Source: Thermodesulfobacteriota bacterium
Lineage (GTDB): Bacteria; Desulfobacterota_D; UBA1144; Nemesobacterales; UBA2774
Length of the DNA: 64,000 nucleotides
Direction: 5' to 3'
Assembly (NCBI GenBank): GCA_040754335.1
Contig: JBFMCV010000001.1
Coordinates: 248,001-312,000, forward strand
The position numbers were made by a program, and so were the translations under genes. Every line of letters starts with the position of its first letter. Within the stretch, counting starts at the first letter, position 1. The notes beneath the pieces are model-generated. The model was given only the letters and a program-made list of their open reading frames with translations. It did no database searches and was not told the DNA's origin. This document shows, piece by piece, positions 1 through 64,000 of the stretch.

Positions 1-24
1 GAGCAGCCGAGCTCACTGTCCGCG

Positions 25-885
25 TTAAGTTTGTATCTCGGCGCCGCTGCATTCTTGGATGTCGTCGCGGAATTCGAGCTTGTAGTCCTTTCGGTCTGTT
101 ACGTTGGGGAAATCGAGCCCGTCGACCGGGTAGGTTCTTTCGGACGATCTCGTCGGTTCTTGATTGAGCCTCTTGTTTTCGAACGTCATCTCTACCGTGT
201 CGGGTATGCCGCGCTCGTCAATCACACCGCCGTTGTTGATATGGACATGAACGATGTCGAGTGATTTTTCAAGGTTGCTCACGCTTCTACAGACATCTTC
301 GAGCATAGTGTCGACGTGGTGAAACTCTACAGCAATCCCTGTAATCCTATCGAAGTAGTCCTCAAGTCCGGGAAGTGATTGGTACTCCCATCCTTCTATG
401 TCCATTTTGATAAAGACACTGGCTGTCGAGGGTATCCTGGAAAATATTTTATTGAAATTAGTTTGAGATACCGGGTCATCGCCTATTGCTTCCATGAAGT
501 GTTTTCTGTTGCCTGAGAAAAATACTCTGAATCTCAAGGGACGTAATATTTTAGATAGTGAAAACCGCCTTAAGTGATCGAGGCGCGGACGACGCAGGAA
601 TAAATTCACGCTTTTAACTGTGTTCCTCGTTAGTTGAGTGGCGCTTATACTATGGTCGTAGCAGTGGACAGGACACCGCTTTCGCTTATGAAAATCCTCC
701 TCGAAAGTCCAATCCGTCCCTACTCCGAGGCCGACTAGGAAATCCGTATTCCTGATTATACTTTCTGTAACTACATATCCTCCGTCGTTTCTCGATCCGA
801 GCCTCACGACATTGTCGCGGTGACGCGGCTTCCATGAGGAAGGGAGGTACGCCACATATTGGCTATCGGCTTTAATATCCATCAT
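25..885 (-). CDS. FkbM-family SAM-dependent methyltransferase
   Basis: 286 aa. A glycine-rich stretch at about residues 50-58 (VGLGVGTDW) fits the SAM-binding loop. The block IKMDIEGWE at about 159-167 is the hallmark of FkbM-type methyltransferases, which usually O-methylate sugars of surface glycans or small secondary metabolites. No signal peptide or membrane segment is seen, so it should be cytoplasmic. The ATG at 885 has no clear ribosome binding site. The substrate cannot be inferred, because the neighbours in the window are unrelated and the downstream context lies outside it. The family call is firm and the function within the family is open. Confidence 0.75.
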   Translation of the reverse strand: MMDIKADSQYVAYLPSSWKPRHRDNVVRLGSRNDGGYVVTESIIRNTDFLVGLGVGTDWTFEEDFHKRKRCPVHCYDHSISATQLTRNTVKSVNLFLRRPRLDHLRRFSLSKILRPLRFRVFFSGNRKHFMEAIGDDPVSQTNFNKIFSRIPSTASVFIKMDIEGWEYQSLPGLEDYFDRITGIAVEFHHVDTMLEDVCRSVSNLEKSLDIVHVHINNGGVIDERGIPDTVEMTFENKRLNQEPTRSSERTYPVDGLDFPNVTDRKDYKLEFRDDIQECSGAEIQT

Positions 886-1184
886 AATGATTACAATATA
901 TAAGCGTTATGCTTTCGGTCAATAGCGGGACATAAAGCTTCTGACTAAAATGAAGGGTCTAGAAATTGGAAGGCAAGGGAGGAGAGAGCGTCTGACAATT
1001 TGGAAGTCTCATTAATTCTTGCATATGCGGAATGCATGAATTCTTTTTTCAACAGCAGAGCGATTTCCGGTCTTCTTAGGCTTTCCGGCGGCCCGGAACA
1101 ACAGTTTACTCTCCTTTCGGTTTCCCTCTATTGATACTATAATTAGCCGGCAATACCAACCTTTAACACCGGAGGCCAGAAACC
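886..1184. other. Intergenic region between divergent genes
   Basis: About 300 bp between the methyltransferase (minus) and the bicupin (plus). A TATAAT match at 1138-1143 could be the -10 of the bicupin promoter, but no good -35 sits 16-18 bp upstream. A ribosome binding site (GGAGG, ten bases before the ATG) precedes 1185. Nothing else is recognised. Confidence 0.3.
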
Positions 1185-2279
1185 ATGGCGAAGTCCGCAT
1201 CTAAGAAATCCAAGAAGGGTAAGGGGAATTCTGTTAAGAAATCATCGAAGGGAAATGCGTTACGGTTCACATACGACCTCGAGGGTCAGAAGCCCGCAGT
1301 ATGGAAGGCCGGGAATTCCAAGGAGGTCTCCGTAAGGGAGCTGCCCATATCGAAGGGGATCGCGGGCGTGTCGATGCGGCTCAGGCCTGGCGGCATACGG
1401 GAGCTCCACTGGCACGCGATCGCGGCCGAATGGGGGTTCTTCATAACCGGAAATGCCAGGGTTACCGTTCTCAACCCTGACGGCCAGTGGGATACTCAGG
1501 AGTACGGCCCCGGTGATATTTTCTTCATACCCATGGGGCACGCCCATTATATCGAAAGCATCGGAGGGGACGAATGCCATTTCATACTTGCGTTCAATAA
1601 CGGTGCCTTCAACGAATTCAGCACGTTCAGCGTTACGGCGTGGATCGCACAGACTCCGAAAGAAGTGCTGTCGAAAAATTTCGGACTGCCCGGGAAGCTG
1701 TTCGATAAGTTTCCCAGGAAAGAGGTCTACATGGCTCTGGGCGAGATCCCCGGGAAAAAGGCGCTCGGGCAAAGGGGGCGGCAGAATACGGCGAGACTCG
1801 GGCACAAGTTCCCGCTCCGGGCACAGGAGGGGAAGGTCTATCCGGGAGGGACCGTGAAGATGGCCGACGTCAGCAATTTCCCCGTCTCTGATAATATGGC
1901 CGGGGCATTGATGACTCTCAAGCCGGGGGCGCTTAGGGAAATGCACTGGCACCCGAACGCAAACGAGTGGGGATACCTGCTCGGGGGCAAGCTCAGGATC
2001 ACGCTTTTCGCGGCTGATGAGGGATCGCTGACGGAAGAGCTTGGGCCGGGAGAGGTGTTTTACATACCCCAGGGCTGCGGCCACTATCTTGAAAATGTAG
2101 GGGACGAGGAAGCGGAGATACTGCTGGTATTCGATAACGGCGCGTATCAGGAAATAAGCATATCCGAATGGATCGCGGATACGCCTCCCGAAGTCGTTTC
2201 GGCGGTTTTCGGAGTGTCCGGGAAGGTAATCGGGGAGCTCCCGAGAGAGGAGGTTTTTATCTCCGCAGGGAGCCGCTGA
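1185..2279 (+). CDS. Bicupin, oxalate decarboxylase family
   Basis: 364 aa with two cupin domains. Domain 1 carries H75, H77, E82 and H121. Domain 2 carries H254, H256, E261 and H300. These are the usual Mn ligands of bicupin oxalate decarboxylases (OxdC), which convert oxalate to formate and CO2. The loop after domain 1 reads NEFST (143-147) and aligns with the SENST lid of Bacillus OxdC, so the lid glutamate (E144) that separates decarboxylase from oxidase activity is kept. Instead of a secretion signal the N terminus is a Lys/Ser-rich tail of about 23 residues, which suggests a cytoplasmic enzyme. The start is supported by GGAGG upstream. Oxalate as substrate is inferred from the family. 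Confidence 0.8.
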   Translation: MAKSASKKSKKGKGNSVKKSSKGNALRFTYDLEGQKPAVWKAGNSKEVSVRELPISKGIAGVSMRLRPGGIRELHWHAIAAEWGFFITGNARVTVLNPDGQWDTQEYGPGDIFFIPMGHAHYIESIGGDECHFILAFNNGAFNEFSTFSVTAWIAQTPKEVLSKNFGLPGKLFDKFPRKEVYMALGEIPGKKALGQRGRQNTARLGHKFPLRAQEGKVYPGGTVKMADVSNFPVSDNMAGALMTLKPGALREMHWHPNANEWGYLLGGKLRITLFAADEGSLTEELGPGEVFYIPQGCGHYLENVGDEEAEILLVFDNGAYQEISISEWIADTPPEVVSAVFGVSGKVIGELPREEVFISAGSR

Positions 2280-2295
2280 AATGCTGCCTGCAGTC

Positions 2296-3003
2296 TCAAT
2301 AATTGAGCAGCAGGCTCCTTACGACGTTGAACGAATTCCTCGCGACTACAGGCAGGAATTTATTGAAGTCGGCGGCGGCCGTCCCGTCCGCTCTATCGGC
2401 GACTGTCCTCACTATTATGAACGGCATCTTATTGAGAGTGCAGACCTGCGCGATGGAGCCGCCCTCCATCTCGATCGCGTCCCCGTGGAGCTCTTCAGTC
2501 AGGTATTTGTGCTCTTCCGTCTCTTTCGTCGTCATGAACTGGTCTCCCGTCAGTATCGTACCCGTAATAACCTTGTTGCCACTCAGCTTTGTGCCGCCCG
2601 CAATATTAAGCAGAGTCTCGTCGGCCTTGAATTCCCTGAGATGCGTATAGGGTATTTCGCCGCGCGGGAAGCCGAGCGCCTCGGCGTCGAGGTCGTACTG
2701 GATGCAGGTTTTGCTCAGAACGACGTCCCCTATGTCGAGCTCGTGGTTTAGCGCTCCGGCGACGCCCGTGAATACGACGGCGCGGGGCGCGAACTCGTCT
2801 ATCAGCCTCTCGCATACCATAGCCGCGAAGACCTTGCCGACCCCTGATTTCACGATGACCGTGTCTTTATCGAAGAGACGGGACTCATGGAATATTATTC
2901 CGTTCCAGTCCGTTTCTCTCTTGATCTCCGCGTTCTCGAGATAATGTTTTATCTCGATGTCCATGGACCCGATTATGCCGATTGTTTTCCTGTGACTGCC
3001 CAT
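2296..3003 (-). CDS. mtnN: 5'-methylthioadenosine/S-adenosylhomocysteine nucleosidase
   Basis: 235 aa. A PNP/UDP-phosphorylase-superfamily protein of MTAN type, which hydrolyses MTA and SAH to adenine plus the thioribose or ribosyl-homocysteine. E17 (in GSMDIE) matches the N-terminal catalytic glutamate. The block IEMEGGSIAQVC matches the substrate-binding MetGlu segment, and the aspartate in RTVADRAD matches the catalytic acid. The length is normal. It converges on the bicupin gene with 17 bp between stops. The paralogous futalosine hydrolase activity cannot be excluded from sequence alone. Confidence 0.85.
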   Translation of the reverse strand: MGSHRKTIGIIGSMDIEIKHYLENAEIKRETDWNGIIFHESRLFDKDTVIVKSGVGKVFAAMVCERLIDEFAPRAVVFTGVAGALNHELDIGDVVLSKTCIQYDLDAEALGFPRGEIPYTHLREFKADETLLNIAGGTKLSGNKVITGTILTGDQFMTTKETEEHKYLTEELHGDAIEMEGGSIAQVCTLNKMPFIIVRTVADRADGTAAADFNKFLPVVARNSFNVVRSLLLNY

Positions 3004-3049
3004 TGGGATTTATTACATCAGTTCCGCACGTATTGGAGCGGAGAACGTT

Positions 3050-3583
3050 CTACTCGGGACTTATCTCGTACCACATGTTCGTCTGATAACCCTGCTTGTC
3101 GACTTCCGCGAACGACTTGCCGGCAACCGGGGTTGCGCCGTCGCACTTCCACTCGTATATCGTCGAATGGCCGGTCACGTACATCGGAATGAAATCGGAG
3201 CCCGCGTTTTCCTCGCAGTAATCTTTCATCGCCTGCGTCGGCTCCTTGTTCACGTCCGCCTTTTCCTCGCACGGTATGTTAGCCCCGACGTTGCACGCAT
3301 AGACTTTCCCGTCCATGCAGCGCCAGTACGTCCCCTTGATGAACGTGTCGAGAGGGGCCGACTCGGGCGAGCCCCACGCCTTCTTTAACGCTACCGCTAT
3401 TGATTCGGGCACCGGAGGGCCCGTGTATTCCTTGCCCGGTGTGTCGATCGTGCCGACGTCCTTGCAGTAAGCAAACGGGCTGTCGTAGATCTTTCCGGCG
3501 GTCTCGTCAGCGCCGCATGAAAGCGCGGTCAGGACCGACAGGGCGGGAAGCGTCAAAATTAACAGGATGAAACGGGTTCTCAT
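3050..3583 (-). CDS. Cys-rich exported protein, probable lipoprotein, unknown function
   Basis: 177 aa from the ATG at 3583, chosen over the upstream ATG at 3613 because AAAGGAGAGG directly precedes it. A hydrophobic signal peptide ends in TALSC, an acceptable but not ideal lipobox. The mature part has several cysteines (in YCKD, WRCMDG, ACNVG, PCEEK, YCEEN, WKCDG) that could form disulphides in the periplasm. No enzyme motif is recognised. It is divergent from the six-haem lipoprotein at 3696 with about 110 bp between, so the two may share regulation. Function unknown. Confidence 0.7.
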   Translation of the reverse strand: MRTRFILLILTLPALSVLTALSCGADETAGKIYDSPFAYCKDVGTIDTPGKEYTGPPVPESIAVALKKAWGSPESAPLDTFIKGTYWRCMDGKVYACNVGANIPCEEKADVNKEPTQAMKDYCEENAGSDFIPMYVTGHSTIYEWKCDGATPVAGKSFAEVDKQGYQTNMWYEISPE

Positions 3584-3695
3584 ACTCCTCTCCTTTAAAC
3601 AGGAATGTAACAATTATAACGCAAGCGGCTGACATTCTAAATCGCTGAATGCACTGTCTATCTTATTATTACATACGGCTATATAATTGAACGGC

Positions 3696-6600
3696 ATGAA
3701 GGTAACGGCATTGCATATATACGCTATATCGGTCTGTTTGATAGCGTTGATTGCTTGCGATGAAAGGCACGGCGGAAATACGCTCCCTACCGACCCGAAG
3801 GAATGGGTATGCAAGAACTCCGAGATCGGGCCGACGCCCGAAGAAATAGAGCAGTTCTGTGCCACTGCCGACCGGGGGCTTCCCGCTCCGGATTTTCTCC
3901 GTAACCCCCCTCCTATCTCCCGCCTCGGCGATAAGAACGTCTACGACACCCAGATGCAGGATTTTCTGAGAGCGAAAGGATACGCAGGCGAGCTCGGCTG
4001 GCCGGGCGATTTGAACTGGCGCCTAACAGGCCCCTACGTCGGTCCCATAGGGAGCGGCCAGGCCTACGGCGTTCACCCCGCCGTCAGACTGTATTATTCC
4101 CCGGAACTGATTGAGTGGCTCTGCGGCGGCAGGGAGGGCGAGATCCCCGACGGGGCCGTCATCGTGAAAGAGATGCATTCTATAAACGAGTCCCTCGACA
4201 TATCGATCGACTCCGAAGGTTGCATGGTGATCAACGCCGGCGTCGAGCCCGAGTCCTGGACTATAATGGTAAAGCAGCGGGATGAGGCGTGGGACGGCTG
4301 GTACTGGGGGAATTATATAATTGAATACGACCCGCCCACGTCAAGCTGGCAAGTCGGCAATCCGCCGATCTTCGACATATCCGCCGTCACGAGCGAGGAC
4401 TTCTTCGGCGGCGAGATCACGCCCGCCGAGCCCAACCCGCTATGGTACCCGACGGGTTACGTGTACGAAAGCGGGAACAAGATACCGGACGTCGTTCCTG
4501 CGTCGAGCGACTACGGGAACTACTGTATTAACTGCCACGCATCGGCCGAAAGCGAGCAAACTTTTTCCTCGCTCGACAATTTACTGACACCTGGATTGAG
4601 ATATAAACACTACGGGCCGCTCGAAGCGGACGAGAGCATGGACGGCGGCCTCGATGCAGAGCCGGTCTATATAGCCGGGCGTACCGCGCCCCTTTATATT
4701 AAAAACGGCCTACGGGCTGATGGGGAGGTCGACAATTACGATTCGCCCTTCTCGAAAGCGCTTCCCGAGCCCGCCCCCGGATTCCTCGAATTTTACGACC
4801 AGCTCGGTATGGTGACTTTCCCTGATGTGTGGGATCTCCGCCTGCCAGCGGAAACCTACGACCACATAGTATCAGGAGGCGGCGGACCCCAGGATTTTAT
4901 CACCTCGGACCAGTGCGAGGGGTGCCACGACGCGTCGTTTTCGAACTCATCCATCCCGAACATGATGCTCGAAGTAACGGAGCCCGACGGCACCAAGTAC
5001 GTCAACCTCTCGCCTTACGGCGAGTGGAAAGCCTCGCCGATGGGCCTCGCCGGGCGCGACCCGGTCTTTTTCTCCCAGCTCGAGAGCGAGACGAACAACC
5101 TGCCCGAGTATACGGAGTGTATCGAATCCACGTGCCTTCACTGTCACGGCGTCATGGGGCAGCGCCAGCTCGCTATCGATACGGAGGGTCAGAATGACGG
5201 AGGCTGCAAGAGCCTCTTCGTGATCGAGCCTTCTCCGCAGGTCCCCTTCGGTAAACCTTTCACGCTGGACATGGTAACGAAGTGGCCCGGCTCGGAAGAC
5301 AACGAATTTCAGAATTACGGAGCGCTCGCCAGGGACGGCATATCCTGCAGCGTGTGCCACCATATATCCGAGACGAATCTGGGACGGGAATCCTCATTTA
5401 CCGGGAACTTCGTCACGGGTCCATCTGACGAGGTCTACGGGCCTTACGAAGACTCGACGATAATCCCTAAGCCCATGGACAACGCCCTCGGCATCACTCC
5501 GAAGTTCGCCGATTATTTCGTGAGCGGCGACCCGTTCAGCTCGCATATCTGCGGGAGCTGCCACAATATCCTGCTCCCCGTCTTCAGCAACGAGGGCGAA
5601 ATACTGGGAGCGAGCTACGAGCAGTCCACGAACTTCGAATGGCTGAACAGCCAGTTCGGCACGAGCGGTGAAAACTTCAAATCATGCGCGGACTGCCACA
5701 TGCCCGCTCACTATAAAGGGGAGAAGCTTTCTTTCGAGATAGCTAACATAGAGTCCGACGCGTTCGCCCCCACGACGGACCGTCTGCCCGATGAAGAGAT
5801 CGCCCTTACCGAGCGCGACTACTATGCCCGCCACTCGCTCCACGGGCTCAACGTTTTTCTAAACGAAATGTTCCAGCAGTTCCCCGTCATACTGGGGTAC
5901 CGGCAGATAGGCGTTATGACCGGCACATTCAGCGTGCCGCCGCTCATTACCGGAAGGGACTCGATGGTCGGGATGGCACGGAACGAAACCGCGGAGATCA
6001 GCGTCGAGACCCTCGAGATAACGCCCGCTGGCGAGCTCAGGGCCGTGGTTAAGGTAACGAGCCTTGTGGGACATTATCTCCCGACAGGAGTCGGATTCAG
6101 GCGCATGTTCATCGAGTTCCTCGTCCGCGACGCGGATGGAAATGTGCTATGGGCTTCCGGGCGTACGAACGATCTCGGCGTTCTGCTCAAAGGCACAACG
6201 GACGAGGTGCTTCCAAGCGAAGAGCCGCTCATCAATCCAGACACGTTCCAGCCGCATTACCAGACGATTACGAGCGACAACCAGGTGCAGATATACGAGG
6301 AGGTCGTCGAGGATTCGGACGGAAACGTCACGACGAGCTTCCTCAGGCGTGTAAACGAAGTAAAGGACAACCGCATAAGGCCCAAGGGCGCTGACCCCGA
6401 GTTCTTCGCCAATCCCGCCCTCTCGCCGTATACCCAGCAGCTGGCGGTGCTCCACGGCGAGGAGAGGTTCGACCCCTATTATACAAACACAGCGCTCACG
6501 GGCTCGGACGTTGTAGAATATTTAATCAGCCTCGACATCGAGACCCTCGGCCGTGTGCACGACGTGCAGGTTACGCTCTATTATCAGGCGATCCCGCCTT

Positions 6601-6779
6601 CATATCTCCAGCAGAGGTTCCAGGACGCAAGCGCCGGCCCTGCCGAGAATGACGAGATAAGACGGCTCTACTACATTACGAGCCACCTGAACGTTGACGG
6701 CACCGTCGACGGTGAGGGCGGGCAGGCAATAAAGGACTGGAAACTTTTCCTTGTACGCGTAGTGAAAGCGATCGACTAG
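3696..6779 (+). CDS. Six-haem lipoprotein: cytochrome P460 domain fused to multihaem cytochrome c
   Basis: 1027 aa from ATG 3696; a TTG three codons upstream is possible. The signal peptide ends in the lipobox LIAC (Cys21), so it is predicted to be a lipoprotein. Residues of about 125-300 look like a cytochrome P460 domain: a GAVIVKEMH-type strand, a WDGWYW segment, and the closing CINCH at 277-281. Five more CXXCH sites follow at about 407, 480, 551, 619 and 664. The last 350 residues have no haem motif and look beta-rich. P460 proteins oxidise hydroxylamine or NO in nitrifiers and methane oxidisers, and the haem chain could pass electrons on. The domain fusion is seen; a role in N-oxide or other redox chemistry is inferred. 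No membrane anchor other than lipid is visible. Confidence 0.8.
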   Translation: MKVTALHIYAISVCLIALIACDERHGGNTLPTDPKEWVCKNSEIGPTPEEIEQFCATADRGLPAPDFLRNPPPISRLGDKNVYDTQMQDFLRAKGYAGELGWPGDLNWRLTGPYVGPIGSGQAYGVHPAVRLYYSPELIEWLCGGREGEIPDGAVIVKEMHSINESLDISIDSEGCMVINAGVEPESWTIMVKQRDEAWDGWYWGNYIIEYDPPTSSWQVGNPPIFDISAVTSEDFFGGEITPAEPNPLWYPTGYVYESGNKIPDVVPASSDYGNYCINCHASAESEQTFSSLDNLLTPGLRYKHYGPLEADESMDGGLDAEPVYIAGRTAPLYIKNGLRADGEVDNYDSPFSKALPEPAPGFLEFYDQLGMVTFPDVWDLRLPAETYDHIVSGGGGPQDFITSDQCEGCHDASFSNSSIPNMMLEVTEPDGTKYVNLSPYGEWKASPMGLAGRDPVFFSQLESETNNLPEYTECIESTCLHCHGVMGQRQLAIDTEGQNDGGCKSLFVIEPSPQVPFGKPFTLDMVTKWPGSEDNEFQNYGALARDGISCSVCHHISETNLGRESSFTGNFVTGPSDEVYGPYEDSTIIPKPMDNALGITPKFADYFVSGDPFSSHICGSCHNILLPVFSNEGEILGASYEQSTNFEWLNSQFGTSGENFKSCADCHMPAHYKGEKLSFEIANIESDAFAPTTDRLPDEEIALTERDYYARHSLHGLNVFLNEMFQQFPVILGYRQIGVMTGTFSVPPLITGRDSMVGMARNETAEISVETLEITPAGELRAVVKVTSLVGHYLPTGVGFRRMFIEFLVRDADGNVLWASGRTNDLGVLLKGTTDEVLPSEEPLINPDTFQPHYQTITSDNQVQIYEEVVEDSDGNVTTSFLRRVNEVKDNRIRPKGADPEFFANPALSPYTQQLAVLHGEERFDPYYTNTALTGSDVVEYLISLDIETLGRVHDVQVTLYYQAIPPSYLQQRFQDASAGPAENDEIRRLYYITSHLNVDGTVDGEGGQAIKDWKLFLVRVVKAID

Positions 6780-6809
6780 AAATATCAGCCGGGGTGTTGC
6801 ATCATCAAC

Positions 6810-7157
6810 TTGAAAAATAGCGCTACGGGAATTAAGAAAGGCCTGCAGTTCGTCAAAATACCGGCCATAACCCTGCACATTGTTCTCTTCTGGTTTCTGT
6901 CAGGCGGCTGCTCTCCGGGGCCGGACGACCCACGTGAGGACCTTATCGCATATTGTGTCAGGGAATGCGTTATTGAAACATCCGACTCCGAGATATGCGA
7001 TACGCGGTGTAAATGCGCTGTGAAAAATCTCGAAGAAGAGACCACCGCTCAGGAGCTCAGGAAAATAGCAAGCGGAATTACGAAGAACGATGATACTACA
7101 AACGAATTTGTCGTTAAATTCAGGGACGCCTTCAAGAAGTGTACTAGTTTTGAGTAA
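6810..7157 (+). CDS. Small Cys-rich lipoprotein, unknown function
   Basis: 115 aa. The only reasonable start is TTG at 6810, with a weak GGGGTG upstream and no ATG before the signal peptide. The hydrophobic segment ends in LSGGC, a plausible lipobox. The mature part holds a paired cysteine pattern (CVREC, then CDTRCKC) typical of helical hairpins braced by disulphides, followed by a charged helical tail. It starts 30 bp after the six-haem lipoprotein and is probably in the same operon. It could be a partner or chaperone of that protein. This is inferred from position only. Confidence 0.6.
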   Translation: MKNSATGIKKGLQFVKIPAITLHIVLFWFLSGGCSPGPDDPREDLIAYCVRECVIETSDSEICDTRCKCAVKNLEEETTAQELRKIASGITKNDDTTNEFVVKFRDAFKKCTSFE

Positions 7158-7209
7158 GGCTTGGTTTGAATGTCTGGTGGGGTTGGAAGAGGGTTTTCAA
7201 ACCAAGCCT
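7157..7209. repeat. Long inverted repeat overlapping a stop codon
   Basis: AGGCTTGGTTTGAA at 7157-7170 and its exact reverse complement at 7196-7209 form a 14-bp perfect stem with a 25-nt loop. The left arm shares its first base with the TAA stop of the upstream lipoprotein. No T-run follows, so it is not a classical intrinsic terminator. It could be a transcript-end stabilising hairpin or a REP-like element. Confidence 0.6.
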
Positions 7210-7687
7210 CATTCTGGTTTCGCTTTAATAATAACAAGTTGTTGATGGTTCTTCAAGTACTTCTTTAAACATATTTATAAATTATAAGAAATCCGGACCG
7301 TTAGCTTGACGAAATATTCTACTAGAGCTTTCAAATTCAGCCTGATTTCCGGAACTTACGGGGCTCGAATCTTATATGCCTGCACTCTTGGGATCTATTC
7401 CTAAAGGAGCGGATTAGCTTGAATTCATCTATCTCATGTCATATTTGAGATTTGTGAGAATTCGATGAGGATTATTCATAAAAGGGCGCCGCAGTTAATT
7501 GCTGTCACTCAATAAACTCAGAATGAGCATAAGGGCGTTGCGGTTAACGATATGCTCGGCGCGAATTCGGTAACAGGTTGGAATGGTCGGTTGTCCAGAA
7601 TACGTCTCGCCTTAAATCTCAGGCGAAACGTCACGTGCTGACGATCATGTATAATAGTGCCTCTTATAGGCGTTTGGTCGTTAATAC
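7210..7687. other. Gene-poor AT-rich stretch with short direct repeats
   Basis: No convincing gene is seen. An imperfect direct repeat of 17 bp (AAGGGCGYYGCRGTTAA) occurs at 7482-7498 and 7531-7547. The six-base palindrome CACGTG lies near 7633. No terminator or promoter could be assigned with confidence. Confidence 0.35.
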
Positions 7688-8050
7688 ATGGTCCAGGTTA
7701 TTTTTATATCTTATGTATTGTTTGTGATATTTCTCAGTCTGATCCCCGGCCCGGGTATAGGCGGAGGGCAGTATCTGGATAAGATTGCCCACGCGATCTT
7801 CTACAGCGTCATGGGCGTCCTGGCGTATATCGCATTCGAGACTGTGTGGAAGAGGATTATTATTTTTATTTTTATATTCCTTCTTGGAATATCTCTCGAA
7901 TTTTTCCAGATATATGTTCCCGGAAGGGGCGCCTCCGTGTATGACGTCCTCGCGAACACGTCGGGACTCATCCTCAGCTTTCTCCTCTGCTGGATATATA
8001 CGCTGATCCCGGACACCCCGCCGCCGGGGGCCGGAGAGACCCGCGAATAA
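7688..8050 (+). CDS. VanZ-like membrane protein
   Basis: 120 aa, mostly hydrophobic, with about four membrane-spanning segments. It has the VanZ-family landmarks: LDKIAH near residue 30, an LEFFQ segment, then P-G-R-x-A-S-x-x-D-x-x-A-N before the last helix. VanZ proteins are linked to teicoplanin resistance, but most homologues are uncharacterised envelope proteins. The start ATG at 7688 lacks a visible ribosome binding site. The family call is good; the role is unknown. Confidence 0.75.
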   Translation: MVQVIFISYVLFVIFLSLIPGPGIGGGQYLDKIAHAIFYSVMGVLAYIAFETVWKRIIIFIFIFLLGISLEFFQIYVPGRGASVYDVLANTSGLILSFLLCWIYTLIPDTPPPGAGETRE

Positions 8051-8123
8051 AACACGCCGCGTGTTCATGTTCGGTTTAAATGTATTGAAAGTGCGCAGGG
8101 TCCGGCCGGCACGGTCAGCCGTA

Positions 8124-8960
8124 TTAATAAGCTCCGTTGAGAATTGGTATGCATTCGTCCGGCAGCCTGGCGTGAGAGGTCTTGCCTGATCTCGGTTGAG
8201 GTCTTATTCTGCCGTCATCCCTGAACCAGCCGTCGAGCTCGCTTCCGCACCCGTCGTCGAACATGTTGAGCGGCTCCTGTGTTTCGCAGAGCATGTTACC
8301 CGGAGGACACTTCAGGCGGACGTGGAAATGCCCGTCGTGTCCGTACCAGGGTCTCACTTTTCCCAGCCACTTCTCGCCCGGATGGTTCTGACAGAGTCTC
8401 CTCTTGATGATCGGGTTCACGAATATCCGGTCGACCCTCTTGTCCGAGGCGGCGGTCTTTATTATCTCCTCGATCTTTACGTCCCATTTGAAGCCGTCTA
8501 TTGCCGTCTGATCTTCATTGAGGACCGATTGCGGATAAATATGCGCCCTCTCCGTTAGCGTAAGCTGTCTCCTGAGAGCTATCGGGTGCTGCCAGAAAAG
8601 TATATCGGCGTCGAGTCCGATCTGGTGACTGCTGTGCTCATCGTACATGGGTCCCCCTGTCCTTTGCGCGACGTCCCCGATGAGGAGTATGGCTTCCAGT
8701 TGTTCACTGACGGTCTTTGCGAGGGATTCGATGTATTCGATCATCGCGGGATTGGCATAGTATCTCCCCCTGCCTAACCTTATGACCTGGAAGCCTTCAC
8801 CGCTCGCGGGCAGTGGTGCGGCGTTCCTTATGCACCCGGCGGTGTAGGAGCCTATGGACTCCGTGATCGCCGACTCCGCGGCGGCCGAATTGCGGAGACA
8901 CGACCCGCTGACTATAAGAATAAACACGACCAGACGTATAAAGTTCGGATATCTTGCCAT
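8124..8960 (-). CDS. mepA: Penicillin-insensitive murein endopeptidase MepA
   Basis: 278 aa with an N-terminal signal peptide. The core motifs of the LAS-type zinc peptidase are present: HQIGLDAD (the His and last Asp are zinc ligands), RIFVNPIIK, and WYGHDGHFHVRL with the third zinc His. MepA cleaves D-Ala-mDAP cross-links of peptidoglycan in the periplasm. Length and motif order match the family. Extra cysteines near the C terminus fit the disulphides known in MepA. It is transcribed toward the VanZ-like gene and is not in an operon. Confidence 0.9.
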   Translation of the reverse strand: MARYPNFIRLVVFILIVSGSCLRNSAAAESAITESIGSYTAGCIRNAAPLPASGEGFQVIRLGRGRYYANPAMIEYIESLAKTVSEQLEAILLIGDVAQRTGGPMYDEHSSHQIGLDADILFWQHPIALRRQLTLTERAHIYPQSVLNEDQTAIDGFKWDVKIEEIIKTAASDKRVDRIFVNPIIKRRLCQNHPGEKWLGKVRPWYGHDGHFHVRLKCPPGNMLCETQEPLNMFDDGCGSELDGWFRDDGRIRPQPRSGKTSHARLPDECIPILNGAY

Positions 8961-9122
8961 ATTGAATGTACAGGGTGCGCATGGACGGCTGATTTCCGCC
9001 GTTACAGCGCTTTATATATCGAGACACGATATATGCCGGGAATTATACATGAATCCGGAGAGTCTTAAAGTGTGTCCGTCCGGCGTCCCCGATATGGAGA
9101 TGAACAGCCCTTGAAAATATTA

Positions 9123-9177
9123 TCAACTGTTTGGTTGACAATCGATGATAGCATGATATAATCAACTATATGGTTGA
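9123..9177 (+). promoter_or_regulatory. Consensus sigma-70 promoter flanked by twin palindromic operators
   Basis: TTGACA (9135-9140), 16 bp, TATAAT (9157-9162) form a perfect-hexamer promoter. Two 16-bp palindromic boxes of form TCAACTNTNTGGTTGA lie at 9123-9138, overlapping the -35, and at 9162-9177, starting on the last base of the -10 and covering the ATG at 9170. Transcription would start at about 9168-9170, almost on the start codon. The boxes are the likely binding sites of the ArsR-type regulator encoded just downstream, giving autorepression. Confidence 0.8.
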
Positions 9178-9520
9178 ATATCAAAGGACAGACCTCGATT
9201 CAATCCTCCACGCACTCGCCAATTCGACGCGTAGGGGAATTATTATGCAGCTCGCCAAAAAGGACCTGACCGTGAACGAGCTTGCCGAGAAATACGATAT
9301 GTCTCTCCAGGCCGTGTCCAAGCACATACAGGTGCTTGTTAAGTCGGGGCTGGTGGTTCAGGAGAAAGCGGGGCGCGTCAAGCACTGCCGCGCCAACATA
9401 GAGCCGCTCGACCGCGTCTCGGACTTGATAAAAGAGTACGGCCGTTTCTGGGGACAGAGACTCGATGCTCTTGATAAATATTTTGAAGGACGGAAAAAAG
9501 CAAAGGAGCGTGTGAAATGA
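9170..9520 (+). CDS. ArsR-family transcriptional regulator
   Basis: 116 aa winged-helix repressor. The HTH lies at about residues 25-65 (TRRGIIMQLA, then MSLQAVSKHIQVLVKSGLV). No CXC metal-binding pair is seen in the recognition helix, so it is not a classical metal sensor. It belongs to the ArsR type commonly paired with SRPBCC (AHSA1) genes. There is no ribosome binding site, and the ATG coincides with the predicted transcription start, so the message is probably leaderless. It overlaps the next gene by ATGA. Autorepression through the twin boxes at 9123-9177 is inferred. Confidence 0.85.
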   Translation: MVEYQRTDLDSILHALANSTRRGIIMQLAKKDLTVNELAEKYDMSLQAVSKHIQVLVKSGLVVQEKAGRVKHCRANIEPLDRVSDLIKEYGRFWGQRLDALDKYFEGRKKAKERVK

Positions 9521-9936
9521 GCGAAAGCAAGCTGGTGGTGACAAGAATCATAAAAGCGACGCCTGAAGAGGTGTTCGAGGCGTTTACTAACCCCGAGATC
9601 ATGAGAAAATGGTTTTACGGGGACGAGGGATGGACAGTTGATGTTTCCAATACATTGGAGATCGGAGGGAAATATATCTTAAATATGATTAAGCCCGATG
9701 GTAAAGAATATAAACATACCGGCGAGTATAAAGTTATCGCGCCGCACGAAAAGCTTGTCTTTACCTGGAACTCGGATTTCGCGCAGGATACGGTCGTTAC
9801 CGTTTATTTCCGCGGTGTCGCGGGCGGGACAGAGATCACGCTCGAGCACGAATTCCTGCCGACCGCCGAGGTGCGCGAGGACCACAGGAAAGGCTGGACG
9901 GTCTGTCTTGGGAATCTCGCGAGATTGTATGCATGA
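9517..9936 (+). CDS. SRPBCC (AHSA1-type) domain protein
   Basis: 139 aa. The sequence shows the START/Bet v1-like AHSA1 pattern: I-x-A-T-P-E-E-V-F-E-A-F at the N terminus, PEIMRKWF, then the GGTEITLEHEFLP strand and a C-terminal helix GWTVCLGNLARL. Such proteins form a hydrophobic pocket for an unknown ligand. It is translationally coupled to the ArsR gene (ATGA overlap), a very common pairing in which the regulator controls the SRPBCC gene. The ligand is unknown. Confidence 0.85.
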   Translation: MSESKLVVTRIIKATPEEVFEAFTNPEIMRKWFYGDEGWTVDVSNTLEIGGKYILNMIKPDGKEYKHTGEYKVIAPHEKLVFTWNSDFAQDTVVTVYFRGVAGGTEITLEHEFLPTAEVREDHRKGWTVCLGNLARLYA

Positions 9937-9992
9937 TAGTAATTGTATTTATAGAACGAAATAAAATCATATGAATGGGGAGGTAATAGACA

Positions 9993-10742
9993 ATGAAAAA
10001 CCCTACACCCGAGCATAAAATCGTTTCCGCGGAAGAATGGCAGGCGGCTCGTAAGGAGCTACTGAAGAAGGAGAAGGATTTGACCCGCGCGCGTGACGCG
10101 CTGGCCGCCGAGCGTCGGCGGATGCCATGGGTAGCCGTCGAGAAGACGTACGAGTTCGACGGGCCAAAAGGCAAAGCGAGTTTGCTCGACCTGTTCGAGG
10201 GTCGCCGTCAACTGATCATCTATCGAGTCTTCTTCGAACCCGGTGTGTCCGGCTGGCCTGAGCATGCCTGCATCGGCTGCTCTATGGTAGCCGACCACGT
10301 TGGCCACCTTGCCCACCTGAACGCCCGCGATACCACGCTCGCGTTCGCCTCGCGCGCGCCGCAGGCGGACATCGAACGCCTGAAGGGGCGGATGGGTTGG
10401 CAGATCCCGTGGTACACCATCACGGACGACTTCGACAAAGACTTCGACGTGGACGAGTGGCACGGCACGAACGCGTTTATTCGCGACGGCAACCGTGTCT
10501 TCCGTACCTACTTCATCAACAAGCGTGGTGACGAGGCGCTCGGGAGCACCTGGAGCTACCTCGATATGACTGCGCTCGGGCGCCAGGAGGAATGGGAGGA
10601 CTCGCCCAAAGGCTACCCTCAGACCCCGCCGTACGAGTGGTGGAACTGGCACGACGAATATGGCAACGCTCAGCAGTCCCGGGAGTGGAGCGCCCAGGTC
10701 GAGCGCGGAATTCGGGCCGGGCAAGGACGGCGACGCCCATGA
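9993..10742 (+). CDS. DUF899 thioredoxin-like family protein
   Basis: 249 aa starting after GGAGGT. Features of the DUF899 family are present: an N-terminal charged helix, a strand leading to HACIGCSM with Cys93 and Cys96 in thioredoxin-like CXXC arrangement, and a C-terminal WWNWHDEYG segment. The family is poorly characterised, with a predicted thiol-redox function. Codon use is richer in CGC, GCG and GGC than the neighbours, hinting at transfer from a GC-rich donor. It overlaps the next gene by ATGA. Confidence 0.8.
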   Translation: MKNPTPEHKIVSAEEWQAARKELLKKEKDLTRARDALAAERRRMPWVAVEKTYEFDGPKGKASLLDLFEGRRQLIIYRVFFEPGVSGWPEHACIGCSMVADHVGHLAHLNARDTTLAFASRAPQADIERLKGRMGWQIPWYTITDDFDKDFDVDEWHGTNAFIRDGNRVFRTYFINKRGDEALGSTWSYLDMTALGRQEEWEDSPKGYPQTPPYEWWNWHDEYGNAQQSREWSAQVERGIRAGQGRRRP

Positions 10743-11086
10743 GCGCTCGTCATTGTTGCGGAGTGACGTTGAGAAGCTCGTACCGCAAGACGGCTGTACA
10801 ACAGACTGCGAGTAGCGGAAAGCGTATGCAGACGTTCTTTCAGCGTTTTCTGGGCATAGCCGGATGGATCGTCCCGGGCGCGATGCTCGCGCTCCTGCCG
10901 AAGTGTCCCATGTGTATTGCGGCGTATGTCGCCCTTGCGACCGGAGTCGGGATTTCGGTATCGGCCGCTTCGTCGCTGAGGGTGGCGATCGTGATCCTGT
11001 GTGCGTCGTCTCTCTTATTCCTTGCAGCGAGACACGCGCGCCGATTCATCGCGCTGAGATCAGTAATGAAAGAGACGGCACGGTGA
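10739..11086 (+). CDS. Small membrane protein with CPMC motif
   Basis: 115 aa from the ATG at 10739, chosen because it overlaps the DUF899 stop by ATGA. Two hydrophobic segments flank PKCPMCIAAY, a CXXC pair at the membrane entry that resembles small metal- or thiol-handling membrane proteins. The N terminus has a further HCC. It is coupled to the DUF899 thioredoxin-like gene, so a joint redox function is plausible. The family is not named with confidence. Confidence 0.6.
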   Translation: MSARHCCGVTLRSSYRKTAVQQTASSGKRMQTFFQRFLGIAGWIVPGAMLALLPKCPMCIAAYVALATGVGISVSAASSLRVAIVILCASSLLFLAARHARRFIALRSVMKETAR

Positions 11087-11212
11087 AGGTGGGTGAAGAT
11101 TTCTGATAGGATGGACTATCTGTCTTAAGTATCTCAAAAATTATATGCATGAATAGGTTCCGTTTTTGTTAGAATATATTATATGTAAATACATCAATCA
11201 GGGGGGTTCAAA

Positions 11213-11764
11213 ATGAGATATATATCGGTTTTGGTTCTTTTAACTGTTTTTACGTTCCTGTTTTTTGCCATATCGTCTTTTGCGGATCAGCCTGGCGGTC
11301 AGGACGAGCATCACATGAGTCCCATTACCGGGTCAAAAGAGCTCGAGAAGCTAAAGACCCTCGCCGGGACGTGGCAGGGTACGACCATGATGGGCGGTAA
11401 GGAGACTCCCGTCACCGTTACTTACCAGACGTCCTCGAACGGCAGCGTGGTGGTGGAGACGCTCTCCCCGGGGACCCCACACGAGATGGTTTCGGTCTAT
11501 TACGACGATAACGGGAAGCTGGGCATGACGCACTACTGCGCGATAGGAAACCAGCCTCATCTCTCGCTCGAAGATTCGAGCGGCAATGAAATCGACCTTG
11601 TCTTCGTAAGCGGCACGAACATCGACCCGAAAAAAGACCATTACATGCACGACGTGAGCTTCGAGTTCAAGGACGATAAAACCTTTGTACAGGAGTGGAC
11701 CTCTTTCGAGAACGGGAAGGAAGCCGAGGTCGCAACGTTCACGTTCACGCGGGCGAAGCAGTAG
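11213..11764 (+). CDS. Exported lipocalin-like protein of unknown function
   Basis: 183 aa with a clear signal peptide (cleavage near SSFA/DQ), preceded by GGGGGG. After a short linker comes LKTLAGTWQGT, the start typical of lipocalin- or nitrobindin-like beta-barrels, then alternating strands ending in ATFTFTRAKQ. A periplasmic ligand-binding role is likely but the ligand is unknown. It is monocistronic; no regulatory signal is recognised. Confidence 0.65.
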   Translation: MRYISVLVLLTVFTFLFFAISSFADQPGGQDEHHMSPITGSKELEKLKTLAGTWQGTTMMGGKETPVTVTYQTSSNGSVVVETLSPGTPHEMVSVYYDDNGKLGMTHYCAIGNQPHLSLEDSSGNEIDLVFVSGTNIDPKKDHYMHDVSFEFKDDKTFVQEWTSFENGKEAEVATFTFTRAKQ

Positions 11765-12145
11765 AGTGAGCCCGCACTTCTGCGTAGGTGTTTTTATCAC
11801 TTGAAATACCGTCTGCCGATTCTCGATCGCCGAATTCTAGGTTTTGATCGACTGGCGGTTAGCCATCTTTATATTATCGCCACTTACGGAGGCCTGCCTC
11901 CCGTAATATAGCCATGGTCAAAGGTATGTGCGAATGATCAATGTGCACCATACCGTCTGTTTAAAGAATTAGCCCTTGGCCGCTCAATGCAGTATAATGG
12001 GATGTCGGAACCCTACCGGCCTCGAATCCGGACAGGCAGCCGGGATTGATCTTACCGGCTTGGGTGCCCTGCACAGCGAGGAACTGTCCCATCGCGAACG
12101 ACGTTATCGGGTCCGAATATGTATCAGAATACACAGGGAGGATCG
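11765..12145. other. Intergenic region, small hairpin only
   Basis: No gene is seen on either strand that has a ribosome binding site and plausible protein. A short hairpin at 11884-11906 (TTACGGAGG against CCTCCCGTAA, one bulge, 4-nt loop) lacks a T-run. GGGAGG at the end serves the downstream dacB start. Confidence 0.35.
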
Positions 12146-13768
12146 ATGAGAAGAAATAAGACTGTTTTAGTTCCAATATTCGCAATATTGTTTCTGTCCT
12201 TCTTTGCTGTCGGGGGCTGTAACGGCAAGAACATCCTTAGTACGCAGATACCCGATGCCATACTCGAAGTGATGCAGAGGCCGAGATATGCCGATGCGAC
12301 CTGGTGCCTCAGGGTTATCGACCTCGAAACAGGAAAAGTTATATATGATCTCAATCCAAATCTCCTTGCTTTCACGGGTTCGGTTAGAAAGACGTATTCG
12401 GTCGGTCTTGCCTTGAACGAATTAGGTGCGGACCACACCTTTAAAACCCCTGTCTACAGGCAGGGAGACGTGGATGACGGGGGGGTTCTCGACGGGGACT
12501 TGATCCTCGTCGCCGCGGGCGACCTCACGATGGGGGGGCGGAACACTCCTCAGGGCACGGTTGCGTTTACGAGCTTCGATCATACGGAGGCCAATTCGCT
12601 CGGCAGCGCGATCCTGACGGAGCCCGATCCGCTCCTGGGAATCGATGAGCTAGCGGCGCAGGTAGCGGCGTCGGGTATTAAGACGGTCGAAGGAGACGTA
12701 GTAGTGGACGACAGGCTCTTCGATCTCTTCAGGGTTCCTAACGGTAACGTGTTAATCACGCCGATCATAATAAACGACAACCTCGTGGACGTAACTATAA
12801 TACTGACCGAGCCGGGCCAGCCTGCGATGGTTGACTGGCGTCCGAAATCAGCCGCCTTCAATGTCGAATCGAATGTAATCACCTCACCTGAAGGCAGTGA
12901 ATTGGATATAGCGCTCACCGGTGATATTCCGGGCTGCATCGGCACCCCCGGATGTAAGGGCACGGTAGAAGGTCAGATACCCGTCGGTTTTAAACCTGCG
13001 CTTCCCGGTGTGGAGACGCTCGTGCAAACATTCAGAATAGAAGACCCGGCATCATATGCCCGTATAGTTTTCATCGAGGCCCTCGAAAAAGCCGGGGTTG
13101 AGGTTACCGCCGATACGATTGCACCGAACCCGGCCGGGAAGCTGCCGCCCCGGAATTCATACACCGAGGATGCGAAGGTGGCGGAGTTCGTTTCGCTTCC
13201 CTATTCGGAATATTCCAAGCTGATTCTTAAAGTGAGCCACAATCTGGGCGCTAACCTGAGCCTCATGCTGTTCGGGCTCACACAAGACGCGAGAACTATA
13301 GGTGACGCCTTGGCCGCCGAAAGAGAAACTCTGATCAATGACTTTGGCATTAAAGGCTCCGACTTTAATTTCCCGACGAACGGGAGCGGAAGCCCCGACA
13401 GCCAGGCTACTCCGACGGCTACGGTGAAGCTGTTAAGAGAGATGAGCGAAAGAGAAGTATTCCCTTCTTACTTCGATTCGTTTCCCATTTTAGGTGTGGA
13501 CGGCTCTCTTGCAGCAGTGGGCGTCGATCCCCCGAACCCCGTCATAGCGCCCGCTACCGGAAAGGTGTTCGCAAAAACCGGAACGACGATACTTGAAGGG
13601 TTTTTCAAGGCCCAGGTGTTTGCGGGCTACATTGACGCGAAGAGCGGCCGGCGTCTCGTCTACGCGCTGTACGTGAACGATATAGGCCCGCTTCAGTCGA
13701 TAGCCGAGGCGATCGAGGTTTTTAACGACGAGGGTGAAATATCGGCGATTATCTATGATCTGAATTGA
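12146..13768 (+). CDS. dacB: D-alanyl-D-alanine carboxypeptidase/endopeptidase (PBP4, peptidase S13)
   Basis: 540 aa from the ATG at 12146, preceded by GGGAGG; an in-frame ATG at 12119 lacks a site. It has a lipoprotein signal with VGGC (Cys25), unusual for DacB, which is normally soluble or loosely bound. Penicillin-binding motifs are all present: SVRK (S79, K82), SHN (364-366) and KTG (477-479). The large insert between the first two motifs is typical of class C PBPs. It trims peptidoglycan stem peptides in the periplasm. No operon partner is seen. Confidence 0.88.
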   Translation: MRRNKTVLVPIFAILFLSFFAVGGCNGKNILSTQIPDAILEVMQRPRYADATWCLRVIDLETGKVIYDLNPNLLAFTGSVRKTYSVGLALNELGADHTFKTPVYRQGDVDDGGVLDGDLILVAAGDLTMGGRNTPQGTVAFTSFDHTEANSLGSAILTEPDPLLGIDELAAQVAASGIKTVEGDVVVDDRLFDLFRVPNGNVLITPIIINDNLVDVTIILTEPGQPAMVDWRPKSAAFNVESNVITSPEGSELDIALTGDIPGCIGTPGCKGTVEGQIPVGFKPALPGVETLVQTFRIEDPASYARIVFIEALEKAGVEVTADTIAPNPAGKLPPRNSYTEDAKVAEFVSLPYSEYSKLILKVSHNLGANLSLMLFGLTQDARTIGDALAAERETLINDFGIKGSDFNFPTNGSGSPDSQATPTATVKLLREMSEREVFPSYFDSFPILGVDGSLAAVGVDPPNPVIAPATGKVFAKTGTTILEGFFKAQVFAGYIDAKSGRRLVYALYVNDIGPLQSIAEAIEVFNDEGEISAIIYDLN

Positions 13769-14125
13769 AGATGGCCGGCGAGCTGCATCTGGGGTCTTCA
13801 TCCGAACGAGTCGCGTTCTCGCTTTATTCAGGAGATCGCTTCCAGCTCCGCCAAAGGCTTCGCCGGACAGGCCGTTCGCAATGACAGGAAAACAATAACG
13901 TCCTCGACAAGCTTCCTGTATAATTTCGACCTAACTGAAGTGAATACTTGCCCGTTTTGGTGAGTACGCCACGCTCTGGTCTTTGCCGGGAAGAAAGACG
14001 AGCGTGGAGTCCGCTCTATATTGGGCGTGCGGAATTATTTCCGCACGGATTTTCATAATCCGAAAATGAAATTATAATTTGTAGCGCGTCACTAACATTA
14101 TTTCTATCTTAAGGAGGAATGAGAC
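13769..14125. other. Intergenic region with perfect hairpin
   Basis: No gene is recognised. A perfect 8-bp stem (GTGCGGAA / TTCCGCAC) with a TTAT loop lies at 14027-14046 and is followed by GGATTTTC. It may end transcription from dacB or sit in the leader of the next gene. A stretch near 13850-13890 rich in CTTCGCC and TTCGCAATGACA resembles dispersed intergenic repeats, but no second copy is in the window. Confidence 0.4.
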
Positions 14126-14671
14126 ATGAACGGCACTTCCATAGCGGAGGGCATCAGACGTAGCTGGGGCTGGCTTCTCGCCCTGGGCATAGCATACATA
14201 ATCATGGGTCTCGTAATAGCGGGCTCTCCGATGGCGGCGACTCTAGCCGTCGAGGTGCTCATCGGTTTTGTTTTGATCATCGGAGGCGTGATTTCCATAA
14301 TAGGGGCATTTTTCACAGGCGACTGGAAGAGGCTCCTGCTCGTTCTCCTGAGCGGCGTCCTGTACCTCGTCGTCGGCGTTCTCCTGCTCAAGAACCCGAT
14401 GGCGGGCGTCCTCACGCTGACACTGCTCCTTGCCGCATTTTTGCTCGTCGAGGGGTTTTTCAAGATAATCCACGCGTTCCAGATGAAGCCCGCCCCTAAC
14501 TGGATATGGCTCCTCGTGAGCGGGGTCGCTTCGGTAGTACTCGGCGTCATGATATGGGGCGAGTTCCCGGAGAGCAGCGCCTTTATCATCGGGCTACTCG
14601 TGGGTATCTATTTCCTCATCAACGGCATAACGATGGTCATGTTCTCGCTTGCGCTCAAGGGCGGCAAATAG
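14126..14671 (+). CDS. HdeD-family (DUF308) membrane protein
   Basis: 181 aa with six predicted membrane helices in three hairpins, starting after AAGGAGG. Repeated segments (LGIAYIIMGLVIAGSPMAA, then VLYLVVGVLLLKNPMAG, then VASVVLGVMIWGEFP) show the internal repeat of the HdeD family. HdeD is an acid-stress inner-membrane protein in E. coli, but most homologues are only assigned by family. It is monocistronic. Confidence 0.85.
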   Translation: MNGTSIAEGIRRSWGWLLALGIAYIIMGLVIAGSPMAATLAVEVLIGFVLIIGGVISIIGAFFTGDWKRLLLVLLSGVLYLVVGVLLLKNPMAGVLTLTLLLAAFLLVEGFFKIIHAFQMKPAPNWIWLLVSGVASVVLGVMIWGEFPESSAFIIGLLVGIYFLINGITMVMFSLALKGGK

Positions 14672-14821
14672 ACTCGCAACAGCCCCTGACCGGTGTTCCG
14701 GAGGTGCGATTCGTTTCACCGAGCTTGTCCTAAGTATGTCGACAGAAGTGGAATACATAAAATAAGGCAAAATATATTTTCTTCTGTTCCTTGATGAAAA
14801 GAAGCAAAAATCATCCGACTG

Positions 14822-14932
14822 TACAGAATTGGCTAAAAAATCCCAAGTTAACGCTAAAATGTTTCAATTCAACCCGCAGCCCTGAAACATTTTAACGCGT
14901 TAACAGCTGATTTTTTTCACGCCAATTCTGTA
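14822..14932. mobile_element. Palindromic MITE-like element with TA ends
   Basis: Arms at 14822-14866 and 14883-14932 are near-complete reverse complements (CAGAATTGGC outer ends, GTTAACGC and AAAATGTTTCA inner parts) around a 16-nt loop, with a few unpaired bases in the middle. Both outer ends are TA, matching the target duplication of IS630/Tc1-mariner elements and their MITEs. It lies between convergent genes, so service as a two-way terminator is also possible. Confidence 0.55.
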
Positions 14933-15005
14933 ATGTCGGGAAAACTAACCCCCCTTCGTTATATATTATCCCGGAGGATTTCAGCATTGAATTGTTCAAC
15001 ATTTA

Positions 15006-16508
15006 CTAGTGCGCGCTCACTGTCCTTTCGGCGGCCCAGTCCCTCAGGCGGGAAATCTTTTCCGCCATGACATCGGAAAGGGGGCGCGTTGCGGACAACT
15101 CGTGCACGAGTGTGTCGGTATCGAGCTCCTTTTTTGCGGAGTAAGAGGTGTAAAGCCCCGAGACTATGACCTGCTCTATCTCGGCCCCGCTGAACCCTTC
15201 GGTCATACGGACGAGCGATGTCAGGTCGAACCGGGAAAGATCTTTACCGCGTTTTTTAAGGTGTATCTCGAATATCGATCTCCTCGTTTCTTCGTCTGGC
15301 AGGTCGATGAAAAATATTTCGTCGAAACGGCCCTTTCTCAGAAATTCTGGCGGCAGCTTCTCCACGTCGTTTGCGGTCGCGACTATGAAGACGTCCCCCT
15401 TTCTCTCCTGGAGCCATGAGAGGAACGTGCCGAATATCCTCGCCGACACTCCTCCGTCCTCGGCTTCCCCTCCCGCCGAGAACGCCTTTTCGATCTCGTC
15501 GATCCAGAGCACGACGGGGGACATCTTCTCGGCCGTGTCCATCGCCCTCCTGAAATTCTTCTCGCTCTCGCCGATGTATTTGTTGTAGAGGGACGAAGGG
15601 TCCATCTTGAGGAGGGGCAGCCCCCATTCCTTCGCTACGGCTTTAGCCGATAGACTCTTCCCGCATCCGGGCACTCCCAGGAGCAAGACCCCTTTTGGGA
15701 ATGAGAGCCCGAACTTTACCGCTTTTTCGGGATCGGCGAAAATCTCTTTTCTCTTGGAGAGCCAGGACTTGAGCGTCCTGAGGTCCGCGATGTCGGACAT
15801 CCCCTCTTCGGCGGGATAATATTCGAGGACGCCCTCGCGTTCGACGATATCTTTCTTCGCGTCAATGACCCTCCCGATGTCCCTGGCGTCGAGCGCGCCG
15901 TCTTCGACTATGAGCCTCGTTATTATTTTCTCCGCCTCGGTCAGCGTGAGTCCTCTAAGGTTATTGAGGAGCCTGTTCGTGTCTTCTTCCGAAAGTTTTA
16001 TCTCGGCTTTCATCCGGGCGTGGAGGTCGCTCGCAACGCGTCCGAGGAGCTTTCTGTATTCGTCCCGTCCGGGGCCGTTCAGCCTGAAGAAGGCGCTCGA
16101 TTCCCTGATGCTGTCCGGGATCCTTACGCCATGCCCGGTTATGACTATGGCGCCTTGGTTTTTGGTATAGGGAGCAGCCGCGTCCTTGAGCATCTGGGAA
16201 GCGGTCTTGTCTTCGAGCAGGTCGCCCGCGTCCTTCAAATGATATATTGCCTGAAAACCCGAGGCCTCTATGTGTTTAAGCGCCTGCGTGAGCTCGGCTG
16301 TTCCGTAAACAGGCCCCTTGGATTCTATGTCCCCGCGGCTGAGCCCCTTCGTCCGCGACCAGTGGAAATAGGGGATACCAAGACGGCCTGCAAGGAGCTT
16401 GAGCAGAGTCTCCGCCCGCTCCTCTTCGGGGGTTTCCACGAATATTATGCTGTAATGTGAGCGGATGAGGAGCTCAAGGTCTTTCAGGTTGTCGTCTGAT
16501 CTGTCCAT
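15006..16508 (-). CDS. AAA ATPase, Ycf46-like
   Basis: 500 aa. The N-terminal 240 residues have no named motif. An AAA module follows with Walker A GVPGCGKS (278-285), Walker B VLWIDE (333-338), sensor 1 in IVATAND near 380 and an arginine-finger region KGRFDEIFFIDLPD. Size and architecture match the Ycf46 family known from cyanobacteria and plastids, linked there to photosynthesis regulation under low CO2 but found in many other bacteria with no known role. It is cytoplasmic and alone, divergent from the PQQ-type dehydrogenase. Confidence 0.8.
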   Translation of the reverse strand: MDRSDDNLKDLELLIRSHYSIIFVETPEEERAETLLKLLAGRLGIPYFHWSRTKGLSRGDIESKGPVYGTAELTQALKHIEASGFQAIYHLKDAGDLLEDKTASQMLKDAAAPYTKNQGAIVITGHGVRIPDSIRESSAFFRLNGPGRDEYRKLLGRVASDLHARMKAEIKLSEEDTNRLLNNLRGLTLTEAEKIITRLIVEDGALDARDIGRVIDAKKDIVEREGVLEYYPAEEGMSDIADLRTLKSWLSKRKEIFADPEKAVKFGLSFPKGVLLLGVPGCGKSLSAKAVAKEWGLPLLKMDPSSLYNKYIGESEKNFRRAMDTAEKMSPVVLWIDEIEKAFSAGGEAEDGGVSARIFGTFLSWLQERKGDVFIVATANDVEKLPPEFLRKGRFDEIFFIDLPDEETRRSIFEIHLKKRGKDLSRFDLTSLVRMTEGFSGAEIEQVIVSGLYTSYSAKKELDTDTLVHELSATRPLSDVMAEKISRLRDWAAERTVSAH

Positions 16509-16628
16509 GAAGCGTCGAGACCGGTTTGAATATTCCGCGTCAGCGGATAATTTATTGAGCTCCCACCGGTTTCAGCTTAATAATAGGGCCGGGAAGGGTT
16601 CATATCAAGTAATATATAAACGTGGATT

Positions 16629-17906
16629 ATGAGCGCTCGTGATACGGTCGAAACCAGCATCGAGGGTAATTTGTACAGATTAATAAAGTTGTTCTTCCTC
16701 CTGATGATAATACTGGCGGCTCTTGCCTATTACTACCGCTATGACGTGAGGGCCGGGTTTGAATACGCGAGGAGCAGGCTCTTGCCGGACAGGCCCGCCG
16801 CCGGCTCGTATAACGCAAGTTTTGTCAATCCCTGGGTCGGAGTCAAGTTGATGCCGTATCTCTCCGGCTTCGAGCTCCCTGTGTACCTCGCGAACCCAGG
16901 CGACGGCTCCGGAAGGGTTTTCGTCGTGGAAAAGGCGGGGCTTATAAAAGTGGCCAAGAACGGCAAGGTCTCGGACGAGCCCTTCCTCGACATCGTCCGT
17001 AAGGTGGGCTCCAAAGAAAGCGAACAAGGTTTGTTAAGTGTCGCTTTCCATCCCAATTATAAGGCGAACGGCAGGTTCTTCGTAAATTATACCGATCTCA
17101 AAGGCGATACCGTCGTATCGGAATTCAAGGTGGGCTCCGACCCCGACCGTGGCGACGCGGATAGCGAAAGGGTTCTCCTCAAAATAAAACAGCCCGCTTC
17201 CAACCATAACGGCGGGCAGCTGCAGTTCGGCCCCGACGGTTATCTCTATATAGGCACGGGGGACGGTGGATTCCAGGGCGACCCCTCGGGGAATGGTCAG
17301 GATTTGAACGCACTCCTCGGGAAGATGCTGAGAATAGACGTGGACGGGGGCGAGCCTTACGGCATACCGCCGGATAACCCGTTCAGGAACGTATCCGGCA
17401 CCCGTCCAGAGATATGGGCGTACGGTCTCAGGAACCCGTGGCGGTTTTCGTTCGATTCGTCTACGGGGGATATGTACATAGGGGACGTAGGAGAGGGGAA
17501 GTGGGAGGAGGTGGATTACCAGCCGCGGAGCAGCAGGGGAGGGGAGAACTACGGGTGGAGTTTCCTCGAAGGCTCCTACGAGTTCAAGCTGCCTAACGGC
17601 TACGACACGAAGGGGCTTACGTTCCCGGTCGCTGAATACAGCCACGAGGACGGGTGCTCTGTTACGGGCGGTTACGTATACAGGGGCGGAAAGTCGCCCG
17701 GACTCAAAGGGACTTACTTTTTTTCCGACTATTGCTCGGGGAAGCTCTGGGGACTCAGGAAAAAGCCCGGCGGCTCGTGGGAATGGGCGGAGTTCCTCGA
17801 TACGGAGCTTAATGTGAGCAGCTTCGGCGTCGACGAGGCTGGGGAGATATATATACTCGATTTGGGGAAGGGGGGGATATACAGGATTGCGGCAGGTACC
17901 CAGTAA
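16629..17906 (+). CDS. PQQ-dependent sugar dehydrogenase (glucose/sorbosone dehydrogenase family)
   Basis: 425 aa. One N-terminal membrane segment (about 19-36) acts as a signal anchor and places the beta-propeller in the periplasm. Family motifs include EQGLLSVAFHP, SNHNGGQLQF (catalytic-type His193), YIGTGDGG and WAYGLRNPWR. Homologues are soluble aldose or aldehyde dehydrogenases that use PQQ. Substrate and cofactor use are inferred from family; no PQQ biosynthesis gene is in the window. It converges on the acyl-CoA ligase gene with 16 bp between stops. Confidence 0.82.
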   Translation: MSARDTVETSIEGNLYRLIKLFFLLMIILAALAYYYRYDVRAGFEYARSRLLPDRPAAGSYNASFVNPWVGVKLMPYLSGFELPVYLANPGDGSGRVFVVEKAGLIKVAKNGKVSDEPFLDIVRKVGSKESEQGLLSVAFHPNYKANGRFFVNYTDLKGDTVVSEFKVGSDPDRGDADSERVLLKIKQPASNHNGGQLQFGPDGYLYIGTGDGGFQGDPSGNGQDLNALLGKMLRIDVDGGEPYGIPPDNPFRNVSGTRPEIWAYGLRNPWRFSFDSSTGDMYIGDVGEGKWEEVDYQPRSSRGGENYGWSFLEGSYEFKLPNGYDTKGLTFPVAEYSHEDGCSVTGGYVYRGGKSPGLKGTYFFSDYCSGKLWGLRKKPGGSWEWAEFLDTELNVSSFGVDEAGEIYILDLGKGGIYRIAAGTQ

Positions 17907-17922
17907 TCCCTGATCTGCTCGA

Positions 17923-19569
17923 TTATAGTTTCTTAACCTTCTCCCTGAGCACGTATTTCTGTATCTTTCCGGTAGACGTTTTCGGAAGATCCGTGAAGAC
18001 CACGGTCTTAGGGCATTTGAAATGTGCGAGGCGGCTCCTGCAGAATTCGATAATGTCTTCCTCGCTAACGGTATCAGCACCTGCCTTGAGAGTCACGAAG
18101 GCGCAGGGGGTCTCTCCCCACTGCTCGTCCGGACGGGCGACGACAGCCGCTTCGAGGACTGCCGGGTGCTGGTATAGGACGGATTCGACCTCTAGCGTCG
18201 AAATATTCTCGCCGCCTGAGATAATAATATCCTTCGAGCGGTCCTTGAGCTCGATGTAACCGTCGGGGTGCATCACCCCCAGGTCCCCGCTGTGGAACCA
18301 CCCTCCTGAAAACGCCTCCTCCGTTGCGGTCGGGTTCTTGAGATACCCCTTCATTACGATATTCCCGCGGAATAGCGCCTCCCCTATGGTCTCGGCGTCG
18401 GCCGGGACTGGCTTGCATGTTTCCGGGTCGCCGATCGTGAGACCTTCCTCGACCGTATACCTCACCCCTTGCCTGGCTTTCATGCGGGACCGTTCGGCGG
18501 GTGGGAGCTCGTCCCATTCGCCGTGCCATTCGCATATAGCGGCAGGGCCGTACGTCTCCGTGAGTCCATAGACGTGCGTCACGTCGAAACCCGCCTTCTC
18601 TATCCTTTCCAGAACAGCCGCCGGAGGCGCGGCAGCCGCGGTCATGAAATTGACCCTGTGGCCGAACGCGCGCCGTTCTTCTTCCTTCGCGTTTATTATC
18701 ATGTTCATTACGACCGGAGCCCCGCAGAGGTGCGTGACGCCGTGCTCCGCGATGGAGCTGAAGATCTTGCCCGCGTCGAAATGCCTAAGGCATACGGACG
18801 TGCCCGCAAGCGCCGCCATGGACCACGTGAAACACCAGCCGTTGCAGTGGAACATGGGGAGCGTCCAGAGATATACCGGATGTCCTGTCATGCCCCATGC
18901 GATTATATTTCCGAGCGCGTTCAGGTATGCCCCCCTGTGGTGATAGACGACGCCCTTGGGATTGCCTGTCGTGCCCGACGTGTAGTTGAGCGATATAGCG
19001 TCCCATTCGTCTTCGGGCCCGCGCCACGTATAGCTCACGTCCCCTGTATTCAGGAATTCCTCGTATGTGATTTCACCTATAGGCTCTCCGCGCTTTCCCT
19101 GCGGGTCGTCTATGTCTATTACGAGCAGGTCGCGGTCGAGCATGTTGAGCGCCTTCCGAACTACGTCCGAGTATTCTCTGTCAGCTATCAGCGCCTTAGC
19201 TTCTCCGTGCTCGAGTATGAAGGCGATGTTGTCGGCGTCCTGTCTTATGTTGAGCGAATTGAGGACGCCGCCCGTTGCCGGCACGCCGAAGTGGGCCTCG
19301 TAATGGGCGGGGATATTGGGCGCCATCAGGGCTACCGTGTCCCCCTTTCCGATCCCCTGCCTTGCGAGCGCGGAGGCCAGGAGGCGTGAGCGCTCAAAGG
19401 TCTCGCCCCACGTGTAGCGCGTATCGCCGTGTATGAGTGAGGTCCTCCGGGGAAAGACGGACGCCGCCCGCTCTATGAACGTGAGCGGCGTGAGGGGCGC
19501 ATAGTTGGCGTCTCTTTTTTCGAGCCCGAGCTCGTACTTTGCGCTACCCGGTTTTGTCATGCTCGTCAC
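17923..19569 (-). CDS. Fatty acyl-CoA ligase (AMP-binding enzyme)
   Basis: 548 aa ANL-superfamily enzyme. The P-loop YTSGTTGNPKG is at 196-206, the GLTET segment (VYGLTETYGP) follows, then the hinge YIELKDRSKD, and the C-terminal catalytic Lys lies in STGKIQKY. It activates a carboxylic acid with ATP and CoA. The sequence style (PMFHCNGWCF) resembles medium- and long-chain acyl-CoA synthetases related to AlkK and to methylmercaptopropionate ligases; the chain length cannot be told. GGAGGTGA precedes the ATG. Confidence 0.85.
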   Translation of the reverse strand: MTSMTKPGSAKYELGLEKRDANYAPLTPLTFIERAASVFPRRTSLIHGDTRYTWGETFERSRLLASALARQGIGKGDTVALMAPNIPAHYEAHFGVPATGGVLNSLNIRQDADNIAFILEHGEAKALIADREYSDVVRKALNMLDRDLLVIDIDDPQGKRGEPIGEITYEEFLNTGDVSYTWRGPEDEWDAISLNYTSGTTGNPKGVVYHHRGAYLNALGNIIAWGMTGHPVYLWTLPMFHCNGWCFTWSMAALAGTSVCLRHFDAGKIFSSIAEHGVTHLCGAPVVMNMIINAKEEERRAFGHRVNFMTAAAAPPAAVLERIEKAGFDVTHVYGLTETYGPAAICEWHGEWDELPPAERSRMKARQGVRYTVEEGLTIGDPETCKPVPADAETIGEALFRGNIVMKGYLKNPTATEEAFSGGWFHSGDLGVMHPDGYIELKDRSKDIIISGGENISTLEVESVLYQHPAVLEAAVVARPDEQWGETPCAFVTLKAGADTVSEEDIIEFCRSRLAHFKCPKTVVFTDLPKTSTGKIQKYVLREKVKKL

Positions 19570-19658
19570 CTCCGCTCGTGTCCGATAACGATATATCTTA
19601 AAGAATTCCTTAGATTATTGCTATTGATTTATCACCCCGCACCCACTACCCTTTTCCC

Positions 19659-20981
19659 ATGGCGAACAGGTATCACGACGAGAACGAGCCATCGTTATTT
19701 AAGCCACCGAAAGAGGCCGCGCCTCTTGCAGAGAGGATGCGTCCTGCCACGTTCGAGGAGTTTGCGGGTCAGGCTCACCTCGTCGGTCCCGAGGGCATTA
19801 TACAGAAGATGCTCCGGGGGAAGAACATTCGCTCCATGATCTTCTGGGGGCCGCCCGGGAGCGGAAAGACCACGCTCGCGAGGCTCCTCGCTACCAAGCT
19901 CAACGCCGATTTCATTCAGATAAACGCCATCTCCTCCGGCGTGAAAGAGCTCCGGGACATAATCACTCAGGCGGAAAAGTCGCTGAATTTGGGAAGGAGA
20001 ACGGTCCTTTTCATCGACGAGATACACAGGTTCAACAAGTCCCAGCAGGCGGCATTGCTCAAGAGCGTCGAGAACGGCACGCTTGTGCTGATAGGCGCGA
20101 CGACCGAGAACCCTTCCTTCGAAGTGATATCGCCGCTGCTTTCGCGATCGAGCGTCTACGTGCTCGAATCTTTATCTAAAGAAGACCTCGAAGCGCTGCT
20201 CGAGAGGGCGCTAAATGAAGACGAGATCATAAAGGGTGCTGCGCTCACTCCGGAAGCGAGGGAGGAGCTAATCGAGCAGAGCGGAGGCGACGCGCGCATC
20301 ATGCTGAACGCCCTCGAGATCGCGGTCGATATATCTCTTGACGGCGAGATCACGCGGGAAATAGTCCGCGAGGCGTATCAGACCCACCACTACAGGTACG
20401 ACAGGGGAGGGGAGGAGCACTACAATACAATATCCGCGTTCATCAAGAGCGTGAGGGGGAGCGACCCGGACGCTGCCGTCTATTATCTCGCGCGGATGCT
20501 CGAAGCGGGGGAGGACCCCAAGTTCATCGCGCGGCGTCTCATAATACTCGCGTCCGAGGACGTGGGGAACGCCGAGCCCTATGCGCTCACGCTGGCTACG
20601 GCGGCTTTCACCGCCGTCGATTATGTCGGCATGCCGGAAGCGAGCCTGATACTCGCCCAGGCGGCCACGTACCTTTCGGGCTGCCCGAAGAGCAACGCGT
20701 CTTACATGGCGATAAACGCCGCTCTCGCGGAGGTGAGGAAGAGGCCGGGAATAGCCATTCCAATGCACCTCCGGAACGCCCCGACCAGGCTCATGAAGGA
20801 AATCGGCTACGGAAGGGATTACAAGTACTCTCACGATTCCGAAGACCATTTCATAGAGCAGGATTTTCTGCCGTCTGAGCTCAAGGACAAGATTTTCTAC
20901 GAGCCGACAGAGATAGGCAGAGAGGCGTCCATCAAAAAGTATCTTGAAATGAAATGGAAGAAACGCAGGAAGGATAAGTAA
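19659..20981 (+). CDS. rarA: Replication-associated recombination protein A (RarA/MgsA)
   Basis: 440 aa AAA protein of the clamp-loader clade. It opens with the PLAERMRPATFEEFAGQ block and carries Walker A GPPGSGKT (64-71), Walker B VLFIDE (116-121), HRFNKSQQ and GATTENPSFEV. The C-terminal tetramerisation region (DPDAAVYYLARMLEAGED, PKFIARRL) is intact. RarA acts at stalled replication forks with SSB and RecA. Length is standard. Divergent from the acyl-CoA ligase gene. Confidence 0.93.
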   Translation: MANRYHDENEPSLFKPPKEAAPLAERMRPATFEEFAGQAHLVGPEGIIQKMLRGKNIRSMIFWGPPGSGKTTLARLLATKLNADFIQINAISSGVKELRDIITQAEKSLNLGRRTVLFIDEIHRFNKSQQAALLKSVENGTLVLIGATTENPSFEVISPLLSRSSVYVLESLSKEDLEALLERALNEDEIIKGAALTPEAREELIEQSGGDARIMLNALEIAVDISLDGEITREIVREAYQTHHYRYDRGGEEHYNTISAFIKSVRGSDPDAAVYYLARMLEAGEDPKFIARRLIILASEDVGNAEPYALTLATAAFTAVDYVGMPEASLILAQAATYLSGCPKSNASYMAINAALAEVRKRPGIAIPMHLRNAPTRLMKEIGYGRDYKYSHDSEDHFIEQDFLPSELKDKIFYEPTEIGREASIKKYLEMKWKKRRKDK

Positions 20982-21259
20982 CCATTCTGCTTGACCGTTC
21001 AATTAACTCTGTACTAAACCGATCTGGGTCAACGGCAAAGTCTTTGCATGTTGGCACTCTCATGCAGGACCCGGTCGTTCAATATCGTAATCTTCACCTC
21101 CGAACCATCCGTAACCCTTAGATATTACTTTAAAATAATCAGCAGTAAAAACCAGCGTTATACTATTAAGATAAGAAACTGGAATCCTCCCCGGCTGTAT
21201 TTCCTGACCACGGCGTATGTATGAGATTAAGGGGGCTTCCGGTAGAGAAGGAGGATATT

Positions 21260-22066
21260 ATGAGTAAATTTAAGCTTTATTTTCTGTACGCCTTTATAGC
21301 AGGTTTTACTCTACTTCCGTATGAGGCATTTTCGGGGGGCGACATAGAATTTAACGCGGTGAATAATACAGGCGACGATTGGTGCCTTCAGTGTGAGGGT
21401 CCTTTCTCCAGGCAAACGCCGAGGGTGATAGTCAACCAAAGGGGCGGCGTGACCCACTTCTATTCTGCTGAAATCAGCGAGTTCAGCCCCTACGGGTCAT
21501 GGAATTGCTCGCTATATCAGGTGGACGTCTGTTTCCTTGTGGGCAGCGAGCCGGACATAACTTCCGGGATCGCGGTGCCGGCGGGGACATCGCTCGTGGA
21601 GCTTATTATCATGGAACAGCAGGGCATCACAGTAATCGCTCAGAAATTCCCCGAGCTCGGAGCCGAAAGCGATAACGAAATCTCGGTCGCATCCAAGCTG
21701 GGTAACGACCCCGCGCCGGGAGCGGTGGACAGGGATACCTTCAGGTTCAAGGCCGAAGAAGGCGACCAGATTACAATCAGGATCGAGGGCGACCCCTCGG
21801 CCGGTTATATAGGATCGCACGCCAGGCTCAGATTGACGAGCGGCCGCAGGTTAGGCGATTTTCAAGAGGCGGAAAGCGGGGAACTGCCGCTCGAGATCAG
21901 CGTTACCATACCCGAGACGGGAACCTACGAGGTGACTGCCGTCAAATTGGTGCAGAGCGACGTGCCGGATAATCTGCTGAGCTTCAAAGGCGGCTACATC
22001 CTGTCCGTCGATTCGGCGGGGGACGATATCGAGGCCTTGATTCCCGGAGAGAACGTAGAGCACTGA
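21260..22066 (+). CDS. Exported protein with PPC-like C-terminal domain
   Basis: 268 aa from the ATG at 21260, chosen over 21221 because GAAGGAGG immediately precedes it. It has a signal peptide with cleavage after the hydrophobic stretch near residue 25. The N-terminal part holds cysteines at WCLQC and in NCSLYQVDVC. From about residue 130 the pattern PGAVDRDTFRFKAEEGDQITIRI with later PETGTYEVTAV is like a bacterial pre-peptidase C-terminal (PPC) beta-sandwich. No catalytic domain is visible. Function unknown; probably periplasmic or secreted. Confidence 0.65.
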   Translation: MSKFKLYFLYAFIAGFTLLPYEAFSGGDIEFNAVNNTGDDWCLQCEGPFSRQTPRVIVNQRGGVTHFYSAEISEFSPYGSWNCSLYQVDVCFLVGSEPDITSGIAVPAGTSLVELIIMEQQGITVIAQKFPELGAESDNEISVASKLGNDPAPGAVDRDTFRFKAEEGDQITIRIEGDPSAGYIGSHARLRLTSGRRLGDFQEAESGELPLEISVTIPETGTYEVTAVKLVQSDVPDNLLSFKGGYILSVDSAGDDIEALIPGENVEH

Positions 22067-22122
22067 GTCGTCGGGCGGACTAAACTGCCGTTGCCGAATC
22101 CGGTCACAAGCCGCATGCGGCG

Positions 22123-22503
22123 TTAAGCAGGACGCTCGATGAGCTCTATCTTGTAAGAATCGGGGTCTTCGACGAACGCTATGACAGTCGTGCCGTGCTT
22201 CATTGGCCCGGGGGGTCTCACGACCTTCCCTCCGGCTGATGCTATTTTCTCACATGCGGCATAGATGTCGTCCACGCCGAAAGCCATGTGGCCGTAGGCG
22301 TTCCCGAGGTCGTATTTATCCGTGCCCCAGTTATGCGTGAGCTCCAGTATTTCGGGCTGGTCTTCGGTGCCGAGGAATGCCAGTGTGAATTCACCTTCCG
22401 GGTAGTCTTTCTGCCTGTTGAATTTAAGTCCGATGACTTCTGTATAAAACTTTTTGGATCTTTCGAGGTCCCCGACCCTTATCATGGTGTGAAGGAAGCG
22501 CAT
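22123..22503 (-). CDS. gloA: Lactoylglutathione lyase (glyoxalase I)
   Basis: 126 aa from the ATG at 22503, chosen because AGGAGGT precedes it and because it puts the first metal ligand at His5 as in E. coli. Ligands H5, E54, H72 and E120 are all present. The two betaalphabetabetabeta modules are compact and lack the insertions of the Zn-type eukaryotic enzyme, so the Ni-type class is more likely. It detoxifies methylglyoxal as the glutathione (or other thiol) adduct in the cytoplasm. Confidence 0.88.
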
Positions 22504-22600
22504 ACTTACCTCCTGTCTTTTCTTATATTTCCGCCTCAAATGAGAAACTAGCACACGCCGTGCGCCGTGTCAAAACCGTTAATATCCTTTCTAATCAGCC

Positions 22601-22629
22601 TTGATAGTGATTTATCAGATGTGTTAAAA
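22601..22629 (+). promoter_or_regulatory. Possible sigma-70 promoter of the IPTL-CTERM gene
   Basis: TTGATA at 22601-22606, a 17-bp spacer and TTAAAA at 22624-22629 lie about 40 bp ahead of the start codon at 22670. The match is partial, so this is a candidate only. Confidence 0.35.
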
Positions 22630-22669
22630 TTGTGTTGTTCGAGGTTCTGTCTCTAAGGAGGATGGTCCC

Positions 22670-23602
22670 ATGATGCGATTCATGCATATTTCCCTGTGTA
22701 CTGCTGTTTTTATACTCTTTACCGGCGCGGCGCATGCAGAGCTATACGGCGTAGCGCAGGAAGCTGAGCATAGGTCGGCCGAAACGGAGGCTCCTAGGAT
22801 CAACGGTTTCGGAGAAAGCAGCCTGTATTCGATCGATCCTGATACGGGCGCAGCTACTCTGATCGGTCCTACGGGATTTTATTTCTGCAGGGGTATGGAT
22901 TTTCAGCCCCGGACGAATGTTCTCTACGCCGTCTGCTTCGATGGAACCGATGATCAGGTGCTCATTATCATCGATATTCTTTCCGGACAGGGTACGCTCG
23001 TCGGGCTGTTAAACGCCGAAGGTTTATTGCACGACCTGTCGTTCAGGGGCGACGGCACACTATTCGGTTATTTCATAGCTAAGCCGGGCAACTTCCTCGC
23101 GACGATAGATGTACACACGGGTGACACCAATTTTATCGGTTTCTCGGGTCTCAATGGGGATGGAAACGGGATAGGGTTCGACCAGTTTAACGATCTGTTC
23201 CTGACGGATACCGATTTCGTAACCTTCTTACCCTCGCTCTACCTGCTGAACCAGTCATCGGGTATTGCAAACTTAATCACCGACCTTACGCTTCCCCCGC
23301 TCGAGAAAGGGTTAACGGTTATAAATTCTCTGGATCTGAACCCCGAGACTAACGTGATGTTCGGCTCCCTGGACGTCGTGACGCTGGTGTATGATAACTA
23401 CCTTGTAACGATAGACACCGAGACAGGCGTGGTTACGAATGTCGGCGAAACAGTGGAAGGACTCGAAGCCATTGCATTTCTCAACACGCAGCTATCGGCG
23501 ATTCCGACTCTTTCTGAATACGGCATGGCTGCGGTGAGTCTCGCGCTGCTGTCGATTGCGCTCTTCGTCTTGTACCGCCGCAAGAAGGTTATTGCGGATT
23601 AG
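22670..23602 (+). CDS. Exported beta-propeller-like protein with IPTL-CTERM sorting signal
   Basis: 310 aa preceded by AAGGAGG; two adjacent ATG codons are possible starts. It has an N-terminal signal peptide. The body has repeated blocks of the form I-D-x-x-T-G-x-x-T-x-I-G (about six), as in DUF4394-like propellers. The C terminus reads IPTLSEYGM, then a hydrophobic helix and RRKK, which is the IPTL-CTERM signal (motif, transmembrane helix, basic end) recognised by exosortase-type enzymes such as XrtH. The protein is therefore probably processed and attached at the cell surface. No sortase is in the window. Confidence 0.78.
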   Translation: MMRFMHISLCTAVFILFTGAAHAELYGVAQEAEHRSAETEAPRINGFGESSLYSIDPDTGAATLIGPTGFYFCRGMDFQPRTNVLYAVCFDGTDDQVLIIIDILSGQGTLVGLLNAEGLLHDLSFRGDGTLFGYFIAKPGNFLATIDVHTGDTNFIGFSGLNGDGNGIGFDQFNDLFLTDTDFVTFLPSLYLLNQSSGIANLITDLTLPPLEKGLTVINSLDLNPETNVMFGSLDVVTLVYDNYLVTIDTETGVVTNVGETVEGLEAIAFLNTQLSAIPTLSEYGMAAVSLALLSIALFVLYRRKKVIAD

Positions 23603-23653
23603 ATAACCCGAGCCTGTGGGAGGGGCTGTCCTGCGCCTTATTGATAGATAGTT

Positions 23654-24697
23654 TTAGTTAGGGGGAATTTCTCCCTTCGCAGTGATCTTGTTTAGAACCG
23701 GAGCAAGACCGGTATATATCCTCTCCGCGAGAAGCTCGTGGACGGGATCCGAGAAATGCCACTGGTCGTTGAATGTGGTTGCCATCTCACCCGCAAAACA
23801 ATCGGCTGCGTCGATATAATAAATCCCGTCCCTCTTCGCCATTTCCTCAAGGGCCTTGCCTATGTGATTATAAAGGGGAGTGACGACCTTGTCGTAATCC
23901 TTGTTGCTAAGCTCCATTATCCTCTCTTCGAGGTCCGTTTTATGATTCTTCTCGCCGGGGAACGGCTGTCTCACTATAACGACAGGTATACCGTTACGCT
24001 CCGCGATCCGGGCGGCAGTTTTCATGTTCAGTATGTAATCGGAGGCGTCCGTATGTCTGATTTGTCCTTTTACGGTGAGGTCGTTGAGACCGTTCAGGAA
24101 CAGCACGACGTCGGGATTCATATCTAGGCCATTTTGAACAAATGAGCTTAAATCTGTATTGCTCGTCGAACCGTAATATGCGAGCACGGATATCCTCATA
24201 TCGGGGTATTCATTTTTCAGCATGCCGTACAGTCGCGAGAAGTAGGTATTCGCTATATCGGATGCGCCTGCGCCCCACGCCACGCTTCCGCCGACTATTA
24301 AAATGTGAGGGTAGGGGTTCGCGGTGACGCCGACGGTCTGAATGCCACCGTCGTTTACTTCTATATAGCCGGGCACCAACTTCTTGAAGCCGCAATCCGA
24401 CACGGCGCATCTTAAAGGGGTCACTCCCTCGCCCCTCAAACCCTCCCTCGGACCGCCGGGTGGCACAATGAGACCCCTCTCGGAAAAGCTCGCTTCCCAT
24501 GCGGTTTTCCTGAGCTCGTATCCGGCCGGGTTCCCGCCCGGAGTCAGCTTCTCTATGTTTTCTATGACCGAGAACTTGTCACGGTCGTGCGCGAGCCGGC
24601 CTGCGAGCTCGATTACGCCTAACGTTATCAAGACGGTGGCCAGAACAAGGATTATTTTGGATAAATGCGAGCGGTATGTATTCTTCTTGTCATCCAT
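23654..24697 (-). CDS. SGNH/GDSL-type hydrolase, membrane-anchored
   Basis: 347 aa with an N-terminal membrane segment (about 14-32), so the enzyme faces the periplasm. Blocks of SGNH hydrolases are visible: GGSVAWG (nucleophile-type Ser138), YYGSTSN with a glycine of block II, NGLND (202-206, block III) and DQWH (311-314, Asp-His pair of block V). Such enzymes act as esterases or acetyl-transfer enzymes on glycans or lipids. The substrate is unknown. Downstream of the MaoC gene on the same strand with a 21-bp gap, so possibly co-transcribed. Confidence 0.75.
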   Translation of the reverse strand: MDDKKNTYRSHLSKIILVLATVLITLGVIELAGRLAHDRDKFSVIENIEKLTPGGNPAGYELRKTAWEASFSERGLIVPPGGPREGLRGEGVTPLRCAVSDCGFKKLVPGYIEVNDGGIQTVGVTANPYPHILIVGGSVAWGAGASDIANTYFSRLYGMLKNEYPDMRISVLAYYGSTSNTDLSSFVQNGLDMNPDVVLFLNGLNDLTVKGQIRHTDASDYILNMKTAARIAERNGIPVVIVRQPFPGEKNHKTDLEERIMELSNKDYDKVVTPLYNHIGKALEEMAKRDGIYYIDAADCFAGEMATTFNDQWHFSDPVHELLAERIYTGLAPVLNKITAKGEIPPN

Positions 24698-24718
24698 TCT
24701 TATAGGCGGAATGTCCGC

Positions 24719-25165
24719 TTAAAAAATAGTCTCGTTCCCGACGAGGATCTTGGCTTCGAGGGTGGCGAGGACTTTCTGCTCGATATTCCTGACCTCGCCC
24801 GAAAGTGCGACCAGCCCCCCGTTAAGCTTGGGCTTCCCGTCGAGCTCCTTTACTGTCCACTCCATCATTATCGTGTCGTTTATGAAGACGGGCGCCGTGA
24901 ACTTGATCGAAGCCTCGACCGTCGAGATGTCCGTATCGTGAAAGGCCTTGCTGTAGACGCCTACCATTAGGCTGAACGTGAGCGCTCCGTGGACGATCCT
25001 GGTCCCGAACCTCGAGTTCTTCATGTCGGGCTCGTTCGTGTGGAGCGCGTTGTAATCGTTGAAAAGACCCGCGGCTCTGACGACGTGTGCTTCGGTAACG
25101 GTTATCCTTTCCGAGAGCTTGTCTCCGACTTTGAGCTCTTTGAACGCCCTTCCGATCCTCGGCAT
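24719..25165 (-). CDS. MaoC-type (R)-specific enoyl-CoA hydratase
   Basis: 148 aa single hot-dog domain. The hydratase motif is intact: D37, N39 and H42 in FNDYNALH, followed by FGTRIVHG. Such enzymes hydrate trans-2-enoyl-CoA to (R)-3-hydroxyacyl-CoA, feeding PHA or fatty acid metabolism. A ribosome binding site (GAGGAGG) precedes the ATG. Substrate range not inferable. Confidence 0.82.
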   Translation of the reverse strand: MPRIGRAFKELKVGDKLSERITVTEAHVVRAAGLFNDYNALHTNEPDMKNSRFGTRIVHGALTFSLMVGVYSKAFHDTDISTVEASIKFTAPVFINDTIMMEWTVKELDGKPKLNGGLVALSGEVRNIEQKVLATLEAKILVGNETIF

Positions 25166-25252
25166 CTTCTCCTCCTCTGAATTTTATAATCTATATATAA
25201 TAGATATACTAAATATCAATACATATCATATTTTCTGAGATATTTAGAATAG

Positions 25253-25858
25253 CTAAATATATTTCCTATCCCTAATAGCCTTGCTTAATGTAATTTCATC
25301 GATATATTCAATATCCCCACCCATGGGGATGCCGTGAGCTATCCTGCTCACGCCTATGCCCATCGGCTTTATGAGCTTCGAGAGGTAGAGCGCCGTGGCC
25401 TCTCCCTCGACGCTCGGGTTGGTCGCGATTATGACCTCTTTCGCGTGATCGCCTTCGAGCCTGCGTATCAGCTCCTTTATTTTGAGGTCCTCTGGACCGA
25501 TGCCTTCTATGGGGGATATGACGCCGTGGAGTATGTGGTACACGCCCCTGAACTCCCTGCTCCTCTCTATCGCGAGCTGGTCGAGCGGCTCCTCGACGAC
25601 GCAGATAAGGGAATGGTCCCTCTCTTCGTCCCTGCAGAGCTCGCAGGGGGAGGAGGCGGCGAAATTAAAGCACGTATCGCAAAGCACGACCTTCGTCTTT
25701 GCGTCGATGATGGCCCTAGACAGGTTTTCCGCGCTCTCCCGGCTCGACCTGAAAATATGGAACGCGAGCCTGGTCGCGTTCTTTTCGCCTATTCCGGGTA
25801 GCTTGGACAGCTCGTTTATGAGCCTCGCTATGGATTCCGGTATGCCTTTCTGGAGCAT
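25253..25858 (-). CDS. recR: Recombination protein RecR
   Basis: 201 aa. Helix-hairpin-helix region at the N terminus (LSKLPGIGEKNATRLAF), a four-Cys zinc finger (C60, C63, C72, C75) and a Toprim domain beginning LICVVEEPLD, ending with the Walker-B-like GVSRIAHGIPMGG segment. It works with RecF and RecO to load RecA at gaps. It is the last gene of the dnaX-ybaB-recR operon, three bases after ybaB. Confidence 0.95.
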   Translation of the reverse strand: MLQKGIPESIARLINELSKLPGIGEKNATRLAFHIFRSSRESAENLSRAIIDAKTKVVLCDTCFNFAASSPCELCRDEERDHSLICVVEEPLDQLAIERSREFRGVYHILHGVISPIEGIGPEDLKIKELIRRLEGDHAKEVIIATNPSVEGEATALYLSKLIKPMGIGVSRIAHGIPMGGDIEYIDEITLSKAIRDRKYI

Positions 25859-25861
25859 GGA

Positions 25862-26188
25862 TTAAATAAGTCCGGGGGGAATACCAAGGCCCCCGGCAAG
25901 TTTGGTTACCTCGTCCTTCATCAATTCCTGACCCCTTCCCAGGGCTTCGTTCACGGCGGCGGTTATGAGGTCCTGCAGCATCTCGATATCGTTGTCCTTT
26001 ACTATTTCGGGCTCGATCTTGATTGATACGACCTCGCCTTTAGCCTTCGCGACGACGGTCACCATTCCGCCGCCCGCCGAGGCTTCGACTGTCTTTTCCC
26101 CCGCCTCGGCCTGGAGCTTCTCCATCTGCTCTTTCATCTTGTTTGCCTGTTTGAGCAGGTTCTTTATGTTTCCGCCCCCGAATTTCAT
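25862..26188 (-). CDS. ybaB: Nucleoid-associated protein YbaB/EbfC
   Basis: 108 aa. N-terminal helix rich in Met, Lys and Gln (LLKQANKMKEQMEKLQAE), then the beta core with GGGMVTVVAKAKGEVVSI and the ending AGGLGIPPGL. The protein forms tweezers-like dimers that bind DNA. It lies between dnaX (4 bp) and recR (3 bp), the usual conserved order. Confidence 0.94.
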   Translation of the reverse strand: MKFGGGNIKNLLKQANKMKEQMEKLQAEAGEKTVEASAGGGMVTVVAKAKGEVVSIKIEPEIVKDNDIEMLQDLITAAVNEALGRGQELMKDEVTKLAGGLGIPPGLI

Positions 26189-26192
26189 CGTG

Positions 26193-27848
26193 TTACTCCT
26201 TTTGTTTGGGTTTTACGCTGACGACTCTGCCTCCGAAAATTTCTATTGCGTCCTTGAGCGCAGGGTCGTTCTGTATCTTCTTTTTATTTTCGTTCCTGTC
26301 GTTCTTACCGCTCCCGGTCCCGCCAGTCTGAGCGGGGCTGTCCTCCGCGATTTCGATCGAGAGGTCCCCGGAATAGAGCTCTTTCAGATAATTCATGAGC
26401 TCGTTCTGGGTTTCTTTTTTCCCGAAATGCAGGCTGTTGAGGGGGTCGCTGAACGTGATCCTGAAAGAGCCGCCCTCCACTGAAATGTCCTTCGCCTGCT
26501 CGAGTCTCGTGCCCATGAAGGCGTTCCTCGTTTTAATGTGCCTGAGCACCGCGCCGATGTCTTCTGCTTCGGGCTTCGTCTTGTTCTCCTGGGTCTGACC
26601 GCCTGTAGAATCCGGTGCAGCGGCCGTCGTCTCTTCCGGCTTGGATCGAGTGTGTCGATATTCTCCGCGGGGCTCGCCGACGCGCGTCCGCGGCTCTTCT
26701 CCGGATTTTAATGAACCCGAGAGGGTTTCGAGCCTCTTTATTATGATTTCTATCGGCACTGTCCTTTCGAGCGTAGACAGCTTTATCAGCATGAATTCGA
26801 GCGCCATCTGGGGGTAGAACGATCTGTGTATGCTTTCGGCCCCTTCGAGCGTGAGATTGAAAAGGGACTCCAGAGTCTCTACGCTCTCGCCGGAAGTGAT
26901 TCCCATGATCTCGTCCTTGTCTTCATCGGAGAGCTCGGTAACGACTCCCTTTCCGCAGGTCTTGAGGAGAAGGGCGTATCTCAATGTCCTCAAGAGGTCC
27001 TCGGCGAACCGCTTCGGATTTATTCCTTTTTCGACAGCCTTCCCGAGTGTTTCGATGCAGTCTTTGGGGTCCCTGCCGAGTATGCCCGCTACTGCGGCCT
27101 TCAGGAGAGTACTGTCTAGCACGCCCAGGATCCTCACCGCGTCGTCGTGGGCGATCTCGCTCCCGAAAGTCGCGAGAAGCTGGTCCATGAGACTGAGCGC
27201 GTCCCTCATGCTCCCGTCCGCTTCCCGGGCGACTATATAGAGCGTCTCCTCCGCGACATTTATATTCTCCTCCCCCGTTATCAAAGCGAGCTTCTCTTTT
27301 ATCTTTTCGACCGGCACCTTCCTGAAATCGTATCTCTGGCACCTGGAAAGTATAGTCACGGGTATCTTGTGCGCCTCGGTAGTCGCCAGTATGAACAGGA
27401 CGTGGGGCGGGGGCTCCTCTAGAGTCTTCAGCAGCGCGTTGAAAGCCGATTGCGACAGCATATGCGCTTCGTCTATTATGTAGATCTTGTATTTTCCGGA
27501 GGTCGGGAGGTATTTAACGTTCTCGATTATCTCCCGCACGTCGTTCACGCCCGTATGCGACGCGGCGTCGATTTCTATGACGTCTAAAGATTTCCCCTCG
27601 GCTATCTCCTTGCAGAATACGCATACGGAGCAGGGCTCGGGTGTCGGGCCGTTCATGCAGTTGAGCGCCTTCGCCAGTATCCTTGCGGTCGAGGTCTTGC
27701 CGACCCCCCTCGGCCCCGAGAATATGAAGGCGTGAGCTATCTTCCCCGTGGAGACCGCGTTCTTCAAGCTCAGGGTCACGAACTCCTGGCTTACAATATC
27801 CTCGAAGGTCTGAGGCCTCCATTTTCTCGCGAGCACTAGGTAGGACAT
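26193..27848 (-). CDS. dnaX: DNA polymerase III subunit gamma/tau
   Basis: 551 aa clamp-loader ATPase. Walker A GPRGVGKT (45-52), zinc cysteines C64, C73, C76 and C79 at the positions seen in E. coli, DEAHML Walker B, sensor 1 LATTEAHK and the arginine finger in SRCQRYDF. A variable Gln/Thr/Glu-rich linker precedes a C-terminal domain. No A_AAA_AAG slippery site in the correct phase is seen, so a short gamma form is not predicted. The ribosome binding site AAGGTGA lies in the 13 bases between the SRP RNA end and the ATG. Confidence 0.95.
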   Translation of the reverse strand: MSYLVLARKWRPQTFEDIVSQEFVTLSLKNAVSTGKIAHAFIFSGPRGVGKTSTARILAKALNCMNGPTPEPCSVCVFCKEIAEGKSLDVIEIDAASHTGVNDVREIIENVKYLPTSGKYKIYIIDEAHMLSQSAFNALLKTLEEPPPHVLFILATTEAHKIPVTILSRCQRYDFRKVPVEKIKEKLALITGEENINVAEETLYIVAREADGSMRDALSLMDQLLATFGSEIAHDDAVRILGVLDSTLLKAAVAGILGRDPKDCIETLGKAVEKGINPKRFAEDLLRTLRYALLLKTCGKGVVTELSDEDKDEIMGITSGESVETLESLFNLTLEGAESIHRSFYPQMALEFMLIKLSTLERTVPIEIIIKRLETLSGSLKSGEEPRTRVGEPRGEYRHTRSKPEETTAAAPDSTGGQTQENKTKPEAEDIGAVLRHIKTRNAFMGTRLEQAKDISVEGGSFRITFSDPLNSLHFGKKETQNELMNYLKELYSGDLSIEIAEDSPAQTGGTGSGKNDRNENKKKIQNDPALKDAIEIFGGRVVSVKPKQKE

Positions 27849-27861
27849 CCGTCACCTTAGA

Positions 27862-27969
27862 ACCAGCTAGTCAGGGTTTCCGCAACGCTCAGGAGGGTTT
27901 GTTACCGTTGCTCCCTTCCGGGCCTGGCGGGGTTCACAAGCTCCTGCCGTACGGGCCTGACTAACTGGT
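27862..27969 (-). ncRNA. ffs: Signal recognition particle RNA (4.5S type)
   Basis: On the minus strand the apical domain reads CCAGGCCCGGAAGGGAGCA, the highly conserved Ffh-binding loop with GGAAG tetraloop context. The ends pair (ACCAGTTAGTCAGG with CCTGACTAGCTGGT). At about 108 nt it is the short form without an Alu domain. It ends 13 bases before dnaX, a common bacterial location, and may be processed from a dnaX transcript. Confidence 0.93.
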
Positions 27970-28105
27970 AAATTTATCGAAACTAATATTCCCTGAAGAG
28001 CCTTAGCCTATATTATAGAATACCCGAATGTTAATAGCCATCGAATGAAATAATCGTTGCGCCGCATGCGGTCGCGGCGCTCCTTCGTCATATTCAAACA
28101 CATAC

Positions 28106-28197
28106 TGGCGGAGAGGGTGGGATTTGAACCCACGAGGGAGCGTTAACCCCCTACACACTTTCCAGGCGTGCACCTTCGGCCGCTCGGTCACCTCTCC
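28106..28197 (-). tRNA. tRNA-Ser(GGA)
   Basis: 92 nt including an encoded CCA. The acceptor stem GGAGAGG pairs with CCTCTCC, the discriminator is G, the anticodon loop CTGGAAA gives anticodon GGA (reads UCC and UCU), the variable arm is long as in serine tRNAs, and the T-loop is TTCAAAT. It lies upstream of the SRP RNA on the same strand. Confidence 0.95.
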
Positions 28198-28313
28198 GGT
28201 TGTATAATGGAATTCAGCAAGATTTTAACATCTTGGGAAATTTCTTCAAAAGTCGGAAGAATCGCGTTCTGTCGGCGGAAAACACTCCGCGGGACTACCC
28301 CCTGGGCGGATAA

Positions 28314-28517
28314 TTATTGGTTGTCCTGCTCTTCCGGATACTGCTGACCCTCGGAGTAAGATTCGTCGAACGATTCAGGCTCCGTCGGCGCGTCAAGCGC
28401 CTTACCGGGGTCATCGACCGTCCCGGGCTCTACGGTTGCGCATGCGGTCAGGACGGGCAGCGCGAGCAGGGCCGCGAGCCCGAAAGGTCTTATCATATCC
28501 GATAGCATCTTCTTCAT
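28314..28517 (-). CDS. Small lipoprotein, unknown function
   Basis: 67 aa with a clear lipoprotein signal ending in LTAC (Cys26). The mature part is short, acidic and rich in Pro, Glu and Gln, probably disordered. AAGGGGA lies just before the ATG. No homologous domain is recognised. Upstream of the tRNA-Ser on the same strand but with about 115 bp between, so probably separate. Confidence 0.65.
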   Translation of the reverse strand: MKKMLSDMIRPFGLAALLALPVLTACATVEPGTVDDPGKALDAPTEPESFDESYSEGQQYPEEQDNQ

Positions 28518-28653
28518 ATTGTTCCCCTTGTCTTCCTGATTATTGACGTCGAATAAGAGTAAATATATACCAAAATGAGCAGGAAGTGAGAGGTAATATA
28601 CGACACGTCGGGTAACGGGCGGAAGCCTGGGCGGCCGCCCGCCGCCTCATGAT

Positions 28654-29040
28654 TTATTTTGCCTTATACTGACACTTGCAGATATCCTGCCTTATGTAGG
28701 CGATAACGTTCCATATGTCCTGCTCGGAAAGCGTGCCCCCCCATGCGGCCATCATCGGCGAGAGGCCGACCGCCGCCCCGCCTTCGCTTATGACTTTATA
28801 GAGGTGCTCGTCCGAGAGTGTGGATACGTATGCGGCGTCGCTCAGGTTCCTCGGTTTGGGGTCGAGGGCCGCAGCCGCTACACCGTCACCCTTGCCCTCC
28901 GCCCCGTGACATGCGGCGCATGTAGTCTGGAACGTTTCCTTTCCCTTGGCCGCGTCCCCTTTTTCCGCCGCGGATACGGACGGCAGCGAAAACACTACGC
29001 CTGTCGCCAAAAAAAGCATCGTAAAAACAAGTCTTCTCAT
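28654..29040 (-). CDS. Cytochrome c, class I (monohaem)
   Basis: 128 aa with a signal peptide (cleavage near VSA/AEK). Haem site CAACH (41-45), GDG and PRNL segments, and the Met ligand in SPMMAAWG (96 or 97) mark a class I cytochrome c of cbb3-CcoP/cytochrome c6-like type. It ends with an extra CKC. It would carry electrons in the periplasm. Ribosome binding site GGGAGG. No oxidase partner is adjacent. Confidence 0.88.
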   Translation of the reverse strand: MRRLVFTMLFLATGVVFSLPSVSAAEKGDAAKGKETFQTTCAACHGAEGKGDGVAAAALDPKPRNLSDAAYVSTLSDEHLYKVISEGGAAVGLSPMMAAWGGTLSEQDIWNVIAYIRQDICKCQYKAK

Positions 29041-29181
29041 TTCAGAACCTCCCGAATTCTGTGGACGAGATTAACGACAATCTATTTTAACCGTAAAATT
29101 CGGTTTGTATAGATGGCGGTATTGCGCGTGGATTTGAGGAATGGGATAATGGTAATCTTAACACCGGATAAGGAGGTTTGA

Positions 29182-29934
29182 ATGGAATTCGTCCATCTGA
29201 CTGTAGACGACGGTATCGCCACGGTCGCTCTCGACAGGCCCAGGGTCAATGCTATAAACGAGCAGGTGGTCCTGGAATTGAGGAACGCTTTCAGGGAATT
29301 AGCCCTGGATGCGCGGGTAAAGGCCGTTATATTGACCGGGCGGGGGAGCTTCTTTTCGTTCGGGTTCGATATTCCCGCGTTCATGGATTACCCGAAGGAG
29401 TCATTCCGTAGATTTGTCATGAGCTTTTCCGAGCTTGTCCAGCGCATCTTCGTATTTCCGAAACCCGTGATAGCCGCGCTTAACGGTCACGCCGTGGCAG
29501 GCGGCTGCGTCCTTGCGATTGCGTGCGACAGGAGGGTCATGGCCGGAGGGAAGGCAAAGATTGCGCTCAACGAGCTCACGCTCGGAGCTTCGGTATTTAC
29601 GAGCATCGCGGAAATTCTGAAATACACGGTCGGACCTAGGACGGCGCAGCTCCTCCTCTATATGGGAAAAATGAATTCAGCGGAAGAAGCATTAGCGCTC
29701 GGCCTCGTCGACAAGGTTGTTTCTGCGGAGGATATGGATAGCGAGGCACTCGCCGCCGCGCATGAGCTTGCCGGGTGGGACGCGTTTGCGTTCGGGAGCA
29801 TCAAGAGGCTTCTCAGGAAAGAAACTCTCGAAAGGATTGAAAATCATGAAAAGGGTTCGGTCTCGGATTTCGTCGACATCTGGTATTCCGAAAAGACGCG
29901 GGAGAAGTTGAAACAGATCGAAATCCGCAATTAG
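29182..29934 (+). CDS. Enoyl-CoA hydratase/isomerase family protein
   Basis: 250 aa crotonase-fold protein after AAGGAGG. The oxyanion-hole segments are F-S-F-G-F-D and the HAVAGGCVLAIACD block. One catalytic-type glutamate is present in ALNELTLG, while the second position of classical hydratases is not obviously conserved, so isomerase or another crotonase reaction is possible. Cytoplasmic. Followed by the Nudix gene with a 38-bp gap. Confidence 0.8.
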   Translation: MEFVHLTVDDGIATVALDRPRVNAINEQVVLELRNAFRELALDARVKAVILTGRGSFFSFGFDIPAFMDYPKESFRRFVMSFSELVQRIFVFPKPVIAALNGHAVAGGCVLAIACDRRVMAGGKAKIALNELTLGASVFTSIAEILKYTVGPRTAQLLLYMGKMNSAEEALALGLVDKVVSAEDMDSEALAAAHELAGWDAFAFGSIKRLLRKETLERIENHEKGSVSDFVDIWYSEKTREKLKQIEIRN

Positions 29935-29972
29935 TATGCAGGCAAATAAATGATATCTATTCTCCGGAAGCC

Positions 29973-30515
29973 ATGATTAAAAAATGGAAGGTGATAAAAT
30001 CCGAGCCCCTCTCCTCGAACAGGGTGTTCTCAACGAGAAAGGACACGAGCGTGTCACCCATGACCGGGGAGGAGCACGAGTTTTTTGTGATCGAGGCCCC
30101 AGACTGGGTAAACGTTGTCGCGCTCACTGACACTGATGAAGTCCTGTTGATAAGGCAATACAGGCACGGTATCGAGTCTGAGACGATCGAGATACCGGGC
30201 GGCTGCGTCGATCCGGAGGAGACCCCTCTCGAAGCTGCCAAACGGGAGCTCCTCGAAGAGACGGGTTATGTATCGGACGACTGGTCCTGTATAGGGGAGG
30301 TCATCCCGAATCCGGCCATCCAGAATAACACCTGTTTTACCTTCCTCGCCAGGAGTCTCAGGAAGGAGAGAGAGCCCAGCTTCGATACGACCGAGTACAT
30401 TGTTACTTTCACATCCCCCGTAGAGGATATTCCGAGGCTCGTCCGGGAAAAGCGCATAACACATTCGCTAGTCGTTTCGGCGTTTTACTGGTTCTGTCTC
30501 GCTTCCGGTAAGTAG
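29973..30515 (+). CDS. Nudix hydrolase, ADP-ribose pyrophosphatase-like
   Basis: 180 aa. The Nudix box begins GGCVDPEETP and ends RELLEETGYV, with all metal-binding glutamates. Upstream residues IRQYRHGIESETIEIPGG are typical of the ADP-ribose/nucleotide-sugar branch. It hydrolyses nucleoside diphosphate derivatives; the substrate is inferred. Possibly co-transcribed with the enoyl-CoA hydratase-like gene. Confidence 0.82.
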   Translation: MIKKWKVIKSEPLSSNRVFSTRKDTSVSPMTGEEHEFFVIEAPDWVNVVALTDTDEVLLIRQYRHGIESETIEIPGGCVDPEETPLEAAKRELLEETGYVSDDWSCIGEVIPNPAIQNNTCFTFLARSLRKEREPSFDTTEYIVTFTSPVEDIPRLVREKRITHSLVVSAFYWFCLASGK

Positions 30516-30624
30516 TTTAAACGGACGCATTCGCTTTGCATACGACAATTTACTACACGAGCCAAAATCTATTAGTACATAGCAATATAGCCGTGAATCA
30601 ATATGCAAAGAGGTAGGCTGAAGA

Positions 30625-31626
30625 TTATGAGCCTTTGGACTGGATAACTTGTTTACTTTTCTTTGACCAGGTGTCTGTTTTGGAAATAAACCTCTCCCGC
30701 TGGAGCTCGACCGGGGCTTTACGCTCTGCGGCATCTCCTCGGCCGAGTAAATAGCCGAGCATCTCACCCCAAGCACCGGCCAAAAGCGCAAGCGATATAG
30801 GAACGAGAATCTTTGGCAGAAATTGGCCTTCACGGCCGGTCCGTCTGATATCGGCCAGGATTCGTCGAAGTCTAATAAGAGGTATTAGCGGCGCCGCACC
30901 AGCATATACTACACGTTTCCACCAGGGCCAGTTTCCTATCTTTGCGCGAGTCGCCGCAAAGCTTCGCTGGCCTAGGTAGTCCAAGGCCATATAGGTTTTG
31001 AGACTGGAGATGTTAGCATGCCAGGAGACGGCGTCTCCAGCTATAAACATTCGTTTTCCTCTCGCACGCAAGTCAAGAAAAAGAGCGGCTTCATCCTCTA
31101 GCATATCACCAAGCAGGTCGCCGTAGCTGAGTAGTAGTTCTCGTCTATAAGAAGAATGGTGTCCCGCCAGGAAATCGCTTTCCCCCGGCGCTACCGGAGC
31201 AACTACCGGGCCGAACTGTCCATAAAGGTGTGCCCAGCTCACCAGAGTATTGGGATTGGCGTTTTCCATTGCAAAGCCCACAGCATCGTATCCGCTTTCG
31301 TGGGCTGCAATTAATCTTTCAGCCCAACTCTCGTGAAGATATGAATGTTCTTCGGCGTATGTGACGTAAGGTGTTCTGGCGGCGCGTACTGCGGTTGCCA
31401 TCGCCTTACCACAGGTCCGTATATCTGGAAGAATAAGCCACTGCCAGGCGCCAAACCCTTCGAAAAGCTCGTCTTCTATGCCGTCACGATTGGGGGCTAC
31501 GACGATAAGCTCTATTGCCTCCCTGGAACTCTGCCGCCGTAGCTCCTCGATCACCATCCTGCATTCAGATGCCGATTCGTAGCCTATGGTGAATACCGAT
31601 AGCTTTAGTGAACCCATTTTATGCAT
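30625..31626 (-). CDS. Family 2 glycosyltransferase (paralogue of 60777-61760)
   Basis: 333 aa. GT-A fold start SVFTIGYESASECRMVIEELRRQ and LIVVAPNRDG. The metal-binding position that is usually DXD reads AEEH here. The C-terminal third has hydrophobic segments that probably attach it to the membrane. It shares the framework NANP, YG, GESDFLAGH, SY-R, LDLR-x-x-G and W-H-x-N-x-S with the GT2 at 60777, so both come from one subfamily. It stands apart from the main glycan cluster, next to a dead transposase, and may have moved. Confidence 0.75.
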   Translation of the reverse strand: MHKMGSLKLSVFTIGYESASECRMVIEELRRQSSREAIELIVVAPNRDGIEDELFEGFGAWQWLILPDIRTCGKAMATAVRAARTPYVTYAEEHSYLHESWAERLIAAHESGYDAVGFAMENANPNTLVSWAHLYGQFGPVVAPVAPGESDFLAGHHSSYRRELLLSYGDLLGDMLEDEAALFLDLRARGKRMFIAGDAVSWHANISSLKTYMALDYLGQRSFAATRAKIGNWPWWKRVVYAGAAPLIPLIRLRRILADIRRTGREGQFLPKILVPISLALLAGAWGEMLGYLLGRGDAAERKAPVELQRERFISKTDTWSKKSKQVIQSKGS

Positions 31627-31852
31627 AAACCTTTTTTGTTACTCCTATCTCAAAAATAACCTCTTGTCAAGACCAATTCTCTCTCCAAATGCCTATTGCC
31701 ATGGCAGGAAAGCGCTCTTTGCCTCTATCCATAGCCTACAATTCGAGTCCTTCCCCCTCCTTTCCCGTTACTAAGGCGAACCTCGCCATAGAAGGGATTT
31801 CTTCCTTTGTTTCTTCTGTCCTCTTTTTCTTTTTCCTTTTCCTCTCTCTTAT

Positions 31853-32538
31853 CTAACCCAAGCCAATCTCTCAAGCCTTCTATCTGCCAAAGAATACTCT
31901 TCCCTATATGCCCAATCCTCTTGAAGCTTCAATATAAGCCTCCTTCCACTGCTTACCAGCTTACCAGCTATCAAGAAAAATCTCTGGTTTCTCCGATAAA
32001 GCACAATAAGCGATGAAAACTTGGTCTCCCTGGTTTCTTTGAATCGTATCCCACTGATGTTCTTTGTTGGTGTCCATAAGTCGTTCTCACATGCGAATCT
32101 AAGTCTAAGGTAATCTTATGCTAACCCTCAAAGTCTCTTCTCGCTTTCATTAACAGGCAGTGGTTCACCCTAGCTATCCCCTTTGCTGTATCAACTCGGA
32201 ATCTCTTTAGAAACCTGCTGATTGTGCTCTGTACGGGATGGTCATCGAGCCCAGCTATTTTTTGAAATACTTTATCCAGCCTGAGCATTAGTGTGTCACT
32301 CTGTCTCTTCATATCAATGATTACAGCATAAAGTAGACACACTAACATCCCTCCTACTGTCTCTCTTCTCAATTGTGACAGCATTTTCAAGTTTTTCTTT
32401 AACTCCAAACCGTATAAGAAATTTCCTTAAATGGGGAATCTCGCCGAATTTTGTCAGATTTCTTCCTGTAAATTCAACTCTAATATCATCTCTATGTGGT
32501 AGCATTTTAGAGGAAGAAACAGTAAGCTTTTTTTTCAT
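31853..32538 (-). pseudogene. Degenerate IS1380-family transposase
   Basis: On the minus strand pieces of one transposase appear in different frames. The N terminus at 32538-32380 includes VEFTGRNLTKFGEIPHL. The next piece, about 32390-32121, includes SDTLMLRLDKVFQKIAGL and STISRFLKRF. Then DLDSH, TYGHQ, VGYDSKKPGRPSF and GETRD at about 32110-31990 carry the first catalytic Asp region. Last comes FFLIAGKLVSSGRRLILKL at about 31980-31920, the C-terminal block. At least three frame changes and a large internal deletion after the first Asp block rule out activity. No terminal repeats were found. Flanks 31627-31852 and 32539-32804 hold no gene. Confidence 0.75.
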
Positions 32539-32804
32539 TTTTTAGATGAGCTCCTCGTGCCCTGATTTTTCCTCTTTTACACCTTTAAGTCACAATAAAT
32601 TCAAGGAAAGGGAGGGTATATTACCAATCCTTCCTACCTTCTTCACGCATTATTTGGGTTTGAGTCTTCGCCACCCTTCGGTTTATTCTTAATAAAATGG
32701 TTTAAGTGTGTATTTCGGCGAGCTTTATACATTAATTTTTGGTGTTGAGTATTCGGCCGTGGAGGTGTATATTTATTTATAATGTGTAAACGAGGAGGCG
32801 GAAT

Positions 32805-33395
32805 ATGTCCCGCTCTGTATTTCTGACATTATACATTGCAGGAAGCTTTGTATTCTTGTCTTCCGGTCCTGCGTTCCCTCAATCAACAGCGCCTGCTCCT
32901 GCTCCGGCCCCCGCCGACTTTCCGTCCTACATCGTTGTCCCGAGCGAGGATCTGAACCCGTACGATCTATCCACTATGCAGAAGAGCACGGAGACGAATT
33001 ACAGGGACGGCACCGGGACGCTCGGCACGTCTGTCCAGCGTCAGAGCAATATTGAAGTGAACGAAGCGCTCCAGAAGAAGAAACAGGAGAGAATGAAGGC
33101 GGCTGAGGAGGCCAAGGCGAAGAGTCTTAAAGAAGCTGAGGGTGAAGAGGGTGAAGGCGTTTCGCCCGATGAAGGAGTCAGTTCCGCAGAGGCGCCCGAT
33201 CTGGGCGACGCCGCCGAGGGGCTTGAAACACCGGGCGTAAGGGGAGGGCTTTTCACCTGGACTGACGAACAGGGGGTCCTTCACGCGACGAACGACATCG
33301 GCCAGGTCCCGATCAAGTACCAGGTAGAAGCGCTCGAGAATTCTTCAAAGAGCATCGAGCTGAAAAAGGGCACCCCGGATAAGGGACGTCCCTAG
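32805..33395 (+). CDS. Exported protein with DUF4124-like C terminus
   Basis: 196 aa after GAGGAGGC. Signal peptide, then an Ala-Pro repeat, a charged helical middle (KKKQERMKAAEEAKAK) that may be a coiled coil, an acidic linker, and a C-terminal LFTWTDEQGVLHATND, the signature of DUF4124-like domains found in periplasmic envelope proteins. Function unknown. Its stop nearly touches that of the convergent lipoprotein at 33401. Confidence 0.7.
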   Translation: MSRSVFLTLYIAGSFVFLSSGPAFPQSTAPAPAPAPADFPSYIVVPSEDLNPYDLSTMQKSTETNYRDGTGTLGTSVQRQSNIEVNEALQKKKQERMKAAEEAKAKSLKEAEGEEGEGVSPDEGVSSAEAPDLGDAAEGLETPGVRGGLFTWTDEQGVLHATNDIGQVPIKYQVEALENSSKSIELKKGTPDKGRP

Positions 33396-33400
33396 GACCC

Positions 33401-33676
33401 TTATTTTTTAGTCTTGGCTTTATTCTCTTTCTCGGCAAGCTCCGTGACTTTTTCTTCAAGGTTTTCAAGCTTCGATGATAGCCTCTTTATCTGCCCTTCG
33501 AGTATATATAGCGAGTCGTTCGTGCTTTCGGTCCGCTTGAGCAGCATTACGCCCAGCCCGACCAGAGGGGCGACTATAAAGATGAGCTGAAAAAGGTATC
33601 CGGGCCCGTTCTCCGAGCAGCCGCTCAGGAGTAACCCGGTGTATATTATTGCGGATAACGTCAATGCGCGTCTCAT
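33401..33676 (-). CDS. Small coiled-coil lipoprotein or membrane protein
   Basis: 91 aa after AGGAGGAGG. The N terminus has LLSGC as a lipobox (Cys20). A second hydrophobic segment (LFQLIFIVAPLVGLGVMLL) follows, then a heptad-like coiled coil (LEGQIKRLSSKLENLEEKVTELAEKE) and a Lys-rich end. With the second segment it may instead be an integral inner-membrane protein. No family recognised. Confidence 0.65.
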   Translation of the reverse strand: MRRALTLSAIIYTGLLLSGCSENGPGYLFQLIFIVAPLVGLGVMLLKRTESTNDSLYILEGQIKRLSSKLENLEEKVTELAEKENKAKTKK

Positions 33677-33715
33677 TGTTCAATCCTCCTCCTGCTGATT
33701 TGGTTCACTCATATT

Positions 33716-34363
33716 TTACCTGAGTAATCGGCGCCCGGACCCCGGCAGCCCTGTGTTTTTGAACCTCATGTAATGAATTTCCCTCCCCTCGGCCCTGAAT
33801 TCCTTTTCGTATGTCGTTTCCGTGCGCCCTGGGATGTGGAGCATATAGCCCGGATCGGGGAATTCGGATTCAAACAGGTTTATACTCTTCATCGTGTCGA
33901 GTGTATTCTGCACGTATTCCCGGTGATCGCTCGCGATCTCGAGAAAGGCTCCCTTTTTCATAACCCTGGAAAGCTTCCTCAAGAACCTGCGGTTGATTAT
34001 CCTGTGCTTCTTGTGCCTGTCCTTGGGCCAGGGGTCGGGGAAATTGATATATGCTGTCGAGAAGGAGTTGGGGCTGAATAGCTCCCCTAGCGCAATATCC
34101 GCGTCCATGTGAATGAACCTGGCGTTCGCCGCCTTCTGGCGCCTCGCGCGCTTTACCGCCTTGTTGAACCTTCGCTTTTTTATCTCGATACCTACGTAAT
34201 TTTTATCCGGGCTCCCGAGAGCGTTCTCGATGAGGAAGTCGCCGTCCCCGAACCCGATCTCGAGCAGGCACTCGTTCCCGTTCCCGAATACCTCCTCCAT
34301 GTCGAGCGGCAGGATGCGGAGCGATATGTCGAGGGCCGGATTTATTATTTCCGAATTGTCCAT
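33716..34363 (-). CDS. trmB: tRNA (guanine-N7-)-methyltransferase
   Basis: 215 aa. The SAM-binding motif LLEIGFGDGDFL, the NFPDPWPKDRHKKHR block and the TYEKEF segment near the end are diagnostic of TrmB, which makes m7G46 in tRNA variable loops. Length is normal. It follows aroB on the same strand with a 42-bp gap and is the last gene of the apparent run from 38130 to 33716. Confidence 0.93.
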   Translation of the reverse strand: MDNSEIINPALDISLRILPLDMEEVFGNGNECLLEIGFGDGDFLIENALGSPDKNYVGIEIKKRRFNKAVKRARRQKAANARFIHMDADIALGELFSPNSFSTAYINFPDPWPKDRHKKHRIINRRFLRKLSRVMKKGAFLEIASDHREYVQNTLDTMKSINLFESEFPDPGYMLHIPGRTETTYEKEFRAEGREIHYMRFKNTGLPGSGRRLLR

Positions 34364-34405
34364 TTTTGCGGTCTTCCGGAATTTCTGGTTTGAAACGGGA
34401 CTAGG

Positions 34406-35500
34406 TTACGCAATGTCCCTGATGAGCGATTCTTCTATTTTAAGCCCGTAGCTCCCGTTAATATCGGCCATGCGTCCCATCGCCGCGGGCAGCACCATCT
34501 CGATCTTGCCGCCGCGTGATTTTTTGTCGAGCTTCATCGTATCTATAATATCCTCTATTTTCATGTGCCCGGGCATAGTCGTCGGAAGCCCCGCCTTGGT
34601 CAGGAGGCGCGTGAGCCTCCCGAGCTCTTCATCCTTCCAGAGCCCCATCCCGACGGCGAGATTTCCCTCGGCCGCCATGCCTATTGATATCGCCTCCCCG
34701 TGGGAAATCTTGTACTCCGACAGGTTCTCGACCGCGTGGCCTATCGTGTGTCCGAAGTTAAGTATCTTTCTCAGGTTCGATTCCCTCTCGTCCTTCTCGA
34801 CGACCTCTCCCTTTATCTCGCACCCCCTTTTGATTATGCTGGTGAGCGCACCCTTGTCGTATGAGAATATGCTGTCCATGTTCTTCTCGAGGAATGCGAA
34901 GAGGTCTTCGTCCTTGATAACGCCGTATTTAATAACCTCGGCGAGTCCTTCCCTTATCTCCTTCCCGTTAAGCGTGAGGAGCGTGTTAACGTCTATGTAT
35001 ACCCTCCACGGCTGATGGAATGCGCCTATGAGGTTTTTGCCGTGCGGGGTGTCGACTGCGGTCTTCCCGCCTATCGAGCTGTCGACGCACGCGACGAGCG
35101 TGGTCGGTACCTGTATGTATGGGAGACCCCGCGTGTATGTTGCCGCCACGTAGCCCGCCATATCGCCCACAACGCCTCCCCCGAGGGCTATGACGGCCGA
35201 GTCCCTGCCGAATTTATTCTCGAGCATACGGTCTTCTATCCAGGCTTTCGTCTCCCTGTTCTTGCTCTCCTCTCCCGCCGGGAACGCGATCAGCCGGGTA
35301 TCGAGACCCGAGCGTCCGAATTCGTCCAGGAGCGCGCTTCCGTAGAGTTTGCCGACGGTCGTGTCGGTGATAATCGCGTATTTATGAGCGAGCCCGGCTT
35401 CCTTTATCTCACCGGGGATACGCGTCAGCAAACCCTCGCCTATGAGGATATCGTATGATTTGTCCTCTCTCGTTTTAAGGTTTACCCGTATCTTCTCCAT
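34406..35500 (-). CDS. aroB: 3-dehydroquinate synthase
   Basis: 364 aa. NAD-binding ALGGGVVGDMAGYVAATYTRG-type glycine loop in the centre, IGGKTAVDTPHGKN substrate loop, and zinc ligands in the EVIKYG and LNFGHTIGHAVE blocks. It converts DAHP to 3-dehydroquinate in the shikimate pathway. Normal length. In the minus-strand run between the lipid-kinase homologue (22 bp) and trmB. Confidence 0.95.
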   Translation of the reverse strand: MEKIRVNLKTREDKSYDILIGEGLLTRIPGEIKEAGLAHKYAIITDTTVGKLYGSALLDEFGRSGLDTRLIAFPAGEESKNRETKAWIEDRMLENKFGRDSAVIALGGGVVGDMAGYVAATYTRGLPYIQVPTTLVACVDSSIGGKTAVDTPHGKNLIGAFHQPWRVYIDVNTLLTLNGKEIREGLAEVIKYGVIKDEDLFAFLEKNMDSIFSYDKGALTSIIKRGCEIKGEVVEKDERESNLRKILNFGHTIGHAVENLSEYKISHGEAISIGMAAEGNLAVGMGLWKDEELGRLTRLLTKAGLPTTMPGHMKIEDIIDTMKLDKKSRGGKIEMVLPAAMGRMADINGSYGLKIEESLIRDIA

Positions 35501-35522
35501 GTCGCCTGCCGTATTGATGAAA

Positions 35523-36497
35523 TTAAAGCTCTATCTCCTTCTCGCCCCTGAACGAGAATATCCTCACTCTCGGTCCGGCCTCTATCAGTACGTCCGTCGG
35601 CTCGTCCCTGTTGAATATCTCTCCGTCGATAATATACCCACTGTTCCTTTCGACCCGGAGGGAGCTTACGGCCCTGTTGACGAAATTCCCGTATCTGTCC
35701 GATTTGAGACTCCTGTAGAGCCCGAGCGGGAGCGCGTGCCGCTGCTTTTTAATGTAGTTTTCCCTGACATAAACCATATTGAAAGACTCGCCGGGTACTG
35801 ATTCCTCGGCGAATATGTCGAAGCCGAAGACGAATTTTTTCAGGCTAGATGCGATCGTCAGGACGTGGCCCTCGTGGGGGAGCCTCTTGCCGTCCACGTA
35901 GACCGTGGAATCGATGTTCTCGAAGGGGCCCCGGCTCCCGTTGGAGAGGAGCGTCAGTATAGTCTTTATAGTCATGATGGAAGCCACCTGGATTCCGGCG
36001 CCCTGCTTATAGTAATCGATAAGGAATCTATAAAGGAACCCGTCTATCCACGAAAACCCGTAATAGGGTTCATCGAGGTGCGAATCCTCTATACGGATAA
36101 GACCCCTCTCTATAACGCTTATCGGTGCGCCGCGCTTGAGCTTGTCGTTGAGCTTCCTGCAGATAGCGAACTGGCTCTCCCTGAGGCCCGCATCGGAGCC
36201 TATCATATTTATCGTGCCGCCCATGAGCGGGAGTATCACGGGCAGATCGTCCTCGCCGAAGAGCTTGAGATAGGTGCTGAGCACGCTGCATATAGTCCCG
36301 TCCCCGCCGCTTATCAGGAGGAGCTTCACCCCTTCCCCGTGAAACTCGTCCATCACGCCTGCTATCTCGGGCTTGTTTCTGGTCGTGCGCAGAAGCGCCC
36401 TTCCGCCGAATATGTCGTTCATCCTGCCGACTACTGCGGCTGTTTTCCTGCTGTTTATCTTCGCCGACGGGTTTAAAATAATTCCTATCTGTTTCAT
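35523..36497 (-). CDS. Diacylglycerol kinase catalytic-domain protein
   Basis: 324 aa from the ATG at 36497, which overlaps the apt stop by ATGA and has GAGG upstream; a start at 36521 would add eight residues. The N terminus reads IGIILNPSAK, and the GGDGTIC loop with later PLMGGTINMIGSD is the ATP-binding hallmark of DAGK/YegS-like lipid kinases. The C-terminal half is a beta sandwich as in YegS. The lipid substrate is unknown. Confidence 0.85.
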   Translation of the reverse strand: MKQIGIILNPSAKINSRKTAAVVGRMNDIFGGRALLRTTRNKPEIAGVMDEFHGEGVKLLLISGGDGTICSVLSTYLKLFGEDDLPVILPLMGGTINMIGSDAGLRESQFAICRKLNDKLKRGAPISVIERGLIRIEDSHLDEPYYGFSWIDGFLYRFLIDYYKQGAGIQVASIMTIKTILTLLSNGSRGPFENIDSTVYVDGKRLPHEGHVLTIASSLKKFVFGFDIFAEESVPGESFNMVYVRENYIKKQRHALPLGLYRSLKSDRYGNFVNRAVSSLRVERNSGYIIDGEIFNRDEPTDVLIEAGPRVRIFSFRGEKEIEL

Positions 36498-37015
36498 GCC
36501 TCGTACTTGACCACCGACCATACATTGCGCGGCGATAATTTCTTATGGCCCCCGAGCTCCGTGAGCTCGACCAGGAAGCAGTACCCCGCGATCTCCCCGC
36601 CGAGCTTCTCTATGAGGTCGCCTGCGGCTTTTGCGGTGCCCCCTGTCGCCAGGAGGTCGTCTATAAGCACGACCCTGCTCCCCTGATGGATCGCGTCCCT
36701 GTGAACTTCAAGCGAATCGGAGCCGTATTCGAGGTCGTAGGACGCGTTAATCGTTACGTACGGCAGCTTTCCCGGCTTCCTCACGATGACGAGCCCCGTG
36801 CGGAGCTTGATCGCGAGGGCGGAGGCGAATATGAACCCGCGTGATTCGATCCCGACGAGGTAATCGATTGCACTCCCGCGCAGCATGTCCGCCATTCTTT
36901 CGATCGCTGACTCGAACGCCCCGGCGTTCTGAAGGAGCGGCGTGATGTCGTGGAATATAATTCCCTTCTTCGGGAAATCCGGTATGTCCCTTATGTATTT
37001 CTTGAGATCCGTCAT
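36494..37015 (-). CDS. apt: Adenine phosphoribosyltransferase
   Basis: 173 aa. PRPP motif VVLIDDLLATGGT, the IESRGFIFASALA segment and FPKKGIIFHDITPLLQ at the N terminus are typical of Apt, which salvages adenine to AMP. The MTA/SAH nucleosidase at 2296, which releases adenine, would be a metabolic partner although distant. Overlaps the downstream kinase homologue by 4 bp. Confidence 0.94.
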   Translation of the reverse strand: MTDLKKYIRDIPDFPKKGIIFHDITPLLQNAGAFESAIERMADMLRGSAIDYLVGIESRGFIFASALAIKLRTGLVIVRKPGKLPYVTINASYDLEYGSDSLEVHRDAIHQGSRVVLIDDLLATGGTAKAAGDLIEKLGGEIAGYCFLVELTELGGHKKLSPRNVWSVVKYEA

Positions 37016-37034
37016 TAATAATTCTCCTTTCGTC

Positions 37035-37751
37035 TTATGGCAGGTAGTTGAGCGGGTTGACCGGCTTGCCGTCGTTCCTCACTTCGAAATGGAGGTGGCT
37101 GCCGGTCGCGTTCCCGGTCGAGCCGACCTCGGCTATCACCTCGCCCGACCTGACGCATATGCCGGGCTTGACTTCGTTCCTGCTGTTGTGCGCGTAAAGC
37201 GTGCTCAGCCCCCCGCCGTGCTCTATGATAACGACCCTCCCGTAGCCGGAAAAGCCCCCCATGCCGTCCGAGCTTATGAGCACGAGGCCGTCGGCGGCGG
37301 CCCTTATCGGTGTGCCGCTCGGAGCGGGGATGTCGATTCCCCAGTGGTATCTCCTGCCGCGTTTGCCGAACCCCGAGGATATCTTCCCCGGAAGCGGCCA
37401 TATGAGGCCTGAAGAAACGACCGCTCCCGGTATCTTGAGCATAGTTCCCGCCGGGATGTCGGTGTAGTCCACTATGTTGTTGACCTCTATCAGCTCCTCT
37501 ACCGTCGTACCGTACATGACCGACACCCTGTAAAGCGTCTGTCCCTCTTCGAGCATATGGTACCTGTAACCCTCCCTGACGGTCAGCTTTCCCGTCAGGC
37601 ATTTCTGTATGTCCTTTTCACTCACCTTGGGAATGGACGGCGGCGGGGGCTCCTTACCGCAGGCCCCGAGCAGTGCCAGAAACAGCAAGCCCGATAGCCA
37701 CTTCAACCGCCTCCCTGGGATTGTCTGCCTGCCTGATATCGGTTGATACAT
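37035..37751 (-). CDS. LysM and M23 peptidase-domain lipoprotein (NlpD-like)
   Basis: 238 aa as drawn. Lipobox LLGAC, a LysM domain (about 63-108), and an M23 domain with H136-D140 in HWGID, H188 in LYAHN and HLH at 219-221, so all LytM zinc ligands are present. It would be an active peptidoglycan endopeptidase, unlike NlpD/EnvC, which lack them. The ATG at 37751 overlaps the upstream LOG-like gene by 98 bp. A TTG at 37706 with GGGAGG just before it also gives a good signal peptide and may be the real start. Confidence 0.85.
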   Translation of the reverse strand: MYQPISGRQTIPGRRLKWLSGLLFLALLGACGKEPPPPSIPKVSEKDIQKCLTGKLTVREGYRYHMLEEGQTLYRVSVMYGTTVEELIEVNNIVDYTDIPAGTMLKIPGAVVSSGLIWPLPGKISSGFGKRGRRYHWGIDIPAPSGTPIRAAADGLVLISSDGMGGFSGYGRVVIIEHGGGLSTLYAHNSRNEVKPGICVRSGEVIAEVGSTGNATGSHLHFEVRNDGKPVNPLNYLP

Positions 37752-38130
37752 CCCAAGTTTTAATCCCTATGACCGGAATTTCCAATCTGAGAGCGAAGGC
37801 AATTTCAGATAATGTACCGAAGCTCCCGCCTATTGCAATGAGCGCGTCGCTCGAGCGTACGACTATTATATTCCTTCCGTGCCCCATGTCGGTTACGATG
37901 GGTATATCGATGTAGGGGTTTGCCTCGTGCTTGGATTCTCCGGGGAGGACCCCCACAGTGAGACCCCCTTCGGACTTAGCCCCTTTGCAGGCCGCTTCCA
38001 TGACGCCTCCGAGCCCGCCGCACAACAGCGTACATTTCCTTCGCGCTATCTCCCTTCCCGTTTCGAATGCTGCGACGTACTCATCCTCGGTAGGCTCGCC
38101 CGCTCCTATCACTCCTATTATAATCTCCAT
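37654..38130 (-). CDS. LOG-family/TIGR00725-like protein
   Basis: 158 aa from the ATG at 38130; a start at 38232 would add a basic tail without family resemblance. Motifs CGGLGGVMEAACKGAK and GGSFGTLSE are those of the Rossmann-like LOG superfamily (cytokinin-type nucleoside 5'-monophosphate phosphoribohydrolases and TIGR00725 proteins). The PGGxGTxxE motif of true LOG enzymes reads IGGSFGTLSE, so nucleotide hydrolysis is uncertain. Its 3' end overlaps the LysM/M23 gene. Confidence 0.78.
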   Translation of the reverse strand: MEIIIGVIGAGEPTEDEYVAAFETGREIARRKCTLLCGGLGGVMEAACKGAKSEGGLTVGVLPGESKHEANPYIDIPIVTDMGHGRNIIVVRSSDALIAIGGSFGTLSEIAFALRLEIPVIGIKTWDVSTDIRQADNPREAVEVAIGLAVSGTARGLR

Positions 38131-38290
38131 GCCTGGCAAGATTATATGCTTTTTCCCTCCGGGACTCAAACGGGACGGGGGAAGGGGGTCCCGGCGGGTA
38201 CGGGTAATAAAACTTGATTTTGACTCCTTCATCTTATAACTTTTATGGGAAACGGCAAGATATACGGCAAGCTGAAACAGGGGGGAGTCA

Positions 38291-38935
38291 ATGAATATTT
38301 TAACAAGAGCTCATGTCTTAATATTGATAAGCTTCTTTTGCCTGAATACGGTTTCTCATGCGGCCGCCCAGCAGAACGCCGACCTCGCCCCTCTCGGGTT
38401 CGCTTTCGGCATCTCGGACGACGACGCCGAGGAAATAATCGAGACGAACGGAAAGAGGATCATGGACAACAAGGTCGACTCCAAGAAAATAAGAACTATA
38501 GTGATGCAGGGTATGCTTGTCACTCTGCCGCTCGACCTCGAAGGGAGGGACGTCAGCACGGGACTCGAATTCTACGACGACAAGCTCCTTTCTTCTTCGC
38601 TTATACTGAACGCGAAGGACGAGTTCGAGGAGTCCCAGCTCCAGAGCGAGTTCATGAAATACCTGACTGAAAAGTACGGCGAGCCCTCGAGCTCGGACAG
38701 CATGCTCTATTTCAAGAGCTGGACGTGGAATATCCCGGACGTGAAGCTCGTCTTCCATACGAACCAGAAGAAGAACATGGTCAAGGTCGAATATACTTAC
38801 GAGCCTTACAACCAGGCCAAGCGCGAGGAGGAGCTCGACAAGCTCCGCGGCACCGAAGAGATAGACCCCGCAAAGCAGATGTTCCTCGACGGGGATTACA
38901 GCAAGCCCAAGTATTACGACGAAACCGGACACTGA
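38291..38935 (+). CDS. Exported protein of unknown function
   Basis: 214 aa after GGGGGAG. Signal peptide with cleavage near SHAAAQ. The mature protein is acidic and charged, with a mixed alpha/beta core (LPLDLEGRDVSTGLEFYDDKL, then WTWNIPDVKLVFHT) and a Lys/Glu-rich C-terminal helix. No cysteine and no catalytic motif is recognised in the mature part. Convergent with the lipoprotein at 38976. Confidence 0.65.
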   Translation: MNILTRAHVLILISFFCLNTVSHAAAQQNADLAPLGFAFGISDDDAEEIIETNGKRIMDNKVDSKKIRTIVMQGMLVTLPLDLEGRDVSTGLEFYDDKLLSSSLILNAKDEFEESQLQSEFMKYLTEKYGEPSSSDSMLYFKSWTWNIPDVKLVFHTNQKKNMVKVEYTYEPYNQAKREEELDKLRGTEEIDPAKQMFLDGDYSKPKYYDETGH

Positions 38936-38975
38936 AGTTTGCCGGCGTTCTACGACATCCCGGCGAGAAGCCGAA

Positions 38976-39479
38976 TCAATACCTTGTGCACCATTTGACG
39001 TCTTTTAAATTCTGATGGTCGTCTCTCAATAACCCGTACACGTGCGCCCATTCGTGCTTCAGCACCGGCAGTATCCCTTTTCTGCTGAAAGCCTTGTAGC
39101 TCACTATTATCAGTCCGTAATCTCCGTCGTACTCCCCGTTGCAGCTGCCGAAGTAGAACTCGCACCTGAAGGTGCCGTTCACGACAGCGATCGTATACTC
39201 CCTCGCCTTCTCTCCGTTGTCCTTTATGCTGAAGCATTCGCTGAATTCCGTGAACTGATAATCCACGTTCTCGAGTATCTCGCTCATATCCGCATTCACG
39301 TTCCCGTCCTTGGCTACCCTGAAACCGTATTTCGGGGTCGTTTCCGCGGGGAGCTTCTTCAGCTCCGCCTTGCTCACCTCTTCGGGGTTCATGTTCTGCA
39401 TGATGAGCCCCATGTTGGCGCACGAGGCTGATGCAAGCATAAGGAGAAAGAGCGCGATGGTCTCTATCTTCGGTCTCAT
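38976..39479 (-). CDS. Lipoprotein with C-terminal HExxH zinc-peptidase motif
   Basis: 167 aa from the ATG at 39479 (an upstream ATG at 39503 has no better site). Signal ends in ASASC (Cys20). The motif HEWAH (142-146) sits close to the C terminus, followed by VYGLLRDDH, so a third metal ligand could be D153, D154 or H155; the spacing does not match the metzincin pattern exactly. Four other cysteines (82, 106, 113, 164) may pair. Small for a metallopeptidase. A peptidase role is inferred from the motif only. Confidence 0.6.
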   Translation of the reverse strand: MRPKIETIALFLLMLASASCANMGLIMQNMNPEEVSKAELKKLPAETTPKYGFRVAKDGNVNADMSEILENVDYQFTEFSECFSIKDNGEKAREYTIAVVNGTFRCEFYFGSCNGEYDGDYGLIIVSYKAFSRKGILPVLKHEWAHVYGLLRDDHQNLKDVKWCTRY

Positions 39480-39605
39480 AATCCGATACATAATATAACT
39501 CAACGGGGATTGATTGGTGAGGGGGATTCGGGTCCGGCATGAGGTAGATTATCAAGCGTCCTGTGCCTGGTGTAATATAGAATGTATATTCCCGGGCTCA
39601 ATCCG

Positions 39606-39710
39606 ATGGCCGGTCAAAAACTTGAAGTCAGCTCGTTCAGAAGGCTCCTCGCGTGGTTCGGCACCACACGCCCCGGCGCGTCGCATTATATATTATCCGT
39701 CAATTATTGA
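39606..39710 (+). pseudogene. N-terminal fragment of a deazaflavin-dependent oxidoreductase gene
   Basis: Reads MAGQKLE, SSFRRLLAWFGTTRPGAS and stops at 39710. It matches the first 26 residues of the intact gene at 40913 (SFKRLLAWFGSTRAGAW). Bases 39633-39662 differ from 40940-40969 at only one of 30 positions. It is a truncated copy on the upstream side of the GT4 gene. Confidence 0.75.
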
Positions 39711-39724
39711 AGGAGTAGTGACTG

Positions 39725-40879
39725 ATGGAAATTCTATTTTATTTGCAAGACTTATGCGTAGGAGGGGTATTAAGACAGCTCTCCCAACTCGTTGTCAACC
39801 TTGACCGCAGGGGACACGGCATATCGGTAGTCGCATTGTATACCTCAGATGCGGATTGGGAGCATCTGTGGAGCGCCAGGTCCATAAATATTGAAACTCT
39901 TTTTTCCATCAAGCCTTACACGGCCGTTCCCGGGCCCATAACATTAATTAAAGCCACATCGAGATTAAGAGAGATAATAAAAAGGGAAAAACCGGAAATT
40001 CTGTACTCTTTTGGCGGTCATGCTCCTAGGATTCTTTCGTGGCTTGCTGCGGGAACATTGCCGGATATTAAACTCGTCTGGAGGTACAGGGGCGCTGGTG
40101 ACAAGCTCTTGCTTCGCAACAACGATCTCAATTATAAAGCCATGTTGTTCATCGAGGAATATATCTCCACCACTGTACCTCTGGCTGTATACAATTCAGA
40201 TGCGAGTTTCTCTTTTGGTGAAGGGATAAACCATAATTTTAAAAAAAAGCTGGTGATCAAGAACGGATTCGATACCGATAAATTCAAACCCGATCCGGAT
40301 GCGAGGAATCTGATACGTCGGGAGTGGGGAGTTGCAAAAGATGAAAAGCTTATAGGTATTGTGGGGCGCGTAATTCCCGTCAAGGGGTATGATGTATTTA
40401 TCAAAGCCGCGGCCTCTGTTCTAAAAATGCGAAAGGATGTACGTTTCGTCTGCGTTGGTAGAGGTGATAAAAGTTATAAGAGGGTTTTGGAGGACTTGAG
40501 CCGGGAACTGAAATTGAGTACATATCTGGTATGGGCCGGGGTAAGGAGCGACATGACTTCTGTGTTTAATTCTATGGATATCCTTTGCTCCGCTTCTTAT
40601 GCGGGGGGCTTTCAGGACGTAATAGGGGAAGCCATGGCATGCGGCGTCCCCTGTGTAGTGACGGATGTGGGGGATTCCGCGAAGATAGTGGGCGATACTG
40701 GAATCGTGGTGCCTCACGACAAACCCGAAATGCTCGCGAGGGGGATCTTGACTATGATCGATAGACTTCCGGAGATCGAGCCTCAAGACATACGTGCCAG
40801 AATAATGGAAAATTTCACTGTCGTAAGAATGGTCGATCAAACTGAAACGGCTCTTCGGGATTTGTTAGATGGGGCATAG
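39725..40879 (+). CDS. Family 4 glycosyltransferase (GT-B)
   Basis: 384 aa after AAGGAG. GT4 pattern: N-terminal LQDLCVGGVLRQLSQLV, mid-protein IGIVGRVIPVKGYDVFIKA, and the C-terminal E-x7-E motif region GFQDVIGEAMACGVPCVVTDVG. It transfers a nucleotide-sugar residue, probably onto a surface glycan. The gene is visibly AT-richer than its neighbours and lies between a truncated and a complete copy of the deazaflavin oxidoreductase start, suggesting insertion from elsewhere. Confidence 0.85.
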   Translation: MEILFYLQDLCVGGVLRQLSQLVVNLDRRGHGISVVALYTSDADWEHLWSARSINIETLFSIKPYTAVPGPITLIKATSRLREIIKREKPEILYSFGGHAPRILSWLAAGTLPDIKLVWRYRGAGDKLLLRNNDLNYKAMLFIEEYISTTVPLAVYNSDASFSFGEGINHNFKKKLVIKNGFDTDKFKPDPDARNLIRREWGVAKDEKLIGIVGRVIPVKGYDVFIKAAASVLKMRKDVRFVCVGRGDKSYKRVLEDLSRELKLSTYLVWAGVRSDMTSVFNSMDILCSASYAGGFQDVIGEAMACGVPCVVTDVGDSAKIVGDTGIVVPHDKPEMLARGILTMIDRLPEIEPQDIRARIMENFTVVRMVDQTETALRDLLDGA

Positions 40880-40912
40880 AGCCGGATCTCTTGAAATCCG
40901 AACGGAAATAAT

Positions 40913-41407
40913 ATGGCAGCTCCGTCCGCTGAAGACAACTCGTTCAAAAGGCTCCTCGCGTGGTTCGGCTCCACGAGGGCGGGGGCGTGGACTATGATAA
41001 ATGTTGCGTCCCACATCGATAGATGGCTGATAAGAGCATCGGGCGGTCGGCTTAACATGACGTTCGCCTGGCCGTGCTTGCTGCTGACCACTAAGGGAGC
41101 AAAGACCGGAAGGCCGAGGACGATGCCCCTCCTTTATTTCCGGGACGGAGATAACATCGTGATTATCGCGTCCAAGGGCGGAAACCTCCGCCATCCGGCC
41201 TGGTATCTGAATCTACGTGCCAATCCCGAAGTAGAAATCTTCGTAGACGGGAAATCGGGCCGGTACATCGCAAGGGACGCTATCGGAGAGGAGCGCGAGA
41301 GGCTCTGGAACAAGACCCTCGGGGTCTACTCGGGTTACGAGAAATATCAGAGAAGGGCAGGGGGGAGGGAGATTCCGGTCGTGGTGCTTGAACCTCAGTA
41401 TCGCTGA
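40913..41407 (+). CDS. Deazaflavin (F420)-dependent nitroreductase-family protein
   Basis: 164 aa. Split-barrel DDN/DUF385 family: LLLTTKGAKTGRPRTMPLLYF, GGNLRHPAWYLNLRANPEVEI and the C-terminal IPVVVLEP. Homologues in actinobacteria reduce substrates with F420; whether this organism makes F420 or uses another flavin is not shown. The first residues are duplicated at 39606. Starts 33 bp after the GT4 gene. Confidence 0.8.
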   Translation: MAAPSAEDNSFKRLLAWFGSTRAGAWTMINVASHIDRWLIRASGGRLNMTFAWPCLLLTTKGAKTGRPRTMPLLYFRDGDNIVIIASKGGNLRHPAWYLNLRANPEVEIFVDGKSGRYIARDAIGEERERLWNKTLGVYSGYEKYQRRAGGREIPVVVLEPQYR

Positions 41408-41432
41408 TAGAGCGTGCTGATTTAACCCCCGG

Positions 41433-41762
41433 TCACTTCTCCGGCAGGGTCGAGACGAAGTCCACGCACCTGTCGACCCACACTTTCAAATCCACGTCCT
41501 CCTTGTAGCCAGCGGGCTCGACATAGACGTACCCCTTCATCGGCTTCCCAGTGAAGTCCATAGGCCGCACGTTAGGCTGTGACAGCGAGGCCTCGTACTG
41601 GGCGGGTCCCACCCTGGCCATGAGCAGGTCGCCCAAGACGCCCAAGCACATGTTGCCGTTCAGCATGAATGCTATGCCCCCGAACATTTTCCTTTCTTTG
41701 AATTGACCGCTTCTGTTGATAATCTCCCGTATCCTGCCGGCTAGTTTTTCGTCGTATGCCAT
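41433..41762 (-). CDS. TfoX N-terminal domain protein
   Basis: 109 aa covering the TfoX_N domain: RKMFGGIAFMLNGNMCLGVLGDLLMARVG, GYVYVEP near residue 85, and a C-terminal WVDRCVDFVSTLP helix. In Haemophilus TfoX/Sxy regulates competence; stand-alone N-terminal domains are widespread and uncharacterised. No competence gene is nearby. Confidence 0.85.
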   Translation of the reverse strand: MAYDEKLAGRIREIINRSGQFKERKMFGGIAFMLNGNMCLGVLGDLLMARVGPAQYEASLSQPNVRPMDFTGKPMKGYVYVEPAGYKEDVDLKVWVDRCVDFVSTLPEK

Positions 41763-42047
41763 GAGCTGACCTCCGGAATCGATGCTAGGGGTTTAATTGT
41801 ACACGGTTCTTCGGCGGTTTTTCCCCCAGAATCCTGCTTTTAGGGACCGCGCCGGACTTTCGGTTTATGAGATTTTGCATACGGTTGAGGGGGATGGGCT
41901 TCGAAGCTCGCGCATGTATTTACAAGATTTATAGTTGTAAATACATACCCGTTTATCCATCGTTGTTTTTCACGCTTAGTACCGTGTTTGCTGCGTCGGT
42001 TTATAACTTCCTTCATTAAGGACTAGGAGCTAACATCCTGTCTTTTC

Positions 42048-42096
42048 TTGACAATCCGGATGCCGCCCGATAATAACAATAATGATTATCATTATC
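42048..42096 (+). promoter_or_regulatory. Iron-regulated promoter with Fur box
   Basis: TTGACA (42048-42053), 17 bp, TAATAA (42071-42076), then AATAATGATTATCATTATC at 42078-42096, which matches the E. coli Fur consensus at 17 of 19 positions. The box covers the expected transcription start, so iron-bound Fur would block the receptor operon. The rest of the 443-bp gap (41763-42205) shows no gene. Confidence 0.8.
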
Positions 42097-42205
42097 AATA
42101 TTAACGAACTGCTTCCCGATCCCCGAATATGGGGGAGGGGCCTTATATGCAATCAAAAAATCCGCCCGTGAACTTGCTCATCGGGCGCTGAAGGTGGAGG
42201 GGATT

Positions 42206-44425
42206 ATGAGTATGTCGATTTGCCGTATAGCCGCACTGATGGCTGTCTCTTTATGGGTTTGCCAGGCGTTTCCCGCTATAGCGGATGAGTTGGAGTCTCT
42301 CTCGGGGTATCGGGTCTCCGATGCGGCCCCGACAGAGCCCGCTACATCGGATACCGGCGATAAAACCGGGTCAAACGGGTCTGAAGAAACCTCAGGCGAA
42401 GTACAACTCCCCGAAGTTACAGTCTCTGGCCAAAAAGAGGACGCCGGAGAAACAGAAGGTTATATAACTGAGGATGCAACGACCGCTACAAAAACAGATA
42501 TGCCTATCTTCGATACACCTGTGTCGATTCAGGTAGTGCCTCAGGATGTGCTTCAAGACCAGCAGGCGATACGCGTGCGTGATGCCGTGAAAAATGTAAG
42601 CGGCGTATACGTGAGACCTGCGGGCGGCGATAATTTTGAGGACTTCTTCGTGCGGGGATTCCCTCTCAATTTCCAAATTTTCCGGGACGGTTTCAGGACG
42701 CGAGGCTTTAACTTGAATCTGTCCTCAGTCGAGAGGGTGGAGGTTCTCAAAGGACCCGCGGCTGTGCTCTACGGCAGAGTGGAGCCGGGGGGGCTTATCA
42801 ATCTGATAAGCAAAGAGCCGCTCCCTGTCGCCCACTACTCGGTCGAGCAACAGTTTGGCTCCTATGAACTCTTCCGAACTACGGCTGACCTGACGGGACC
42901 GCTTTTGAAGGAAAACGCATTGCTCTACCGTTTCAACTTCAATTACGAGAACTCGGAGTCATTCAGAGATTTCGTGGATTCTGAGGAATTTTATATCGCG
43001 CCGACGCTTGTCTGGAATATCGGTGACAGTACTTATTTGCGATTCAGCCTTGAATACCTGAACGGTCATAGCGTTCCTGACCGCGGCCTGATCGCCCTCG
43101 GCGACCGTCCGGCTCCACTACCGATAAGCCGGTACTTGGGCGAGCCGTTCAATGGTGAAAAATTGGAAGACTTGCTCCTGACCTTTCTCGGAAAGCATGA
43201 TTTTAATGAGAACTGGACGCTCCGCCTCCGCTTCAGCTTTGAGAAACCGGAGAACCACCCTGTTGAAGTTTTCCCCACTGACTTTTTTCTCGAAGACGGC
43301 CAGAGCGTTGAGAGGTTCTTTTTCGAAGAAGTCGATGACGGACGATTTTATTACGCCACCGCCGAGCTAGTCGGACGGTTTAATACGTGGTGCATCCGGC
43401 ACAATGTACTCTTCGGCGTCGAGTACTATGACAACGATATAGATTTCAAATTCGCATTTACGGATTTTCCCCCTATCAACATCTATGATCCTGTATATGG
43501 CGCGCCGCGTCCGGATGTGACGCTCGCCCCGGGCGACAGGGGGCTTAAATGGTATGGCGTTTACGCGCAGGATCAGGTTTACATACTGGAGAATTTAATC
43601 CTGCTCGCGGGGATACGATACGACTATACTGAGTCGTTTTTCAACTGTTGCGGAGAGGATGCCGTAAAGGTGAAGGATAAGCCCGATGACTGGAGTCCTC
43701 GCGTAGGTTTGCTCTGGCAGCCCATGCCCTGGCTGTCGCTCTACGGCAATTACACCGATTCTTTCTCCGCTACCGATGTTTTCAACAACAGCTTCAGCGG
43801 CGAGCCGCTCGAACCTGAAACCGCTACGCAGTATGAGGCGGGCATGAAAGCGGAATTCTTCGAGAGCAGACTTATGGGCACGCTGGCGTTTTACCGCTTG
43901 ACCAAGAAGAACATTCTGACGGACGACCCGGAGCATCCGGGCTTCCTGCTCAACATCGGCGAAGCCCGGAGCCAGGGCATAGAGCTCGACGTGACGGGAA
44001 ATATCACTCCTGCGGTTAGCGTCATAGCTTCTTATGCATACACGGACACGGAGATTCTCGAAGACAACACCGGCAACGAGGGAAACCGCCTGCCGGGTGT
44101 GCCGGAAAACGGCGGCAGCGTATTCGGAAAGTACGAATTCCTGACGGGGGTCCTTCGGGGGCTTAGTCTCGGGAGCGGGGTGTTTTTCGTAGGCGAGCGC
44201 GAAGGGGACGCTGCAAACAGTTTTGAAGTGCCGAGTTACACTCGGATCGATCTGCTCGGGTCGTACAGATACTCCATCAAGAAATTCGGCGGCATCGACA
44301 TCACCGCTCAGATCAACATCGAGAACCTCTTCGATGAGAGATATTTTCTGGGGGCGCAGGACAGGAGCTCTATACTGCCGGGCGCGCCGCGCACCGTTCT
44401 TGCCGCGGTAGGCGTCGAGTTCTGA
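42206..44425 (+). CDS. TonB-dependent siderophore receptor 1
   Basis: 739 aa from the ATG at 42206, preceded by GGTGGAGGGG; GTG at 42194 falls inside the ribosome binding site. Signal peptide cleaved near AIA/DE. TonB box LPEVTV at 68-73, then a plug domain with TKTDMPIFDTPVSIQVVP and RVEVLKGPAAVLYGRVEPGGLIN, as in FhuE/FpvA-type ferric-siderophore receptors, and a 22-strand-type barrel ending in Phe. Iron control is supported by the Fur box upstream. First gene of the island. The ligand is unknown. Confidence 0.9.
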   Translation: MSMSICRIAALMAVSLWVCQAFPAIADELESLSGYRVSDAAPTEPATSDTGDKTGSNGSEETSGEVQLPEVTVSGQKEDAGETEGYITEDATTATKTDMPIFDTPVSIQVVPQDVLQDQQAIRVRDAVKNVSGVYVRPAGGDNFEDFFVRGFPLNFQIFRDGFRTRGFNLNLSSVERVEVLKGPAAVLYGRVEPGGLINLISKEPLPVAHYSVEQQFGSYELFRTTADLTGPLLKENALLYRFNFNYENSESFRDFVDSEEFYIAPTLVWNIGDSTYLRFSLEYLNGHSVPDRGLIALGDRPAPLPISRYLGEPFNGEKLEDLLLTFLGKHDFNENWTLRLRFSFEKPENHPVEVFPTDFFLEDGQSVERFFFEEVDDGRFYYATAELVGRFNTWCIRHNVLFGVEYYDNDIDFKFAFTDFPPINIYDPVYGAPRPDVTLAPGDRGLKWYGVYAQDQVYILENLILLAGIRYDYTESFFNCCGEDAVKVKDKPDDWSPRVGLLWQPMPWLSLYGNYTDSFSATDVFNNSFSGEPLEPETATQYEAGMKAEFFESRLMGTLAFYRLTKKNILTDDPEHPGFLLNIGEARSQGIELDVTGNITPAVSVIASYAYTDTEILEDNTGNEGNRLPGVPENGGSVFGKYEFLTGVLRGLSLGSGVFFVGEREGDAANSFEVPSYTRIDLLGSYRYSIKKFGGIDITAQINIENLFDERYFLGAQDRSSILPGAPRTVLAAVGVEF

Positions 44426-44460
44426 TTATGCGATCGGCTTCGTTTTGGGGAAGATGTGAC

Positions 44461-44586
44461 GGTTTGAAGCTCACGGTGAATTCGACGAATCTCTTCGACA
44501 AGACGTCCGTCGCCCGCACCGCAGCCTATTGTTGTTCGTACGGGAGCAAGCTCAATGTCCTAGGGACTCTGAGCTACAACTGGTGA
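44461..44586 (+). pseudogene. C-terminal remnant of a TonB-dependent receptor
   Basis: One frame reads LKLTVNSTNLFDKTS, then YCCSYGSKLNVLGTLSYNW and a stop. It matches the last strands of receptor 2 (NAQNLFDKEYV, CYYGSRRLILATLTFDW) better than those of receptor 1. No start codon or ribosome binding site serves it. It is a leftover of a third receptor, deleted or recombined away, between receptor 1 and the PepSY gene. Confidence 0.75.
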
Positions 44587-44615
44587 TTGTTTGAAAAGAG
44601 GGAGGGACGGTCGAC

Positions 44616-45791
44616 ATGCTCAGCGCTAAGACAGTCAAAATCTGGTACGTCACTCACAAGTGGACGAGCCTCATATGCACGGCGTTCCTTCTTATGCTGT
44701 GCGTGACCGGGCTCCCGCTCATCTTCTATCACGAGCTTTCGCACCTGTTATGGGAGGAGATCGAGCCCGTAAGCATGCCTCCCGGTACGCCTAATGCGAG
44801 CCTCGACAGCATCGTCGAGGCGGGATTGAATAGATATCCGGATGAATTCGTGCGTTTCCTCATCTGGGACCAGGACGAGCCCGACCTGGTTTACCTTACG
44901 CTGGTCCCGTCACTCAACGCTCCTCCCGATGTATTCCGCTCGCTTGCGGTGGATGCACGCACGGCCGAGGTGCTCGCCGAGCCTAAATTCACGGAAGGGG
45001 TAATGTACTTCATCCTCAAGCTCCATACGGACATGTTCGCGGGCCCGTACGGGATGCTTTTTCTCGGATTCATGGGGTTGCTCTTCGTAGTATCACTCGT
45101 TTCAGGCGCCGTCGTTTACTTCCCCTTCATGCGGAAGCTCGATTTCGGCATCGTGAGGAAAGACGGGACGGCTCGTATAAAGTGGCTCGACCTCCATAAT
45201 CTCCTGGGCATCGTGACGCTCATGTGGGTGTTCGTCGTGGGAGGGACAGGCGTCATCAACACTCTCTCCGACGTGGTGATCAAGGCATGGCAGTTCGGCC
45301 AGCTCGCCGAGATGACGGCACCTTATAAAGGGAAGCCGCTGCCCCAGAAATTCGCGTCCCTCGATAAGGCGATGGACGTCGCGAGGGAAGCGGTGCCCGG
45401 AATGACGCCCGAATTCGTAGCCTTCCCGGGCTCTCCGTTCTCGAGCAACCACCATTATGCGGTATTCATGAGCGGTACCACACCCCTCACGTCCCGGCTG
45501 CTCAGACCTGCGCTGATTGACGCCGAGACTGGGGAGCTTACGGACTCGCGGTATATGCCCTGGTACGTGGCGGCACTGCTCATATCCCAGCCCCTCCACT
45601 TCGGCGATTACGGTGGAATGCCGATGAAGGTCGTATGGGCTGTTCTCGACGTCATCACTATCGTTGTCCTTGCAAGCGGGCTCTACCTCTGGCTCACTCG
45701 CCGCAAGAAGCCGATAGAGGAGAGGATCGCCGAGCTCGAGATCGAAGAGTCCGGGTCGCGAACAATTGCGGCGGGGAGGCCCGTCGGATGA
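44616..45791 (+). CDS. PepSY-domain transmembrane protein, siderophore-reductase type
   Basis: 391 aa after GAGGGAGGG. Four membrane helices; the first begins RKIWYV-like (KIWYVTHKWTSLICTAFLLMLCVTG) and conserved His residues lie in HKW, KLHTD, LDLHNLLG and QPLHFGDYGG, as in PepSY_TM proteins that bind haem and reduce ferric siderophores or haem at the inner membrane (FoxB-like). Position between two siderophore receptors supports reductive iron release. The mechanism is inferred from the family. Confidence 0.85.
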   Translation: MLSAKTVKIWYVTHKWTSLICTAFLLMLCVTGLPLIFYHELSHLLWEEIEPVSMPPGTPNASLDSIVEAGLNRYPDEFVRFLIWDQDEPDLVYLTLVPSLNAPPDVFRSLAVDARTAEVLAEPKFTEGVMYFILKLHTDMFAGPYGMLFLGFMGLLFVVSLVSGAVVYFPFMRKLDFGIVRKDGTARIKWLDLHNLLGIVTLMWVFVVGGTGVINTLSDVVIKAWQFGQLAEMTAPYKGKPLPQKFASLDKAMDVAREAVPGMTPEFVAFPGSPFSSNHHYAVFMSGTTPLTSRLLRPALIDAETGELTDSRYMPWYVAALLISQPLHFGDYGGMPMKVVWAVLDVITIVVLASGLYLWLTRRKKPIEERIAELEIEESGSRTIAAGRPVG

Positions 45792-46018
45792 AGCAGTCAA
45801 CACCAAAGAAGAGACCGATCTTTCTTCACGTATTCGGCATACCGATCCTGCTCGCGGCGCTGAGCGCATTTGGTCTTGTCTCCGCGCTGCTCGGGAACGG
45901 TATCTGGGACATGCTTTCGTGGATCACCCTTGGAATCCCTGTCGCAGTCATTGTGCGGCACGTATGGTTCGGCGGTTCACGGAAGAATCATATCAACTGG
46001 TTACGGATGAGGAGGTGA
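45788..46018 (+). CDS. Small two-helix membrane protein in iron operon
   Basis: 76 aa from the ATG at 45788, which overlaps the PepSY gene stop by ATGA. Two hydrophobic segments (IFLHVFGIPILLAALSAFGLVSALL and MLSWITLGIPVAVIVRHVWF) with basic ends. Similar short proteins often follow PepSY_TM genes; the role is unknown but co-translation suggests a subunit. Confidence 0.7.
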   Translation: MKQSTPKKRPIFLHVFGIPILLAALSAFGLVSALLGNGIWDMLSWITLGIPVAVIVRHVWFGGSRKNHINWLRMRR

Positions 46019-46171
46019 TGAGTCGTAGAAAACATTATCGAAGTTATCCGGTACGACGTAGTTTCCCGCATAGCGAAATAAGCCGAATATCGAAAATCTG
46101 AAACGGATCAAAGCTATGTTCCATAAGGGTGAGGCTGACTCAAGAAGAATCTAAGTTGAGGAGGTCTTGAC

Positions 46172-48397
46172 ATGGAATTAGCAGTACGGTTTACCTTAGT
46201 CGTTTCAATGCTCGTTTTAATGTTGATCCCGCTTAGGGCGTCCGCGCAGGAGGTTCAGCAGAATGACAATTTGAAAGAAGCCGCTTCTCAGATGGTTGTG
46301 ACGGATGGGGAGGGCGATAAGGCTCGGAGCGCGGAAAGCACAGGAGGAATCAAGCTCCCCGAGGTGGTGGTTGAAGACAGTGAAGAATCGGACGAGGGAG
46401 GCTTTACCGCGGAAGACTCCCAAAGCGGCACAAAAACGGACACGCCGCTCATCGAAGTCCCGCAATCGATATCGGTAGTGACCGAAGAGCAGATTCAAAA
46501 GCAGGAGGCACAGTCAGTAGGCGCTGCTCTCCGTTATACGCCGGGTGTAAATTCCGAAGCCTTCGGCTCTGATTCGAGGTATGACTGGATATACATACGC
46601 GGCTTTCTGGCGCCGAAGTTCCTGGACGGGCTCCAGCTCCCTTACGGTGTAGGTTACGGTGACCCCAGGGTCGAGCCATACGGGCTTGAGCGCATAGAGA
46701 TTCTAAAGGGGCCTTCCTCCTCGCTTTACGGGCAGGTCCCTCCCGGCGGTCTTGTCAGCATGATAAGCAAGAGGCCGACACCAGTACCGCTCCGCGAGGT
46801 TGTGCTCCAGTACGGGAGCTACGACCGGTATCAGGGCGCTTTCGACCTCGGAGGGCCGATCGATGATAGGGGACAGCTCCTATACCGCTTTACGGGGCTT
46901 CTCAGGAGAAGCGATACGCAGATCGATTATACGGAGGACAACCGCATTTTCCTCGCCCCGGCGTTTACTTTCAGGCCTACATGCAACACGACGATCACGC
47001 TGCTCAGTTATTTCCAGAAAGATGACAACAAGGGGCTCGGTCTCGAGTTCCTTCCTTCGCAGGGCACACTCTTTCCGAACCCGAACGGTAAGATACCGAC
47101 GAGCAGGTTCGTGGGAGAGCCCGATTTCAACAGGTTCGACAGGACGCAGTATGCGATCGGGTACGAGCTCGAGCACAGGTTCAACGATATATTCACGGTC
47201 CGGCAGAACTTCCGTTACCTGACGTCCGACGCCGACCCGGAGAACGCCGTTATCGGTGCGGGCCTACAACCCGACCTCCGCACGCTCAATCGCGCTATAT
47301 ATCAGATCGAAGAGGACCTGGATTCGCTCGCCATAGATACGGAAGGCATCGCTTCATTTGCGACAGGCCCTGTGAAGCACATCGTGCTGGCGGGGTTCGA
47401 CTACTACTGGCTCAGGAGCGACTACAGCCTGGGCTTCGGCGCTGCGCCTACTTTAGACATATTCGACCCCGTCTACGGGCAGCCTTTCACGACCCCGCCC
47501 ACCATAACGCGCACCATTCAAAAACAAAACCAGTTCGGCCTCTATCTCCAGGACCAGATTTTCTTCAAGGGGTTCGTCCTCACGCTCACGGGACGCGAAG
47601 ACTGGGTAGACGACAACACGAATAATTTGCTCGCTGATACGAAAACGAAGCAGGACGACAGCGCTTTCTCCGGACGCGCAGGTCTCAACTACGTCTTCGA
47701 TTTCGGTCTCGCGCCCTATATATCGTTCGCCCAATCGTTCCAGCAGGAGCTGGGTACGACGTTCGAGGGCGAACCTTTCAAGCCGAGCAAGGGGAAGGAG
47801 TACGAGGCGGGGATTAAATACCAGCCCGAGTGGTTCCCCGGCATCTTCGCCGCGGCGGTATACGAAATAAAGCAGAAGAACGTGCTGACGCCCGACCCGG
47901 AAAACGAGTTCTTCAGCGTACAGACGGGAAAGGTCCGCGTACGCGGATTCGAGCTCGAAGGCACAGCGAGCCCGGCGCCGGGGTTCAATCTCACGGGGGG
48001 CTATTCGTACACTGATGCTGTAATCACCGGCAGCACCGTGCCCGAGGAGAAAGGCAAGCAGCTCCCGCAGGTGCCTAAAGACCAGTGGTCGGTGTGGGCG
48101 GATTACACATTGCAGCAGACTGTGCTAAAAGGGTTCGGTCTCGGCGCGGGCGTACGCTACATGGGAGACAGCTATCCGGATGCGGCCAACTCCTTCAAGA
48201 TACCGTCTTTTACTCTCGCCGACGCTGCGGTTTACTATAATTTCGGCGGTATCACGCCCAAATTAGGCGGCTTAAACCTGGCGGTGAATGCGCAGAACCT
48301 CTTTGACAAGGAATATGTGTCGTCCTGTAACGGCGTCGACTACTGTTACTACGGCTCGCGCCGTCTTATTCTGGCGACTCTCACATTCGACTGGTGA
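46172..48397 (+). CDS. TonB-dependent siderophore receptor 2
   Basis: 741 aa after TGAGGAGG. Signal peptide cleaved near ASA/QE. TonB box LPEVVV at 62-67, plug domain with TPLIEVPQSISVVTEEQI and RIEILKGPSSSLYGQVPPGGLVS, then a full barrel ending in DW. Closest in style to ferric hydroxamate/citrate-type receptors. No separate promoter or Fur box is seen in the 153-bp gap upstream, so it is probably read from the 42048 promoter. The ligand is unknown. Confidence 0.9.
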   Translation: MELAVRFTLVVSMLVLMLIPLRASAQEVQQNDNLKEAASQMVVTDGEGDKARSAESTGGIKLPEVVVEDSEESDEGGFTAEDSQSGTKTDTPLIEVPQSISVVTEEQIQKQEAQSVGAALRYTPGVNSEAFGSDSRYDWIYIRGFLAPKFLDGLQLPYGVGYGDPRVEPYGLERIEILKGPSSSLYGQVPPGGLVSMISKRPTPVPLREVVLQYGSYDRYQGAFDLGGPIDDRGQLLYRFTGLLRRSDTQIDYTEDNRIFLAPAFTFRPTCNTTITLLSYFQKDDNKGLGLEFLPSQGTLFPNPNGKIPTSRFVGEPDFNRFDRTQYAIGYELEHRFNDIFTVRQNFRYLTSDADPENAVIGAGLQPDLRTLNRAIYQIEEDLDSLAIDTEGIASFATGPVKHIVLAGFDYYWLRSDYSLGFGAAPTLDIFDPVYGQPFTTPPTITRTIQKQNQFGLYLQDQIFFKGFVLTLTGREDWVDDNTNNLLADTKTKQDDSAFSGRAGLNYVFDFGLAPYISFAQSFQQELGTTFEGEPFKPSKGKEYEAGIKYQPEWFPGIFAAAVYEIKQKNVLTPDPENEFFSVQTGKVRVRGFELEGTASPAPGFNLTGGYSYTDAVITGSTVPEEKGKQLPQVPKDQWSVWADYTLQQTVLKGFGLGAGVRYMGDSYPDAANSFKIPSFTLADAAVYYNFGGITPKLGGLNLAVNAQNLFDKEYVSSCNGVDYCYYGSRRLILATLTFDW

Positions 48398-48586
48398 TTT
48401 CTATCTTTGTGCGTTTGAGAACATCCGGCGCCGGTATCGAGCATTCCGGCACCGGATTTACGTTCAATACTTTCTCCGTCCTCTTTCCAAAAATTATTTG
48501 AGATGTGATAGTGGAGCGAGACGGGGATTTGCTTTAGTGTGTATGCCGGATTCTATCCGGCTCTCTTATGTCGCTGAAGGGTCCGG

Positions 48587-49327
48587 CTAGCCGTTCGTGA
48601 GGTCGAACCTTATCGGCACAACTACCCAGCTCGAAATTGCGCGGCCGTTCTTCTTTCCGGGGATGAATATCCATTCTCTGACCGCGTCGAGAGCGGAATT
48701 GTCGAGCACTTCGTATCCGGACGATTTGCGTATCTCTATCTTCCCCACATTCCCGCTCTCCATTACGAATACGTCGAGGACGACGAGCCCCTCGTACCCG
48801 TGCCGCTTGGCGATCCTCGGATAGGCTGGCTTCGGGTTGACGCCGTAGTTCGGGTATCCGATTTCGGTGCCCTGGCCCGTGCCCTTCGTGTCGAGCCCCG
48901 TGCCGCTGTCTCCGAGTCCGCTCTCACTAGCCTTGCCGTCGGGCGATACGTTTGCATTCTCGAATGCGTTTGCGGACGGAACTGCGCTTGTTATGGCCGT
49001 CTCTGTGTTGACAGGGTCTTTATCGAGGCTTATGATCTCTTTCTTCTCGGCTTTCGTTACGGGTTTTTTCTTTGCGGCTTTCTTTACGGTCTTCTTTTCA
49101 GGAGCCTTCTCCGTTTTCTTTTCGGGCTCGGGTTTTTTCATCGCCGCGGGCTCGAGAGAGTCCCCCTTTCCCTTTCCCGGGTCTTTATACTGCGTCGTTA
49201 CGCCGACCATGAGAGGCCGGGCGATTTCGTCGGGTTCTTCCGGCGAGAGAGAAACGAATGCAGCGAAGACCGCGGCGTGCAGTATCAAAGAAAGTATGAT
49301 GAATGTTCCTATCCGCGAAGAGGGCAT
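48587..49327 (-). CDS. tonB: Energy transducer TonB
   Basis: 246 aa. N-terminal inner-membrane helix (about 7-27), a Lys/Glu/Pro-rich periplasmic spacer (KKPEPEKKTEKAPEKK and following), and a C-terminal TonB domain with NPKPAYPRIAKRHGYEGLVVLDVFV and AVREWIFIPGKKNG. It passes energy from ExbB/ExbD to the receptors at 42206 and 46172, which point toward it from the other strand. Confidence 0.92.
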   Translation of the reverse strand: MPSSRIGTFIILSLILHAAVFAAFVSLSPEEPDEIARPLMVGVTTQYKDPGKGKGDSLEPAAMKKPEPEKKTEKAPEKKTVKKAAKKKPVTKAEKKEIISLDKDPVNTETAITSAVPSANAFENANVSPDGKASESGLGDSGTGLDTKGTGQGTEIGYPNYGVNPKPAYPRIAKRHGYEGLVVLDVFVMESGNVGKIEIRKSSGYEVLDNSALDAVREWIFIPGKKNGRAISSWVVVPIRFDLTNG

Positions 49328-49343
49328 ACGGCTTTCTCCGGGC

Positions 49344-49763
49344 TCAGGGCGCTTCCGCTTTCTCTGCGGCTATGGCTATTTCTTTGGCCCCGGCTTCTTT
49401 CGCCTGGCTTATCAGTTTCACCGCGTCCCCGAGGAGCGCGTCCTTGTCTCCTTCGAGGATCACCACCTTGGTATTGCTTTCGGCGAGGGCCTTTTTGAGT
49501 TCCTGCTCGAAAGTGTCCCTGCTCGTTTCTTTCTGGTTTACGTAAGTCTTTCCGTCGGTCGTCAGCGTGACGACCACGTTTCTCGCTACCGTGTCGGTCT
49601 TGGATACCTCAGGGAGGTTGATGTTTGCGCCCGACTCGATCAGAGCCGAGCTCGTGATCATGAAGATTATAAGCAGCACGAGAAATATGTCGGTAAGCGG
49701 GGTGATGTTGATTTCCGCTACGATGTCCTCGTCCGTCTTTTCGTCAAATTTCCCGATCGCCAT
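49344..49763 (-). CDS. exbD: Biopolymer transport protein ExbD
   Basis: 139 aa. A single helix begins [20 protein letters not shown] and holds the proton-path Asp25. The periplasmic domain follows with VNLP-like INLPEVSKT. It overlaps exbB by 20 bp and precedes tonB by 16 bp, so the three are one operon. Confidence 0.93.
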
Positions 49764-50394
49764 TTCCTGATCTCCCCTGCTTGTAAGCCTGCACGAATTT
49801 GGAGTGGTTGATCTTGAGCTCCGCGTTTATGGCGGCCACCCTGACCTGAAGGTAGTTATATGCGATTACCGCTATAATGGCTACCACGAGCCCTGCGGCC
49901 GTGGCGACGAGCGCTTCGGATATGCCGCCCGCGACCACGGAGAACCCCCCTGTGCCGGCTATCGACATATTGTGGAAGGACTTGATTATACCGACGACCG
50001 TGCCGAAAAGGCCGATGAAAGGGGCGCTGCTGCCGATGGTCCCGAGGAGCCAGATGTTTTGCTTAAGGTCCTGGACCTCTTCGTATCTGTTTTCTTCCAG
50101 CTTTTCTGAAACGTCTGCGGGATTGGCTGTTTTTTCATCCGCGAGTATGGAATGATAAATCCTCGCCTGAAGGCTCTTCCTGTGTTTGTTGCAGACCGAA
50201 AGCGCCGCGCCGAAGTCCCCCCTCGTCATCGGAGGGACTACGAGGCTCGTAAGCTTTCTTGTAGTGGACGCTACCCCGCTCAGGGCGAACATTCTTTCGC
50301 CGAGTATAGCTACCATTATTACCGAGCACAGTATGAGAGGGTAGGTCGCTATCCATCCCTGCTGTATGAGCTCAATTAAATTCATACTCTGCAT
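49744..50394 (-). CDS. exbB: Biopolymer transport protein ExbB
   Basis: 216 aa with three helices of the MotA/TolQ/ExbB family. The conserved region [24 protein letters not shown] and [25 protein letters not shown] forms the channel helices. GAGGTGA precedes the ATG at 50394; a Met three codons later is possible. First gene of exbB-exbD-tonB. Confidence 0.93.
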
Positions 50395-50663
50395 AATCCG
50401 TCACCTCATAATTCCCGTTTCGTTTTGTTGGTGTTAATTCTCTGACGACATCCGGATACTATGATAATCATATCCGATACATCCTGTTCCTCAATCGCCC
50501 GGTCGTATTCTGTGAAATTGTTCGAGCTTCCATCTGCGGTTTCGGAGGCGGTATGTGATTGATCTGCGACTCCGCCGAGGGAGCGTTTTTCCGGCTGCCA
50601 GTACGCAATTCAGATCATGAATGTATCTATAATCAGGATGCATTATTTTGGAACGTATTATCT

Positions 50664-50719
50664 GATATTGAATATCATTATCGGTAGAATTAAGATACAT
50701 GAGTGCGGACTTATGTCAA
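50664..50719 (-). promoter_or_regulatory. Fur-box promoter of exbB-exbD-tonB with long leader
   Basis: On the minus strand TTGACA (50719-50714), 16 bp, TATCTT (50697-50692). GATATTGAATATCATTATC (plus-strand reading, 50664-50682) matches the Fur consensus at 16 of 19 positions and covers the predicted start near 50685. The leader to exbB is about 290 nt and holds no convincing gene. Confidence 0.7.
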
Positions 50720-50893
50720 TATCGAGTCCGGAATTTCGATAGACTGAAGTCATTTATTCCGGAGGCTGTTCGAGGACCGACAATGCCGGCCGTATCTATC
50801 ACAACATTTCAGATCAATTTCACCCAGTTCCCCGAACGCGGAAAGGGATAGAACCCACTTCGATCATTCGAGATTCTTCACTAGACCGAGTGC

Positions 50894-50909
50894 TGGCATG
50901 CATGTTGCA
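50894..50909 (+). promoter_or_regulatory. Sigma-54-type promoter of chaB
   Basis: TGGCATG, four bases, TTGCA: the -24 GG (50895-50896) and -12 GC (50907-50908) are exactly 12 bp apart as sigma-54 requires, with one mismatch to TGGCACG. Start expected near 50920, 70 nt before the chaB ATG. Confidence 0.65.
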
Positions 50910-50990
50910 CGATAGACAATGCGTGGCTGCCGTTACTTAAAGTGCAATCGGCCGAGCCCGTTTAAAATCACAATTACAGGAGGTACAGAG

Positions 50991-51221
50991 ATGCCGTACC
51001 GTAAAAGATCGGATTTGCCCGAATCGGTCAAGAGCAGTCTCCCGAAACATGCGCTCGATATATATATCGAGGCCTATAACAATGCATGGGAAGAATACGT
51101 TGACCCGGCGGATAGACGCGGCGATGACTCACGCGAAGAAGTGGCCCACAAGGTTGCGTGGGCGGCCGTGAAAAAGAAATACGAGAAAAAGAGCGGCCGG
51201 TGGGTCACCAAAGAGGCGTGA
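50991..51221 (+). CDS. chaB: ChaB family protein
   Basis: 76 aa from the ATG at 50991, preceded by AGGAGGTA. Matches ChaB throughout: MPYRKRSDLPESVKSSLPKHA, IYIEAYNNAWEEY and EVAHKVAWAAVKKKYEK. ChaB is annotated as a cation-transport (ChaA) regulator, but the family is common in stress gene groups without ChaA. First gene of the small-protein stress cluster and preceded by a sigma-54-type site. Confidence 0.88.
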   Translation: MPYRKRSDLPESVKSSLPKHALDIYIEAYNNAWEEYVDPADRRGDDSREEVAHKVAWAAVKKKYEKKSGRWVTKEA

Positions 51222-51428
51222 TTATTTCATCCATTGAAGAACGGACGGCGATATTACATTGGAATTCGTCTTCTGCCTAACATTTATTCACTGTTTATAT
51301 AGTTCGATTATATCCAATGTTTACTGTCCGATATTAAACAACCGGAGTTAATTCCGGGCGCCCGCGGCGTGTCGAAACTGGTTATAACTAGCTCTGCATA
51401 TTAAATATTACATGCCACACCCGAACAT

Positions 51429-51443
51429 TGGCATACATGTTGC
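51429..51443 (+). promoter_or_regulatory. Sigma-54-type promoter of the DUF1328-csbD unit
   Basis: TTGGCATA, CATG, TTGC: -24 GG at 51430-51431 and -12 GC at 51442-51443, 12 bp apart. The site nearly repeats the chaB one (TGGCATRCATGTTGC). Start expected near 51455, just ahead of the ATG at 51458. Confidence 0.65.
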
Positions 51444-51457
51444 GTCGAAGTATCGGC

Positions 51458-51751
51458 ATGAGAAAGACAATAAGCATTAAGGACATGGCGGCGATTCTCG
51501 GTTTATCGATGACTTTTCTTGTGGCCGCACTGCTTGCGTTCACTTTCCTGATGATGACGCTCATTCTCGTAGTGCTGGGTTTTTCGGGATTAGGGGGAAC
51601 TGTTTCCGGAATAGCGAAAGTTCTCCTGCTTGTATTCCCTGCGCTCTTTGTAATCTCAGTGATTCTCGGATGGCGAGGCGCTTGGAGCCGGAGCGCTTGG
51701 GGCAATGTAACGAATAACTTATCGAAGCCGAAGAAATGGGAGGTGAAATAG
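51458..51751 (+). CDS. DUF1328-like small membrane protein
   Basis: 97 aa from the ATG at 51458. The exact start is uncertain: 51428 would lie inside the promoter, and 51485 gives a shorter form with a poor site. Two helices with LGFSGLGGTVSGIAKVLLLVFPALFVISVIL match the DUF1328 core also present at 53488. The C-terminal tail (AWSRSAWGNVTNNLSKPKKWEVK) is longer than usual. Its last codons contain the ribosome binding site of csbD, so both are coupled. Confidence 0.7.
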   Translation: MRKTISIKDMAAILGLSMTFLVAALLAFTFLMMTLILVVLGFSGLGGTVSGIAKVLLLVFPALFVISVILGWRGAWSRSAWGNVTNNLSKPKKWEVK

Positions 51752-51949
51752 ATGAACTGGAATCAGGTACAAGGTAACTGGAAGCAGATGAGATGGAAGG
51801 CGAAAGAGCAGTGGGGAAGGCTGACGGATGACGATCTCGACATCATTAACGGCAGACGCGATCAGCTCATAGGGAAGCTCCAGGAGAAGTACGGATACTC
51901 AAAGGAGCAGGCCGAAAAGGCAGCGGATTATTGGTCAAAGAAGCATTGA
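51752..51949 (+). CDS. CsbD family stress protein
   Basis: 65 aa, starting directly after the stop of the DUF1328-like gene with GGGAGGTGA inside that gene. Full CsbD match: NWNQVQGNWKQMRWKAKEQWGRLTDDDLDIINGRRDQL and QEKYGYSKEQAEKAADYW. CsbD proteins are general stress proteins (sigma-B regulated in Bacillus) of unknown mechanism. Confidence 0.9.
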   Translation: MNWNQVQGNWKQMRWKAKEQWGRLTDDDLDIINGRRDQLIGKLQEKYGYSKEQAEKAADYWSKKH

Positions 51950-51972
51950 GCCCTATTTACCCCATACCTCTG

Positions 51973-52009
51973 GCCGCTCTTTCTCCCCAAACCCGGGGGA
52001 AAGGGCGGC
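51973..52009 (+). terminator. Hairpin terminator after csbD
   Basis: GCCGCTCTTTCTCCCC pairs with GGGGGAAAGGGCGGC around a short loop, about 14 base pairs with few mismatches, 24 bp after the csbD stop. The following TTCATTCGTT is only a weak T-run. Confidence 0.55.
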
Positions 52010-52078
52010 TTCATTCGTTGAGGCATGGTCGATTTGCCCCTCGAATATTTTGATTTGCAGGCAGTGAGCTGAACCTAT

Positions 52079-52486
52079 ATGAGCGGAGTAAGAAATTCGT
52101 CCTCGCTGTTCACGAGATTCGCCAAATATGCATCAACGGCCATGGGCCATCCGGCGGCTTTCATGGTGGCCATCATCATAATCGCTGTTTGGATCCTGAC
52201 GGGTCCTTTGCTCGGGTTCAGCAATACCTGGCAGCTTATTATTAATACAGGGACGACGATCGTCACTTTCCTGATGGTGTTTCTGATCCAGAATACTCAG
52301 AACAGGGATACTATCGCAATTCAGGTAAAGCTCGATGAGCTGATACGTGCGATAGAAAACGCTAACAATGCGCTTCTGGACCTCGAGGAATTGGACGAAA
52401 AGGATCTGGAACGGATCAGGGCGGACTACGAAGAGCTCGCAAGAATCGCAAAAGAGAAATTGAGCGACACAGGAAAGAAACAATAA
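52079..52486 (+). CDS. Low-affinity iron permease family protein
   Basis: 135 aa. Two helices (AAFMVAIIIIAVWILTG and LIINTGTTIVTFLMVFLIQNT) with the QNTQNRDTIAIQVKLDELI signature of this family, then a charged helix. The family name comes from yeast Fet4 similarity; the bacterial proteins are short and iron transport is unproven. In a stress-protein group and next to an iron island, so either role fits. Confidence 0.78.
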   Translation: MSGVRNSSSLFTRFAKYASTAMGHPAAFMVAIIIIAVWILTGPLLGFSNTWQLIINTGTTIVTFLMVFLIQNTQNRDTIAIQVKLDELIRAIENANNALLDLEELDEKDLERIRADYEELARIAKEKLSDTGKKQ

Positions 52487-52686
52487 ACCGACGTACGACC
52501 GGACGGAGTGGAAAATTTGCGTGCCGTAACGAATACGCGGTATGCTGCCGCGGCCCTCGACTGTCGGATATACAACAATCCCCGCCGTTTGAATCCACAC
52601 CGGAATTTAACCAACTTAAATTTCAATCTCGAGTCGGAATGATATATCCGCCCGGTATCACACAATATTAATCATATCTCCATTTC

Positions 52687-52701
52687 TGGTACGGATTTTG
52701 C
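52687..52701 (+). promoter_or_regulatory. Sigma-54-type promoter of the BON lipoprotein gene
   Basis: TGGTACG, GATT, TTGC: -24 GG at 52688-52689 and -12 GC at 52700-52701, 12 bp apart, one mismatch to the consensus. Start expected near 52713, about 130 nt before the ATG at 52844. Confidence 0.6.
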
Positions 52702-52843
52702 CATAGGTATATTCCAGATATTGATCATAGGTTTTTCGCTCTGGACTCTGACCTGCTGCCGAAGAAGCGCTTCTCGCAATCGATTGGGAGAGCGGATGTT
52801 TCTTCCGCAGCACGGTCAAAGGCAAAAAGTACGGAGGTGCAAT

Positions 52844-53164
52844 ATGCTGAAAAAATATTTGCTCCTGATTGCGGCACTGATATTTCTGGCCGGGACAGCC
52901 GGATGCAATAACGGCGGTAATAAGAGTAGTGGGGAAGTTATAGATGACGCCGTTATTACATCCAACGTTAAAACGAAGCTATTTGCTGATCAGGATGTGA
53001 GCGGCTTCGATGTAGATGTTGATACGGATAAGGGTGTGGTCAAATTAAGCGGAGTTGTGGATTCTCAATTGGAGTCTAATAAAGCCGAAAGCATCGCACG
53101 AAAAGTAGAGGGTGTGGTCTCGGTCGAGAACAATTTGAAGATCAACACAAGCGGAGAGGAATAG
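52844..53164 (+). CDS. BON-domain lipoprotein
   Basis: 106 aa from the ATG at 52844 (CGGAGGTG upstream). Lipoprotein signal ends in TAGC (Cys21). One BON domain: DDAVITSNVKTKLFADQDV, VKLSGVVDSQLESNKAESIARKVEGVVSVENNL. BON domains bind phospholipid or envelope surfaces, as in OsmY and DolP. Likely an envelope-stress protein, in line with its neighbours. Confidence 0.85.
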   Translation: MLKKYLLLIAALIFLAGTAGCNNGGNKSSGEVIDDAVITSNVKTKLFADQDVSGFDVDVDTDKGVVKLSGVVDSQLESNKAESIARKVEGVVSVENNLKINTSGEE

Positions 53165-53258
53165 AAGGAAACTGCGTGTGCCGGTCCCGGTCGAAGCCGG
53201 TTTCTAAGAGCTCTGCGCCCGAGATCGGTTTTCATGATTTAAAGCTTAGGAATTCGAT

Positions 53259-53381
53259 ATGCAGTTAAATCTGGAGTTGACCCCTCTCGTCTCGTTGGCA
53301 GCCGGGATATTGATACTGATATCCTCGAGGATATTGAATCAGGTGATAGCTGTTTACTTGATCGCAGTCGAGATAATGTGA
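53259..53381 (+). CDS. DUF3096-like tiny membrane protein
   Basis: 40 aa: MQLNLELTPLVSLAAGILILIS, then RILNQVIAVYLIAVEIM. The start and helix pattern match DUF3096 proteins (about 45-50 aa, two short helices); the end is a little short, so a late truncation is possible. AGGAATT upstream is a modest ribosome binding site. Lies between the BON and DUF1328 genes. Confidence 0.65.
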   Translation: MQLNLELTPLVSLAAGILILISSRILNQVIAVYLIAVEIM

Positions 53382-53487
53382 TTCATCAAGTGATATCGGC
53401 CGTCGGTCCGGTAGCTCCTTATTAAGATGAGGCAATGAAGTGAGGAATCTCGATTCCTTATTATGCTCGAAAAGGGAGGTGTTAAAT

Positions 53488-53649
53488 ATGTTGAGCTGGG
53501 CGGCAACATTTCTTGTAATCGCTATAATAGCCGCGGTTCTCGGGTTCACGGGTATTGCCGGCGCGGCGGCGGGTATTGCAAAAATATTGTTCGTAATATT
53601 CCTCGTGATCTTCGTAGTATCGCTCATATTCGGCAGACGCGCGGTCTAG
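53488..53649 (+). CDS. DUF1328 (YtjA-like) small membrane protein
   Basis: 53 aa from the ATG at 53488, after GGGAGGTG. Classical DUF1328: [38 protein letters not shown] and a short basic end. Two helices. Paralogue of the 51458 gene. YtjA-like proteins appear in stress regulons; the function is unknown. Confidence 0.88.
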
Positions 53650-53703
53650 AACGACTGTTTTATTTTTCCTAAGGTGCTCGGGAAAAGGCGGCCGCATGTG
53701 GCC

Positions 53704-54585
53704 TTAACCGTCCGGACGGAGCGTCGCAGAAAAATACCCCGCCGCGTTCGCAGCCTGTGAGAGCGCTATTAATAAAGATAGAAAGGTCTTGTTGCGGCAC
53801 GGAGTATTCCAGGGATAAAATATCAGTCCGGTGTAAAAGCTCATAGGCTCGATCTTCATTCCCTCGGGGCTGCGGCTTGCACGGATATTGTGAAATCTGT
53901 GAGCGCCTTGTCCGTAATTAAAATGCTGCTTCACGAATTTGTCAAAAGTCAGCGGGTGGGCGTGGCGCACGAGAGCCTCAGGGGCATAAACAGTCTTGTA
54001 TCCGAGGTGGAGGTACCTGTCGCAGAATTCCCTGTCCTCGGCTGCGGCGAGCGGGAAAGTGGTGTCGAATCCACCGACTTTATGGAACTGCTCACGGGAG
54101 AGCGCCATGTTGTTAGATGCGATAAATTTTGCGTCCTCTCTATTGTAGTAAGAATAGAGGAAGTCGGTAATAAGCTGGCTAGCCGTCGAATAGGTGTTGT
54201 CGGGCAGATCGTTTTCCGTGCGTCCCGCGACCAGCATTTCCGGATCCGGATTTAAGGCCTCTTCCAGTTTCGTGAGCCACTGCCGGGAGGGTTTGCAGTC
54301 GTCGTCCGTGAAGGCGAGGAATTTACCGCGCGACTCCCGGGCGCCCCTGTTTCGCGCCGCCGCGGGACCCGCATTATCCTGCCTTAGAAGTCTGATGTCT
54401 ATCCTTTTCCGGAACGCATTGACGATTTCTTCAAGCGAGGTCTTGCTTCCGTCATCGACCACCACGACCTCGAAGCCGTCCTTGGGATCGGCGAGGTCCG
54501 CAACCGAATCGAGACATTCCTTGAGCTGCTTCGGACGTCCGTACGTAGGTATGATGACTGTGAACGAATATTTGTCTCGGATCAT
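53704..54585 (-). CDS. Family 2 glycosyltransferase
   Basis: 293 aa GT-A enzyme. SFTVIIPTYGRPKQLKECLDSV, VVVDDGS, NAGPAAARNRGA and FTDDDCKPS (metal-binding DDD) are canonical, and AAEDREFCDR is the catalytic-base region. Cytoplasmic face of the membrane, surface glycan synthesis. Last gene of the minus-strand glycan cluster. Confidence 0.88.
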   Translation of the reverse strand: MIRDKYSFTVIIPTYGRPKQLKECLDSVADLADPKDGFEVVVVDDGSKTSLEEIVNAFRKRIDIRLLRQDNAGPAAARNRGARESRGKFLAFTDDDCKPSRQWLTKLEEALNPDPEMLVAGRTENDLPDNTYSTASQLITDFLYSYYNREDAKFIASNNMALSREQFHKVGGFDTTFPLAAAEDREFCDRYLHLGYKTVYAPEALVRHAHPLTFDKFVKQHFNYGQGAHRFHNIRASRSPEGMKIEPMSFYTGLIFYPWNTPCRNKTFLSLLIALSQAANAAGYFSATLRPDG

Positions 54586-54589
54586 TGCC

Positions 54590-54778
54590 TCAACACAGTA
54601 TGCGTGATGTACACTCTCGGGAAATGCGGCCTGGCAGAAGCTCTGTCGGCGCCGGCGCGGCTTCGCCCGCTTCTTCGAATGCCGAAACCCGCACGGAGTC
54701 CGCGCGATGCCGTGTATTCAGTGCCGGGTACTGTGTCCATTGCTCGTATACAGGAATTATAATTACTTTGTTGCTCAT
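54590..54778 (-). CDS. Possible small protein between flippase and GT2 genes
   Basis: 62 aa, starting right after the flippase stop and ending five bases before the GT2 start, so the spacing suits an operon member. It begins MSNKVIIIPVYEQWTQYP, then a polar part without recognised domain. It might be the leftover N terminus of a larger enzyme. Weak evidence. Confidence 0.35.
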   Translation of the reverse strand: MSNKVIIIPVYEQWTQYPALNTRHRADSVRVSAFEEAGEAAPAPTELLPGRISRECTSRILC

Positions 54779-54779
54779 C

Positions 54780-56258
54780 TCAATTTCTTCCTCCAGCGGT
54801 CCCGTAGAACATTCCCGAGAATAAGGCCCGGAGCTCCCTGATAGTAAATTCGCCCGTGACGACGCAGAACGTAATTATGCCAGTGGATGCCAGTATTATC
54901 TTTACAACGACGAATATGCCCTGCGTGTCCCATAACCGGACGGCGTAATACGCCGCGCTCGAGATTATGATGCTCCTGAGTAAAGTCCTCGCAGGGGGGT
55001 GGATCCGCCAGAGATAATAAACGGCCGAAAGCGTTGCGATGGCGCCCGCCCAGGCAAGGAATGTGTAGACGCTCGATGCCCCTATCATGCCGAACCGCGG
55101 GATCACGAGAAAATAGAAGAGAATGGATACAGGGACTATCGGCCCCGCGAGCAGAAGCGGCAAGCCAGGTTTTCCGCTCGCGGTGAGCACCGCATAGTTT
55201 ACGGATATTAAGACGGTCGCAACGGAGCCGAATATCAGGACCGACAAAATTTGAGCCGTGCCGCCGTACTCGTCGCCGAATATAAGTCTTACCAGCTCGT
55301 GTGAGCAGCCCGCGGTCATAGCTGCGAACGGTATTAGCAAGACTGCGATGCGGTGAGATGTCGTTATAAGGTGCGTAATGGTCTCTCTGTTCCCGGTGCC
55401 GATTGCCCTCGTTAGAGTCGAGAGAAGCAGAGGAGTGTAGGAGAGCGCGAACAGACCGGGTATGATTGCGAGGTTCTGTGCGGCCACATAAATGCCCGCC
55501 TGCTCGGCGGTGCCGCCGAGGGCCTTGACGAGAAGCAGATCCAGCTTGTCGAATAGCCTCATCCCAGCTGCGAATAAAAATAACGGTGTTACGTAACCCC
55601 ACAGTCTCCCCGCCTGGAAGCTGGAATGCCCGAAAATCGGCGCTCTGACGTAAGAGCGTACGATTATCAATTCGATGAGTGAAGAAATTATAATACCGAT
55701 AATCGCCCCCTCGACCGAGAGCCCGATGCTGACGAGTATCACGATCAGGACCATGCGGCTTATCCACCTTACCGAGCTTGTGAAGGCTCTCTCTTTGAAT
55801 TTCCCTATTCCGATAAGGATTTGGCGGTGAGCGGTGGAGAGGACGAAAATTGGTATATCTATCGCCATGAGCGAAAGGTATGAGCCTAGCCTGGGTGCGT
55901 CGAGGAGTCCGGCAATTTCGTTTGAAAATATCCACAGCGCTGCTACAGCAGCCGCACTGACGAGTAAATATAACTTGAGCACCGTGGTTGCAATGGGCTC
56001 CCAATGCTCCGCCTCGCCTATGAACTTGATGCTGGTTCCCCCGAAGATCTGGCAGATGCTGTACTCGATCCAGATGACTATGCTTACGACCAGCCCGTAG
56101 ATTCCGTAGCTCTCGGGTCCGAGGCTCCGGGTCAGGAAAATTGTCGTAATGAGTCCGGTGGGTATAAGAAGCGATTCCGCAAGAAACACGCGGATCGCGC
56201 CGTCGAGCATATGGTGAGTGCTTTTCGAGCGCTCTTTGTCATGGTCGTGGTTGCTCAT
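54780..56258 (-). CDS. Polysaccharide flippase (Wzx/MATE-like, PST family)
   Basis: 492 aa with about 12-14 membrane helices. N-terminal GAIRVFLAESLLIPTGLITTIFLTRSLGPESYGIYGL matches the polysaccharide_synt family signature. It flips undecaprenyl-linked repeat units to the periplasm. No Wzy polymerase or ligase is recognised in the window. Confidence 0.87.
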   Translation of the reverse strand: MSNHDHDKERSKSTHHMLDGAIRVFLAESLLIPTGLITTIFLTRSLGPESYGIYGLVVSIVIWIEYSICQIFGGTSIKFIGEAEHWEPIATTVLKLYLLVSAAAVAALWIFSNEIAGLLDAPRLGSYLSLMAIDIPIFVLSTAHRQILIGIGKFKERAFTSSVRWISRMVLIVILVSIGLSVEGAIIGIIISSLIELIIVRSYVRAPIFGHSSFQAGRLWGYVTPLFLFAAGMRLFDKLDLLLVKALGGTAEQAGIYVAAQNLAIIPGLFALSYTPLLLSTLTRAIGTGNRETITHLITTSHRIAVLLIPFAAMTAGCSHELVRLIFGDEYGGTAQILSVLIFGSVATVLISVNYAVLTASGKPGLPLLLAGPIVPVSILFYFLVIPRFGMIGASSVYTFLAWAGAIATLSAVYYLWRIHPPARTLLRSIIISSAAYYAVRLWDTQGIFVVVKIILASTGIITFCVVTGEFTIRELRALFSGMFYGTAGGRN

Positions 56259-56405
56259 AGACGGTCAACGTATCGTATTTGAGATCTGCGGCCGGGGCGA
56301 ATGCGCCTGGCAGGGCACGCATTTCATTTGTTCGGTTATAAAAAAATAGAGAGGCTTCCCCCGTGCTGTTAGCAAATCCGTCCTCCGCATCGTCCGGTAA
56401 TCCTG

Positions 56406-57929
56406 TCAGACATCGAGCTTGCGTCCTGTCATTGCGTCCGGGACCGGCTCTCCCAGAAGCGTAAGTAAAGTCGGAGCTATGTCCAGCACCTCGATGTCGC
56501 CCGCTTTTCCTCGCGTATTCACCGAAGGGCCCGCAAGGGCGAAAAATCCGTACGAGGAATGGTCGCTTCTCCTGAAGAATTCGGGTTTTTTCTGCCTCAG
56601 CTCTGCATCAGGATGCTTTACCCGCTCCATGAATCTCCCGGGCTTCCATTCGACGAAGATGTCAGGGAGGGACTCGTGGGGAGCGCAATTAAAAAGCTCG
56701 ACGGTCTTATTGACAGAGGCAGCGGCGGGCTCGCCGGTAGCGGGGTCCGTGAGCCTGTATAATTCATGCACGATCCTGTCGACAAGGGCGTTGTATTCAT
56801 CGCCGGGTTCGACGGTTCCCTGAGGATCCCGCCCTTTCAAGTTGATGCGTATGAAGCTCGTATACGAGACGGGTATGGAGAAGGCAGTGGTCCGCCCCCA
56901 GTCAGTTCCTTTTTTGAACATGTCGGAAACCAATTTTTCTCTCTCTTCCCTCGGCATACGCTTGCTTAACGCGATGCGGACCCGCTCCGGGAGCAGCTTG
57001 CGGGCTATATCCAGAGGGCTCAGGGAAAATTTCCCCGGCCCGGGTGAGACCTGATAGCCGAGCTCCCTGCAGAAGGCTTCCGCCAGTGCGGCGTTCGGGT
57101 AGTCGTCTTCCATGCCGACTGAAGAAACAATGCATATATTCGGGTTCTCATAACGGCCCGATATCAGACCTATTTCGGCGTCGATAGCCTTATATATTTC
57201 CCTGATGGCGTGTGTCAGCTCGCAGTCTCTGTCGCCGTTTGCTCTGTTTTTCGGATGGTATTTCCAGAATTGGTGGTTTGCCGCATGAGATTCGGCGAAG
57301 ATCATCAGCGACAGGTCGAATTTATCCCGATCGATGAGATAGCGGCACATCTCGCCCTTTGTTCTTACATTGTGCAGCAGTCTCTTATAGATCTCCAGGT
57401 CCTGCTCATACGTGCTTACGTGATTCTCTCTCGTCGTCAGCTTTGATCCGAACTTGCTTCTTACATCGTCTATAATACCGGGCGGCTCGGATGCGGTGAC
57501 GAAATGGTACGGGTCCCAGTTATGGTGGGTCGCCCAGTTCGAGACCTGAATACCCGGAAGTCCCTCGTATAGACGTGTGTCCGCGGCATCGATAATAAGA
57601 GACTTTTTGTGCTTCCCTTTCAAATGCGTCCAGAAAGGGGGCGCGTTGATATCCATCCCGGTAACGGATCCAAGCTCATATGTTCCGGGTTTTAATTGCC
57701 TGAAGTAATGATAACCGTGTCTGCTCCGGGACATGCCGCTCAGGAGCGAGATCCATACCCCGTGCTCCGTAACGAGCTCGGGCCCAGCCGTTCTGCCATA
57801 GACGCCGCTCTTCATCACTGAGGCGATATTCGGCAGGTGACCCTGACCTGACCACTCTTCGATGAATCCAGGGTCACCGGCATCGATGCCTATTATGACT
57901 AGCGGAGGGAGTTCCATATCGGACGTCAT
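56406..57929 (-). CDS. Alkaline phosphatase superfamily protein (phosphodiesterase/nucleotide pyrophosphatase-like)
   Basis: 507 aa from the ATG at 57929, which has GAGGT upstream; a TTG at 58016 would run into the upstream gene. Metal-binding GIDAGD (Asp16), candidate nucleophile Thr54 in ELVTEHG, SLLSGMSRSRHGYHYF, and the C-terminal DHSSYGFFALAGP and LDIAPTLLTLLGEPVP are as in this superfamily. No signal peptide is seen, so action on nucleotide- or lipid-linked sugars in the cytoplasm is possible. Within the glycan cluster. Confidence 0.78.
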   Translation of the reverse strand: MTSDMELPPLVIIGIDAGDPGFIEEWSGQGHLPNIASVMKSGVYGRTAGPELVTEHGVWISLLSGMSRSRHGYHYFRQLKPGTYELGSVTGMDINAPPFWTHLKGKHKKSLIIDAADTRLYEGLPGIQVSNWATHHNWDPYHFVTASEPPGIIDDVRSKFGSKLTTRENHVSTYEQDLEIYKRLLHNVRTKGEMCRYLIDRDKFDLSLMIFAESHAANHQFWKYHPKNRANGDRDCELTHAIREIYKAIDAEIGLISGRYENPNICIVSSVGMEDDYPNAALAEAFCRELGYQVSPGPGKFSLSPLDIARKLLPERVRIALSKRMPREEREKLVSDMFKKGTDWGRTTAFSIPVSYTSFIRINLKGRDPQGTVEPGDEYNALVDRIVHELYRLTDPATGEPAAASVNKTVELFNCAPHESLPDIFVEWKPGRFMERVKHPDAELRQKKPEFFRRSDHSSYGFFALAGPSVNTRGKAGDIEVLDIAPTLLTLLGEPVPDAMTGRKLDV

Positions 57930-58003
57930 GTAATTGACCTCAATTATATATGTTTTTGATTCTCTTTCAATTTGTAATGTCTTGTGGTTATTAAGGCCCT
58001 TAA

Positions 58004-59503
58004 TCAGTGCTGGCAAACGCCTTTTTTCCCATGCGGGACGGGCTTGAAGTAGAGGAGCTTGCGAAGAATGTATTTCTCGGGCTCGAAAAGCCCGGGGTCG
58101 CCGTTCCGGTCAGAAACCGATTTCACTGAGCCTTTTCTCACGTATTCGAGCCCGATGCCGTCACCGGCGGTGCTATGCTTCTCGCTCATATACCGTCTAA
58201 GCTCGAAATACGGGATCGAGTATCCTTTTTCCTTGAAAGTCCTCAGACGCGGGTCCGAGGAATTCTTTATTTCCACGAGGTCGGTTTGATAATCGGTCAG
58301 ATAATAGGGATGATTTATCAGCAGGTGATTGGAAGTCCCGCCCTCCGTGCGCAAGTTGCTGAACATCGACCATGACGTCTGTGTCTTGAGCCCTATGTAG
58401 GGGCTTATCCCGTTAATGAGGACGAGGATGGGGAACAATGCTAATAGCTTATATCCGGGAACGAAATACCGGGTTTCATCCCAGACGGGTTTCTCCCTTC
58501 TCGACACAAGCAGAAATATCGCGATAATAAAGATGCCGTATATCCACCAGAGCCCGAGGAAAGCGTAATAAAGCCTCGTTCTCCCGAACGTCCCCAGCTC
58601 TCTCAGCTCCGGGTATTGCTCGACGCTCGGATAGGTGAGCCTTGCATATATAAAGAGGCCCAGGCACAAAGCGCCCGATATTATCAGGACCGGCAGGCGC
58701 GCCTTTTTAATCAGTCCACGCTCGAGCGTGTGTCTATATAATCCCGGAAACGGCGTGCCGTTCCACCACTTCCGGAGCTGCTCTGAAAAATTGTCGGGTG
58801 CGAACAGGAACAGCAATGCGTACATGACGGCCGAAAAGTTGTAAAATTCCCCCGTGCCGAGTATGAAGTGAAAGAAGAGGGCGATGATTATGCCGAGCGT
58901 CCGCGTCCTGCGTATTATAAGGGAAACGGGTATGATGAGCTCGACTGCGAGCGCACCGTAAATTGCGAAGTACTCTGTGAAGAGCGAAGATCGAAAGAGA
59001 CCCGAAGCGCCTGTCATCAGCAGGTATAATTTGGTCCCGCAGCTGACACCTGGGTCGAGCCAGTCGGTATTGAGCTTGTGAAAGAAGGCAAGCAGGTAAA
59101 GCAATATGATCTCTAGCCGCACCGCCGGAGCGAACGTATCGAAGAGTTCGGATTTCTCGATATTTATTTTCCCCGATGAAATCATCAGTGTCAGCGCTGT
59201 AGTTAAAATTGTCAGGTTTACTATAGTAGCGAACAGCCAGTGGTTCGGGATCCACGGCATCTTTTCAAAAGCATCTGCAAGTTGGAGGAGGATCAGCACG
59301 CATAACCTGTACGGCGAGGAGGGTTTCAGAAGAACAATAACGGCTGAGACTCCTAGCGCGAAGGAGACAGTGGAGTCGAGCCAGATGTTCCATTTGCCGA
59401 GATGGAAGATTACGGCTGCCGCCCAGAGGAATGAAAATATTGCAAACCTGCCGTCCGGATGGGATTTCTCCGTCATCGCCGTATACGGCGCCGGTTTATT
59501 CAT
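58004..59503 (-). CDS. HTTM-like (VKD gamma-carboxylase-related) multi-pass membrane protein
   Basis: 499 aa with about ten hydrophobic segments. Features recall HTTM proteins: LLAFFHKLNTDWLDPGVSCG, a following FFHFILG histidine pair, and the late TSWSMFSNLRTEGGTSNHLLI. HTTM is the membrane core of vitamin-K-dependent gamma-carboxylase homologues, whose bacterial roles are mostly unknown. Upstream of the phosphodiesterase-like gene on the same strand. Confidence 0.65.
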   Translation of the reverse strand: MNKPAPYTAMTEKSHPDGRFAIFSFLWAAAVIFHLGKWNIWLDSTVSFALGVSAVIVLLKPSSPYRLCVLILLQLADAFEKMPWIPNHWLFATIVNLTILTTALTLMISSGKINIEKSELFDTFAPAVRLEIILLYLLAFFHKLNTDWLDPGVSCGTKLYLLMTGASGLFRSSLFTEYFAIYGALAVELIIPVSLIIRRTRTLGIIIALFFHFILGTGEFYNFSAVMYALLFLFAPDNFSEQLRKWWNGTPFPGLYRHTLERGLIKKARLPVLIISGALCLGLFIYARLTYPSVEQYPELRELGTFGRTRLYYAFLGLWWIYGIFIIAIFLLVSRREKPVWDETRYFVPGYKLLALFPILVLINGISPYIGLKTQTSWSMFSNLRTEGGTSNHLLINHPYYLTDYQTDLVEIKNSSDPRLRTFKEKGYSIPYFELRRYMSEKHSTAGDGIGLEYVRKGSVKSVSDRNGDPGLFEPEKYILRKLLYFKPVPHGKKGVCQH

Positions 59504-59568
59504 GAATGATCCGATCAGGCCCTCCCGTATGCCTCGAGGCTAAAATGAGTCCGGTTCAAACAAAAAAG

Positions 59569-60753
59569 TTATTTAGATGCCGCATATAGTCTCTCGTATA
59601 TATCGAGCAGCTTGTTCAAAAAAGTCTGTTCGCCGAATCTTGATTCCGCTCTGATTCGTCCCTCCCTCCCGAGTGATGCGGACAGATCCTTGTCCTTGAG
59701 CAGGAGGAGCAGCTTTTCGGCAAGAGCGTCTACATCGCCCGGGGGCACCAGAAACCCGCTCTTTCCGTCCTCGACTATCTCTCTCAGTCCCCCCGAGCCG
59801 CTCGCGACCACAGCCGTCCCCCTCATAGCCGCCTCGACAGCCGTGATACCGAAAGGCTCGGCCCATAGTGATGGCACCGCCTGGACCCATGCACTGTTGA
59901 AAGCCTCGTCGATTTTAGGATTTGGCAGACGGCCAAGGAGTGTAACTTTCGAAGCCAGTCTCAAATCTGAAATCATGAGCTTTATTTTCTCTCTTTCAGG
60001 TCCCTCACCGGCGATCAGAAGCCTGGCTGATGGCACCATACCGGCTGTTTTCGCGAAGGCGCGGAGCAATACGTCGACGCCTTTTTCCCGCACGAGACGC
60101 CCGGCGAATGAGACGGTCGGTCTCTCGTCTAATGAGGCTCTATCGGGTTTTGACGGCATACCGTAGTGCAGCACCTCCACCCCGCCGATGCCGTTCTGTA
60201 ATAGTGTATCCCTGACCGACTCGCTGTTGGCCAGTATTGCGTTGAATGAGCTACGCCATTGTCCGAATAGTTTCAGTTGAACCATAAGAGGCGCCCAGTC
60301 TCTCACGGGAAGGCATCCGTTCCTGTAGCACGGCATACCCGCCCTCACCGTACAGAGGCTTCCGTCAGGGAGTAGTTTCGTCCCCGTGGGGCAGACGGGG
60401 CGGTACCATGCTACGTGATAGAGGGACGGTATGTTTTTCAGGAGCGGCAGTATGAGCGGCGAGAGCTGGGTCAGGAATATCTTGACATGGATTATATCGG
60501 GCCTGAATTCTCTTATTACTTTCCTGAGCGAGAGATATGCCCAGGGATTGAAGGTCTGTAGCAGCGTGCGGAACGGGGAAGCGGTGCCGGGACATGTGTA
60601 GTCCGCTTCATTATTCATATACCCGTTCTTCACGCTGCTCGTGAATAATCTCGCGTCGTGTCCTCTTTCTCTCAGCACTTGACGGAGCCTCAACATCTGT
60701 ATCTCTGCCCCGCCCAGAGGAATCCCGTAATCATTGACGAGCAGGATTTTCAT
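59569..60753 (-). CDS. Family 4 glycosyltransferase
   Basis: 394 aa from the ATG at 60753 (MKILLVNDYGIPLGGAE); an ATG at 60780 overlapping the upstream stop by ATGA is the alternative start. GT4 signs: N-terminal GGAEIQMLRLRQVL, VSFAGRLVREKGVDVLLRA and the EPFGITAVEAAMRGTAVVASGSGG E-x7-E block. Adds a sugar to a growing glycan. Confidence 0.88.
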   Translation of the reverse strand: MKILLVNDYGIPLGGAEIQMLRLRQVLRERGHDARLFTSSVKNGYMNNEADYTCPGTASPFRTLLQTFNPWAYLSLRKVIREFRPDIIHVKIFLTQLSPLILPLLKNIPSLYHVAWYRPVCPTGTKLLPDGSLCTVRAGMPCYRNGCLPVRDWAPLMVQLKLFGQWRSSFNAILANSESVRDTLLQNGIGGVEVLHYGMPSKPDRASLDERPTVSFAGRLVREKGVDVLLRAFAKTAGMVPSARLLIAGEGPEREKIKLMISDLRLASKVTLLGRLPNPKIDEAFNSAWVQAVPSLWAEPFGITAVEAAMRGTAVVASGSGGLREIVEDGKSGFLVPPGDVDALAEKLLLLLKDKDLSASLGREGRIRAESRFGEQTFLNKLLDIYERLYAASK

Positions 60754-60776
60754 ATCCTGAATCCTGGGACTCTTTC

Positions 60777-61760
60777 TCATAGATTCGATACACGTTTTAT
60801 ATCCTGATCTGTGATGTATTTAAATCTGTCGAATTCAAAGCTGTTTATTCTCTTCTGCACGGTTCCGAACCCGGCGGCATAGCCCCATAACTTTCCGATG
60901 AAGTGAGCTGTGAGCCCCGTAATGATGATCGGCAGTGCTGCGGGAATGAGCTCGTTCCGCTTTCCCGCGCGCCTGATGGCGTGCAATGTGCCCTGGAAGT
61001 GTTTAAGGATGATCAGTGGCTCAAGGAGCGCGTAAAGAAACCGTTTCGCCGGCGACCATCTTTTATAATGGGCGAGGGCGGCCGTATATATCTGTCCGTT
61101 ATAAAACAGGTCTAATAGAATGGATACGGTCTTCGATACGTTGACGTGATTGACCCCGGCTTTGCCCTCCATGTAGAGGCGGTAGCCCTGCGACCGGAGG
61201 TCCATGTTCATTATATTTGTTCTTATGAGCATATACCTGAGGTCGCTCCCGTATTCGAGGAGTATGGAGCGTTTGTACGAGACGTTGTGTCCAGGGAGGT
61301 CGTCGGTTTCGCCTGACTCCACAGGCTCGGAATAACGTCCATAGGTCATGTACTGCTGCGCACGGCTGTTTGTGCTTCCGGGGTTGGCGTTCTTGATGAC
61401 GCTGCCCACGCCAGCCCAGGGCCCTTCGTGGGCTTCTATTAAAGCCTCGGCCCACTGCGGCTCGGGGAATGCGTGGTTCTCGCCGAAAGCGACGACAGGC
61501 GCGCCCGCCCGGTTCACGGCGCTCACCCAGGCGTCATAGAGACCGTGGTCGAGGTCGGCTTCCATGAGGATTACGTCGTAAAAGTCACTGAAACCAGCCC
61601 GATCCGATTCGGGCACGTCCATTTGCGGAGATATGATTATGACTTCCAGATGTTCCTTTACCGTTTGCCTCCTCAGGTATTTGACGGTCGTGCGTATGGA
61701 TTCGTAGCTGCCTATGGTCGTGATTATTACCGACATCAGCGGGGACTTTTTCTGGCTCAT
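60777..61760 (-). CDS. Family 2 glycosyltransferase (paralogue of 30625-31626)
   Basis: 327 aa. GT-A start SVIITTIGSYESIRTTVKYLRRQ. The metal-binding site reads FGENHAFP instead of a DXD triad, similar to the AEEH of the paralogue. NANP, YGRY-x-x-PV, GETDDLPGH, SYKRS, LDLR-like MDLRSQGYR and H-V-N-V-S positions agree between the two. A C-terminal hydrophobic region suggests membrane attachment. GAGGTACGGA precedes the start. Confidence 0.8.
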   Translation of the reverse strand: MSQKKSPLMSVIITTIGSYESIRTTVKYLRRQTVKEHLEVIIISPQMDVPESDRAGFSDFYDVILMEADLDHGLYDAWVSAVNRAGAPVVAFGENHAFPEPQWAEALIEAHEGPWAGVGSVIKNANPGSTNSRAQQYMTYGRYSEPVESGETDDLPGHNVSYKRSILLEYGSDLRYMLIRTNIMNMDLRSQGYRLYMEGKAGVNHVNVSKTVSILLDLFYNGQIYTAALAHYKRWSPAKRFLYALLEPLIILKHFQGTLHAIRRAGKRNELIPAALPIIITGLTAHFIGKLWGYAAGFGTVQKRINSFEFDRFKYITDQDIKRVSNL

Positions 61761-61824
61761 TCCGTACCTCGCATATTTATTGCCACAATCCTAATAGCTG
61801 CTCACAGCCTTATTTCCGGTTTTC

Positions 61825-62928
61825 TCATAATGAAATCATGCGGCCCGACCTCGCTGATTCTTCCGCCGCTTCGAGTATTGTGATACACCTGAGTCCGTCG
61901 GAGAGGTCGGGACTGACGCCGCGGTTTTCCCTCACGGCGGACGCGAAATGACCGATCGCCGTCTCGAATGAAGGCTCTTTACCCGGGCACAGCAGCTTGT
62001 CCTTGAAGCTCACGGGGTTCCGGAGCAGAGAACGCGCCGCCTGTTTTAGATACGACAGCCTTCCCCGCCGGGCTGACTCGCCGGATTCTATTCTGACATT
62101 GAGCGAGCCGTACCTGTCGGCTGTGAGCTTCCCCCCTGTGCCGTATACCTTTATCTTGTCTTCGTCGACGGAATTGATGGAGAAGTAGGATTGGACATGG
62201 ATACCGCCTGATGTTTTATATTCGAGCATTGCGTTATCGTCCTCGGTCCTGTGCGAGCTTGTACGGGCGAATATTTGGGTGATCTCGTCATTCAGTATAA
62301 ACCGTACCAGATCGATATGGTGCGATGCGAGATCTAGGAGCGCCCCTCCTCCGGTGCTCCTGAGCTTTTTCCATTCCGGGAGCTCCCTGCCCGAAGACGT
62401 GAACACCGTCCGCATAAAGACCGCGTCCCCGATCGCCCCCGATCCGATGTCCTCCCTGAGAGCCCGGTATACGGGGTTGAAGCGGAGGTTAAATCCCGCC
62501 ATGCCCGCGAGACCGCTCTTTTTCCATGTCCTCACGACTTCCTCGGCCTGGGTGCTGTTAATAGCGATCGGTTTTTCGAGATAGACGTGCTTGCCGTACT
62601 CAAACGCAGCCACCGCAGCCTCCGAGTGCAAGTGGTTGGGCAGGCAGATGATGACGGCGCTGATGTCCGGCTCGCGGAGGAGCTCTTTGTAGTCCGTGTG
62701 GAGCGCCGCCCCTGGGGCGGACACTCCGGCCTTTTCTCTCCTCACCGCGTCTGGCTCGGCGATCGCGGCCAGTCTCAGGCCGGGAATCTTGCTCAGAAAA
62801 TTAAGGTAAACAAGGCTGGCGATACGCCCGCACCCGATGAGACCGACGTTCACGTTCTGCGTCATATATCTAAGCTGTCCCGATTTAATGAAATTATAAG
62901 CGCCGTCATTAATTAAGCCCGCTTTCAT
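61825..62928 (-). CDS. Gfo/Idh/MocA-family sugar-nucleotide oxidoreductase
   Basis: 367 aa as drawn; AAGGTAG supports the ATG at 62928, while family length suits the Met at 62865. NAD(P)-binding GLIGCGRIASLVYL, EKPIAINSTQ (catalytic-type Lys) and GGGALLDLASHHIDLVRF are typical. It probably oxidises or reduces a nucleotide-linked sugar for the glycan cluster downstream. Confidence 0.83.
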   Translation of the reverse strand: MKAGLINDGAYNFIKSGQLRYMTQNVNVGLIGCGRIASLVYLNFLSKIPGLRLAAIAEPDAVRREKAGVSAPGAALHTDYKELLREPDISAVIICLPNHLHSEAAVAAFEYGKHVYLEKPIAINSTQAEEVVRTWKKSGLAGMAGFNLRFNPVYRALREDIGSGAIGDAVFMRTVFTSSGRELPEWKKLRSTGGGALLDLASHHIDLVRFILNDEITQIFARTSSHRTEDDNAMLEYKTSGGIHVQSYFSINSVDEDKIKVYGTGGKLTADRYGSLNVRIESGESARRGRLSYLKQAARSLLRNPVSFKDKLLCPGKEPSFETAIGHFASAVRENRGVSPDLSDGLRCITILEAAEESARSGRMISL

Positions 62929-63012
62929 TCTACCTTAGTCGGGGTTTATTTTACAGGCTGCGCGGTCGCGGATGACATTGCGGATGCAAATAACAGAGGG
63001 GCAGGGCGGTTA

Positions 63013-63042
63013 TGGAGCCGGCGAGAGGGTTCGAACCTTCGG
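63013..63042 (-). other. tRNA 3'-end remnant, possible attachment site
   Basis: On the minus strand the piece CCGAAGGTTCGAACCCTCTC, followed by GCCGGCTCCA, looks like a T-arm, acceptor and CCA end. No D-arm, anticodon arm or matching 5' acceptor is present. Such 3' remnants are typical attachment sites left by integrases. No second copy is in the window. Confidence 0.45.
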
Positions 63043-63104
63043 CCCGCTCATTACGACGGCTGCAATAAGAGAGAATAGATTTATTTCCGGAACCTGTTTG
63101 TAAC

Positions 63105-63899
63105 TCAGTCCACCATGAGCATGCCGCCGTTTACATGTATCGTCTGGCCGGTGATGAATGTGCTCGCATCTGAGGCCAGAAACACAGTCGTCCCGGCCAA
63201 GTCTTCAGCCATGCCCATGCGTCCCATTGGGATGTATTTTACGAATTGGTACAGCAGATCCCGGTGGTCTGCGTGCATAGGCGTGTCGACCGCTCCCGGG
63301 GCGATGTTGTTAACGCGAACTCCTTTGGGAGCCACGTCCTGGGCCGCAGCCCTGGTCAAGGTCTGAAGGGCCGCTTTCGAAGAGCAATAGTCCACACCTC
63401 CGCCGTCCTGGTTGAAAACCGAAGCCCGGGACGACCACGAGCTCCCGATATTAATTACGCTGCCCCGCCCGGCTTTCACCATCTCTTTAAGTACCGCCTT
63501 CATTATCCTCATCGGGGCCCGGACGTTTACCGAGTAAATATCATCCCAGGTCTTGTCGTCGACCGTGAGCATATCGGCGAAAGTCATGAACCCTGCGTTA
63601 TTGATAAGCACGTCGATCCTGCGGCTCATATCCATAGCTGCGTTTACGATCAACTCAGGCGCGTCCTCAGCCGTCACGTCCGTAACGACAGTTCTTGCTT
63701 TGCGCCCTGTCGCGCGTACCGTATCCGCTGCAGCATCGAGATCGCCGGGACTCCTGCCCACAAGGACGAGGTCACTCCCCTGATAAGCGAGCGCCTGGGA
63801 TAAAGTCAGGCCTATCCCCTTTCCTGCGCCTGTAACTATGCTGCAGTAACCGTTCAAGTCGAATAGATTCTTAGAAACGTCCGGTACGGGAAGGGCCAT
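63105..63899 (-). CDS. Short-chain dehydrogenase/reductase
   Basis: 264 aa classical SDR. Cofactor loop TGAGKGIG (23-30), NNAG (100-103), Ser of INIGSSWSS and Y171-K175 in YCSSK. The C-terminal GMAEDLAGTTVFLASDASTFITGQTIHVNGG block is typical. It oxidises or reduces an alcohol or ketone with NAD(P)H; the substrate is unknown (gluconate-5-dehydrogenase/FabG-like). Confidence 0.88.
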   Translation of the reverse strand: MALPVPDVSKNLFDLNGYCSIVTGAGKGIGLTLSQALAYQGSDLVLVGRSPGDLDAAADTVRATGRKARTVVTDVTAEDAPELIVNAAMDMSRRIDVLINNAGFMTFADMLTVDDKTWDDIYSVNVRAPMRIMKAVLKEMVKAGRGSVINIGSSWSSRASVFNQDGGGVDYCSSKAALQTLTRAAAQDVAPKGVRVNNIAPGAVDTPMHADHRDLLYQFVKYIPMGRMGMAEDLAGTTVFLASDASTFITGQTIHVNGGMLMVD

Positions 63900-64000
63900 T
63901 ATTGTATCCCCCTTGAAACGAATTGCGCATATGCAATTCGTAATTGGATTTTAGCGTTACATTATACAAGACTAAAATGAAATTTTTTCAAATTCTTGCT

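Follow-up and report, generated by a model that had tools for sequence, protein, structure and literature searches.

A P460/c'-beta-type haem domain fused to a pentahaem cytochrome module in a protein family of Dadabacteria, Myxococcota and Gammaproteobacteria

Characterised cytochromes P460 (PF16694; N. europaea 2je3, M. capsulatus 6hiu, N. sp. AL212 6amg) are small, single-haem proteins. Their haem potentials are very low (about -300 to -424 mV), and Arg44 of the N. europaea enzyme, which is needed for cross-linking, is His in the N. sp. AL212 protein (PMC11928373). NsP460, a natural P460 that lacks the distal carboxylate, is inactive on NH2OH (PMC11928373). Cytochromes c'-beta (7ead, 7s5o) share the fold and have neither the carboxylate nor the lysine. 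The pentahaem cytochrome (PHC) family includes ExtKL and resembles both an archaeal cytochrome nanowire and the T. tepidum protein; cable bacteria possess pentahaem-type cytochromes fused to a truncated haemoglobin (PMC11976967). In this study, we describe a protein in which an N-terminal P460/c'-beta-type domain and a C-terminal PHC module share one chain, an architecture of which sequence, profile and fold evidence leave us in very little doubt. Both parts are known; their combination is absent from the open-access literature that we searched, where we found no P460-multihaem fusion.

The fusion gene and its family

The window is the whole 64,000-nucleotide stretch of contig JBFMCV010000001.1 that was analysed. 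The features of the fusion gene, in window coordinates, are as follows.

3696..6779 (+): fusion gene, one uninterrupted ORF encoding a hexahaem protein of 1,027 aa
3696..3761 (+): signal peptide of the lipoprotein type with lipobox LIAC22 and then Asp-Glu; Cys-Asp also in six other Dadabacteria-order members
4017..4544 (+): P460/c'-beta-type haem domain, residues ~108-283 (PF16694 28.7 bits; hhalign 97%; Foldseek ranks 1-8)
4074..4076 (+): His127, invariant, at the position that Arg44 has in N. europaea P460
4167..4169 (+): Lys158, invariant, aligned with Lys70, which cross-links the haem in N. europaea P460
4260..4262 (+): Thr189 (Thr in 18 members, Ala in 4), aligned with the distal carboxylate Glu96, which is missing here
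4326..4505 (+): insert specific to the family (GNPPI...WYPTG), residues ~211-270, separating the P460 sheet from the haem motif
4524..4538 (+): CINCH, P460-domain haem, kept in 22/22
4863..6776 (+): PHC module with C-terminal domain, residues 390-1027 (5ze8 profile match, E 4.7e-7; Foldseek rank 1; stand-alone and differently fused homologues)
4914..4928 (+): CEGCH, pentahaem module haem 1, 22/22; present in module-only proteins too
5133..5147 (+): CLHCH, module haem 2, conserved in the fusion family and module-only proteins
5346..5360 (+): CSVCH, module haem 3, conserved in the fusion family and module-only proteins
5550..5564 (+): CGSCH, module haem 4, conserved in the fusion family and module-only proteins
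5685..5699 (+): CADCH, module haem 5, conserved in the fusion family and module-only proteins
5832..5834 (+): His713, present in every PHC type compared and a candidate distal haem ligand
5991..6770 (+): C-terminal domain (residues 766-1025), haem-free and mostly beta, with many blocks at pLDDT 70-93
6072..6074 (+): His793, present in every PHC type compared and a candidate distal haem ligand
6255..6257 (+): His854, candidate distal haem ligand, conserved in the fusion family and module-only proteins

The reading frame starts with an ATG at 3696, with another in-frame candidate, TTG, at 3687, and stops at 6777-6779. An earlier note on this DNA had described a single chain with CINCH, five further CXXCH sites and a haem-free C-terminus of about 350 residues, and the 1,027-aa ORF bears this out: it holds six CXXCH motifs (277 CINCH, 407 CEGCH, 480 CLHCH, 551 CSVCH, 619 CGSCH and 664 CADCH), and 359 residues follow the last one. 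A scan of the 1,027 aa found no CX3CH or CX4CH motif. The gene is the single match in its own genome (3.26 Mb, 98% complete). Together with 21 homologues, which are 49-76% identical to the window protein, it forms a family of 22 full-length members. The nearest named match (76%) comes from a Candidatus Dadabacteria MAG, so the window's own genome is probably dadabacterial. All six CXXCH sites are kept in 22/22 members, which places the fusion layout far beyond chance, and the existence of 22 full-length proteins rules out a chance ORF or an assembly artefact.

The carriers are Dadabacteria-order genomes, two "Deltaproteobacteria" MAGs and Gammaproteobacteria (among them Rudaea, Tahibacter, Marinicella and Alcanivoracaceae). 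Judged from these sequences, and with the two MAGs counted as Myxococcota by the label of the tree tool, the fusion protein is conserved across three phyla: Dadabacteria, Myxococcota and Gammaproteobacteria. Two Dadabacteria genomes (G004 and G006) carry two copies each. The full fusion occurs in 2 of 369 sampled gammaproteobacterial genomes and matches to the module part only in 18; nearly all P460 matches in the 369 genomes lie in short stand-alone frames. Two longer P460 frames (L068 and L079) were rejected as other fusions, being GC-rich frame read-throughs with P460 at the very end, and a third (G379) showed no CXXCH frame longer than 150 aa. In a Lysobacteraceae MAG (L036), the fusion gene is spread over two frames, probably by a sequencing frameshift. 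The window's own genome also holds a P460-like lipoprotein frame (L081, G000:C4:8563-8838) that scores 23 bits, below the cut-off, and in which no CXXCH was seen.

The N-terminal domain and its haem pocket

The earlier note had proposed a P460 domain, and several lines of evidence now agree with it. When residues 64-302 were scanned alone, PF16694 was the sole family matched, at 28.7 bits (E 1.9e-6) against a curated cut-off of 27 bits. The match had been expected to reach the first CXXCH; it passes the cut-off and stops at residue 210, about 67 residues short, because of the family-specific insert of about 60 residues. In profile-profile comparison by hhalign, residues 100-300 matched eight P460 sequences at 97% (E 1.2e-10), whereas 30 column shuffles stayed at or below 1.6% and 200-residue pieces from elsewhere in the chain at or below 8.3%. 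A false match driven by CXXCH is ruled out, since residues 100-212, which contain no such motif, still gave 95.5%. The AlphaFold model of residues 64-302 has a mean pLDDT of 62.7, with blocks mostly at 66-91 over its first 140 residues (to about chain residue 203) and poor values beyond. The top eight Foldseek matches of this model in the PDB are all P460 or c'-beta, the first five with probabilities of 0.99-1.00, at low TM-scores. CINCH 277-281 lies near the C-terminal end of the domain in 22/22 members and is aligned by global hhalign.

It might be argued that this resemblance is fortuitous and that the domain is novel. The whole-chain scan reaches only 19 of the required 27 bits, only 5 of the 22 members match PF16694 at E<0.1 (most others fall below the cut-off individually), the insert intervenes ahead of the CXXCH and the model TM-scores are low. 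However, independent profile, controlled profile-profile, fold and key-residue evidence is concordant, and we regard a chance resemblance as highly improbable. We conclude that the N-terminal domain is a P460/c'-beta-type haem domain.

The pocket combines features of both relatives. N. europaea P460 numbering was checked against PDB sequences and the 2025 review (PMC11928373). The fusion protein resembles P460s in the order of its beta-sheet, the position of the cross-link lysine, the His/Arg position 44 and the CXXCH at the domain end. Lys158 aligns with Lys70 and is invariant in 22/22 members, as the earlier note anticipated in looking for a lysine near the haem, and on this alignment it is predicted to be placed to cross-link the P460-domain haem. 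Glu159, His127, Arg131 and Asp200 are likewise invariant. His127 had been considered as a distal cap, an assignment that was dropped because hhalign puts it at the Arg44 position. Unlike characterised P460s, the fusion protein has five more haem sites, an insert ahead of the CXXCH and no distal carboxylate: in 22/22 members the position of this residue (Glu96/Asp102 in NH2OH-oxidising P460s, which depend on it for that reaction) is occupied by Thr or Ala. By eye, stand-alone gammaproteobacterial P460s keep Glu there, so loss of the carboxylate is not general. Its absence is shared with c'-beta; unlike c'-beta, the fusion family has an invariant lysine, which makes its pocket a "halfway house". 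The missing carboxylate renders hydroxylamine oxidase activity of the fusion protein doubtful and weakens the substrate oxidation that the earlier note had envisaged.

The pentahaem module and the cellular setting

The other five haem sites belong to a PHC module similar to T. tepidum c552 and ExtKL. The family profile finds T. tepidum pentahaem c552 (5ze8; E 4.7e-7), mainly through the C-terminal domain, and 5ze8 ranks first in Foldseek for the whole-chain model (E 6.4e-5); this model (mean pLDDT 49.6) is poor where the haems lie. The five CXXCH, a beta-rich C-terminal part and a GHxLP(S/T)G motif are shared with this protein, ExtKL and the sPHC/lPHC of cable bacteria. The fusion family differs from these PHCs in its P460 head, in the extra invariant Cys475/Cys504 and His482/His716, and in scoring 16.2 bits against the NCBIfam ExtKL equivalog (NF040886), far under its cut-off of 250 bits.

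PHC modules without P460 were found in Flavobacteriales, where the tail of one (L039) passes the NCBIfam cut-off for type IX secretion, and in Gammaproteobacteria. Fusion and module-only proteins share the five CXXCH and also H713, H793, H854 and M594, which makes these four residues the best candidates for distal haem ligands. In 3 of the 18 module-only gammaproteobacterial genomes (L057, L058 and L059), the same module follows a different redox-enzyme head, a glucose/sorbosone dehydrogenase (GSDH) domain instead of P460; these proteins also carry F5/8 or PKD domains, and GlyGly-CTERM-like tails end L057 and L058. The lPHCtX protein of cable bacteria is a comparable union of multihaem cytochrome and ligand-binding haem domain, although in other organisms and with a truncated haemoglobin in place of P460 (PMC11976967). 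Given these GSDH and truncated haemoglobin fusions, the PHC module appears to be a chassis for heads that do redox chemistry or bind gas.

The lipid anchor claimed in the earlier note is present in the window protein (LIAC22) and in Dadabacteria, and perhaps also in one Myxococcota member (L022); the other members have ordinary signal peptides. Asp occupies position +2 of the lipobox in all seven Dadabacteria-order members. In E. coli, Asp at this position of a lipoprotein favours retention in the inner membrane, and by analogy the lipid-anchored Dadabacteria-order members would favour that location. Six non-haem cysteines (C39, C55, C143, C176, C475 and C504) are invariant in the family, which suggests putative disulphides and hence an oxidising compartment. 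No neighbour family is common to at least three fusion loci, and no porin was found among the six Pfam-scanned neighbours in the window, in contrast to an MtrCAB-like extracellular conduit. Two small neighbours are lipoprotein-like ORFs with no Pfam family: a Cys-containing one at 3050-3613 (-), with a similar ORF near the fusion gene of L004, and a Cys-rich one at 6810-7157 (+), 30 bases downstream of the fusion gene. Electron export to the outside, the other half of the function first proposed, is not supported, given the Asp at +2 in Dadabacteria-order members, the ordinary signal peptides in nearly all others and the lack of a conserved neighbour or a scanned porin.

Direction of electron flow and possible substrates

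We lean, by a modest degree, towards a cell-envelope protein in which a P460-type head for small-molecule redox chemistry is wired to the PHC module as electron acceptor, with flow from the P460 haem to the module. The c-type haem would be held at CINCH 277-281 with Lys158 positioned for the cross-link. In the periplasm, this open, low-potential haem would bind, and probably oxidise, a small nitrogen compound such as NH2OH or NO, and the electrons would enter the built-in five-haem chain directly, with no separate cytochrome. Because the distal carboxylate is absent, the chemistry probably differs from the NH2OH-to-N2O conversion by N. europaea P460, or relies on a different proton acceptor. 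Flow into the module is the most likely direction because PHC modules are repeatedly joined to heads that do redox chemistry or bind gas and because P460 potentials are very low; since T. tepidum c552 is itself low-potential (PMC11976967), a downhill path from P460 to PHC is an assumption. The fold models are of low confidence around the haem motifs, so that the path between haems and the placing of Lys158 at its haem are predictions from sequence.

Also counting against this mechanism are the loss of the distal carboxylate in 22/22 members, with the carboxylate-free NsP460 inactive on NH2OH, the presence of AMO in only 1 of 11 carriers and the lack of a conserved neighbour gene. No AMO was found in the own genome, and its absence from 10 of the 11 leaves no obvious source of hydroxylamine. 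Nitrogen-oxide chemistry is plausible in the own genome, which encodes an HAO-like multihaem protein (L077:1504-3297:-; G000:C2, about 483500-485300) that has nine CXXCH and, at its N-terminus, a cytochrome c domain. Its closest PDB relative is 6h5l, and in the alignment the position of the NeHAO cross-link Tyr seems to be Trp, which suggests a reductive-type protein.

A rival reading is a reductase or detoxifier, in which the pentahaem chain would feed electrons to the P460-type haem for the reduction of NO, hydroxylamine or peroxide. A pocket without the carboxylate, such as gas-binding c'-beta and inactive P460s also have (PMC11928373), the lack of AMO in 10 of 11 carriers and the low potential described for T. 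tepidum c552 would all suit such a role. Electron delivery from many c haems to a P460 haem would nevertheless be uphill, and some gammaproteobacterial PHC modules are paired with dehydrogenase-type heads, so we consider this direction rather unlikely.

A further possibility is a gas trap, a sensor or a plain electron-transfer protein, whose P460 domain would only bind NO, as in c'-beta, or be structural while the six haems conduct. The absence of conserved partner genes is consistent with this, as is a paralogue (L082; G064:C310, reverse strand) with six CXXCH, a P460-like head and the same layout. By eye its head appears to lack the cross-link lysine (IVALQ in place of IVKEM), so that a head can persist without the cross-link, and L082 is possibly a c'-beta version of the fusion. 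Five invariant residues, Lys158 among them, are however more than a purely structural domain would be expected to need, and we judge a trap, sensor or conductor to be unlikely.

Returning to flow from the P460 haem into the module, we tentatively put forward a bolder form: a Lys-cross-linked, carboxylate-free P460 haem and a nanowire-related pentahaem module might together make a self-contained oxidase of reactive nitrogen species, working by a route unlike known P460 in non-nitrifying bacteria of three phyla and passing its electrons on directly. P460s have been studied as makers of NO and N2O, and a natural multihaem fusion fixes both the partner for electron transfer and the route. With this family, P460 joins truncated haemoglobin and GSDH among the heads on the pentahaem chassis. 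Its halfway-house pocket, with lysine present and carboxylate absent, occurs naturally in culturable strains of Marinicella, Rudaea and Tahibacter, which makes the role of such pockets directly testable.
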